Shown in pieces: positions 1-36,949 of a stretch of 36,949 nucleotides of DNA. Under the pieces are notes generated by a model. That model saw only the letters and a program-made list of their open reading frames with translations, made no database searches and was not told where the DNA came from. The stretch lies in IMG/VR virus record IMGVR_UViG_3300025616_000020, positions 1 to 36,949 of that record; one strand, given 5' to 3'. Position 1 is the first letter of the stretch. Every line of letters starts with the position of its first letter. This DNA comes from a virus. The position numbers were made by a program, and so were the translations under genes.

Positions 1-84
1 ATGTTGCATGACCCTTCTCAAGAAAAATTTGCGTTGGGGTGGTTAAAAAGAGTTAATTTTTTAAAAATAATCCATCAGAACTAA
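1..84 (+). CDS. C-terminal end of an upstream gene (partial, unknown)
   Basis: An open frame runs from the first base of the window to a TAA at 82-84, giving about 27 residues that end in IIHQN. The ATG at position 1 may be an internal methionine, because no ribosome binding site can be seen before it. The peptide is basic with alternating hydrophobic residues. It is too short to assign a family. It is followed by a short hairpin (GGCTG at 94-98 with CAGCC at 108-112) just before the ribosome binding site of the next gene. Confidence 0.4.
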   Translation: MLHDPSQEKFALGWLKRVNFLKIIHQN

Positions 85-129
85 ATACTAATAGGCTGTT
101 GTTCTGTCAGCCGTAAAAGGAGAAATACT

Positions 130-867
130 ATGTATAAACAAAATTTTGTAGCAACTATTAAATGTAATGGAAGAATTTTGAGAGAACATGAAAATGATGT
201 AGTATATTTACCATTTAATACTGAGTATAGTATCTTACTTAAGAATAAAGATAGTAGAAAGGCTTCAGTAAATATCGAAGTTGATGGAAAAGACGTTCTA
301 AATGGTAATAGTTTAATAGTAAAAGGAAATGAGTCTCAAGAACTTAAAGGTTTTATGAGTGATATGAGTAATACAAATAGATTTAAATTCATTAATAAAA
401 CTGAAGATATTAGTAAATATAGAGGTGATAAAATTGATGATGGTTTAATTAAAGTATCGTTTCAGTTTGAAAAACATAAACCTGATCCAGTTATTATTAA
501 TAGTCCACAGTGGTATTATAATCCTGATATTCGTTATAGAGGTTTTGGAGATCAATATGGGTTTTCAAGTACAACCGTAAAATTTACAAGTAGTTCTAAT
601 TATTGTAATGCTGTAGTTACTGATTCATGCAATGATGGAATTACGGTTAAAGGAAGTAAAATTAACCAGAACTATAGTTATGGTAATATTGATTCACTTG
701 AACCAAACATACACACTATAGTTTTACATTTAAAAGGTGAAACAATAAATAAAAAAGAAATTCATAAACCTATAACTATAAGATCTAAACTTAAATGTTC
801 TACATGCGGTCGAGAGAATAAATCAATGAATAAGTTTTGTCATAATTGTGGAACCTTTTTAGATTAG
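130..867 (+). CDS. Hypothetical phage protein with C-terminal zinc ribbon
   Basis: The start is supported by AAAAGGAGA at 115-123. The protein has 245 residues. The first about 200 residues look beta-rich and have no recognisable catalytic motif. The last about 30 residues form a zinc ribbon with two CxxC pairs (CSTCG and CHNCG), a fold commonly used for structure or for protein or nucleic-acid contacts. I do not recognise a specific function. The position directly upstream of small lysis-like genes and virion genes suggests late expression, but this is inference only. Confidence 0.7.
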   Translation: MYKQNFVATIKCNGRILREHENDVVYLPFNTEYSILLKNKDSRKASVNIEVDGKDVLNGNSLIVKGNESQELKGFMSDMSNTNRFKFINKTEDISKYRGDKIDDGLIKVSFQFEKHKPDPVIINSPQWYYNPDIRYRGFGDQYGFSSTTVKFTSSSNYCNAVVTDSCNDGITVKGSKINQNYSYGNIDSLEPNIHTIVLHLKGETINKKEIHKPITIRSKLKCSTCGRENKSMNKFCHNCGTFLD

Positions 868-879
868 TATGGAGATTAT

Positions 880-1272
880 ATGGCATACCTTTTTGAATTA
901 ATATCTGATTATAATATATTAAATAAAAAAATAAAAGAAATTAAAACTATTTTATCATTTAAACAAACTGATGATTTAGCAAAAGAATTATTTAATATTT
1001 TAGAATTAAAACAGACTAAACTTTTACATATCACGGAAGCTAATAATTTAAGTAAAATGAATGTTGGAGGTACAGAAATATCTGTATCTACAGTGATAAT
1101 TATTAGAAATACAATAAAAGAAAAAATAGATTTGCTAACGAGTATGATAGATAATAAAGATTGTAATCTTGATAAAATAGAATTACAGAGACAAAGAGAT
1201 AAGTACTATAGTGAGTATATATTACTAACAATGGGAATTAATAGGAATGACCTAACTGTTACTATAGAATAG
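880..1272 (+). CDS. Small helical protein, possibly DIP1984/septicolysin-like
   Basis: The start has a GGAG at 870-873. The 130-residue product is Lys/Glu/Ile-rich and predicted mostly helical. A conserved-looking middle stretch contains NVGGTEIS followed by a helix. The arrangement of a helical N-terminus, a short loop and a second helical pair recalls the DIP1984/septicolysin-type small proteins, but similarity is judged by eye only. The next gene follows after 9 bases, so they are probably cotranscribed. No enzyme motif is visible. Confidence 0.6.
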   Translation: MAYLFELISDYNILNKKIKEIKTILSFKQTDDLAKELFNILELKQTKLLHITEANNLSKMNVGGTEISVSTVIIIRNTIKEKIDLLTSMIDNKDCNLDKIELQRQRDKYYSEYILLTMGINRNDLTVTIE

Positions 1273-1281
1273 GAGGTTAAT

Positions 1282-1515
1282 ATGAATTTTTTTACTAAGT
1301 TAATTTTTGATAAGATAGCAAAAAGTCTTGATGGTTATAAAACTACAATTGGTGGTGTTGGATTAGGTCTTTTAGCAATTATAGGTATTATAGGTCATTA
1401 TTGGCCAGAATCAAGTTGTCCTTCAATGGAGTTGGATAAAGCTTTAGAAATGTTAGCAGCATCTTTTACTATTCTTGGGGTTGGTGGTAAAATGGAAAAG
1501 ATTATTAAAAAATAG
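1282..1515 (+). CDS. Small membrane protein, candidate holin
   Basis: AGGAGG at 1271-1276 precedes the ATG. The 77-residue product has one clear transmembrane segment at about residues 25-42 (GGVGLGLLAIIGIIGHYW) and a weaker hydrophobic stretch at about 55-68. It has a short N-terminal region and a charged C-terminal tail (KMEKIIKK). Small phage proteins with this build (a DGYKT-like motif, a membrane helix, then an AAxxxILGVGGK-like segment) are often annotated as holins. The call rests on topology and context, because no lysozyme gene is visible in the window. Confidence 0.55.
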   Translation: MNFFTKLIFDKIAKSLDGYKTTIGGVGLGLLAIIGIIGHYWPESSCPSMELDKALEMLAASFTILGVGGKMEKIIKK

Positions 1516-1523
1516 AGGTTATT

Positions 1524-1787
1524 ATGGGAATTAAAATAATAGATAATATCGAGTTACCGAACCAATTTCAGATTTCTATTTCAGGAATATGGAATTGGTT
1601 TAGGAATAGGCGTATCAAAAATGATTTAAATAACATTAAAAAATGGGGGGAATATGGAGATTACGAGTTTACTACAATTACTGGTTGCACTTCCATCACT
1701 AGTGACAATGGTGAGGGAATTGATGAAGTTAGCAGAAGATACGATGGGTCCAGGAACTGGAGCGGAAAAAAAGAAAACGGTTCTTGA
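1524..1787 (+). CDS. Short hypothetical protein, 3' half overlaps next gene
   Basis: The ATG at 1524 follows AGAGGT and would give 87 residues. Only the first about 43 residues (up to KKWGEYGD) have a protein-like composition with amphipathic, Trp-containing segments. The remaining half lies over the next gene in another frame and looks like out-of-frame translation (Ser/Thr/Gly/Arg rich). It may be a real small gene with a readthrough tail, a frameshifted remnant, or spurious. Confidence 0.35.
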   Translation: MGIKIIDNIELPNQFQISISGIWNWFRNRRIKNDLNNIKKWGEYGDYEFTTITGCTSITSDNGEGIDEVSRRYDGSRNWSGKKENGS

Positions 1788-1890
1788 GAGTATAGCGGCA
1801 ATTATTAATAATACCGAAATATGGACTAAAGTTCAAACAATGTTTTCAAAGTTAATTGATTTGATTGCTATATTTAAACCAAAAAACTAA
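1654..1890 (+). CDS. Small amphipathic phage protein, lysis-cassette type
   Basis: The G-run at 1645-1650 provides a ribosome binding site before ATG 1654. The 78-residue protein has a hydrophobic N-terminal helix, a short GPGTGAEKKK linker, and a second amphipathic helix ending in IFKPKN. Small proteins of this pattern are frequent next to phage holins. No catalytic residues are seen. The start lies inside the preceding 1524-1787 frame, so only one of the two may be expressed over the overlap. Confidence 0.6.
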   Translation: MEITSLLQLLVALPSLVTMVRELMKLAEDTMGPGTGAEKKKTVLESIAAIINNTEIWTKVQTMFSKLIDLIAIFKPKN

Positions 1891-1910
1891 TTAATTGGAG
1901 AATTATAGAT

Positions 1911-2504
1911 ATGATTGTCTCTGTGCTAGGTAAAGCTAGATCGGGTAAAAATACATTTGCTGAAATATTAGCTGAAGAACTTTTTGATATAACTAAAAGA
2001 AAGTTTATTTTTATGGCTTTCGCTCATGAACTAAAACTTAGAGTACAGACTGAATTTGATCTAAGTTATGAACAATTATGGGGAAATCAAAAAGAAGCTC
2101 CAGATCATAGATACCCAAAAAATAATTCTAATAATATTTTTTGGGCGCCAAGAGAAATATTACAAGAATATGGTGAATTATATCGTAAGATAGACTATGA
2201 TTTTTGGGTAAAATCTTTATTAAGACTTATAGATGAAAAAGAATATAAGAATGTAATAATAACAGATGTAAGATATCCAAATGAAGCAGATGCGATTACA
2301 AAAAGAAAAGGTTTTATTATAAAAGTAACCAGTGAAAGAGACGGTAAAGAACAGATACATGGTCAAGATCATATATCTGAAACAGCATTAGATAATTATG
2401 ATAATATAGATTTTCATGTTACTAATGATGGTACTATTCAAGATTTAAGAATTACTGCTAAACAAGTAGCTAAATTTATAATAGATAGTCAGAAAATAAG
2501 GTGA
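1911..2504 (+). CDS. Deoxynucleoside monophosphate kinase, T4 gp1-like
   Basis: The 197-residue protein begins with a P-loop at residues 7-15 (GKARSGKNT). It continues with the arrangement typical of phage dNMP kinases: an FAHELK segment near residue 38, a WAPREILQEYGE motif, and a later VIITDVRYPNEAD strand-loop near 118-130 that would line the nucleotide site. Such enzymes phosphorylate dNMPs to dNDPs to supply phage DNA synthesis. The length and motif order match the family. GGAG precedes the start. Its placement among structural genes is not unusual for large phages. Confidence 0.85.
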   Translation: MIVSVLGKARSGKNTFAEILAEELFDITKRKFIFMAFAHELKLRVQTEFDLSYEQLWGNQKEAPDHRYPKNNSNNIFWAPREILQEYGELYRKIDYDFWVKSLLRLIDEKEYKNVIITDVRYPNEADAITKRKGFIIKVTSERDGKEQIHGQDHISETALDNYDNIDFHVTNDGTIQDLRITAKQVAKFIIDSQKIR

Positions 2505-2509
2505 TTTAA

Positions 2510-3358
2510 ATGACAACTCCATCTGGAGATATAGTACCTAGATCAAATGGAAGTGGTAAATTAGGAACAACTATAAAGAAGTGGCTGGAAGGTCACTTCT
2601 TTAATATTTTTGCTACTGGTGGTACCATTTCTGGCGTTAATATGATATCTGAAATTGGAGAAACTATTTCAGGTCCAGTAACTACTTCTGCTGGTATAGG
2701 TGATGCTATGAAACTTGCATCACTAGGAGTAGATGGTAAATTATCTTTGTCATTCATGCCTGATGGAGTAGCTGGAGAAATTGATAGTATAGCTACTTCA
2801 TCTGGTTCTATAGATGCTGGAAAAATACCAGAATTAGATTTATTAGGTTTACTTGATTTATCATTTTTTCCTGAAGGAATAGGAGGTACTACTTTTTCAG
2901 GAGTAACTGTATCTTCTGGTGTAGTAGATGCTGGAAAAATTCCTGAATTAGGATCTACTGGTAAACTAGACTTATCTTTTCTTCCAGAATGGTTTGGAAA
3001 TAGTGAAATATCAATGATTGTAGCATCAGAATCATTATCTGCAGGAGATATAGTAAATATTTATGAATATAATGGTCCAAAATGTAGAAAGGCATATGCT
3101 GGTTACTATGGAAAAGAAGCACATGGGTTTATTTCATTAGCAACAGAAAGTGGTACAACTACTCCAGTATATTACAATGGCATTAATTCAAATGTTTATG
3201 ATTTAGTTCCAGGTAAACAATTTCTTTCAACTACAGTATCTGGATTTTGTACCTCAACTATACCATATGGTTCTGAGGTTGTTTTTCAAGTAGTTGGGTT
3301 TGCTACTTCTGCAACATCAATGATTTTTCAACGTGAAACTCCAATTGTATTGTCTTAA
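2510..3358 (+). CDS. Virion structural/fibre protein with internal repeats
   Basis: The 282-residue Gly/Ser/Thr-rich protein starts after AAGGTG. Residues about 60-160 hold three imperfect repeats of the type DAGKIPEL-x3-GKLDLSFLPE, separated by ISG/VSSG turns, a pattern seen in phage fibre and baseplate-associated proteins. The C-terminal about 110 residues resemble compact beta domains found in other phage tail proteins (SLSAGDIVNIYEYNG and a later FQVVGFATSA). It is probably a tail or head fibre component. The exact location is unknown. Confidence 0.6.
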   Translation: MTTPSGDIVPRSNGSGKLGTTIKKWLEGHFFNIFATGGTISGVNMISEIGETISGPVTTSAGIGDAMKLASLGVDGKLSLSFMPDGVAGEIDSIATSSGSIDAGKIPELDLLGLLDLSFFPEGIGGTTFSGVTVSSGVVDAGKIPELGSTGKLDLSFLPEWFGNSEISMIVASESLSAGDIVNIYEYNGPKCRKAYAGYYGKEAHGFISLATESGTTTPVYYNGINSNVYDLVPGKQFLSTTVSGFCTSTIPYGSEVVFQVVGFATSATSMIFQRETPIVLS

Positions 3359-3388
3359 ATATAATATTAATTTAATAAGGTAAATATT

Positions 3389-3781
3389 ATGGCAAGTTCT
3401 AAACGTCCACTTTGTTTATATTCAACAATAATTAAAGAACTATTGGTGGGAGATTCTATAGCTATAGCAGGAGAATATAAACTTACTTATTCTTCAGCTA
3501 TAAGTGTAGATTTTACTTCCTATGATATTCAATCAGTAGTATTAACTGGAAATACAGTATTTACTCTTAATAATATAGTAAACGGTAAACATTGTTCTTT
3601 AGTAGTTACACAAGATTCGGCGGGCAACAGAATAGCAACTTTTGCTAATACCATAAAATGGTATCAAGGTATAATTCCAACTTTATCTATAGCTAGTAGT
3701 ATAACAGATATATTTACTTTTGTTAAATCTAGAGATATACTTTATGGATATTGTTCTAAAGCTTTTAAGGAAGGTAGTTAG
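3389..3781 (+). CDS. Small structural protein, paralogue of the next gene
   Basis: The 130-residue protein is beta-rich and carries LTGNTVFTLNNIVNGKHCSL, a late TIKWYQGIIPTLS segment and an IFTFVKSRD element. This arrangement is common at the end of phage tail fibre proteins. The next gene (3784) repeats the same scheme at clearly lower identity, so the two form a tandem duplication. A ribosome binding site (AAGG at 3379-3382) precedes the ATG. A role as a fibre-tip or decoration module is likely but not shown. Confidence 0.55.
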   Translation: MASSKRPLCLYSTIIKELLVGDSIAIAGEYKLTYSSAISVDFTSYDIQSVVLTGNTVFTLNNIVNGKHCSLVVTQDSAGNRIATFANTIKWYQGIIPTLSIASSITDIFTFVKSRDILYGYCSKAFKEGS

Positions 3782-3783
3782 TT

Positions 3784-4161
3784 ATGGGTGATAAAAAACC
3801 ACGTTGTATTTATTCAGGTGAGATTGAAGAATTACATGATGGTGATTCTATAGCTATAGGAGGGGAATTACAACTTGTTTATAACTCATATTTAAATATT
3901 GATTTTACATCGTGTGATACTCAATCAATTATATTAATAGGTGATACACTAATTAATTTCTCTAACTTTATTAATGGAAAACATTGTAGATTGATTATAA
4001 TACAAGATGATGCTGGAAGTAGAAAAGTATTATTTACGAATAGTTTAAAATGGCCTCAAGGAATACTACCAATATTATCAATTTTACCAAATTCAATTGA
4101 TATTTTTACTTTTATTAAATCTAGAGATATTATTTATGGAGATTATTTAAAAAATTTTTAG
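3784..4161 (+). CDS. Small structural protein, tandem paralogue
   Basis: The 125-residue protein shares with the preceding gene the order C-x-YS near the N-terminus, GDSIAI-GGE/AGE, an FTS-D-QS strand, NGKHC, the LKWPQGILP segment and the FTFIKSRDI-YG end. It starts two bases after the previous stop, with its ribosome binding site (AAGG) inside the end of that gene, so translation is probably coupled. Divergence between the copies suggests an old duplication with specialised roles in the virion. Confidence 0.55.
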   Translation: MGDKKPRCIYSGEIEELHDGDSIAIGGELQLVYNSYLNIDFTSCDTQSIILIGDTLINFSNFINGKHCRLIIIQDDAGSRKVLFTNSLKWPQGILPILSILPNSIDIFTFIKSRDIIYGDYLKNF

Positions 4162-4175
4162 GGCGGGAGAAATAA

Positions 4176-5636
4176 ATGGCATATAAAATAACAGTATCTA
4201 AATATTGTACAAATAGACAAGTAGCATTAACTGAAATATTTACTCAACTAGAATCAATGGGATGGACAATAGTAGATGGAAATTTTACATCTAAAGTAAT
4301 AGCTTATACATCAGTAGATGTAACTAATAATCTATTTACTTCAGTAGGACATGGATTAACAAATGGAACTCCATGTCAAATAACTTCTACTGGAACTATT
4401 CCAGGTGGACTTGCTATAGTAACCCAATATTATGTAGTTAATCAAGCTAAAGATACATTTAAATTAGCAACTACTTATAATGGAACTGCTATTGATATTA
4501 CTAGTCAAGGAACTGGAAATCATACTATCTCAGAGTCATGGAGAATATACAAATCTAATGGTGAAAATTCTGATAAGATTTATGAGTATATTCAAATTAA
4601 TTTTTTAGCTGCAAATATTATAAATTTTTATGCTGCGTATTACTATAATATTGATACAAGGGTATTAGTTGGAAATATGTATAGTAGTATTACTCCAAAC
4701 ATTACAACTTCAGAAACAGGTTTTTATATTTTCGTACATGGAAATAAAAATTTAGTTGCTGTAACTTCAAAAATATCTGCTACATATACTAGAGCATTAT
4801 TTGGTCATTTTCCAAAAATAATGGGTGATACTACTCTAACTACTTTAACCAATAGTATAGCTGTTGGATCTGGTGTTACTATAACAGTAGCAAGCACTAC
4901 TGGGTTTGATATAACTACTACTTATCAAATAATAGGAGCATCTGGTGAAGGTCGTGATCCTATAACTATTTCTTCTATTACTAATTCTACTCAAATGGTA
5001 GTGACTAGTGTACCAAGAAGTTATTGTTCTGGTGCTTTTATTGGAGCCTATCCTTCAACATTTGGGATATTAAATACTAATGCTCTCAATTTTTATTGGA
5101 CATGTCCTATAAGTATTACTGGTGTTGCTAATTGTGCTGTTCAAACTTATGGTTCGATATATTTAAAAAATTTAGATTACGTTGCTCCTGATTTTAGATC
5201 TAAAAAATATATACTTCAACCACTTGTATTTAGCTCAGTATATGATGGTTTATATGGATCAACTTCTTATGGGGCACCATATTGTGATGAATTTATACTG
5301 CAGTCTCCTACAATAGGACTAACAAGTGAAGATACGTTTGCAGTAAATACTTTAGTAACTGGTACTTCGACTGGATCAAATACATCAAGTGTTTTAAATG
5401 ATACTTCTAAAACTTGGACAGTAAATGCTTATACTAATAAAGTAGTTATAATTACTGCTGGTATAGGTGTAGGACAAATTAAAAAAATAGCTTCCAATAC
5501 TGCAACATCTTTAACACTGGATGGAAATTGGACCTTTGAAGTTACTCCTACGGTAACTAGTGTTTATTCTATTTGTGATGAAGGATACCGATACTTGATG
5601 CCTAATATGTATATAGCAGCAAGGGAGGGATATTAA
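4176..5636 (+). CDS. Large beta-rich virion protein (tail/fibre)
   Basis: The 486-residue protein starts after GGCGGGAG. Residues about 45-115 form a recognisable phage beta module (SVGHGLTNGTPCQI, then YYVVNQAKDTFKLA and GTGNHTI) found in many tail proteins. The rest is Thr/Ser/Tyr-rich with repeated strand-turn segments and no enzymatic motif. A second segment at about 390-460 (SNTSSVLNDTSKTWTVNAY then ATSLTLDGNW) is a typical surface-displayed module. It is followed with a 1-base overlap by a small gene. Confidence 0.65.
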   Translation: MAYKITVSKYCTNRQVALTEIFTQLESMGWTIVDGNFTSKVIAYTSVDVTNNLFTSVGHGLTNGTPCQITSTGTIPGGLAIVTQYYVVNQAKDTFKLATTYNGTAIDITSQGTGNHTISESWRIYKSNGENSDKIYEYIQINFLAANIINFYAAYYYNIDTRVLVGNMYSSITPNITTSETGFYIFVHGNKNLVAVTSKISATYTRALFGHFPKIMGDTTLTTLTNSIAVGSGVTITVASTTGFDITTTYQIIGASGEGRDPITISSITNSTQMVVTSVPRSYCSGAFIGAYPSTFGILNTNALNFYWTCPISITGVANCAVQTYGSIYLKNLDYVAPDFRSKKYILQPLVFSSVYDGLYGSTSYGAPYCDEFILQSPTIGLTSEDTFAVNTLVTGTSTGSNTSSVLNDTSKTWTVNAYTNKVVIITAGIGVGQIKKIASNTATSLTLDGNWTFEVTPTVTSVYSICDEGYRYLMPNMYIAAREGY

Positions 5637-5854
5637 TGGCGCATAAATTAGCTATGAAATTAGATGTAACATCTATAGTTAATGGTATCAAAATGGGTAC
5701 TAAAAATGATGGTAATTATTTTTCATATAGAACTTGTTTTTCGGCGAAAAAAATAACTTCTATAACTTCAAATTGTAAATATTTTAACAACCCTGGATTC
5801 GTTTGTCCATTATCTGCATATAGAGAACCAGGTATGTTTCAAATAAATGGTTAA
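5636..5854 (+). CDS. Small Cys-containing hypothetical protein
   Basis: A 72-residue product whose ATG overlaps the preceding stop codon (TAATG), implying translational coupling. It contains three cysteines in the C-terminal half and several aromatic residues. The size and position next to a virion protein suggest a small virion accessory or chaperone protein. I do not recognise a family. Confidence 0.55.
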   Translation: MAHKLAMKLDVTSIVNGIKMGTKNDGNYFSYRTCFSAKKITSITSNCKYFNNPGFVCPLSAYREPGMFQING

Positions 5855-5877
5855 CTAAAAATAAAAGGAGATTAAAA

Positions 5878-6162
5878 ATGGCTAAAAAAATTAGTGACTT
5901 TGTAGTAAGTATTAAACCAGAAGATGTAGTTTATACGAACTTTAATACTAGTAAAAATGGTTACAATAGCGCCCGTATCGTAGCTAATGCACCAGGAGAA
6001 AAATCTTTTCTTAGTGTTAGTATAGAATGGGAAGATAACCAAGTACCAGATTTTGTAATGGAGATGATGATGTTTATAAAGAATAGTGGTACAGCAACCG
6101 CAGGAGTTTTGGCGGGCAAAGAAAAAGATTATGAAGAATATTCTAAAACACTTGACAAATAG
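5878..6162 (+). CDS. Hypothetical protein of structural region
   Basis: AAAAGGAG precedes the start. The 94-residue acidic protein has an alternating strand pattern in its first 50 residues and a helical second half (DFVMEMMMFIKN, then a Lys/Glu-rich tail). There is no catalytic motif. It ends just before a free-standing homing endonuclease, so it is the last of the first structural block. The function is unknown. Confidence 0.55.
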   Translation: MAKKISDFVVSIKPEDVVYTNFNTSKNGYNSARIVANAPGEKSFLSVSIEWEDNQVPDFVMEMMMFIKNSGTATAGVLAGKEKDYEEYSKTLDK

Positions 6163-6185
6163 AAATAGATGACTATAATATAGAT

Positions 6186-6884
6186 ATGAGAAAAAAACTA
6201 ACTATAGAATACATAAGATCGGAATTTGAAAAGGAAGGGTATACTCTTCTATCGGAGGAGTATGTTAATAATAAAACTAAGATGGACTATATCTGTTCTA
6301 AAGGTCACAAACATAGTATGAGATGGGGTAGTTGGCATAACAGTAATAGGTGCCCAACTTGTGCTGGGTTATTTAAACTTACTATAGAATATATTAGGGA
6401 ATCATTAGAAAAAGATGGTTACATTCTTTTATCTAAAGAGTATATTAATACTAGTACTAAGTTAGATTACATGTGTAATAATAAACACCAGCATTCTATG
6501 AAATGGAATAAATGGCAACAAGGAAGAAGGTGTCCAATATGTAGAGCTATTAAATTTTCAGGGTCAGGAAATCCAAGATGGTTAGGTGGTGTATCTTATG
6601 AGCCATACTGTGAAATTTGGAAAGATAGAGAATACAAACATGATCTACGTGAACGAGATGGCAATAGATGTTTAAATCCTTACTGTGATTCTAAAAAACC
6701 TGAAGATTTAACTATTCATCACATTGACTATAATAAAAAGAATTGTAGTCCTAATAATCTAATAACAGTATGTAGAACTTGTAATTTTAAAGCAAATATA
6801 GACCGTGATTGGCATACTACATGGTATCAAGCAATAATAAAAAATAGATATGGAGGTGTTAAAAATGCCTATATCAATGACTGA
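6186..6884 (+). CDS. Free-standing HNH homing endonuclease with two Cys-rich modules
   Basis: The 232-residue protein has two copies of an about 58-residue module (residues about 4-61 and 64-121). Each runs from LTIEYIRxxxExxGYxLLSxEY through K-x-DY-x-C-x-KGH to a closing RCPxC pair. Modules of this kind are probably zinc-stabilised DNA-binding units. Residues about 130-225 are an HNH nuclease domain with an ERDGNRCLNPYC knuckle, the IHHIDYNKKNCSP core and a CRTCN pair. It closely resembles the C-terminus of the endonuclease at 21676. No strong ribosome binding site is seen, and its end overlaps the start region of the next gene. It is a selfish element in an intergenic position. Confidence 0.85.
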   Translation: MRKKLTIEYIRSEFEKEGYTLLSEEYVNNKTKMDYICSKGHKHSMRWGSWHNSNRCPTCAGLFKLTIEYIRESLEKDGYILLSKEYINTSTKLDYMCNNKHQHSMKWNKWQQGRRCPICRAIKFSGSGNPRWLGGVSYEPYCEIWKDREYKHDLRERDGNRCLNPYCDSKKPEDLTIHHIDYNKKNCSPNNLITVCRTCNFKANIDRDWHTTWYQAIIKNRYGGVKNAYIND

Positions 6885-7107
6885 ATTTGAAAATCCAAAA
6901 TTTAGTAAACTTCAAAATCGTTACCCTATGTCATACCAAAAAAATGACAGATTTAATGAAGTAAACCCGATGAATTATACGGAAAGGTTTCAGGGTTCGG
7001 AAGGGCGTGGTGGTTTTAAGTTCGGCGGATACAATCCGAATTCGCAGTCTACTCGTATTGAAAGAATAAATTTGTGGTCAGACAATATAACTTTAAGACC
7101 CTATTAA
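6865..7107 (+). CDS. Small hypothetical protein
   Basis: ATG 6865 is preferred over the upstream in-frame ATG at 6850 because GGAGGTG at 6853-6859 is correctly spaced from it. The product has 80 residues, is Asn/Arg/Pro-rich and probably weakly structured, with a Gly/Phe-rich segment (GRGGFKFGGYNPNS). It overlaps the end of the homing endonuclease by 20 bases. The function is unknown. Confidence 0.5.
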   Translation: MPISMTEFENPKFSKLQNRYPMSYQKNDRFNEVNPMNYTERFQGSEGRGGFKFGGYNPNSQSTRIERINLWSDNITLRPY

Positions 7108-7126
7108 CAGAAGGAAAGGAGATACT

Positions 7127-7690
7127 ATGCTTACATCAGAGGAAAAGGTAAAATTTTTCGAGCCAGAATTAAATAGAATTTTTGATAAAAAACTTAGAGA
7201 GTTTACTAGGTTATGTGTAACTCAGGCTCCAGATTATTTGTTTGAAGATTGCCCATCGAGTTCCAGTGGTAAATATCATCCATTGGATGAAATTTGCCAT
7301 GTTGGGACGATTATACATACGAAAAAAGTGTTCACAATGGCATATGAATTTGTGAAAGGGTTGGATTGCGAAGAACATAGGGATGAAGTTCTATCTGCAG
7401 CTATTATCCATGACCTAAGGAAACAAGGAATTACTCATTCAGGACACACTGTTAAGGATCATGCAAATCATGCTGTTAATTTGATTGATGAAGTTCAGGA
7501 AGCCACACAATTACTAACAAAGCAGCAACATGATCTTATTCGTAGATGCGTAGGATTTCATTACGGACCCTGGAGTGAAGACCCTTGGAAGAAGTCTATG
7601 GATAATTATACTCGTGAAGAATTAGCTCTGTATCTATCTGATTTTACAGTATCTAAGAGGTTTATAACTACAGATTATAGGAGAGATTAA
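7127..7690 (+). CDS. HD-domain phosphohydrolase-like protein
   Basis: The 187-residue protein begins after AAAGGAGA. It shows the HD superfamily pattern of metal ligands: H58/H64 in the HVGTIIH segment, the H95-D96 doublet in AAIIHDLRK, histidines at 111-115 (DHANH) and D172 in LYLSDF. HD proteins hydrolyse phosphate esters of nucleotides or cyclic or alarmone nucleotides. The substrate cannot be read from sequence. In phages such genes may reshape nucleotide pools or counter host signalling. It is probably cotranscribed with the next three genes, whose ends touch or overlap. Confidence 0.75.
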   Translation: MLTSEEKVKFFEPELNRIFDKKLREFTRLCVTQAPDYLFEDCPSSSSGKYHPLDEICHVGTIIHTKKVFTMAYEFVKGLDCEEHRDEVLSAAIIHDLRKQGITHSGHTVKDHANHAVNLIDEVQEATQLLTKQQHDLIRRCVGFHYGPWSEDPWKKSMDNYTREELALYLSDFTVSKRFITTDYRRD

Positions 7691-8023
7691 ATGAATAGTC
7701 AACTAGTAAAGGATTTGCAGAAAGGAATTACTAATGCACCATCGTCTAATCAACAATTGGATCCAGGATCACCACGTAGATATGAACCAGCTTCTGGGTT
7801 AAAGAAACATAACGAAAAGATACATAAGGAAAGCAGATATGCTACTGAATATAAAAATTTACCTTTTACATTTAGAAAACCAATTAAACCTAAGGGTAGA
7901 AATGCTTATTTACGGTGCGACAACTGTGGACATATTACTTCGGGGTCGTCTGCTACAGTAGGAGTTATATGCAACTCGTGTAATCAATTTTCTACAGTTA
8001 AGGAGGTGGAATTTGATAAATGA
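7691..8023 (+). CDS. Small zinc-ribbon protein
   Basis: The start immediately follows the previous stop (TAA then ATG), with GGAGAG upstream. The 110-residue protein has a disordered, Pro/Gln/Arg-rich N-terminus and a C-terminal zinc ribbon (CDNCG then about 18 residues and CNSCN). A basic region precedes the ribbon, which favours nucleic-acid binding. No further function can be assigned. Confidence 0.6.
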   Translation: MNSQLVKDLQKGITNAPSSNQQLDPGSPRRYEPASGLKKHNEKIHKESRYATEYKNLPFTFRKPIKPKGRNAYLRCDNCGHITSGSSATVGVICNSCNQFSTVKEVEFDK

Positions 8024-8441
8024 AATTAATAAGAGAGGTCGTCCAATAGGATATAAATTAAGTGAGGATAGTAAAGATGCTATCAGTAAGGCTAAAGTTG
8101 GTCAGGTACATAGACAAACAACTAAAGATCAGATATCTCAGTCATTAATTACATACTTCAGAAAAAAAAATCCAATTTCCGTGGAGATGGCGAAGCGTTA
8201 TAATAAAGTAGGTGACGATGATACTAGAAATTGGATTAGCGATTTTAGTGATGAATTAGACATAGTTACTAATATAATGACAGATAAGTCTATTAGAAAT
8301 AAATGCAAAATAGAAATTACTTGTGGACATAATATAGAATATTATTCACATAATGTTACTCCTGAATTAATTCTAATATTTAAGGAACATTGTGAGGAAT
8401 GTAATTTAGATCCAGAAGATATTATAGAGGAGTCACATTAA
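8013..8441 (+). CDS. NUMOD3-like small DNA-binding protein, TTG start
   Basis: The start is a TTG at 8013, supported by AGGAGG at 8001-8006, and it overlaps the previous gene by 11 bases. Residues about 8-45 (RGRPIGYKLSED then ISKAKVGQ and TKDQISQSL) match the NUMOD3 pattern, a DNA-binding motif normally found in homing endonucleases. Here no nuclease domain follows. The C-terminal part has a CGH and a CEEC that may bind zinc. Its position directly before the putative small terminase allows a role in DNA recognition or late regulation, but this is inference. Confidence 0.55.
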   Translation: MINEINKRGRPIGYKLSEDSKDAISKAKVGQVHRQTTKDQISQSLITYFRKKNPISVEMAKRYNKVGDDDTRNWISDFSDELDIVTNIMTDKSIRNKCKIEITCGHNIEYYSHNVTPELILIFKEHCEECNLDPEDIIEESH

Positions 8442-8995
8442 TGGCTAAAGTTAAGATTGGAAAGCCAGTAAAAGCAGGAAGACCTACAAATCCAATAGCA
8501 CCTAAAAAGATGCTAAAATCTGTATTGCCAGTAGATGAAATTTTTTCTAAACCAGAGTTAGAGCTTTATAATCAATTAGTGGATATTTATTTAGAGGATT
8601 TTGATTCTGAGGATTTAACTTCAAGCGATATGGATGATATTTTAGACCTGGCTAAAAATAGAGTACTTGAATTTAGACTTTTAAAAGGTAGTAAAGAAAA
8701 TCCAGATAGACAATTGGATACATCAACAGCCATAGAAAAATTATCTAAGAAGAATGAAAAGATAAAAGAGAGTTTGTCGTCTCGCAGAAAGGATCGTATA
8801 AATCCGAATGAAATGAAGGGATTTTCTATAGTAGATCTTGCCGTAGCTTTTAATAGTGATAAACGATCCAAACTCAAAGAAAAGTCAGAAAAATTAAAAA
8901 TAGAAGAACTTAAAATAATGGAGTCTAGAAAAGAGTATTCTGGTAATAAGAGAGATTTAGATACTAAAGAAACTAAGGAAGATATTGATGAGTAA
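8441..8995 (+). CDS. Putative terminase small subunit
   Basis: The 184-residue acidic/basic protein overlaps its neighbours on both sides and lies directly before the large terminase. Residues about 33-80 (FSKPELELYNQLVDIYLEDF, then a DLTSSDMDDILDLAKNRVLEFRLL helix) resemble the helical DNA-binding and oligomerisation core of small terminases of the P27-like type. A long charged C-terminal helix follows, consistent with the contact region for the large subunit. The call relies on this pattern and on synteny. Confidence 0.65.
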   Translation: MAKVKIGKPVKAGRPTNPIAPKKMLKSVLPVDEIFSKPELELYNQLVDIYLEDFDSEDLTSSDMDDILDLAKNRVLEFRLLKGSKENPDRQLDTSTAIEKLSKKNEKIKESLSSRRKDRINPNEMKGFSIVDLAVAFNSDKRSKLKEKSEKLKIEELKIMESRKEYSGNKRDLDTKETKEDIDE

Positions 8996-10730
8996 ACGCA
9001 GAAATAAGCGATATGAAGATATTATGGAACAGGGTAAAGATTTAGTAAAGTTTTATATGGATAATCCTTGTATAGCTGCATATGACTTACTAGGTGTAGA
9101 TTTAGCCCCTATGCAGAGACTAGTATTTAATGATATGTGGTTTAAAGATTATGTTATTGCTGTTTGCTCCAGAGGTTTCGGAAAAACCTATCTGTTAGGA
9201 CTCTTAGCTGCTTTAAGTTGCTTACTTAAACCTGGATATAGGGCAGGTTTAATATCAACTAGTTTTAGACAAAGTAAAATGATTTTTGCCGAGGTAGAAA
9301 AATTATATTCTCAATCTTCAATATTTAGAGAAGCTTGTGAAAAACCACCTACTAGGGGTACAGATAGTTGTTATGTTAGATTTAAATCAGTGGGTGGTGT
9401 AGCACCATCCTTTATAGAAGCAGTACCACTTGGTAATGACGGTGGTAAAATAAGAGGATCGCGTTTTTATTTAATACTAATAGATGAATTAGCACAAGTA
9501 CCAGATTCTATTATAGATATGGTCCTGAGACCATTTGGCGCAACATCATTAGCACCTATGGAGCGTGTTAGAAGAATAGAGCAACAGGAAAAATTAATAA
9601 CCCTTGGTATAGCAGTACAAGCTGATTTTGAAAAAGAAACAGTAAACAAAATGATAATGACTTCTTCAGGATATTATAAATTTAATCATATGTGGAGAAG
9701 AATGAAGGATCATTGGAGTCAGGTAGATGAAGCAACAGTAAAAAATATAGAAAGTTCATATGCTGTTTGGCAAATTCCATATTGGGATTTACCATCTGGA
9801 TTTTTAGACATGAATAACATTAATGAAGCTAAACGTGTTATGTCTATGTCAGAATTTAGAATGGAATATGAAGCTGCAATGATCTCTGATTCAGAAGGCT
9901 TTTTTAAAGCTTCTCTTTTAGAACAGTGTACTATAAATAGTGGGTTTTTGATTGAGTCGCGCGGAGATAAAAATGGTCATTATGTACTTGGAGTAGACCC
10001 AAATCAAGGTGGATCAGCTAGTGCAGGAATTGTAGTAATAAGATCAGGCACAGTAAATAAAATAGTCAATGTTTTAGAATTAAAAAAACAAACTACACAA
10101 GAGACAACTGAAACTATACAAGGTTTATGTGATAGTTATAATGTTGTTCGTATATTTATGGATAAGGGTGGTGGAGGAAAAGCTATATGTGATCTTTTGG
10201 AAGCTGGACATAAAGGATATGAAAACATTATAGATAGAACTAACGATGATCATAGACATTTAATAGGTCGTCATATATTAGAAATGGTAACATTCAATCC
10301 AACATGGATATCAGACGCTAACTTTACTACCAAAGCAATGTTAGAAAATAAAACTTTATTATTTCCAGAAGCACCAATAAGTACTACAGTAGATTTAGAA
10401 GCTAAATTATACGATAGTATAAAGACACTCAAATCCCAAATGCTTAACATTGTAGTAACTCAAACAACTTCCGGATCTCTTCACTTTGATACTCCATCTA
10501 AAAGTCAGAATAAAGATTTATATTCAGCAGTAATTTTAGCTGCTCATGGGGTTAGAGCTATAGAAAAAGAATTAGAGGGAGAACAAGAATCAGTATTACA
10601 TAATTCAGGTGGGTTAATAAGGCTTAGAAATTCACCAACAAATTCTTTTAGGGAAATACAGCATATCGGAAATACTATTACCTCTATAATGCCTATTTCT
10701 TCTGCTATACTTAAGAAAAAACTTAAATAA
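8988..10730 (+). CDS. terL: Terminase large subunit (packaging ATPase-nuclease)
   Basis: ATG 8988 is chosen, with AAGGAAG just upstream. The 580-residue protein drives DNA into the procapsid and cuts concatemers. The N-terminal ATPase has Walker A (CSRGFGKT, residues 60-67) and Walker B (LILIDE, ending at D166-E167). The C-terminal RNase H-like nuclease shows GVDPNQGG, then RIFMDKGGGG and a late DLYSAVILAAHG segment, which supply the acidic metal ligands. Length and motif order are normal. It overlaps the putative small subunit by 8 bases. Its stop codon lies inside the first copy of the repeated intergenic element. Confidence 0.93.
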   Translation: MSKRRNKRYEDIMEQGKDLVKFYMDNPCIAAYDLLGVDLAPMQRLVFNDMWFKDYVIAVCSRGFGKTYLLGLLAALSCLLKPGYRAGLISTSFRQSKMIFAEVEKLYSQSSIFREACEKPPTRGTDSCYVRFKSVGGVAPSFIEAVPLGNDGGKIRGSRFYLILIDELAQVPDSIIDMVLRPFGATSLAPMERVRRIEQQEKLITLGIAVQADFEKETVNKMIMTSSGYYKFNHMWRRMKDHWSQVDEATVKNIESSYAVWQIPYWDLPSGFLDMNNINEAKRVMSMSEFRMEYEAAMISDSEGFFKASLLEQCTINSGFLIESRGDKNGHYVLGVDPNQGGSASAGIVVIRSGTVNKIVNVLELKKQTTQETTETIQGLCDSYNVVRIFMDKGGGGKAICDLLEAGHKGYENIIDRTNDDHRHLIGRHILEMVTFNPTWISDANFTTKAMLENKTLLFPEAPISTTVDLEAKLYDSIKTLKSQMLNIVVTQTTSGSLHFDTPSKSQNKDLYSAVILAAHGVRAIEKELEGEQESVLHNSGGLIRLRNSPTNSFREIQHIGNTITSIMPISSAILKKKLK

Positions 10731-10776
10731 TAAACTAACCTGTCACTATGTAGAAACTATGTTTTTAATTTTAGGA
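10728..10776 (+). promoter_or_regulatory. Repeated intergenic element, copy 1
   Basis: The 14-mer TAATAAACTAACCT at 10728-10741 is followed 9 nt later by TAGAAACT and then a T-run. The same layout recurs at 14911, 21557, 21612, 32259 and 32313. This copy sits between terL and DGR cassette A. A phage promoter is the simplest reading, with the first box as an upstream element and the TAGA/TAAGA block as the -10-like element. A recombination or RNA-processing site is also possible. Confidence 0.5.
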
Positions 10777-10805
10777 GAAGTAAATTTCTCCTTTAGGAGG
10801 TTAAT

Positions 10806-11009
10806 ATGCCAGGTTTTGAAAACAATAACAACCCAGACTTTATGTCTGATAATCCTTGGGCTACTATTTCAGGAGTTAATAGTTGGCAAAATGATTATAC
10901 CAGATTTAGAAGTGGTAATATAATGGATACTACATATAGTGGTACTGACACTATAATAGGTAGAGTTAAGACTGGAAGAGAGCTTGATAGAAGTAAAGTT
11001 TATAACTAA
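10806..11009 (+). CDS. 67-residue protein upstream of variable protein, copy A
   Basis: TTAGGAGG precedes the start. The 67-residue polar protein contains NNNNPDFMSDNPW and ends in GRELDRSKVYN, with no membrane or catalytic features. An identical copy precedes the second variable protein (14982). Its strict linkage to the variable protein, 38 bases ahead, suggests a chaperone, attachment partner or structural companion of the adhesin. No family is recognised. Confidence 0.7.
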   Translation: MPGFENNNNPDFMSDNPWATISGVNSWQNDYTRFRSGNIMDTTYSGTDTIIGRVKTGRELDRSKVYN

Positions 11010-11047
11010 AAAATTATAAAAATTTAATTAAACGGAGGTATAGTAAA

Positions 11048-12730
11048 ATGGCTTTTACAAGTATAGGATCAGATATAACAAAACAGAGATTGTATGAAGG
11101 AATACTATCTCAAGCAATAAATAACGAGTCGATTGACTGGGTGTTTCGGGCTGCCAGCACAGATTTAATTTTGGGTAAGGTTCTTAACAGCCGGTTTAAC
11201 TTAGGTCTCCCAGAGATGGATTCATTGCAAAATACTGCGGCTGTGATTGCCTCTTCCACGGCGATGGCTGCTATTGCTACAAGCACTGCTGGATTATCTG
11301 CATTAGCTGTAACTTTAATAGCTACCAATGAGAGTATGGCTAATGTAGCGTATGGTGTAAAATGGAACACTGCTGCTTCAACACCAGTTCTTACCAAGGG
11401 AATTGTATTAAACAACGCTTTCATACCAGCGGCTTATACCAACTACCCAATACAGTCTCAGATGAAGAGGTGTGTGAAGAACACATCAGGAACTAAACTT
11501 TACGATTTACTATCCACAAATAGTATTTACAAAGCGACAGTAACAACACCACTGAGATCAGGAACTGCAACATCAACAACTGCTGGTAAACTTGTGGATA
11601 CTAATGCGAACTTCACAACTGCTGGAGTAACCATAGGTCACTGGGTTCACAATACTACATCTTGTATCGCAACTCAGGTTACTGCTGTAGATTCAGCAAC
11701 ACAACTCTCAGTAAAACTCGATAGATTCACATCTGGAAATGCTTATAACATAGGTACTGCAAATCCACAGGCAGACGGAGCAGTAATGGTAGAAGTTCCA
11801 GCAACACATTATATAATGTGTACTGATGGAAGTTTAAAGTACTTCTTGATCAAGAACTCACAGTTTACATTTACAAAGTCAGATTCAACTGTCGTAACTT
11901 CTACTCTTCACCCTTTTTTCACGGAGGGCGGTACAAACAGAGCATACCAGTACTGGGGTGCTTTTGAATCTGTATGGTACGATAATGACGGTGGCGGGTA
12001 TAAGAACCATGATGGGTCAACTGTTGCTGCTGCTGGAGATAAAGCAGTTTCCATGCCAGGGTATCAGCCTCTCACGTATCAGACTCGTCCTGAAATGAGA
12101 ACGCTTCACACAGCTTATGGAAGTAGTTTCCACACTGAAAGCTACTACGCTGATGAATTCATAGGTTTGCTTTTCATAACTGAGTTTGGAACATTCAATT
12201 CACAGATAGCTCTACCTGGATACACAGAAGGAACTTGGGTTTACGCTAACACAAGAACCACTGGTAGAACAATGCACCTTGGTAATACTTCTGGGACTAT
12301 AGCTGGAGTATCTGGGTTTGATCCAGGAACTTATAATATTGCTAACTCTTACAGAGGTATCGAAAACTGTTACGGGCACGTCTATAAATGGTTGGATGGT
12401 ATTAACTTCAACTCTCAAAGGATCTACATTAACAACAATCCTAGTACTTGGGCAGAGGATACAGCTACAAACTACACAGACACTGGATTATATCTACCAG
12501 CTTCAGGATACCAGATGAATTTCCATGCAGGACTAATGTTACCATCTACAATTGGAGCGGATTCAGCTACCTATATTACAGATTATGTGTACTCGGAGGC
12601 TGGTTGGATGGCTCTCTTCTCGGGTGGCTTTTTGAATGATGGCGCGTATGCAGGGGTCTTCTATCGGTATGCGGGTAGCGCTGGCTCGTTTCGTGGTGCG
12701 TATTTCGGTTCCCGGTCGGCGGCCGTCTGA
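11048..12730 (+). CDS. DGR variable protein 1 (C-type-lectin-like adhesin)
   Basis: The 560-residue protein starts after ACGGAGG. Residues about 70-110 contain SSTAM/ATSTA/TNESM repeats, like the fibre gene at 31248. Residues about 250-560 have the features of the formylglycine-generating-enzyme/C-type lectin fold used by DGR target proteins: an RPEMRTLHTAYG segment, GIENCYGHVYKWLDG, and a final variable region ending GSRSAAV. Residues about 516-560 correspond to VR1 and differ from the TR-encoded sequence almost only at adenines. The protein is probably a receptor-binding tip diversified by mutagenic homing. Base composition is visibly richer in G+C than the flanking genes, suggesting separate ancestry. 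It is near-identical to 15224-16906 outside the 3' part. Confidence 0.88.
   Translation: MAFTSIGSDITKQRLYEGILSQAINNESIDWVFRAASTDLILGKVLNSRFNLGLPEMDSLQNTAAVIASSTAMAAIATSTAGLSALAVTLIATNESMANVAYGVKWNTAASTPVLTKGIVLNNAFIPAAYTNYPIQSQMKRCVKNTSGTKLYDLLSTNSIYKATVTTPLRSGTATSTTAGKLVDTNANFTTAGVTIGHWVHNTTSCIATQVTAVDSATQLSVKLDRFTSGNAYNIGTANPQADGAVMVEVPATHYIMCTDGSLKYFLIKNSQFTFTKSDSTVVTSTLHPFFTEGGTNRAYQYWGAFESVWYDNDGGGYKNHDGSTVAAAGDKAVSMPGYQPLTYQTRPEMRTLHTAYGSSFHTESYYADEFIGLLFITEFGTFNSQIALPGYTEGTWVYANTRTTGRTMHLGNTSGTIAGVSGFDPGTYNIANSYRGIENCYGHVYKWLDGINFNSQRIYINNNPSTWAEDTATNYTDTGLYLPASGYQMNFHAGLMLPSTIGADSATYITDYVYSEAGWMALFSGGFLNDGAYAGVFYRYAGSAGSFRGAYFGSRSAAV
12594..12729 (+). repeat. DGR variable repeat VR1
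   Basis: Aligned without gaps to the TR at 17021-17156 (offset 4427). Of roughly 28 mismatches that I count by eye, about 26 fall on TR adenines. The exceptions are a C-to-A near the 5' end and a C-to-T at the 3' edge. The ten AAY codons of the TR become F, N, D, Y, Y, G, S, F, G, Y. Non-adenine bases such as the GTCTTCTATCGG core are unchanged. This is the signature of adenine-specific mutagenic retrohoming. Confidence 0.93.
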
Positions 12731-12770
12731 GTTTAAACGTGAAGGCGTAAAACGGTCGGCGAAGGTTTTT

Positions 12771-12791
12771 CATATGGCTTCAAGCCATATG
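12771..12791 (+). other. Hairpin/cruciform downstream of VR1
   Basis: An inverted repeat CATATGGC...GCCATATG (8-bp stem extendable to 10, small loop) lies about 42 bases after the VR. It is flanked by two direct repeats of the form GTARAACGGWCGGCGAAG. In the Bordetella phage DGR a comparable hairpin downstream of the VR is needed for efficient target recognition, so a similar role is inferred. No T-run follows, so it does not look like a terminator. Confidence 0.6.
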
Positions 12792-12836
12792 GCGTAGAAC
12801 GGACGGCGAAGAATCATAACAATTTAAAAGGTTGAT

Positions 12837-12871
12837 CAGATGTACGGCAGCTAGTTGGATAGCTCTCTTAT
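12837..12871 (+). repeat. Truncated TR remnant and deletion scar
   Basis: The sequence matches 17013-17046, the leader and first about 26 bases of the intact TR, up to CTCTCTTA. It then jumps directly into sequence equivalent to position 18268, just inside the small orf that follows the RT in cassette B. The junction implies loss of about 1.2 kb containing most of the TR, the whole RT and the 5' end of the orf. Short A/T homology at the joint would favour deletion. Confidence 0.85.
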
Positions 12872-13144
12872 TTTGCTGAAGAAGTATTACTTATTGGAGA
12901 CAAAGTAAAGATAGAAGATATTTTAGGAAAAGAGATAATTATCACTGGATATAAGATAAGAGAAAGTAAGTTTAATGATAGAGATCATGGAAAGTGTATT
13001 ACAATACAGTTTGCAATAGATGATATACAAAAAATACTCTTTACAGGTAGTGAAGTTCTTATGAATCAAATTGAAAAATACAAAGAAGAAATACCATTTT
13101 CAACAATTATAATTAAGAACCAAAGATACTATACTTTCAGTTAA
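12872..13144 (+). pseudogene. 5'-truncated copy of the RT-downstream orf
   Basis: An open frame of 90 codons without a start reads FAEEVLLIGDKVKIEDILG and continues to a stop at 13142-13144. An in-frame TAG upstream and no ATG or TTG before the homologous region mean it cannot be translated as is. It matches 18251-18406 at its 5' part and supplies the 3' half (KCITIQFAIDD to RYYTFS) that the other copy lacks. Joined, the two copies give a protein of about 95 residues with a beta-strand pattern compatible with an OB-like fold (inference). Confidence 0.8.
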
Positions 13145-13155
13145 AGGAATAACTT

Positions 13156-13445
13156 ATGACACTACAAGATCAAATCGCTCAAGGACTATCGAATGTCAAA
13201 TCAGAGTTGCAGGAATCAATCAATGTTCTGTCAATTCAACAACAATCACTGTCAGACAGGCTTTATGCCATCGAAACACGAAACACTCGGCGGAGACAAA
13301 CCCAGGAATCAGGGTATTTCAAGCAAAACAATCGAAATATGAGTTTATTGATCTAAAAGATGAACATACTATTAATGGAATTACATACTTAGTTTCAATT
13401 GGGTTATTAACGCAAGAAAGAGGTGCTGAAATTTTAACACCTTAA
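13156..13445 (+). pseudogene. Probable frameshifted small gene
   Basis: ATG 13156 follows AAAGGA and opens a coiled-coil-like product (DQIAQGLSNVKSELQESINVL and so on) that stops at 13356. A different frame carries a convincing C-terminal part, GIRVFQAKQSKYEFIDLKDE to ERGAEILTP, ending with TAA at 13443-13445. Switching frame between about 13285 and 13315 would give one protein of about 96 residues. No classical slippery heptamer is seen there, so a recent frameshift is more likely than programmed frameshifting. Alternatively the 66-residue product is itself functional. Confidence 0.5.
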
Positions 13446-13488
13446 AATTACATGCTTAAAATAAAAATTAATTTAAAGGAGATAAATT

Positions 13489-14598
13489 ATGGGATTTAAA
13501 AAAATAGGAATAATCACACCAGATATAACTGATGGAGATGTTACACATGCACCAGATGTAAATAGTGTATTTGATGCACTAGCTTTAAAGATAGATTTAA
13601 CTCAGAAAGGAGCTACTAACGGAGTTGCTACATTAGATGAGAATAAACTTGTACCAACAACTCAACTTCCATCTTACGTAGATGATGTACTTGAATTTGC
13701 TACTTTGTCAGTTTTTCCAGTAACCGGAGAAACTGGTAAAATTTATGTAGACCTATCTAATAATAGAACATATAGATGGTCAGGAAGTGTTTATATTTAC
13801 ATTACCAGTGGAGCAGTGGACAGTGTTGCAGGAAAAACTGGAGTAGTGTCATTAGTAAAAGGTGATGTAGGTCTAAGTAACGTAGATAATACTACAGACG
13901 TTAATAAACCTATAAGTACTCTTCAACAAGGAGCATTGAATCTTAAAGCACCTATAGCATCTCCTACATTTACAGGTACTGTAAATGGTATTAGTAAAGC
14001 TATGGTAGGTCTCAGTAATGTAGATAATACAGCAGATGTTAATAAACCAATTGTAACTACTTTAGTAAATGGTATAATGTCTAGCACTGATAAAGTTAAA
14101 CTTGATGCTATTACAGGAACTAATACTGGAGATTATGTGCATCCAACTACTGATGGTAATTTACATGTTCCAGCTAATAGTACAACAAACGGTGGTAAAA
14201 TTTTAACTGCTGGATCTAGTGCAGGAGTATATACTTGGGAAGCTGCAGCAGTAGTTGGTTTAATTAGAGTTAATAAAACTCAATTAGATACTCCATATAC
14301 TATAACTAGTAGTAATTGTTCAGGTTCAATTATATTTACTAATATTGGTGCAACTTCATCAGTTACGATGTTACTACCTGTAGGAGCTGATGGATATAGG
14401 GTTAGTGCCATAGTTACAGCAGCTTTTGATTATTCATTTGTAGCTAATGGTTCAGAAACAATTCGTTATTTAAGTAATGTAAGCAAAGGTGGTGGATTAA
14501 TTAAATCATCTAGCATTGGAGATGAAATTCAGTTAGACTGGAGTGGTATTCAATGGGTAGCAAGTATTAATGGATCTTGGCAATTAGAGACATCTTAA
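13489..14598 (+). CDS. Tail fibre protein
   Basis: The 369-residue protein begins after AAAGGAG. It carries the classic phage fibre repeats VGLSNVDNTTDVNKPIS (residues about 125-140 and again near 178-193), LNLKAPIASPTFTGT, and VDSVAGKTGVVSL. The C-terminal about 115 residues (from RVNKTQLDTPYTI to GSWQLETS) form a domain found again at the end of two other proteins in the window (33226 and 34805). It is probably a trimeric fibre with an exchangeable tip, located between the two DGR cassettes. Confidence 0.85.
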   Translation: MGFKKIGIITPDITDGDVTHAPDVNSVFDALALKIDLTQKGATNGVATLDENKLVPTTQLPSYVDDVLEFATLSVFPVTGETGKIYVDLSNNRTYRWSGSVYIYITSGAVDSVAGKTGVVSLVKGDVGLSNVDNTTDVNKPISTLQQGALNLKAPIASPTFTGTVNGISKAMVGLSNVDNTADVNKPIVTTLVNGIMSSTDKVKLDAITGTNTGDYVHPTTDGNLHVPANSTTNGGKILTAGSSAGVYTWEAAAVVGLIRVNKTQLDTPYTITSSNCSGSIIFTNIGATSSVTMLLPVGADGYRVSAIVTAAFDYSFVANGSETIRYLSNVSKGGGLIKSSSIGDEIQLDWSGIQWVASINGSWQLETS

Positions 14599-14623
14599 GT
14601 AATTTTTACAAGGAGGTAGTAAA

Positions 14624-14908
14624 ATGGCATTTACAACTTTAGTAGATGCTACATCAATATCAACTATATTGAGTAACACAACATCTATTTTATATAGAGT
14701 GTCAAATACTGTGTCACTACAAACTCAAATATTTACATCTTTAGGGACCTGGGTTAAACCGTCTGGTGTTACTGTTGTTAACGTAATGATGTGCGGTGGT
14801 GGAGGTGGAGGTGGATATAGTAATGGGGTTGCTGGTGGAAATGCAAGCATTAATGTAAATGGAACTGGTGGAGCTGGTGGAATTGGAGCAGTACTATTAA
14901 TTTATTAA
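14624..14908 (+). CDS. Small glycine-rich fibre-tip protein
   Basis: AAGGAGG precedes the start. The 94-residue product has an N-terminal helical region with polar repeats and then a domain starting FTSLGTWVKPSGVTVVNVMM. A poly-glycine run and a GTGGAGGIGAVLLIY end follow. This matches the glycine-rich domain seen in phage receptor-binding and fibre proteins, but it is much shorter than usual, so the loop region may have been deleted. It is likely coexpressed with the fibre gene before it. Confidence 0.6.
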   Translation: MAFTTLVDATSISTILSNTTSILYRVSNTVSLQTQIFTSLGTWVKPSGVTVVNVMMCGGGGGGGYSNGVAGGNASINVNGTGGAGGIGAVLLIY

Positions 14909-14910
14909 AG

Positions 14911-14952
14911 TAATAAACTAACCTCATACTACGTAGATAACTAATTTTTAGG
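14911..14952 (+). promoter_or_regulatory. Repeated intergenic element, copy 2
   Basis: TAATAAACTAACCT at 14911-14924, 9 nt, then TAGATAACT and a T-run. It precedes DGR cassette B at the same distance as copy 1 precedes cassette A, but it lies outside the identical block and differs from copy 1 in the spacer. The boxes are therefore conserved while the spacer drifts, as expected for a functional site. Confidence 0.5.
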
Positions 14953-14981
14953 GGGATAAATTTCTCCTTTAGGAGGTTAAT

Positions 14982-15185
14982 ATGCCAGGTTTTGAAAACA
15001 ATAACAACCCAGACTTTATGTCTGATAATCCTTGGGCTACTATTTCAGGAGTTAATAGTTGGCAAAATGATTATACCAGATTTAGAAGTGGTAATATAAT
15101 GGATACTACATATAGTGGTACTGACACTATAATAGGTAGAGTTAAGACTGGAAGAGAGCTTGATAGAAGTAAAGTTTATAACTAA
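14982..15185 (+). CDS. 67-residue protein upstream of variable protein, copy B
   Basis: The protein is identical to that at 10806-11009, with the same AGGAGG ribosome binding site and the same 38-base gap to the variable protein. Retention of both intact copies alongside both variable proteins supports a functional link to the adhesin, for example in assembly or attachment to the tail. No known domain is recognised. Confidence 0.7.
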   Translation: MPGFENNNNPDFMSDNPWATISGVNSWQNDYTRFRSGNIMDTTYSGTDTIIGRVKTGRELDRSKVYN

Positions 15186-15223
15186 AAAATTATAAAAATT
15201 TAATTAAACGGAGGTATAGTAAA

Positions 15224-16906
15224 ATGGCTTTTACAAGTATAGGATCAGATATAACAAAACAGAGATTGTATGAAGGAATACTATCTCAAGCAATAAATAA
15301 CGAGTCGATTGACTGGGTGTTTCGGGCTGCCAGCACAGATTTAATTTTGGGTAAGGTTCTTAACAGCCGGTTTAACTTAGGTCTCCCAGAGATGGATTCA
15401 TTGCAAAATACTGCGGCTGTGATTGCCTCTTCCACGGCGATGGCTGCTATTGCTACAAGCACTGCTGGATTATCTGCATTAGCTGTAACTTTAATAGCTA
15501 CCAATGAGAGTATGGCTAATGTAGCGTATGGTGTAAAATGGAACACTGCTGCTTCAACACCAGTTCTTACCAAGGGAATTGTATTAAACAACGCTTTCAT
15601 ACCAGCGGCTTATACCAACTACCCAATACAGTCTCAGATGAAGAGGTGTGTGAAGAACACATCAGGAACTAAACTTTACGATTTACTATCCACAAATAGT
15701 ATTTACAAAGCGACAGTAACAACACCACTGAGATCAGGAACTGCAACATCAACAACTGCTGGTAAACTTGTGGATACTAATGCGAACTTCACAACTGCTG
15801 GAGTAACCATAGGTCACTGGGTTCACAATACTACATCTTGTATCGCAACTCAGGTTACTGCTGTAGATTCAGCAACACAACTCTCAGTAAAACTCGATAG
15901 ATTCACATCTGGAAATGCTTATAACATAGGTACTGCAAATCCACAGGCAGACGGAGCAGTAATGGTAGAAGTTCCAGCAACACATTATATAATGTGTACT
16001 GATGGAAGTTTAAAGTACTTCTTGATCAAGAACTCACAGTTTACATTTACAAAGTCAGATTCAACTGTCGTAACTTCTACTCTTCACCCTTTTTTCACGG
16101 AGGGCGGTACAAACAGAGCATACCAGTACTGGGGTGCTTTTGAATCTGTATGGTACGATAATGACGGTGGCGGGTATAAGAACCATGATGGGTCAACTGT
16201 TGCTGCTGCTGGAGATAAAGCAGTTTCCATGCCAGGGTATCAGCCTCTCACGTATCAGACTCGTCCTGAAATGAGAACGCTTCACACAGCTTATGGAAGT
16301 AGTTTCCACACTGAAAGCTACTACGCTGATGAATTCATAGGTTTGCTTTTCATAACTGAGTTTGGAACATTCAATTCACAGATAGCTCTACCTGGATACA
16401 CAGAAGGAACTTGGGTTTACGCTAACACAAGAACCACTGGTAGAACAATGCACCTTGGTAATACTTCTGGGACTATAGCTGGAGTATCTGGGTTTGATCC
16501 AGGAACTTATAATATTGCTAACAGCTATAGAGGTATTGAAAACTGTTATGGTCACATCTGGAAATGGTTGGACGGTATTAACTTCAACTCTCAAAGGATC
16601 TACATTAATAATAATCCTGGTACTTGGGCAGAGGATACAGCTACAAACTACACAGACACTGGATTATATCTACCAGCTTCAGGATACCAGATGCTTCTTC
16701 ATACAGGATTAATGTTACCATCTACAGTTGGAGCTGATTCAGCTACTTATATTACAGATTATGCATACTCGGCGGCTGGTTGGCTGGCTCTCTTATCGGG
16801 TGGCTCTTTGGGTGTTGGCGCGAATGCGGGGGTCTTCTATCGGGCTGCGAATTACGCTGGCTCGGGTCGTGGGGCGGCGTTCGGTTCCCGGTCGGCGGCC
16901 GTCTGA
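15224..16906 (+). CDS. DGR variable protein 2 (C-type-lectin-like adhesin)
   Basis: The 560-residue protein is identical to variable protein 1 for about the first 440 residues. The copies then differ at scattered positions (for example GHIWKWLDG against GHVYKWLDG, and QMLLHTG against QMNFHAG), and most strongly in the VR-encoded C-terminus (residues about 516-560). The lectin-like fold, SSTAM-type N-terminal repeats and GSRSAAV end are shared. Adjacent TR and RT make this the direct DGR target. The protein is probably an alternative receptor-binding tip. Both copies being intact implies that two differently randomised adhesins can be displayed or exchanged. Confidence 0.88.
   Translation: MAFTSIGSDITKQRLYEGILSQAINNESIDWVFRAASTDLILGKVLNSRFNLGLPEMDSLQNTAAVIASSTAMAAIATSTAGLSALAVTLIATNESMANVAYGVKWNTAASTPVLTKGIVLNNAFIPAAYTNYPIQSQMKRCVKNTSGTKLYDLLSTNSIYKATVTTPLRSGTATSTTAGKLVDTNANFTTAGVTIGHWVHNTTSCIATQVTAVDSATQLSVKLDRFTSGNAYNIGTANPQADGAVMVEVPATHYIMCTDGSLKYFLIKNSQFTFTKSDSTVVTSTLHPFFTEGGTNRAYQYWGAFESVWYDNDGGGYKNHDGSTVAAAGDKAVSMPGYQPLTYQTRPEMRTLHTAYGSSFHTESYYADEFIGLLFITEFGTFNSQIALPGYTEGTWVYANTRTTGRTMHLGNTSGTIAGVSGFDPGTYNIANSYRGIENCYGHIWKWLDGINFNSQRIYINNNPGTWAEDTATNYTDTGLYLPASGYQMLLHTGLMLPSTVGADSATYITDYAYSAAGWLALLSGGSLGVGANAGVFYRAANYAGSGRGAAFGSRSAAV
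16770..16905 (+). repeat. DGR variable repeat VR2
   Basis: Aligns without gaps to the TR. About 29 TR adenines are substituted, and I see only three non-adenine changes: two T-to-G, both at third positions of AAT codons, and one C-to-T at the 3' edge. The TR Asn codons become S, G, V, N, A, N, Y, G, G, A. VR2 also differs from VR1 at many of the same positions, so the two repeats were diversified independently. Confidence 0.93.
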
Positions 16907-16946
16907 GTTTAAACGTGAAGGCGTAAAACGGTCGGCGAAGGTTTTT

Positions 16947-16967
16947 CATATGGCTGCAAGCCATATG
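16947..16967 (+). other. Hairpin/cruciform downstream of VR2
   Basis: This is the same 8-bp CATATGGC/GCCATATG stem as after VR1, with a one-base change in the loop (TTCAA to TGCAA). The stem is conserved while the loop varies, and flanking GTARAACGGWCGGCGAAG repeats are retained. A target-recognition role is inferred by analogy with the Bordetella phage DGR. Confidence 0.6.
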
Positions 16968-17020
16968 GAGTAGAACGGACGGCGAAGAATCATAACAATT
17001 TAAAAGGTTGATCAGATGTA

Positions 17021-17156
17021 CGGCAGCTAGTTGGATAGCTCTCTTATCGAGTGGCAATTTGAATAATGGCACGAATGCAGAGGTCTTCTATCGGAATGCG
17101 AATAACACTAGCTCGAATCGTAATGCGAATATCGGTTCCCAGTCGGCAGCCACCTG
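17021..17156 (+). ncRNA. DGR template repeat (TR)
   Basis: This non-coding template lies between variable protein 2 and the RT. Read in the variable-protein frame it carries ten AAY (Asn) codons at exactly the positions that vary in VR1 and VR2, flanked by unvaried codons such as GTC TTC TAT CGG. It is transcribed and reverse-transcribed with adenine infidelity, and the cDNA replaces the VR. A frame can be translated through it, but that is a by-product of homology to the variable proteins. The shared 3' end, from CGGTTCCC onward, would hold the initiation-of-homing region. Confidence 0.92.
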
Positions 17157-17271
17157 GTTTCATCTGCGAATTTGGTTGACCCTACCTCTTGGTAAAACAC
17201 AAAACGAACAAAGTATGGATATTAGTAGCTGAAAAGCGAATGTTTCCAGAAAAACCAGACGGAATCATAAA

Positions 17272-18249
17272 ATGAAGAGACAATTAAATCTATATACAAA
17301 AATCTATGATATAGAAAACATAAGATTAGCGCACAAGAACGCACAAAAAGGAAAATCAAAGTATTCAGAAGTTAAGATGGTTAACGAAAATCCAGAAAAA
17401 TACATTCTTGAAATTCAAGAATTGCTTAAAAACAAAACCTTTAAAAACTCTGAGTACGAAGTATTTAAGAGGTTAGACAGAGGAAAAGAAAGAGAGATAT
17501 TCAAACTCCCTTATTTTCCAGATAGAATTATTCACCACTGTATTATGCAAGTTCTTGAACCTATCTGGATGAAGATATTCATACAAGACACTTATGCTTC
17601 TATGAAACATAGAGGGATTCATACTGGTGTAAAACGCATGAAACTTTTTCTTAAAGATGAAGTAAATACACAGTATTGTTTAAAGATGGATATTAAGAAA
17701 TTCTATCCATCAATAAATCATGACATTCTTAAGAAGATAGTAAGGAAGAAAATCAAGTGTAAAGATACTCTTTGGATTTTAGATGAAATAATTGACAGCG
17801 CGAAAGGACTACCAATAGGGAATTATTTGTCACAATTTCTCTCAAATTTGTATTTAGCTTATTTCGATCATTGGATAAAAGAAGAAAGAAGTGTTAAATA
17901 TTATTCCAGATATTGTGATGATATAATTGTTCTTCATGACAGCAAAGAGTTTCTTCACACCTTATTAAAAGACATTAAGCATTATCTTGAAACAAATTTA
18001 AATCTCATGGTTAAGCACAACTGGCAAATTTTTCCAACCAAAATAAGAGGGATAGACTATCTTGGATATAGATTTTTTGGGAATTACACATTAATCAGAA
18101 AATCTATATCTAAAGAATTTCTTTTTAAAGTTAAAAACTTAAATTTTAAATGTCTCACAAAAAGTAATGTTTGCTCACTCATGAGTTATTTCGGATGGAT
18201 AATTCATGGTAACGGATACAACCTGTTAAAACAATTCAAAAAGATTTAA
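17272..18249 (+). CDS. DGR reverse transcriptase
   Basis: The 325-residue RT has the catalytic aspartate at D140 in LKMDIKKFYPSIN, the DGR-type motif IGNYLSQ (182-188, SQ instead of the SP of group II intron RTs) and the catalytic YCDD box at 214-217. A thumb-like segment with DYLGYRFF follows near residues 263-272. There are no X/maturase, RNase H or endonuclease domains, and the length is typical for DGR RTs. It lies about 115 bases after the TR with no other gene between. It would copy TR RNA into adenine-mutated cDNA. Confidence 0.95.
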   Translation: MKRQLNLYTKIYDIENIRLAHKNAQKGKSKYSEVKMVNENPEKYILEIQELLKNKTFKNSEYEVFKRLDRGKEREIFKLPYFPDRIIHHCIMQVLEPIWMKIFIQDTYASMKHRGIHTGVKRMKLFLKDEVNTQYCLKMDIKKFYPSINHDILKKIVRKKIKCKDTLWILDEIIDSAKGLPIGNYLSQFLSNLYLAYFDHWIKEERSVKYYSRYCDDIIVLHDSKEFLHTLLKDIKHYLETNLNLMVKHNWQIFPTKIRGIDYLGYRFFGNYTLIRKSISKEFLFKVKNLNFKCLTKSNVCSLMSYFGWIIHGNGYNLLKQFKKI

Positions 18250-18250
18250 A

Positions 18251-18406
18251 ATGAAAAAATTCTCAGATTTTGCAACTGAAGAAGTATTACTTATTGGAGA
18301 CAAAGTAAAGATAGAAGATATTTTAGGAAAAGAAATAATTATCACTGGATATAGGATAAGAGAAAGTAAGTTTAATGATAGAGACCATGGAAACAGATTC
18401 AAATAG
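18251..18406 (+). pseudogene. 3'-truncated copy of the RT-downstream orf
   Basis: ATG 18251 lies one base after the RT stop, so it would be translationally coupled. The 51-residue product (MKKFSDFATEEVLLIGDKV and so on to DHGNRFK) matches the pseudogene at 12872-13144, but it diverges after the ATGGAAA at 18387-18393 and stops soon after. The missing half exists only in the other cassette. It may be non-functional, or a short form may suffice. No Avd-type four-helix accessory gene is seen in the window, so the complete ancestor may have been the accessory protein of this DGR. Confidence 0.65.
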
Positions 18407-18470
18407 AAGAACTTAAGAGGAGATAATAGTAAATTAGTATTTAAAAACAAATAAGTATAGGAGATAATTT

Positions 18471-20330
18471 ATGGAGTATAGCTCAATTGAACAGGTAACA
18501 TCTACGTTACAAGAAAAATATCCAGATATAGGGATTCGTTCTATAGAGGTTGATGAAAGTTCAGGTAAATCTACTTTTTTTATAGAGCCGACTAAAAAAA
18601 GTTTAGCTTTCTTAGACGCTAATAAAGGTGGAGTTGTACCTAGAATATATAGCAAAGAACGTGCTGCTAGTATTACTAGAGATTATTTACAACGAACCAA
18701 TTTAGATCTACTTCCTCCAAATGATCCATATACTGAGGATCCTAAAGAATCGTTTAAACGAGCTATACGTTATTATTATACAGAACCTTTAGTTGGATCA
18801 ACTACTAATGTTTTGGCTAGTTTAGCTAGGAAAGGGTTTGAAAATGACATCGATGATGAGAATATAAAGCAATTTTTTGATGTATGGACATTTGATGTAA
18901 ACTTCGATGAAATTTTAGAATGGATATTTCTAGATTTTTTTAAAGTAGGGCATGTTACTACTTATAAAGTATTGGCAAAATATGAACCACGTGTTTCGTA
19001 TTTATCTCCTGTTCCTGGTCAAAAAATGAAAACTAATAAAAAAACCGCGAGCGAAGAAACAGCAGCTAAAAAATCAATATGGTCAAAAGGATTTTTACCT
19101 GTAGCATATACAGTTCTAAATCCTTTATTAGTTAATATAACAGGAAATTTATTATTTGATAGTGTATCAACAAAAATAACACCCCCACCAGAATTAACAG
19201 AACTTCTTAAAAAACCTTCTGGAGAACAAACAGAAGATGAAAAAAATCTTTTAAAAACACTACCTTCTGATTTAAAGAATGCTGCGCAAAAAGGTGGAGA
19301 GTATCAACTTGATAGTAGACTAGTAGGTCACATAACTTATAGAAAGCAACCATACGAGCGCTACGCGAAGCCTAGGAGCACTAAAGTATTTGATAGCATA
19401 GAGTATAAGAAAGCTCTTAGACAAGCCGATATAAGCACGCTAGACGGCATCAGTAACTACATCCTTAAGATAACCATAGGTAATGACGAGTATCCTGTAG
19501 TATCTCAGGAAGAATTAGAAGCTGTTGCTCAGTTATTTAATACCCCTAGCAAGGCGATCGACGTCGTATGGAATCATACTTTAGAAATAGAAAAGATTGT
19601 ATCACCAGAAATTGACAAGATTTTAGGCAAGGGTAAGTATGAACAGGTTAACGATGACCTAACTACCGGACTTGCTATATCCAGAGCAATTATAGATGGT
19701 GGTGGTGGGCTTAATGCTGCTGAAGTTGATCTACTTACTAAAGGACTTATGGAGGAGATTAACTATGCTAGGAGACAGGTAACTCGTTGGATTTACAGAG
19801 AATATCAGCAAATAGCAGAAGCAATGGGTTTCGATCGTTTTCCAAAGATCCGATGGGATGACGGTGTGTTACTCGATACAATTCTCTATATGAATACACT
19901 TGCACAAATAGTGGATCGTAGAATGTTGAGCTACAGAACATCAATTGAAGCCCTTGGTTTTGACTATCCAACAGAGCTAAATAATATGACTGAAGAATTG
20001 CCGCTAGTAGAAGCTGGTACAATTGGTATTATAGGTTCACCTTTCCAAAAATCAGCAACAGGTCCTGGAGCTCCATCTAGTGGTCCTCCTAAGGGTCAAG
20101 TAAAAAAGAAAACTACAACTCCTCAAGTAGTTAAAAAATCTGACGTTTCTCCTAATCAACAGAAGAAAAATAAACAAGTTAAACAAGCTGCATCTGTAAA
20201 TGATGAAGATGTTATAGACATGTCTGCTGCTGAATATGATGTTTTTTTGGAGGGCGCCAAAGAAAATTTAGATTATGATGATTATATCGATTTTCTAGAT
20301 GAGATGGGTAGGATTAGATATGGCAATTAA
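18471..20330 (+). CDS. Portal protein
   Basis: The 619-residue protein starts after AGGAG. Size, position between terL and the capsid protease, and internal features support a portal: an acidic N-terminal wing, a central region with a YRKQPYERYAKPRS segment, long helices around residues 380-500 (NYARRQVTRWIYREYQQIAE) and a charged, Pro/Lys-rich C-terminal tail. Portals form the dodecameric DNA channel of the capsid and dock the terminase. In other phages terL and portal are usually adjacent, but here about 7.7 kb of DGR and fibre DNA separates them. Confidence 0.75.
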   Translation: MEYSSIEQVTSTLQEKYPDIGIRSIEVDESSGKSTFFIEPTKKSLAFLDANKGGVVPRIYSKERAASITRDYLQRTNLDLLPPNDPYTEDPKESFKRAIRYYYTEPLVGSTTNVLASLARKGFENDIDDENIKQFFDVWTFDVNFDEILEWIFLDFFKVGHVTTYKVLAKYEPRVSYLSPVPGQKMKTNKKTASEETAAKKSIWSKGFLPVAYTVLNPLLVNITGNLLFDSVSTKITPPPELTELLKKPSGEQTEDEKNLLKTLPSDLKNAAQKGGEYQLDSRLVGHITYRKQPYERYAKPRSTKVFDSIEYKKALRQADISTLDGISNYILKITIGNDEYPVVSQEELEAVAQLFNTPSKAIDVVWNHTLEIEKIVSPEIDKILGKGKYEQVNDDLTTGLAISRAIIDGGGGLNAAEVDLLTKGLMEEINYARRQVTRWIYREYQQIAEAMGFDRFPKIRWDDGVLLDTILYMNTLAQIVDRRMLSYRTSIEALGFDYPTELNNMTEELPLVEAGTIGIIGSPFQKSATGPGAPSSGPPKGQVKKKTTTPQVVKKSDVSPNQQKKNKQVKQAASVNDEDVIDMSAAEYDVFLEGAKENLDYDDYIDFLDEMGRIRYGN

Positions 20331-21549
20331 ATTAACTATAGAACAAATAAAAGAAATATTTGAAAAAGATGGCTATATTTTAGTTTCTAAGGAATATAAA
20401 AATTGTTCTACTAAACTAGAGTATAAATGTCCTAAAGGACATGAATATTCAATTACTTGGAATGGTTGGAGACAAGGTAATAGATGTGTTATATGTGCAG
20501 GACTATTAAAGTTAACTATAAAACAGGTTAGGGAATCATTTGAAAATGAAGGTTATACTTTATTAACTAAAGAATATAGTGGTAATAGAAGTGAGTTAGA
20601 TTATATTTGTCCTAATGGTCATAATCATAAAACTGAATGGTTTACTTGGGGACCTATGAAACGTAGATGTCCTTCTTGTTCTAATAATGTTAAATCTACA
20701 ATAGAAGAAATTAAATTAAGTTTTGAACAAGAAGGTTATACTCTTTTATCTAAAGAATACATTAATAATCACACTAAATTGGATTATACTTGCCCTAATG
20801 GGCATGATCATAGTGTAGTGTATGCAAGTTGGAAATATGGTTATAGATGCCCACATTGTAGTAAAATTAAAGTTGTAATACCTAACATGGATCATGCAAA
20901 CGTAATAGTAGATGGAATAATATATAAAGTTACAAATATTGTTAATGGTAAGATTTATATAGGACAGACTATTAATACATTAGAATATAGAAAACACGGT
21001 CATGAAAAAAAATCTCGGAGCAAAAAGAATATTAGTACTTGTTTTCATAAGGCTATTAAGAAATATACGCCTGAAAACTTTAAATGGGAAATTTTAGAAT
21101 ATTGTAACTCTAAAGATGAATTAGATGAAATGGAGTTTCATTATATAAAACAATATAATTCTTTTAATCCAAATGGTTATAATATGACATTTGGTGGAGA
21201 GGGTACAATTGGTAGGGCATGCGCTCAGGAAACAAAGGATAAAATATCTGCTAGTAAAGTAGGAAAATTATTATCTGAAGAACATAAACAAGTATTATCT
21301 GATATGAGACGTGGTGTACCTAAAAATAAACAACACGTATTAAATGTCGCTAAAGCTAAAAGTCAATATTGGTCTATAACTTACCCAGATGGTATAAACA
21401 AAATTATTAGAAACTTAAGTGAATTTTGTAGATATAATAATTTAAGTGATAGAGGAATGTGGTTAGTAGCTAATCAATTAAGAACCCATCATAAAGGATT
21501 TAAGTGTAAAAAACTAACATGCGAAGAAATATGTAACTTAAAAAGTTAA
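20320..21549 (+). CDS. GIY-YIG homing endonuclease with three Cys-rich modules
   Basis: ATG 20320 is chosen. It overlaps the portal stop by 11 bases, and GGTAGG lies just upstream. The 409-residue protein has three of the about 58-residue Cys-rich modules (about 4-61, 64-121, 125-181), then a GIY-YIG nuclease domain (IYKVTNIVNGKIYIGQT at about 201-217, with a downstream Arg-His and an E in EMEFHYIKQ). A NUMOD3 motif and a C-terminal helical DNA-binding tail follow. The overlap with portal places it as a free-standing homing element riding on an essential gene. The same modules are fused to HNH nucleases at 6186 and 21676. Confidence 0.88.
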   Translation: MAIKLTIEQIKEIFEKDGYILVSKEYKNCSTKLEYKCPKGHEYSITWNGWRQGNRCVICAGLLKLTIKQVRESFENEGYTLLTKEYSGNRSELDYICPNGHNHKTEWFTWGPMKRRCPSCSNNVKSTIEEIKLSFEQEGYTLLSKEYINNHTKLDYTCPNGHDHSVVYASWKYGYRCPHCSKIKVVIPNMDHANVIVDGIIYKVTNIVNGKIYIGQTINTLEYRKHGHEKKSRSKKNISTCFHKAIKKYTPENFKWEILEYCNSKDELDEMEFHYIKQYNSFNPNGYNMTFGGEGTIGRACAQETKDKISASKVGKLLSEEHKQVLSDMRRGVPKNKQHVLNVAKAKSQYWSITYPDGINKIIRNLSEFCRYNNLSDRGMWLVANQLRTHHKGFKCKKLTCEEICNLKS

Positions 21550-21556
21550 ATACAAG

Positions 21557-21598
21557 TATTAAACTAACCTCAGTGTAATAAGATACTAGTTTTTTTAA
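21557..21598 (+). promoter_or_regulatory. Repeated intergenic element, copy 3
   Basis: TATTAAACTAACCT at 21557-21570, then TAAGATACT 8 nt later and a T-run (TTTTTTT at 21591-21597). It is the first of a pair spaced 55 bases apart between two homing endonuclease genes. See copy 1 for interpretation. Confidence 0.5.
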
Positions 21599-21611
21599 AG
21601 TGATATTACAG

Positions 21612-21652
21612 TATTTAACTAACCTGCTGTATATTAAGAACCTATTTTTAAT
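21612..21652 (+). promoter_or_regulatory. Repeated intergenic element, copy 4
   Basis: TATTTAACTAACCT at 21612-21625, 9 nt, TAAGAACCT and a T-run. It is preceded by ACAG, as in copy 5 at 32259, with which it shares GTATTTAACTAACCT exactly. It lies 64 bases ahead of the HNH endonuclease start. Confidence 0.5.
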
Positions 21653-21675
21653 TGATATATGGAGAATAATAAAGT

Positions 21676-22539
21676 ATGGCTATTAAACTAACCTATGATA
21701 CAGTAAGAGAATCTTTTGAAAGTAAAGGGTATACTCTATTATCTACAGAATATGTTAATAATGCTACTAAACTGAATTATAAATGTCCTAATGGACATGA
21801 ACATAGCATTACATGGAATAGTTTTTCACAAGGAAAAAGATGTTCAACTTGTTCTGATACTAAATTAACTTACGAGTTCGTAAAGGAATCTTTTGAGAAT
21901 GATGGATATATCTTAGGTTCTAAAGAATATATCAATAATAAAACTAAATTAAGTTATGAATGTTCTAAAGGTCATAAACATTCTATGAAGTGGGATAATT
22001 ATAAACAAGGTAAAAGATGCCCAACTTGTGTTGGTTTATCTAAACCCATTATAGAATATATTAGGAATTCTTTTGAAAAAGAAGGATATGTTTTGTTGAC
22101 TACAGAATATATAAATAGTAAAACTAAATTGGATTATATATGTTCTAGTAATCATGAACATAGTATGAGATGGAATGGTTGGCAACAAGGACAGAGATGT
22201 CCTACTTGTGCTGATATTAAACATTCCATTAAATACTCAGGAAGTAATCATCCATCCTGGAAAGGTGGAATATCTTACGAACCATACTGTCCAATTTGGA
22301 GCGATAAAGAATACAAACAAGATATACGTAATCGTGATGGTAATAAGTGTTTAAATCCGACTTGTAAAAAGAAAGACCATAGACTACATATTCATCATAT
22401 TAATTATAACAAGAAAAGTTGTAGTCCAAGTAATGTAATAACTCTATGTGGAAGTTGTAATACTACCGCTAACAATAATCGTGAGTGGCATACAGCTTGG
22501 TATAAAGCACTTATGTATATGAGATACAATTATAAATAA
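21676..22539 (+). CDS. HNH homing endonuclease with three Cys-rich modules
   Basis: ATG 21676 follows GGAG. The 287-residue protein contains three modules of the same kind as at 6186 (about 4-60, 62-119, 122-180), each with a GH-x-HS and a closing RCPTC-type pair. A C-terminal HNH domain follows (NRDGNKCLNPTC, IHHINYNKKSCSP, CGSCN). The HNH part is paralogous to 6186-6884, down to the GG-SYEPYC-IW linker. The first codons (AIKLTYD) contain an exact copy of the TATTAAACTAACCT box at 21681-21694. It is a free-standing homing element between the GIY-YIG endonuclease and the capsid protease. Confidence 0.87.
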   Translation: MAIKLTYDTVRESFESKGYTLLSTEYVNNATKLNYKCPNGHEHSITWNSFSQGKRCSTCSDTKLTYEFVKESFENDGYILGSKEYINNKTKLSYECSKGHKHSMKWDNYKQGKRCPTCVGLSKPIIEYIRNSFEKEGYVLLTTEYINSKTKLDYICSSNHEHSMRWNGWQQGQRCPTCADIKHSIKYSGSNHPSWKGGISYEPYCPIWSDKEYKQDIRNRDGNKCLNPTCKKKDHRLHIHHINYNKKSCSPSNVITLCGSCNTTANNNREWHTAWYKALMYMRYNYK

Positions 22540-22563
22540 AAATTTTTGTGGGTGGAGAATATA

Positions 22564-23673
22564 ATGGAAAATAAATTTTATTTAGAGGCTCCTATAATAG
22601 TTCAAGAAGAGACACAATTACTTAAAGAAAAAGCTTCAAAAGTAATAAATTTACCAGGAGAAAAAGATCGTCAACCAGATCTTCAATATTTCTCGGCAAT
22701 TTTTGTATCTTCAGGAGAAAATCTCAATCACGCTTATTTCTTGGGTTCCGAGTTAGTAGCTGCAGAAGGTACAATAATAAATAAAGCTTTAGACATAGAA
22801 CATCAAGAGGAAAGTATAATAGGTCACATCTATGAACGAGTTTTTATAGATAAAGAAAATAATATACTTGATACTGCTGAATTAGCATCCAGAGAAGTAG
22901 CCGGTATGGATAATGTTGATATGCATATAGCTATAGCAGGTATTATTTATAAGAATAGATTCCCTAATATAGCTCAAGAAGTAGCTGATAATAAATGGAA
23001 AGTTTCTATGGAATGCTACTATAAGGATTTTAATGTGAAAATAGGAAGTCTAATTTTAGATAGAAAGGAAGCCGAAGCTATTGGATTAGCCACATCAGAT
23101 GATTCTACTTTAGGGCGTTTAGCAAAAGTAATTAAGGAAGGAAAAGAAATTGCTAGTGGCACTATAGCAAGAGTTTTAAGAGGTATTTGTTTTTCAGGAT
23201 GTGGTATAGTAAAGAATCCTGCAAACCCACCCTCAGTAATTTTAGAAACGGCGGCTGAGAAAAAAGATATTATTACAGATTCTAACAGTATAATTATACT
23301 AAATTACAACAAGATAGAACAAGATAATAATGTAACCTCAGAGTATGTAGAAACTAGTTTAAAAAAAGATGAAGCTCGTGATGGACTTATAGACGATAGT
23401 GTAGGAATTTGTGTTAATTTTAAACTTCGTCTAGAAGGTAAAGATGGAAAAGTTGTAAAAAACAATTGGTGTACTAGATACGAGAAGTCTTGTACTTCTT
23501 TTAGTAGAGACACAACCGACCAAAAATGTTTATATGTAAAAGAAATTATTAGTCTTACTGAACAAGCTACTAAAAAGTTTTTAAAGAAAAGAGCGTCTAA
23601 AGATAAACGAAAAATGCTTTTAGATGGACTAAAGACTGCTTTACGTGAGGCAGCCAAAATTCAATCACGATAG
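22564..23673 (+). CDS. Capsid maturation (prohead) protease
   Basis: ATG 22564 is chosen over the upstream GTG because GGTGGAG at 22549-22555 fits it. The 369-residue protein has the serine-protease pattern of phage head proteases: H80 in LDIEH, a second conserved H88 in IIGHIYE, and S148 in WKVSMECYYKDF. An SGCGIVKNPANPPS segment after the core resembles the end of the protease domain. The C-terminal about 130 residues are Cys/Lys-rich and unusual. It should cleave scaffold and capsid proteins during maturation. It lies directly upstream of the decoration, scaffold-like and capsid genes. Confidence 0.7.
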   Translation: MENKFYLEAPIIVQEETQLLKEKASKVINLPGEKDRQPDLQYFSAIFVSSGENLNHAYFLGSELVAAEGTIINKALDIEHQEESIIGHIYERVFIDKENNILDTAELASREVAGMDNVDMHIAIAGIIYKNRFPNIAQEVADNKWKVSMECYYKDFNVKIGSLILDRKEAEAIGLATSDDSTLGRLAKVIKEGKEIASGTIARVLRGICFSGCGIVKNPANPPSVILETAAEKKDIITDSNSIIILNYNKIEQDNNVTSEYVETSLKKDEARDGLIDDSVGICVNFKLRLEGKDGKVVKNNWCTRYEKSCTSFSRDTTDQKCLYVKEIISLTEQATKKFLKKRASKDKRKMLLDGLKTALREAAKIQSR

Positions 23674-23685
23674 GAGGAATTAAAA

Positions 23686-24111
23686 ATGGCAGATTTAGGA
23701 ATTGGACAACAGGGTAAACTTAAAAGTACCCCAAAAATTGTTCGTATAAATGGTGATGACGATAAAAAGGTAATTTACCGTAATATGGGCAATAATCATA
23801 CTTACCCGTTTGTATGGGCAAGTACAGCAACTATTGATCTACGTGAGACTACAAAAGTTTTAGCTTCAGGTATTAAATGGCATGGTTTTGATTTAGCATC
23901 TTATGCCACTGTTGTAGCTACTCCAGACTGGAATACTACTTGTTTTGTTACAAGAGACACTGTTACTAATGTTATCACTCTTAATGTTGGAACAGCAGCT
24001 ACAGTTTCTGGAACTGGTCATGTAAATCTGATGTTCATGCTCGGTAATGATTTAGAAGTTGAAGGGTTGTATTGTAGAGGTAACATAGGTGCAAATCAAT
24101 GTTTTCCGTAA
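23686..24111 (+). CDS. Small beta-rich head protein (decoration-like)
   Basis: AGGAGG precedes the start. The 141-residue protein is rich in beta-forming residues with few charges in the second half and contains no enzyme motif. Its place between protease and scaffold, its size, and Thr/Gly-rich strands (TCFVTRDTVTNVITLNVG) fit a head decoration or stabilising protein. The family is not recognised, so the call is contextual. Confidence 0.5.
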   Translation: MADLGIGQQGKLKSTPKIVRINGDDDKKVIYRNMGNNHTYPFVWASTATIDLRETTKVLASGIKWHGFDLASYATVVATPDWNTTCFVTRDTVTNVITLNVGTAATVSGTGHVNLMFMLGNDLEVEGLYCRGNIGANQCFP

Positions 24112-24143
24112 TATTTTTTAAATAAGGTAAGGAATAATAATTT

Positions 24144-24218
24144 ATGTTAACACAATCAGGTTGGTTAAGTTGTAAGAACAACTTGTTAGGACTAAAAAAT
24201 TGCAAGGAGGAGACTTAA
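24144..24218 (+). CDS. Possible 24-residue peptide
   Basis: ATG 24144 has AAGGA at 24129-24133 upstream and encodes 24 residues with two cysteines and a KEET end. Its last codons overlap the AAGGAGG that serves the next gene, so it could act as a leader that couples translation to the scaffold gene. It may also be chance. Confidence 0.3.
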   Translation: MLTQSGWLSCKNNLLGLKNCKEET

Positions 24219-24221
24219 CAT

Positions 24222-25034
24222 ATGGATAAAGAACTAGAAGTACAGGTTGCAAATGTTGTAGAAAGTTTGTTTAATGAAAAGGAAGAAGCAGAAATTCGTA
24301 AAAGAACAGAGGCAGAACTTCAAAAAGCTGCAACTTCAATTTCTGAACTAGCCAAAGCTCTTGAAGTAAAAAATGGTGAAGTTTCAGACTATGAAGTTAA
24401 ACTTTCTGAAAGTGAAGCACGCATTAAAGGACTCACATCTGAGCTAGAGGCAGCTAAGAAAGAGTCAGAAACTGCTAATACGAAACTTGCAGAAACCGTT
24501 ACTATTTTGGACAATATTAAAAAGGACAGGGCAACAGAGCAGAGAATGGTTGAACTTGAAACTGCTGGAGTTGCACGGGCTGATAAAGATTCTCAGGCTA
24601 AGAAAATTAGAGAAATGTCAGAGGAAGATTTTGCGTCTTATAAAGATGAGTTGGTTTCAGTAAGACAGGCTGTCATTGACGAACTTGAAAAAGCTCGTAA
24701 TAAAGCTGAGTCTGATGCAAAGGCAGAGGAAGACGCAGCTAAAAAAGCTGTTGTAGATAAGAAAAAAGTAGATCCTAATGCTGATCCTGGCATGATGGAT
24801 GAAGATCCTAAAACTGGCAAAAAATTTATGAAGAAAAAATGCTCGGTTGAAGGGTCTGTAGAAAATGAAGAGGCTTCTAATAGAGATGAGGAAAGAACAG
24901 CTCCTGCTCAGATTTCTATGGGTCAAGTTGCTATGGCATCTTTAAATATGGAGTATTTACCTAGTGAAGATCTCAAAGCCAAATATCATAAAATGGGCAT
25001 TGAGATGGCTAAGAGATGGAATAGAACTGAATAA
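24222..25034 (+). CDS. Scaffold-like coiled-coil protein
   Basis: AAGGAGGAG at 24204-24212 precedes the start. The 270-residue, strongly charged protein has a long heptad-like coiled coil from about residue 20 to 115 (Glu/Lys/Ala/Leu-rich) and a second helical stretch at 130-170. A Lys/Asp-rich linker and a conserved-looking C-terminal segment (KAKYHKMGIEMAKRWN) follow. Position directly before the capsid genes and after the protease is the place of scaffolding proteins, which guide procapsid assembly and are removed on maturation. Confidence 0.65.
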   Translation: MDKELEVQVANVVESLFNEKEEAEIRKRTEAELQKAATSISELAKALEVKNGEVSDYEVKLSESEARIKGLTSELEAAKKESETANTKLAETVTILDNIKKDRATEQRMVELETAGVARADKDSQAKKIREMSEEDFASYKDELVSVRQAVIDELEKARNKAESDAKAEEDAAKKAVVDKKKVDPNADPGMMDEDPKTGKKFMKKKCSVEGSVENEEASNRDEERTAPAQISMGQVAMASLNMEYLPSEDLKAKYHKMGIEMAKRWNRTE

Positions 25035-25062
25035 CTAAAGATCTAATAGGAGGAAAAAGGAC

Positions 25063-25686
25063 ATGTTTATACCAAGACATCCTGTCGTAGAAAATCAATT
25101 TTGTAGTTATGGGGCTCAGACAGCAACTGCCGCAGCCGGTATTGGTGGGGTTATTGCTTACGCTGGGTCTGTTGTTTATTTGGATCCTGCAGCAACAAAT
25201 GAGGAACCAAATGTAATTAAAATGGGTTATAAGGCTTCGCCTGATACGCCATTTGGGTTTCTTATGCAGAAAGTAAAGACTGGTTATCATCAAGTACACC
25301 CTGCTGGCTTTTATATGCCTGGTGATTTGGGATCTAGTGATGTTATTGCTCAACCAAGTTACAGTGCTGCTGGTGTTATTACTGGCACCAAAGCTGTACC
25401 TGTTGGTGTAGCACATTTGGGTATTTGGGATACCGTACATTACACATGTACTGGTGGAGCTACCCCATCTGCTAAGATGACACCTGGAGAGTCTCTATAT
25501 GCTGCTAGTGATCAAGCTAAAGTCACCAATAGTGCAGTAGTTTCTGATAATGTTGCTGATTCTGCTGGTGAGAATTGTTCTACTACTGTAGTTGCTCGTG
25601 TTATTAAGGGTGCTAGCATTGCTAAATGTTCTGCTAATATCAATAATACTACGTTGTACCCAATCAGAATTAAACTTCTGATTTAG
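25063..25686 (+). CDS. Head decoration/structural protein
   Basis: ATAGGAGG precedes the start. The 207-residue protein is rich in Gly, Ala, Val and Pro with regular strand-turn patterns, including a GYKASPDTPFGFLMQKVKTGYH segment in the middle third and a C-terminal VARVIKGAS strand. It lies immediately before the major capsid gene, like many decoration or head-stabilising proteins. It is richer in G+C than the mobile genes, in keeping with conserved core genes. The specific family is uncertain. Confidence 0.55.
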   Translation: MFIPRHPVVENQFCSYGAQTATAAAGIGGVIAYAGSVVYLDPAATNEEPNVIKMGYKASPDTPFGFLMQKVKTGYHQVHPAGFYMPGDLGSSDVIAQPSYSAAGVITGTKAVPVGVAHLGIWDTVHYTCTGGATPSAKMTPGESLYAASDQAKVTNSAVVSDNVADSAGENCSTTVVARVIKGASIAKCSANINNTTLYPIRIKLLI

Positions 25687-25706
25687 TTTTAAATTAATTG
25701 GATTAA

Positions 25707-25723
25707 GGCACGTTAACCGTGCC
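25707..25723 (+). other. RNA hairpin upstream of major capsid gene
   Basis: GGCACG at 25707-25712 pairs perfectly with CGTGCC at 25718-25723 over a 5-base loop. No T-run follows, so termination is unlikely. It sits in the leader of the capsid gene, about 36 bases before its start, and may be a processing or stabilising element for an abundant mRNA. Confidence 0.4.
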
Positions 25724-25759
25724 TCCAAAACTAAGAATTAAAAGGAGGAGTTGTTAATT

Positions 25760-25942
25760 ATGGATCTTAAAGAAATGCAAGAATTATTTAAACAAACGGC
25801 GAATATCCAAACGCCAGAGGGTTTAGCAGCGTATCGTGCTTTTGCTGCGGCTCTAACAACTCCAATTTTGCAGAAGATTGAACTGGAATCGATTATGCGT
25901 CAGCTGTTTGCCGTAGAACGGCTTGCAGCTGGTGCTCAGGCT
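25760..25942 (+). CDS. Major capsid protein, exon 1
   Basis: ATG 25760 lies after AAAGGAGGAG. Exon 1 encodes 61 residues (MDLKEMQELFKQ to LAAGAQA) and ends with T25942 in CAGGCT. The frame stops immediately afterwards (TAA), as expected when an intron follows. Joining exons 25760-25942, 27051-27079, 27319-27721 and 28836-29291 gives 1071 bases, a continuous 356-residue protein of normal size for an HK97-fold capsid protein. Confidence 0.85.
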
Positions 25943-27050
25943 TAATGACATCTACGGGAGATGTATGGTCTGATTAAATCTTGCTATATGCTGGAAAACT
26001 CTAAAGCCGTCCTTTGCTGACATGCAATAATAAGGAGGATATATGGATAATCAGCAAGTAACTTCAATAAATAATAATTATTTTGCTGGGCTAATAGATA
26101 GTGACTTTGGTGTGTATCTTACTAAAAATACATATAAAGGTAAACTAAGTATTAGACCTAGAATTTGTTTTGTAAATACTAGGTTTGAATTAATAGAAGT
26201 AAGTTCATCATTTTTAAAATCTAATAATATAAATCATCATGTTGGGTTAGAAAAAGCTACTATAGGTAGAGATCATAAAAGAATACAGATTATACGACTT
26301 GATAAATGTATAGATTTTGTTGATAAATGGTCTCATTTTAGTATAGTTAGACGACCCCAACTAGAATTATTAAAAGAATTTTGTATAGGTAGGGTTAAGT
26401 ACGTTAATGAAGAAGGATGGAAATTTAATAATACACCTTATACAGAAGAACAAAAAGATTTATTTGATGAAATACAACAACTTAATTTAAATTATAATAG
26501 AGATGATGGTTATAGAAATAAAACTTTTTCTTGGTTAGCTGGTATGATAGATGGTGATGGTTCTATATATTTTAGTGATACACATAGAAATACTAAATAT
26601 AAAGATACTATATATACATATAGAAAAATTACACCTTATTTAAAAATAACTACTGAATCACATACAGCCTTAAATAATATAAAAGAAATATATGATAGTC
26701 TTAACATAAGATACTATATTGAAGAGGTTAGAGGTAAATTAAGTAAAAAAATTAAAAACAAGGTGTTTAAATATCATTATAATATAGTAGTTAAAGAATT
26801 TGACCCGTTGCTAATTATTCTTAATAAACTTAATGGTAAGTTAATAGCTAAACAAAAACAATTAGAACTTATGATTGAATATATAAATTCTAAAAATAAG
26901 AATATACATTATACAGATGATGTGTATAATATAGTTAGTAAATTAAAACAATTAAATAATAATTATTGAAGATACTTCAGAGACTAATACGCAAGACACC
27001 ATAAGGTGAAGATAGAGTCCATTTATTATGGAAACATAGTATATTCAATG
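25943..27050 (+). ncRNA. Group I intron 1 (about 1.1 kb, carries endonuclease)
   Basis: P1 can be drawn between exon CAGGCU (ending at 25942) and intron GGUCUG (25967-25972), with the required U.G wobble at the splice site. P10 pairs 3' exon GUAUAU (27051-27056) with AUGUAU (25961-25966), adjoining P1. Core pieces of the T4 td-like IA type are present: AUGCUGGAAAAC near 25988, AAUCAGCAA near 26048, CAGAGACUA at 26978-26986 and GUGAAGAUAGAGUCC at 27006-27020. The intron ends with G27050. A LAGLIDADG gene fills the interior. Confidence 0.85.
26043..26969 (+). CDS. LAGLIDADG homing endonuclease in intron 1
   Basis: The 308-residue protein starts after AAGGAGG and has two LAGLIDADG motifs, YFAGLIDSDF near residues 13-22 and WLAGMIDGDG near 165-174, spaced as in single-chain enzymes. 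The first Asp/Glu in each motif coordinates the metal. The surrounding DNA-binding saddle is Lys/Asn-rich and very AT-rich in codon use, unlike the capsid exons. The enzyme should cut intronless capsid alleles at the exon 1/exon 2 junction to drive intron homing. Its first codons overlap the conserved AAUCAGCA intron core. Confidence 0.88.
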   Translation: MDNQQVTSINNNYFAGLIDSDFGVYLTKNTYKGKLSIRPRICFVNTRFELIEVSSSFLKSNNINHHVGLEKATIGRDHKRIQIIRLDKCIDFVDKWSHFSIVRRPQLELLKEFCIGRVKYVNEEGWKFNNTPYTEEQKDLFDEIQQLNLNYNRDDGYRNKTFSWLAGMIDGDGSIYFSDTHRNTKYKDTIYTYRKITPYLKITTESHTALNNIKEIYDSLNIRYYIEEVRGKLSKKIKNKVFKYHYNIVVKEFDPLLIILNKLNGKLIAKQKQLELMIEYINSKNKNIHYTDDVYNIVSKLKQLNNNY

Positions 27051-27079
27051 GTATATCCTGTGGCTGAAGATTTCGAGAT
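27051..27079 (+). CDS. Major capsid protein, exon 2 (29-nt mini-exon)
   Basis: The 29 bases encode VYPVAEDFEI, with the last codon split (AT before intron 2, T after it). They are bounded by two independent group I introns. Both boundaries are supported by P1 and P10 pairings and by restoration of one reading frame into exon 3 (PVWVLPGLG). Without this exon the capsid frame cannot be continuous. Confidence 0.8.
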
Positions 27080-27318
27080 TTCGTAAGGAGTTTCGTAACC
27101 TAACTAAATGCTGGAACATCTCAAGATTTTAATTACTGATATGTAATAATATTAAAGATGAGACAATCAGCAGGAAACCTTATTAAGGATTCCTCAGAGA
27201 CTACATGTTAGGCACTTAATTGTGAAGATATAGTCCGAACTTATATGGAGACATATAGAAGTAGTTTCGCAACTACTCGCCTAAATTATTTATTTAGGTC
27301 ATAAAAGTAACAGATTTG
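27080..27318 (+). ncRNA. Group I intron 2 (about 239 nt, no ORF)
   Basis: P1 is exon CGAGAU (27074-27079) with intron GUUUCG (27090-27095), U.G at the splice site. P10 pairs 3' exon UCCU (27319-27322) with AGGA (27086-27089), contiguous with P1. The core includes AAUCAGCAGGAAACC at 27165-27179, CUCAGAGACUACA near 27194 and GUGAAGAUAUAGUCCGAAC at 27222-27240, a near-textbook T4 td-like set. The intron ends with G27318. It carries no endonuclease and so may depend on another for mobility. Confidence 0.87.
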
Positions 27319-27721
27319 TCCTGTTTGGGTTTTGCCTGGGCTTGGTTATATTGCGCAAAACTTTATCGAGGGTATTGGTGAAGAGGTATATGTACCTACT
27401 TTTACCATCGATACATCTGCAGATTGGAAGATTACATATGCGAGAGATTCTCGTATAGATATTGCTCAGAGAGCTGCTGCTCGTGCGGCTAAGGAACTTG
27501 CTAATTACGAAGAGGAATGCGGATGGAGAGTTATTATGCCTGCTGCAACATCTTCGTTTTCAGGTAAGGGTCTTTTAGGCTCTAGACCTGCTCCGATTTA
27601 TGAAATCGTACCTGCATCTTCAGGTGCTGGTTATCTTTCTAAGGAGCTTATTAACAAGATGATCGTAGGTTTTAAGAGAATTGGTCGTACATTTACCGAT
27701 CTCTACTTGTCACCAGAGGAT
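27319..27721 (+). CDS. Major capsid protein, exon 3
   Basis: The frame continues from exon 2 as I-PVWVLPGLGYIAQNFIEG. It encodes about 134 residues with the Arg/Asp/Ala-rich helix (RDSRIDIAQRAAARAAKE) and ends with DLYLSPED at T27721. The TTG-started frame that appears to begin at 27332 is an artefact of the splice. The reading after 27721 (KMCPAFA, stop) belongs to intron 3. Confidence 0.85.
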
Positions 27722-28835
27722 AAAATGTGTCCCGCTTTTGCGTAAGTAAAAGATGAAAAAAGAACTATATGCTGGAAGTTCTCGTTAGGTTCTAAATACT
27801 TAACCTACTTTATAGTAAGGAAGTAAAAATTTTAGAAATAGAGATAATCAGCAGGAAAGGTAAATTAAATATGAAAAAAATAGAAGTACCTGATAAAGAT
27901 GTTTTATATAAATTATATACTACTGATAATAAATCAATGTCTGATATAGCAGTTATATATAATACATCTACTATGACTGTAAGATCTTGGCTTAATAATC
28001 TTAAAATAATTACAAAAATTTCTAATGTAAATATTTATAAAGAATTAAGAACTACAGATTTTAGTAAAAATCAAATTGATCTACTTATAGGATCAATTAT
28101 GGGAGATGGTAATTTAAGAATTCCTAAACATGGTAAAAATGCTTCTTTTAGTGAAAGACACTGTGAAGAACAACGAATGTACCTTGAATGGAAAAGAAAT
28201 TTATTAATGCCTTTTGTACAAAGTGATTTATGTATAGAAGAAGGTGGTGTACATACAATATCAGGTATAGAATGTATAGTTCAAAAATCATATAAATTAG
28301 CGACAGTGTCTCATCCATTTTTAACTGATTTATGGATGAAATTCTATAAAGGTAATGGTAAAAAGATTTTACCAGATAACTTTGATGAACTACTTAATTT
28401 ATTTATATTAGCAGTATGGATATGTGATGATGGTTCATTGGTATGGAATTCTATAAGAAGAAATTATAGAATAGATTTACACACTGAAAACTTTACATAT
28501 GATGAAATAGTTAAAATAGTTAGAACTATCCATACATTATTTGATGGTAATATAATTATTATACCAAGAAAATATGAAAGTGGTATAAAGTATTATATTA
28601 GTTTAAGAGGTAAAAAGGAATTACATTCAATATGTAAAATTATGATTGATTTTGTTCCTGAGTGTATGAAGTACAAATTTATAACTCATATTTAATTTGA
28701 ATCCTCAACGACTACATGTTCTTCCCCACTTTGTGGGTGATGATATAGTCTAAGCTATATGGAGACATATAGAAGTAGTTTCGCAACTACTCGCCTAAAT
28801 TATTTATTTATTTAGGTCATAAAAGTAATAGATTG
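27722..28835 (+). ncRNA. Group I intron 3 (about 1.1 kb, carries endonuclease)
   Basis: P1 is exon GGAU (27718-27721) with GUCC (27729-27732), U.G at the site, followed by a CGC-UUUU-GCG hairpin at 27733-27742 as P2. The core has AUGCUGGAAGUUCUC near 27769, AAUCAGCAGGAAA at 27845-27857, and CUCAACGACUACA near 28704, then GAUAUAGUCUAAGC. The intron ends with G28835. No convincing P10 is seen. The last about 75 bases are nearly identical to the end of intron 2. Confidence 0.82.
27871..28695 (+). CDS. LAGLIDADG-type endonuclease in intron 3
   Basis: The 274-residue protein starts after AGGAAAGG. It has an N-terminal helix-turn-helix (residues about 10-48, SMSDIAVIYNTSTMTVRSWL) and then the divergent LAGLIDADG_2-type motifs LLIGSIMGDGNL near 76-87 and LAVWICDDGSL near 189-199. 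It is unrelated in sequence to the enzyme in intron 1, so the two introns were invaded separately. It should cut at the exon 3/exon 4 junction of intronless capsid genes. Confidence 0.87.
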   Translation: MKKIEVPDKDVLYKLYTTDNKSMSDIAVIYNTSTMTVRSWLNNLKIITKISNVNIYKELRTTDFSKNQIDLLIGSIMGDGNLRIPKHGKNASFSERHCEEQRMYLEWKRNLLMPFVQSDLCIEEGGVHTISGIECIVQKSYKLATVSHPFLTDLWMKFYKGNGKKILPDNFDELLNLFILAVWICDDGSLVWNSIRRNYRIDLHTENFTYDEIVKIVRTIHTLFDGNIIIIPRKYESGIKYYISLRGKKELHSICKIMIDFVPECMKYKFITHI

Positions 28836-29291
28836 GCGGCTGATATTAGAGAGTGGACAGATACTGATATTGATCCTGTAACCAGACGTGAGATTTTTCA
28901 GGCTGCTGGTATGGGTTCTATCTGGAATGTAAGACTTCACGAAATTCAGCACCTTGGTGCAACTGGGCTTTATAACATTAATGGTCACGCTTCTGCTTAC
29001 GGCAAGTTTATAGCCGACGCTGGAGAGAGCTATAATGCTTATACTATTGAAAACCCAAATGTAACAAATGCTGATGGAACAATTGGTACTTTAGGTGAAA
29101 CTCAGGTTATGGGGTTTGATATGACGACTAATGATTCACTAGTAATGCCCATCAGAAAGGAATTTGAGGCTATCGATGATCCGACGTTGCTGCGTATGCA
29201 GAAGCAGGGCTTTTTTGGTTGGGCCGAATTGGGATTTGCATGTTTGGATTCCAGAATTTTGGCGCTAGGGGTTATTGACAGGAGTTTATAA
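28836..29291 (+). CDS. Major capsid protein, exon 4
   Basis: The frame continues from ...SPED into AADIREWTDTDIDPVTRRE and runs to the TAA at 29289-29291, encoding 151 residues. It includes GMGSIWNVRLHEIQHLGA and the C-terminal QKQGFFGWAELGFACLDSR that close an HK97-like P and A domain. An apparent TTG start at 28833 is the last intron bases, not a start. Codon use is less AT-biased than in the introns' genes. Confidence 0.85.
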   Translation, partial: AADIREWTDTDIDPVTRREIFQAAGMGSIWNVRLHEIQHLGATGLYNINGHASAYGKFIADAGESYNAYTIENPNVTNADGTIGTLGETQVMGFDMTTNDSLVMPIRKEFEAIDDPTLLRMQKQGFFGWAELGFACLDSRILALGVIDRSL

Positions 29292-29318
29292 TACTTTTAT
29301 AAACTATATTTAATAAGG

Positions 29319-29364
29319 ATAGGGGTTATTTAAGATTATTTTATCTTAATAATCCCTATTTTTA
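29319..29364 (+). terminator. Rho-independent terminator after capsid gene
   Basis: A long imperfect stem (ATAGGGGTTATTTAAGAT at 29319-29336 with its near-complement ATCTTAATAATCCCTAT at 29343-29359) is followed by TTTTTAT. It is 28 bases after the capsid stop and should end the head-gene transcript. Confidence 0.75.
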
Positions 29365-29366
29365 TA

Positions 29367-29394
29367 TTGACATCTTTGAATATGTGATTATATT
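29367..29394 (+). promoter_or_regulatory. Sigma70-like promoter
   Basis: TTGACA at 29367-29372 and TATATT at 29389-29394 are separated by 16 bases, directly after the terminator and 32 bases ahead of the endonuclease start. This gives the following homing endonuclease a transcript independent of the head operon, using host RNA polymerase. Confidence 0.55.
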
Positions 29395-29425
29395 GTGTAT
29401 ACAACTATAATAGGAGGTATACAAT

Positions 29426-30364
29426 TTGCAAAATTTTAAATCTAAGTTATGTTTATTATGTAGTACTGATTTTTTTCCGACCAGCCCAAAACAAAAATAT
29501 TGTGAAAAGTGTAAGGAAGAAGGTAGAAGAATAGCGGATAGAAAAAGAGATTTGAATAGATTTAGAAAAAAATTTAATTATTGTGAGTTCGATAGAATAT
29601 GTTTATGTTGTGGTATAGAATTTAAAACTCATTATTCTAAGAAAGTTTATTGTGGTGCGTCAGTATGTGATAAACATAGATTAGTATTAAAAAATAATAG
29701 AGTACAAGCTACCAGAAAAACTTATTTGATAGAAAAAGGTAGAAAGTATTACGCATTAAATAAAGAAAAATGTTGTCTAAGTAAAGCAAATAAATATAGA
29801 AAAGATCATCCTGAGGCTAAAGAATATATTTCAGGCAAGATTAATAGGCATAATATAAATTTTGTAAAAGAGTATGTAGAAAGTCAAAATTATGCATTAG
29901 TTTCTGAAGAGTATACTAATAATAGAGATGATATAGTACTTATGTGTCCACATAATCATGCATGGACTACAAGTTTTCATAATTTTAAAGATGGTGGTGC
30001 TAGGTGTTTTTATTGTTATTTAAATAATAATTATACCTCTAAATTTGAATTAAGTGTTAGAAATTTTGTTAATGAAATATATAGTGGTTCTATTATATAT
30101 AATGATAGAACTATGATAGTTAATACATTAACTAAAAAGAACCTAGAATTAGATATATTCTTTCCTGAACTAAATAAAGCTATAGAATGTAATGGTATAT
30201 ATTGGCATTCATCTGAGCAATCAGTAGTTAAAGATGCAATAAAAATAGATCAGTGTAATAGTAATAATATAGAATTGTTGACTATTACAGATGAAGAATG
30301 GTTTTGTGGTGATGGTAAGGAGTTAGTGTTATATTTTTTAGATGCAATGCTCATAAATATATAG
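29426..30364 (+). CDS. EDxHD (Vsr-like) homing endonuclease, TTG start
   Basis: TTG 29426 is supported by AGGAGG at 29413-29418. The 312-residue protein has two N-terminal Cys-rich knuckles (CLLC...CEKC and CLCCG...CDKH). One copy of the Cys-rich module found in the other endonucleases follows at about 145-197 (MCPHNH to CFYC). A C-terminal nuclease domain contains E208, D243 in LELDIFFP and the ECNGIYWH motif (254-261). This matches the EDxHD homing endonucleases such as I-Bth0305I, related to very-short-patch repair enzymes. It is a free-standing element downstream of the capsid gene with its own promoter. Confidence 0.8.
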   Translation: MQNFKSKLCLLCSTDFFPTSPKQKYCEKCKEEGRRIADRKRDLNRFRKKFNYCEFDRICLCCGIEFKTHYSKKVYCGASVCDKHRLVLKNNRVQATRKTYLIEKGRKYYALNKEKCCLSKANKYRKDHPEAKEYISGKINRHNINFVKEYVESQNYALVSEEYTNNRDDIVLMCPHNHAWTTSFHNFKDGGARCFYCYLNNNYTSKFELSVRNFVNEIYSGSIIYNDRTMIVNTLTKKNLELDIFFPELNKAIECNGIYWHSSEQSVVKDAIKIDQCNSNNIELLTITDEEWFCGDGKELVLYFLDAMLINI

Positions 30365-30401
30365 TTTTTAATTACTAACATTTTAAATACAGGAATAAAT
30401 T

Positions 30402-31214
30402 ATGGTAATAACATATAATGATGACGGATTGGAGAATTTAGATAGTTTTTCATATATCTATAGTAGAGATATATTTAAAAAATATAATCTTTATTTTAAA
30501 TTTGTATTAAGTTGTAAAGAATGTGGTGAATCATTTTTTATGAGATTAACTTATCCTACTAATTTATGTAGTAAAAAATGTGCTCATAATTCCAAAGAAG
30601 TTAGGGCTAAAATATCTAAATCATCAATTGGTCGTATAAAAAGTGAAGAAGAAAGACGATCTATATCAATAAGAAAGTCAAAGGGTGGTGTAGTAGTTAA
30701 TAATATTCCGCTATTCAAAACTTATAGTAATCAACTTGTAGGTATTGAAGAGATAAGAGATAATGAAGGGGTACTTCAAGCTAAATGCTCTGTTTGTAAA
30801 GAGTGGTTTAGTCCAAAAAGGACAACTGTGGAAGCTAGAGCACAGTTTATAAAAGGTAATATTAATAGAGAAAGTAGATTTTATTGCTCTGAGGAATGTA
30901 AAATAGCGTGTCCAATTTTTAATAAACATACATATTCAAGAGGGCATAATCCAAGAAAAAGTAGAAATAACAATATAGTAACTGAAAATCAACTAAGAAT
31001 ATGGTCATCTGAGGTATTAAAAAACAATGATTATTTATGTGAATTTTGTGGTCAAACTGCTACTGAATCACATCATGTAATACCTAAGAAATTAGCGCCA
31101 TTTTTTGCATTAGATCCAGATAATGGAGTAGCTTGTTGTCAGAATTGCCATTATAAATATGGTCATAATGGTAGTTGTTCTACTGTTAGTTTATCACAGA
31201 TACAATGCTCATAA
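30402..31214 (+). CDS. HNH homing endonuclease with NUMOD3-like motif
   Basis: The start follows ACAGGAATAAATT. The 270-residue protein has an N-terminal zinc knuckle (CKECG, then CSKKC), a NUMOD3-like stretch (RAKISKSSIGRIKSEEERRS) and a middle region with further cysteines. The C-terminal HNH domain has CEFCGQTATESHHVIPK and CQNCHYKYGH. The HNH type differs from those at 6186 and 21676, so it is a separate lineage. It lies directly after the EDxHD endonuclease, making a small cluster of homing genes behind the capsid gene. Confidence 0.78.
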   Translation: MVITYNDDGLENLDSFSYIYSRDIFKKYNLYFKFVLSCKECGESFFMRLTYPTNLCSKKCAHNSKEVRAKISKSSIGRIKSEEERRSISIRKSKGGVVVNNIPLFKTYSNQLVGIEEIRDNEGVLQAKCSVCKEWFSPKRTTVEARAQFIKGNINRESRFYCSEECKIACPIFNKHTYSRGHNPRKSRNNNIVTENQLRIWSSEVLKNNDYLCEFCGQTATESHHVIPKKLAPFFALDPDNGVACCQNCHYKYGHNGSCSTVSLSQIQCS

Positions 31215-31247
31215 ATTAATTTATTTTAAGCGAGGAAACAAAAAATT

Positions 31248-32240
31248 ATGGGTTTTACAAAATTAATTACAGAAAGCCATCAGTCCTTATTTCAATTTTA
31301 TGGAAATAAATTAATATCACCAAGTGATGAGGCTATATACAATTGGATTTTTAAGGCTGATAGTAATGGTAATGTAAATAATAAAACTTTATCTAATTTT
31401 AAAACTTTTGATGACATAATATCAAATAGTCAAACTTTAAATATATTATTAAGTTCACCAAAAGTTATGAATTATATAGTGTCTTTACCTAGTTATGCAT
31501 TTACTACTATCTGTAGCAATAGTAATTCATTTGCAAATGTATTAGCATCATCTACTGCTATGAATATTATAGCAAGTTCTAGTACTGCTATGTCGTTTAT
31601 TATTGCTAATAATATCACTCGTGATGCTTTATTAGGGTCATCACTAGCTATGCCTATTGTTGTTAAATCATCGGTTGCAATGTCAGTAGTTGTTAAATCT
31701 TTAACTACTATGACTATTATTGCTGATTCAAGTATTTTAATGGGGTATATATTAAAGTCAGTTAATGCATTAAATGAGGTTAGTAAATCTACTATAGCTA
31801 TTAATGCAATTGTTTTATCTGGTATAGCTCTTAAAATTATAGTAATGAATATTTCCGCCGCGATAATTCTTGAAAGCGCGTTACAATCAAATGTATCTAA
31901 AATATTAACTACATTGACTGCTTCAAGAACTTTATTTATAAAATCATATACGTCAGCATCTTTAATTAAAAACAAGGATAATATATGGCATACTGATTCT
32001 AATGTATTTATTATTCCTAGTTATTTTATATTAAATCATGGACCAGTAACATATACGTCTATTTTTTATTCATTATTAAATTCAAATACAGTATTAGGTT
32101 CAGCCTCATGTATTGGTACTAATTCAAAAATATATTATAGCCCTTCAGTATCATTAAGAGGTAGTAAAATAACATTTACATATTCAGGTAAGTTCAATTT
32201 AGCTGGTGCATGCTTTTATACTATGTTTACAGCAGTTTAA
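31248..32240 (+). CDS. Repetitive fibre/adhesin-like protein
   Basis: AGCGAGG precedes the start. Residues about 95-225 of this 330-residue protein consist of short repeats of the type SSTAMNIIASSSTAM / KSSVAMSVVVKS, typical of phage fibre shafts, probably a beta-solenoid or trimeric helical shaft. The N-terminus (ESHQSLFQFYGNKLISPSDEAIYNWIF) parallels the start of the DGR variable proteins (QRLYEGILSQAINNESIDWVF). The C-terminal about 70 residues form a beta tip. This suggests a fibre of the same architecture but without a diversified tip. Confidence 0.65.
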   Translation: MGFTKLITESHQSLFQFYGNKLISPSDEAIYNWIFKADSNGNVNNKTLSNFKTFDDIISNSQTLNILLSSPKVMNYIVSLPSYAFTTICSNSNSFANVLASSTAMNIIASSSTAMSFIIANNITRDALLGSSLAMPIVVKSSVAMSVVVKSLTTMTIIADSSILMGYILKSVNALNEVSKSTIAINAIVLSGIALKIIVMNISAAIILESALQSNVSKILTTLTASRTLFIKSYTSASLIKNKDNIWHTDSNVFIIPSYFILNHGPVTYTSIFYSLLNSNTVLGSASCIGTNSKIYYSPSVSLRGSKITFTYSGKFNLAGACFYTMFTAV

Positions 32241-32258
32241 TTAATTATGACCATACAG

Positions 32259-32303
32259 TATTTAACTAACCTATTTAAGATATAAGAAGCCATATTTTTT
32301 TGG
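32259..32303 (+). promoter_or_regulatory. Repeated intergenic element, copy 5
   Basis: TATTTAACTAACCT at 32259-32272, then TATAAGAAGCC about 9 nt later and a T-run (TTTTTTT at 32295-32301). It is the first of a second pair, 54 bases from copy 6. The upstream CAGTATTTAACTAACCT is shared with copy 4. Confidence 0.5.
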
Positions 32304-32312
32304 CGACCAAAA

Positions 32313-32337
32313 TAATAAACTAACCTCGTAAGGTAGG
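32313..32337 (+). promoter_or_regulatory. Repeated intergenic element, copy 6
   Basis: TAATAAACTAACCT at 32313-32326 lies only 16 bases before the ATG of the following gene. The second block is degenerate (GTAGGAAAC) and overlaps the ribosome binding site. This close placement argues against a simple -35 role for the first box in this copy. Confidence 0.45.
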
Positions 32338-32342
32338 AAACA

Positions 32343-32672
32343 ATGACAAATATTTACATACTAACAATTTTTTTGATGTCAGTTATACTTACTGAAGCAA
32401 TTACTGAAATAGTAACCAAATCCGAGATATTTGAACCATTAAGATCTAAAGTATTTAAATTAGGACAAAGTAATAAATTTTTTAAATGGTTGCATAGTTT
32501 ATTAGATTGCGGTTATTGTTTTTCAGTATGGTCAGGAATATTAATTGCTTTATTATTTTTTAAGGATATTGATTTATTACATTGGAGTATGGATTGGTTT
32601 TTTGTAGCTATAGTTTTACATCGTTCATCTAATTTATTTCACAATGTAATGGATAGAATTCATGGAAATTAA
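32343..32672 (+). CDS. Small membrane protein, DUF1360-like
   Basis: AAGGTAGG precedes the start. The 109-residue protein has an N-terminal membrane helix (about 4-22). A middle segment has LRSKVFKLG and CGYCFSVWSGILIALLFF, where the C-x-x-C-x-x-x-W pattern before a second membrane helix resembles DUF1360 proteins of phages and bacteria. A third hydrophobic segment (FFVAIVLHRSS) follows. The function of that family is unknown. It may act at the host membrane during infection or lysis. Confidence 0.55.
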   Translation: MTNIYILTIFLMSVILTEAITEIVTKSEIFEPLRSKVFKLGQSNKFFKWLHSLLDCGYCFSVWSGILIALLFFKDIDLLHWSMDWFFVAIVLHRSSNLFHNVMDRIHGN

Positions 32673-32714
32673 GGACAAGGTATAAATAATTATTATAGAA
32701 AAGGAGAAATTATT

Positions 32715-33191
32715 ATGAAAGGTTATGTTATTAATTCTGCAAATACTTGGATGCATGCTATGAAAAGATCTATAGGACCAGGGGCTAAAGTTCCTTTGTC
32801 TGAGTTATTTGAACAGTATGGTGTTAAACATGATTTAGCTGAAGGTGATGAGTTTATTACCTGGCTTAAGGAAACAAAATTAAAGGGTAAGGATAATTGG
32901 AGAATTGTTTTAGATGATGAAATTATTATAGAAGATATAGCATCAAAAAAACCATCAGTTCTGCAAAGAAAAAAGTTAACTGGGAGTAACGTAGCTCCTA
33001 TGGTACAAACTAAAATAGCTGTAGAAGATGTTGTAGAAATGTCTGTTAGACAGGCTAGAGAAACTTTACCAAAGATAAAAGATTTAAATTTATTAAAGTA
33101 TGCTTTTCAAGAAGCTAATCAAAGAGCAGGTAAAGACAGCTTGTGTAGAATTCTTAGAAAAAGAATAAAAGAATTACAAATTGCTAGGTAA
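32715..33191 (+). CDS. Hypothetical phage protein
   Basis: AAAGGAG precedes the start. The 158-residue protein is mixed alpha/beta, beginning YVINSANTWMHAMKRSIGPGAKVPL and ending in a helical RQARETLPKIKDLNLLKYAFQEA segment with a basic tail. A central Lys/Ser/Pro linker separates two parts. No catalytic motif is seen. It lies in the late structural block, perhaps a head-completion or tape-associated factor, but the context does not decide. Confidence 0.55.
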   Translation: MKGYVINSANTWMHAMKRSIGPGAKVPLSELFEQYGVKHDLAEGDEFITWLKETKLKGKDNWRIVLDDEIIIEDIASKKPSVLQRKKLTGSNVAPMVQTKIAVEDVVEMSVRQARETLPKIKDLNLLKYAFQEANQRAGKDSLCRILRKRIKELQIAR

Positions 33192-33225
33192 AAATAAACT
33201 ATATTTTAATTATCTGGAGGATAAT

Positions 33226-33711
33226 ATGAACGTATTAAAAAATGGATATACTTGGTTAGAAAATGATGATCAGATGGGTAGTATTCCTGATATTGATAAG
33301 AGTGAGGTATTGTCAGATTCATCAAATACAGGATTGTATTCTTATACAGTAGGCACTGGTAGAAGTAAGTTAATACGTGCCAATAAAACTCAGTTAGATA
33401 GCCCAGTTACTATGGTTGATGTAGACTGTAATGGGTTTAAAGTATTTACAAATACAGACGCAGTTTCTGAAACTATAATGTTACTTCCTAATGGTGTTGA
33501 TGGGTATAGAGTTAATGCCATCATAACATCAAATTCAGGTTTTGCATTTAAAGCAAATGGAACAGAAACAATACGTTATCTAAGTACAGTAAGTAAACCT
33601 GGAGGAAGTATTACTTCATTAAGTACTGGTGATCAAATACAACTTGATTGGAGTGGAACTCAATGGTTAACAAGTGTTCTTGGAACATCTTGGCAATTAG
33701 AAATATCTTAA
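33226..33711 (+). CDS. Short fibre protein sharing a C-terminal tip domain
   Basis: ATG 33226 is chosen because GGAGG at 33216-33220 fits it, not the upstream TTG. The product has 161 residues. After a short N-terminus it is almost entirely the domain that also ends the proteins at 13489 and 34805. It runs from NKTQLDSPVTM through MLLPNGVDGYRVNAI and TETIRYLS to QLDWSGTQW and a final SWQLEIS. The domain may be a trimerisation or receptor-binding tip. This gene looks like a free-standing copy of it. Confidence 0.65.
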   Translation: MNVLKNGYTWLENDDQMGSIPDIDKSEVLSDSSNTGLYSYTVGTGRSKLIRANKTQLDSPVTMVDVDCNGFKVFTNTDAVSETIMLLPNGVDGYRVNAIITSNSGFAFKANGTETIRYLSTVSKPGGSITSLSTGDQIQLDWSGTQWLTSVLGTSWQLEIS

Positions 33712-33760
33712 TATTTGGTATTACTTTGATAATATTATTTTTTAAACTAAGGCGGACATA

Positions 33761-34777
33761 ATGATAATTTTAAGAAAACTTGGGAGTCAAGAAGTATGTA
33801 GAGTGATACTTTCTGATCCACTTATTGGTATAAGTGATGAGTTTAACCAAGTTTTTTCTACATTTTATGTTTATACACCTGGTAGAATAGAAATAGTACA
33901 CGGTGGTAAAGTTCTTACTAGTCCTATAGATTTTGAAGAAACCGGCGCAAGAGAAATAACATTTAAAAATTTTAGACCAAAAGATTTAACTTTATTCAGT
34001 GCTAATTATGAAACGTGTTACTATACTGATACTACAACAAATGTTCAAGAAGGAATAACTAATATACCAATAGATTCATCGTCAGTATATATTGATTTTG
34101 CTAGCCCATTACCAGATAGTGAATATATATTAACTGTTAGTTTAGAAAATAGAATAGACACTAATTCATCAGTATATCCAGTTTTGGTTAGAAGTAAAAC
34201 TATACATGGTTTTATAGCAGATTTCTCTGGTGAGATAGACTCAAGTAATTATTATCTAAATTGGAAAGCTTCTTATGCTAGTATAGGACCAGGTGGTTTA
34301 AATATTACAGAATTATCAGAAGATACTAGTCCAGAATTATCAGGTAACTTAAATATAGGTGACCATTTAGTAATGTTAGATTCATCTCCAACTGGATTAG
34401 ATATTTATGGGTGTGTAATTGGATATAGTGGTGAAGCTTCAGAGATGTATGTAGGTGGTAATTCTACTGGTTTTGCTTGTCCACTATATATAAAAGATGA
34501 TGGTGGATGGGAATCAGCATGTGCAGCAAGTGGTATTTATCATATGCCTTGCATGGCTTTAGCTTTAGAAGAAGGATATGGAGAAGTTAAAAAGATCTTC
34601 TGGAAAGGTAATATAAGGAATGGACTTTGGAATTGGATTCCAGGAAGTAAGATTTATGTATCAGAAACTGAAGGTTTATTAACCAATTTTAAACCTTCTG
34701 ATGGTTCTTGGATACAAGTTGTAGGAGTTGCTATATCACCAGATACAATAAGGTTTAATCCAGATTTAACTTCGTAA
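33761..34777 (+). CDS. Virion structural protein, fibre-associated
   Basis: AAGGCGG precedes the start. The 338-residue protein begins with a compact beta domain (residues about 1-95) and a segment around 115-165 with SVYIDFASPLPDSEYILTVSL and YYLNWKAS, resembling H-type-lectin-like fibre modules. A linker with EDTSPELSGNLN, a common phage fibre motif, follows. The C-terminal beta domain ends KIYVSETEGLLTN and QVVGVAISPDTIRFNPD. The order suggests a fibre or baseplate attachment protein working with the large fibre that follows. Confidence 0.6.
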   Translation: MIILRKLGSQEVCRVILSDPLIGISDEFNQVFSTFYVYTPGRIEIVHGGKVLTSPIDFEETGAREITFKNFRPKDLTLFSANYETCYYTDTTTNVQEGITNIPIDSSSVYIDFASPLPDSEYILTVSLENRIDTNSSVYPVLVRSKTIHGFIADFSGEIDSSNYYLNWKASYASIGPGGLNITELSEDTSPELSGNLNIGDHLVMLDSSPTGLDIYGCVIGYSGEASEMYVGGNSTGFACPLYIKDDGGWESACAASGIYHMPCMALALEEGYGEVKKIFWKGNIRNGLWNWIPGSKIYVSETEGLLTNFKPSDGSWIQVVGVAISPDTIRFNPDLTS

Positions 34778-34804
34778 AATACTACTAAAAGGAAAATAAA
34801 TAAA

Positions 34805-36760
34805 ATGGCAAAATTTACAAATAAAGATACACATCTTAGGAGTGATGAGAAAGTAATTTTAGGAACGTCACTAGATGCTAATTTATTTTGGGATGGTGAT
34901 AATAGTCAACTTAGATTAGATACTACTATTAGCGGTGTTACACCAACTCAAGATTATCATTTAGTTACCAAATCTTATGTAGATGATACATTAGCTACAT
35001 TAAGTGGATCTATTGTTTTAGATCACGGAGAATTTAATGGACTTGAAGATGATGATCATTATCAATATACATTTGCCGATGGGTATAGGGGTTTTATTAA
35101 CACTATTTCAGGTGTTGATCCAACACAAGACTATCACCTATCCACTAAAGGATATGTTGATTCAGAACTATCATTGGTTGATGGAAATATTATTCATGAG
35201 CATGATGAACTTACTGGTCTTTTAGATGACGATCATACTCAATATACTTTAGTTGATGGAACTAGAGCATTTACAAGCACTGTGGGTGGTATTACACCTA
35301 CTGCAGGCTCACATTTAACAACTAAAGATTATGTTGATTTACTTGTTCAGGGTATCGATTGGCAGGAAAGCATTAAAAATTTTTGGACACCATCTACCGG
35401 TCTTCCTATTGCTCCAGTAGATGGTGATAGATATGTAGCAATTGATTCTGGTAATGGTTGGACTGCTACTTATATTTACACCTATGATGGAACTCAGTGG
35501 GTAGAATTAACTCCAAATGAAGGTTTTTCAATTTGGTTAGAGAGTAGTGATGGTACTTATGTTTTTAATGGTGTAATGTGGATACGATTTGGAAGTACTA
35601 TATCTCATAATACTGCGAATGGTATCCAAGGTGGTGAATTAAATGAGTACTATCATTTAACCAATACTCAATTTAATGCATTAACTATTAGCAGTGGTAT
35701 TAGTAATGCTTCATCTGAGCATATTCATGATGATAGATACTATACCGAAACTGAAATGGATGCTACCATTTCTGGTCTTACTGTAGGTGTTAATACTTAT
35801 AGTGACCATGGTAATCTTACTGGTCTTGGTGATGATGATCATACCCAGTATACTTTAGCTGATGGTTCTAGAGCATTTACTTCTGCAGTTAGCGGTGTTA
35901 CTCCTACAGCTGATACACATCTTGTCACTAAATTGTATGTTGATACTATTAGTGGTACTTTACAGGGTGCAATTGATGATGTAGTAAGTGATTTGTCTGG
36001 TCTACAGCATGATGCTCTTGGTGGTTTGGTAGACGACGATCACACTCAGTATATACCTGTTAATGGGTCGCGTGGATTTACCAATACTGTATCAGGTACA
36101 CATCCAGTAAATAGTTATGATTTAGCAACAAAAGCTTATGTTGATATTGGTAATATAGATAGACGTGGTAGAACTTCAATAACTAATAATACTTCTATGT
36201 TAGTAATTAATTTTGATGATTTAGGTCATACTAATTACACAGTAAGTGCTTCCATTAGAAATATTGTCGATATTGAACCGTCTAACTATATGTTTATTAT
36301 TACTGGAAAAACATCGAGCAGTTTTACTTTATTGTTAACTGAAGATGTGGATTCAGATAATTATGTTTTTTGTTGGACTGTTATAGAAGAAACTATTTGG
36401 GACAGTAGTTATGACAACTTTACGTTAGTTAATGTCGAGCAGACCGATAGTCCAGTAACAATGATAGCTTCTGATTGTACAGGATTTATAATGTTTACGA
36501 ATACAGATGCAACTTCAGAAATTGTAATGCTTCTTCCTCCTGGGGCGGATGGATATCGAATTAATATTTTAGTTACATCAGATACAGGTTTTACATGTAC
36601 TGCATATGGAACTGAAACAATTCGTTATTTAAATTCAGTAAGTATTTCTGGAGGTAGTATAATGTCAACTGGTATAGGTGATCAACTACAACTTGACTGG
36701 AGTGGTACACAATGGATTGCAAATGTACTTGGAACTTCATGGCAATTAGAAACATCGTAA
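34805..36760 (+). CDS. Large tail fibre protein with DDDHTQY repeats
   Basis: AAAAGGAAA precedes the start. The 651-residue protein contains about four repeats of a fibre unit. Each has HGELTGLxDDDHTQYTLxDGxRAF, then a GVTPT..HL strand and a TKxYVD helix (near residues 78-122, 135-180, 335-380 and 395-450). A mid-region insert (IDWQESIKNFWTPSTGLP to NGVMWIRFG) resembles other phage fibre domains. The C-terminus (QTDSPVTMIASDC to SWQLETS) is the tip domain shared with 13489 and 33226. It is probably the major trimeric side or tail fibre. Confidence 0.85.
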   Translation: MAKFTNKDTHLRSDEKVILGTSLDANLFWDGDNSQLRLDTTISGVTPTQDYHLVTKSYVDDTLATLSGSIVLDHGEFNGLEDDDHYQYTFADGYRGFINTISGVDPTQDYHLSTKGYVDSELSLVDGNIIHEHDELTGLLDDDHTQYTLVDGTRAFTSTVGGITPTAGSHLTTKDYVDLLVQGIDWQESIKNFWTPSTGLPIAPVDGDRYVAIDSGNGWTATYIYTYDGTQWVELTPNEGFSIWLESSDGTYVFNGVMWIRFGSTISHNTANGIQGGELNEYYHLTNTQFNALTISSGISNASSEHIHDDRYYTETEMDATISGLTVGVNTYSDHGNLTGLGDDDHTQYTLADGSRAFTSAVSGVTPTADTHLVTKLYVDTISGTLQGAIDDVVSDLSGLQHDALGGLVDDDHTQYIPVNGSRGFTNTVSGTHPVNSYDLATKAYVDIGNIDRRGRTSITNNTSMLVINFDDLGHTNYTVSASIRNIVDIEPSNYMFIITGKTSSSFTLLLTEDVDSDNYVFCWTVIEETIWDSSYDNFTLVNVEQTDSPVTMIASDCTGFIMFTNTDATSEIVMLLPPGADGYRINILVTSDTGFTCTAYGTETIRYLNSVSISGGSIMSTGIGDQLQLDWSGTQWIANVLGTSWQLETS

Positions 36761-36819
36761 AAGTTTAAAAATTATTATGGATAGGATCCAATTTATTTAG
36801 TAATAGGTTATATTAATAT

Positions 36820-36949
36820 GGAGTGAACTACCCCTACCCTAAAGGGATAGGGGCTTCGAAAGAAGCCTAAGTTCACCAGACTCAGTTGGCGGAAACGCCA
36901 GCTACGATAGTTAGGTCACGACACCCTTGGTTGACGCATCAGACTGAGG
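36820..36949 (-). mobile_element. Probable end of an IS200/IS605-type element (TnpB/omega-RNA-like)
   Basis: The composition shifts to GC-rich. The segment packs several hairpins: CCCCTACCC/GGGATAGGGG (36831-36853), GGCTTC-GAAA-GAAGCC (36852-36867) and a GGCG-GAAA-CGCC hairpin (36888-36899). GTGAAC/GTTCAC (36823-36828 with 36871-36876) and CTCAGT/ACTGAG (36881-36886 with 36943-36948) close longer helices. Read on the minus strand it ends AAGCCCCTATCCC...GGGGTAGTTCAC, like the right end and omega-RNA scaffold of IS1341-type tnpB elements. The rest is beyond the window edge, so identity and orientation are inferred. Confidence 0.5.
36911..36949 (-). CDS. Possible C-terminus of TnpB (partial)
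   Basis: A minus-strand frame enters from the window edge and stops with TAA at 36911-36913, giving only PQSDASTKGVVT. Its position just upstream, in minus orientation, of the putative right-end hairpins is where a tnpB gene would end. Twelve residues cannot identify a family, so this is a contextual suggestion. Confidence 0.25.
   Translation of the reverse strand, partial: PQSDASTKGVVT

Follow-up and report, generated by a model that had tools for sequence, protein, structure and literature searches.

Three group I introns and a 29-nt mini-exon in a putative major capsid gene of an uncultivated phage clade

Capsid genes are usually among the most highly expressed genes of a phage. How, then, can such a gene be divided by three introns, and what is to be made of an exon of only 29 nt between two of them? 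The gene in question lies in a 36,949-base uncultivated virus record (IMGVR_UViG_3300025616_000020), a linear fragment representing part of a genome, which was analysed at its full length and is referred to here as the window. We favor the reading, at a probability of roughly 0.9, that this is a functional capsid gene with three self-splicing group I introns and that the mini-exon is the gap left between mobile introns that landed on either side of it (Table 1).

Spliced in silico, the four exons sum exactly to one frame (183 + 29 + 403 + 456 = 1071 nt) encoding 356 amino acids followed by a stop, as proposed in the initial annotation. The spliced protein aligned end to end with uninterrupted proteins from ca. 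80 viral contigs, to which it is 80-92% identical, and a DNA-level alignment of 10 uninterrupted homologs crossed all three junctions with zero indels. Aligned as nucleotides, junctions 1 and 3 allow a single solution while junction 2 can be slid by 1 nt, its position in Table 1 being selected by the rule that the upstream exon ends in U and the intron in G. U is the last base of all three 5' exons and G the last base of all three introns. Dropping this rule from the spliced alignment gave no better score for the window, and applying it was cost-free in 17 of 19 alleles. Junction peptides of the predicted spliced protein would be of the type VYPVAEDFEIPVW.

Table 1. Coordinates of exons, introns, guides and open reading frames of the putative major capsid gene (MCP) in the window
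Feature	Position	Strand	Description
MCP exon 1	25760..25942	+	183 nt; aa 1-61; collinear with uninterrupted homologs
Group I intron 1	25943..27050	+	1108 nt; MCP site 183; R1 matches 25977-26111 and 26950-27049
Intron 1 guide GGUCUGA	25967..25973	+	P1 with exon 25936-25942, 7 bp, terminal U.G
Intron 1 LAGLIDADG ORF	26043..26969	+	308 aa; Pfam Hom_end, E = 1.7e-5
MCP mini-exon	27051..27079	+	29 nt; VYPVAEDFEI, last codon split; gapless alignment in homologs
Group I intron 2	27080..27318	+	239 nt; MCP site 212; RF00028 match 27070-27258; R1 144 bits
Intron 2 guide GUUUCG	27090..27095	+	P1 with exon 27074-27079, 6 bp
MCP exon 3	27319..27721	+	403 nt; reading frame and homolog alignment
Group I intron 3	27722..28835	+	1114 nt; MCP site 615; R1 matches 27770-27858 and 28614-28780
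Intron 3 guide GUCC	27729..27732	+	P1 with exon 27718-27721, only 4 bp
Intron 3 LAGLIDADG_2 ORF	27871..28695	+	274 aa; between Q and R; Pfam E = 4.3e-28
MCP exon 4	28836..29291	+	456 nt including stop; reading frame and homolog alignment

The initial assignment as a major capsid gene is supported by a profile match of moderate strength between the spliced protein and PHROG 2522 (phrog_2522, major head protein, E = 4e-10) and by terminase and portal genes in the neighbourhood; on this basis the product is probably the major capsid protein. All 30 homologs tested also matched PHROG 2522. Pfam Phage_capsid reached only E = 0.1 with the spliced protein, and an AlphaFold2 model computed from 30 capsid homologs had a pLDDT of 37, too low for use in judging an HK97 fold. 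No capsid homologs were found among 50,697 phage records. Contigs assigned to Geobacteraceae, WOR-3 and Fermentibacteria bins were among those carrying homologs.

Covariance-model searches agreed with the earlier designation of all three introns as group I. Intron 2 matched Rfam RF00028 with 72.6 bits (E = 7.8e-19, gathering score 50), with P1 lying within the match. Intron 3 reached 36.4 bits at 28613-28772, below the cut-off, its match being split by the open reading frame (ORF), and intron 1 was covered only by R1, a covariance model built from a core alignment of 27 introns of the capsid gene family, which matches all three introns. Rfam scans of the whole window and of a 3.8-kb stretch reported no intron, and the match of intron 2 surfaced only in a 300-nt slice. 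An empty Rfam scan is therefore not evidence of absence, and the misses in the longer scans are probably due to search filters. Scanning the whole window with R1 revealed no introns outside the capsid gene.

The core alignment further shows that the drawn helices are maintained. In P3, P4, P5, P7, P8 and P9, 96.6% of cells were paired across the 27 introns. Cells in which both sides had changed numbered 147, compared with 36 in shuffles and 16-39 in slid-partner controls, and the covariation score of 0.544 (versus 0.149) was reached by none of 500 shuffles, with related sequences counted as independent in these sample statistics. The covarying helices are P3, P5, P7, P8 and P9 while P4 is invariant and hence uninformative. 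P1 additionally showed compensatory changes among alleles at seven exon/guide position pairs; at base -6 of site 212, for example, C-G, A-U and U-A pairs all occur. When guide sequences were permuted among alleles of the same site, the observed pairing was reached in 0 of 2000 permutations. As the exon side is protein-coding, the covariation of P1 ties the guide of each intron to its own exon.

Within the window, P1 with a terminal U.G pair can be drawn for all three introns, namely UCAGGCU/GGUCUGA (7 bp) for intron 1, CGAGAU/GUUUCG (6 bp) for intron 2 and GGAU/GUCC for intron 3, the 4-bp length of the latter being also seen at sites 241 and 412. P10 is possible for intron 1 (7 nt upstream of the guide with 27051-27057, 7 bp) and intron 2 (27086-27089 with 27319-27322, 4 bp) and, as judged by eye, weak for intron 3, with 3 bp including two G.U pairs. 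The length of P10 is variable in other introns as well. These pairings had been drawn in the initial annotation, P10 for introns 1 and 2 only, and its description of the endonucleases likewise holds: the putative LAGLIDADG enzymes of introns 1 and 3 are unrelated, falling into different Pfam families (Hom_end and LAGLIDADG_2), and the 239-nt intron 2 contains no ORF of at least 80 aa. Both ORFs sit in the P6 loop, flanked by core elements Q and R, and the AAGGAGG ribosome site of the intron 1 ORF falls within the P5 arm. An ORF 78% identical to the intron 1 endonuclease is found in the related contig L082, and no relatives of the intron 3 endonuclease were found in viral contigs.

The capsid gene of this uncultivated phage clade is an intron hotspot in which mostly the most conserved codons are interrupted. 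Relatives were sought by scanning for junction patterns (twice), for a 3'-end motif and for site 267 and by searching for exon 1, and their introns were placed by spliced dynamic-programming alignment. This yielded about 20 distinct intron-bearing capsid alleles and about 13 sites (nt of coding sequence: 174, 183, 194, 198, 212, 241, 267, 281, 412, 606, 615, ca. 630 and ca. 640). Among 80 relatives picked by exon 1 alone, 21 are interrupted downstream, several of them being copies of one virus. The site of intron 1 is also occupied in L082, L232 and L175, and a four-intron capsid gene was found in L320 and recovered again in two contigs of other samples, L318 and L323. Codon conservation at intron sites was 0.959 versus 0.888 (p < 1e-4), and 8 of 12 sites fall within 110 nt (p = 2.5e-4), both tests counting related sequences as independent. 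Conserved and clustered sites are as expected if the endonucleases target sequence that is unable to drift.

Very short exons recur among these relatives. L232, a single contig that ends inside the capsid gene, carries at least seven introns, at 183, 194, 212, 267, 412 and 606 and, for the seventh, starting near 630 (RF00028 35.8 bits, below the cut-off). Its exons measure 11, 18, 55, 145, 194 and ca. 24 nt, and confidence is lowest for the one of 11 nt because P1 of the intron at 194 has only 3 bp. Exons of 14, 24 and 26 nt occur in L310, L274 and L166, respectively, and L082 has two successive exons of ca. 29 nt, with the 3' end of its third intron uncertain by 3 nt. An early spliced alignment had rendered this third intron as two introns; we discarded this split as a product of the U/G rule, the last base being either 3 nt off or changed.

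Several observations point towards mobility of the introns. Intron-plus and intron-minus capsid alleles coexist, ca. 80 homologs being uninterrupted, and intron 2 of the window is 94% identical to its L232 counterpart while the exons share 75% identity, suggestive of lateral transfer of this intron. No near-identical intron-free allele, as a spliced cDNA or a very recent gain would imply, was found for any of the intron-bearing genes. The LAGLIDADG enzymes, if active in homing, most likely spread introns 1 and 3 into intron-free capsid genes, and intron 2 is an ORF-less relative. The mini-exon is thus best read as the gap between two mobile introns that inserted 29 bp from each other within the most conserved part of the gene, and would not be a designed device. 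L082 also has introns on either side of this 29-nt stretch, as does L232, in which an additional intron divides it into 11 and 18 nt.

Each intron would fold as its own ribozyme, cut after the U of its U.G pair and ligate the flanking exons, by which the four exons would yield a single capsid mRNA. The first ca. 7 nt of the mini-exon form P10 of intron 1 and its last 6 nt P1 of intron 2. Since these elements occupy opposite ends, ca. 16 nt stay free, and both ribozymes could use the mini-exon, presumably in either order. Splicing around 29 nt had initially been considered sterically demanding, for which the analysis gave no support: ca. 16 nucleotides are free, exons of 11, 14 and 18 nt occur in relatives, and Staphylococcus phage Twort has a 23-nt exon between two group I introns (PMC10136302). 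Further, each intron has close to its start an in-frame stop that may halt ribosomes ahead of the ribozyme core. Such a stop precedes P4 in 37 of 37 introns and is reached sooner than stops of the other reading frames (p = 1.5e-6, related sequences counted as independent). Early in-frame stops in group I introns are known and are said to keep ribosomes off the core (PMC3073962, PMC3984707).

It had also been suggested that splicing may be ordered or regulated. Ribosomes stopping at the start of intron 1 could get to the mini-exon only once this intron is removed, which would impose excision from 5' to 3', or skipping could tune capsid output. In-frame stops are present near every 5' splice site, and ribosomes are reported to aid group I splicing and to halt at stops of this kind (PMC3073962, PMC3984707). 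Skipping of exons is described for Twort orf142 and for engineered tandem introns (PMC10136302), and the near-identical 3' ends of introns 2 and 3 could favor swapped pairing. However, nothing in the sequence sets an order, and the guides of introns 1 and 2 differ, which is reported to favor inclusion (PMC10136302). Skipping of the mini-exon would give a truncated product of 81 aa and skipping of exon 3 one of 85 aa, whereas skipping both keeps the frame but loses 144 aa. In view of the 81-aa product, skipping is probably a burden and not a form of regulated output, and we consider ordered or regulated splicing of the window gene quite improbable. Doubtful, too, is a broader reading for the clade, in which a single, highly expressed capsid mRNA loses at least seven introns and exons as short as 11 nt are joined, in-frame stops enforce 5'-to-3' order and the 11-nt exon would be close to the floor set by P10 and P1.

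Alternatively, the split gene could be a decaying pseudogene, with the virion being built from another capsid gene. A second intact capsid gene could lie elsewhere, given that the window is a 36.9-kb linear genome fragment, and P1 of intron 3 is weak. Selection on the exons is strongly purifying, however, with dS of 0.73, dN of 0.036 and dN/dS of ca. 0.05 against the nearest intact gene (L002, first 780 nt), and the exons are open throughout with no frameshift or internal stop. P1 guides that track exon changes and the ca. 20 distinct intron-bearing alleles with open exons likewise make decay very improbable. An artefact of metagenome assembly is hardly credible: although all sources are metagenomic and the seven-intron gene comes from one truncated contig, the same junctions were recovered from independent samples (three contigs have introns at both 183 and 212, the four-intron gene recurs in L318, L320 and L323, and the L175 and L208 types are each represented by four contigs), and chimeras would not place junctions at group I splice sites.

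A functional gene split by self-splicing introns would be an extreme version of something known in phages, with precedents in Twort orf142, crAss-like phages and mycobacteriophage LittleE. As described in PMC10136302, orf142 resembles the window gene in having three group I introns with a very short exon between two of them (23 nt; Landthaler and Shub 1999). There, two of the introns are highly similar, the short exon is either removed or retained and the gene has no assigned function, whereas in the window introns 1 and 2 have distinct sequences and guides, and LAGLIDADG ORFs are present in the two larger introns. In the crAss-like Zeta group, another phage lineage and likewise a very intron-dense clade, the capsid gene is in five fragments with group I domains in three of four gaps, compared with at least seven introns in L232; the accessible part of that report contains no description of exon ends, P1 pairing or micro-exons for this gene (PMC7886860). 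LittleE has a major capsid intron with U and G ends and a LAGLIDADG frame, whose splicing was proven by RT-PCR and N-terminal sequencing, but it is a single intron with the endonuclease on the opposite strand and no mini-exon (PMC3706429). Two or three group I introns within a gene are also described for Bastillevirinae (PMC11878797) and Jug phages, in the latter of which RNA reads support 37 of 76 predicted introns (PMC12363816); the genes concerned mostly encode polymerases, terminases and reductases, and no exons as short as 11-29 nt are noted in the available sections of both reports. Introns with homing endonucleases are similarly enriched in virion morphogenesis genes of mirusviruses, although these are spliceosomal and the viruses infect unicellular eukaryotes (PMC12768974). 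In the literature searched, we found no description of a clade whose capsid gene has about 13 intron sites, in one case at least seven introns, and exons as short as 11 nt.

In this clade, roughly one in four capsid genes sampled is split despite the high expression usual for capsid genes. Split capsid genes are missed by gene callers, and mini-exons are invisible to ORF finding. The clade offers natural material for studying how tandem group I ribozymes keep very small exons from being skipped and also bears on minimum exon length and on the crowding of homing introns into the most conserved codons.

Within the capsid gene, the stretch of ca. 75 nt running from P9 to the intron end was nearly identical in introns 2 and 3 (27250-27318 and 28760-28835), whereas the 5' halves of the two introns differed from each other. 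The same pattern of nearly identical 3' ends combined with differing 5' halves was seen for the introns at coding-sequence positions 212 and 267 in the capsid gene of another viral stretch, L232. The pattern suggests that introns within one gene have swapped their 3' domain. The 3'-end motif GGTCATAAAAGTAAYAGATT (27299-27318) had exact matches in 88 viral stretches (L083-L170), the majority of which lack this capsid gene. In the related intron-bearing gene of L082, the third intron (5280-6009 of that stretch) ends in AATAATG|TAGCCC; its final G is either displaced by 3 nt, at the cost of one amino acid, or mutated.

Besides a reverse transcriptase and a template repeat, the diversity-generating retroelement carried by the window has two target genes of 560 aa each that are nearly identical. 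When the template was compared with the target-gene ends (last ca. 130 nt), mismatches fell almost exclusively at template A (24/24 in one gene, 28/30 in the other). Several free-standing ORFs resemble homing endonucleases of the HNH or GIY-YIG type, and three of these contain repeated motifs at the N terminus.

Coordinates of the retroelement and the candidate endonuclease ORFs
Feature	Coordinates
Diversity-generating retroelement components	11048-12730, 15224-16906, 17021-17151, 17272-18249
Candidate free-standing HNH/GIY-YIG ORFs	6186-6884, 20299-21549, 21676-22539, 30402-31214

Within 25990-26050 in intron 1, the AAGGAGG that serves as ribosome-binding site for the endonuclease is able to base-pair with a UCCUU in the P5 arm, and ribozyme folding may therefore silence this endonuclease, resembling I-TevI, where a hairpin has been reported to act in a comparable way (PMC3073962).
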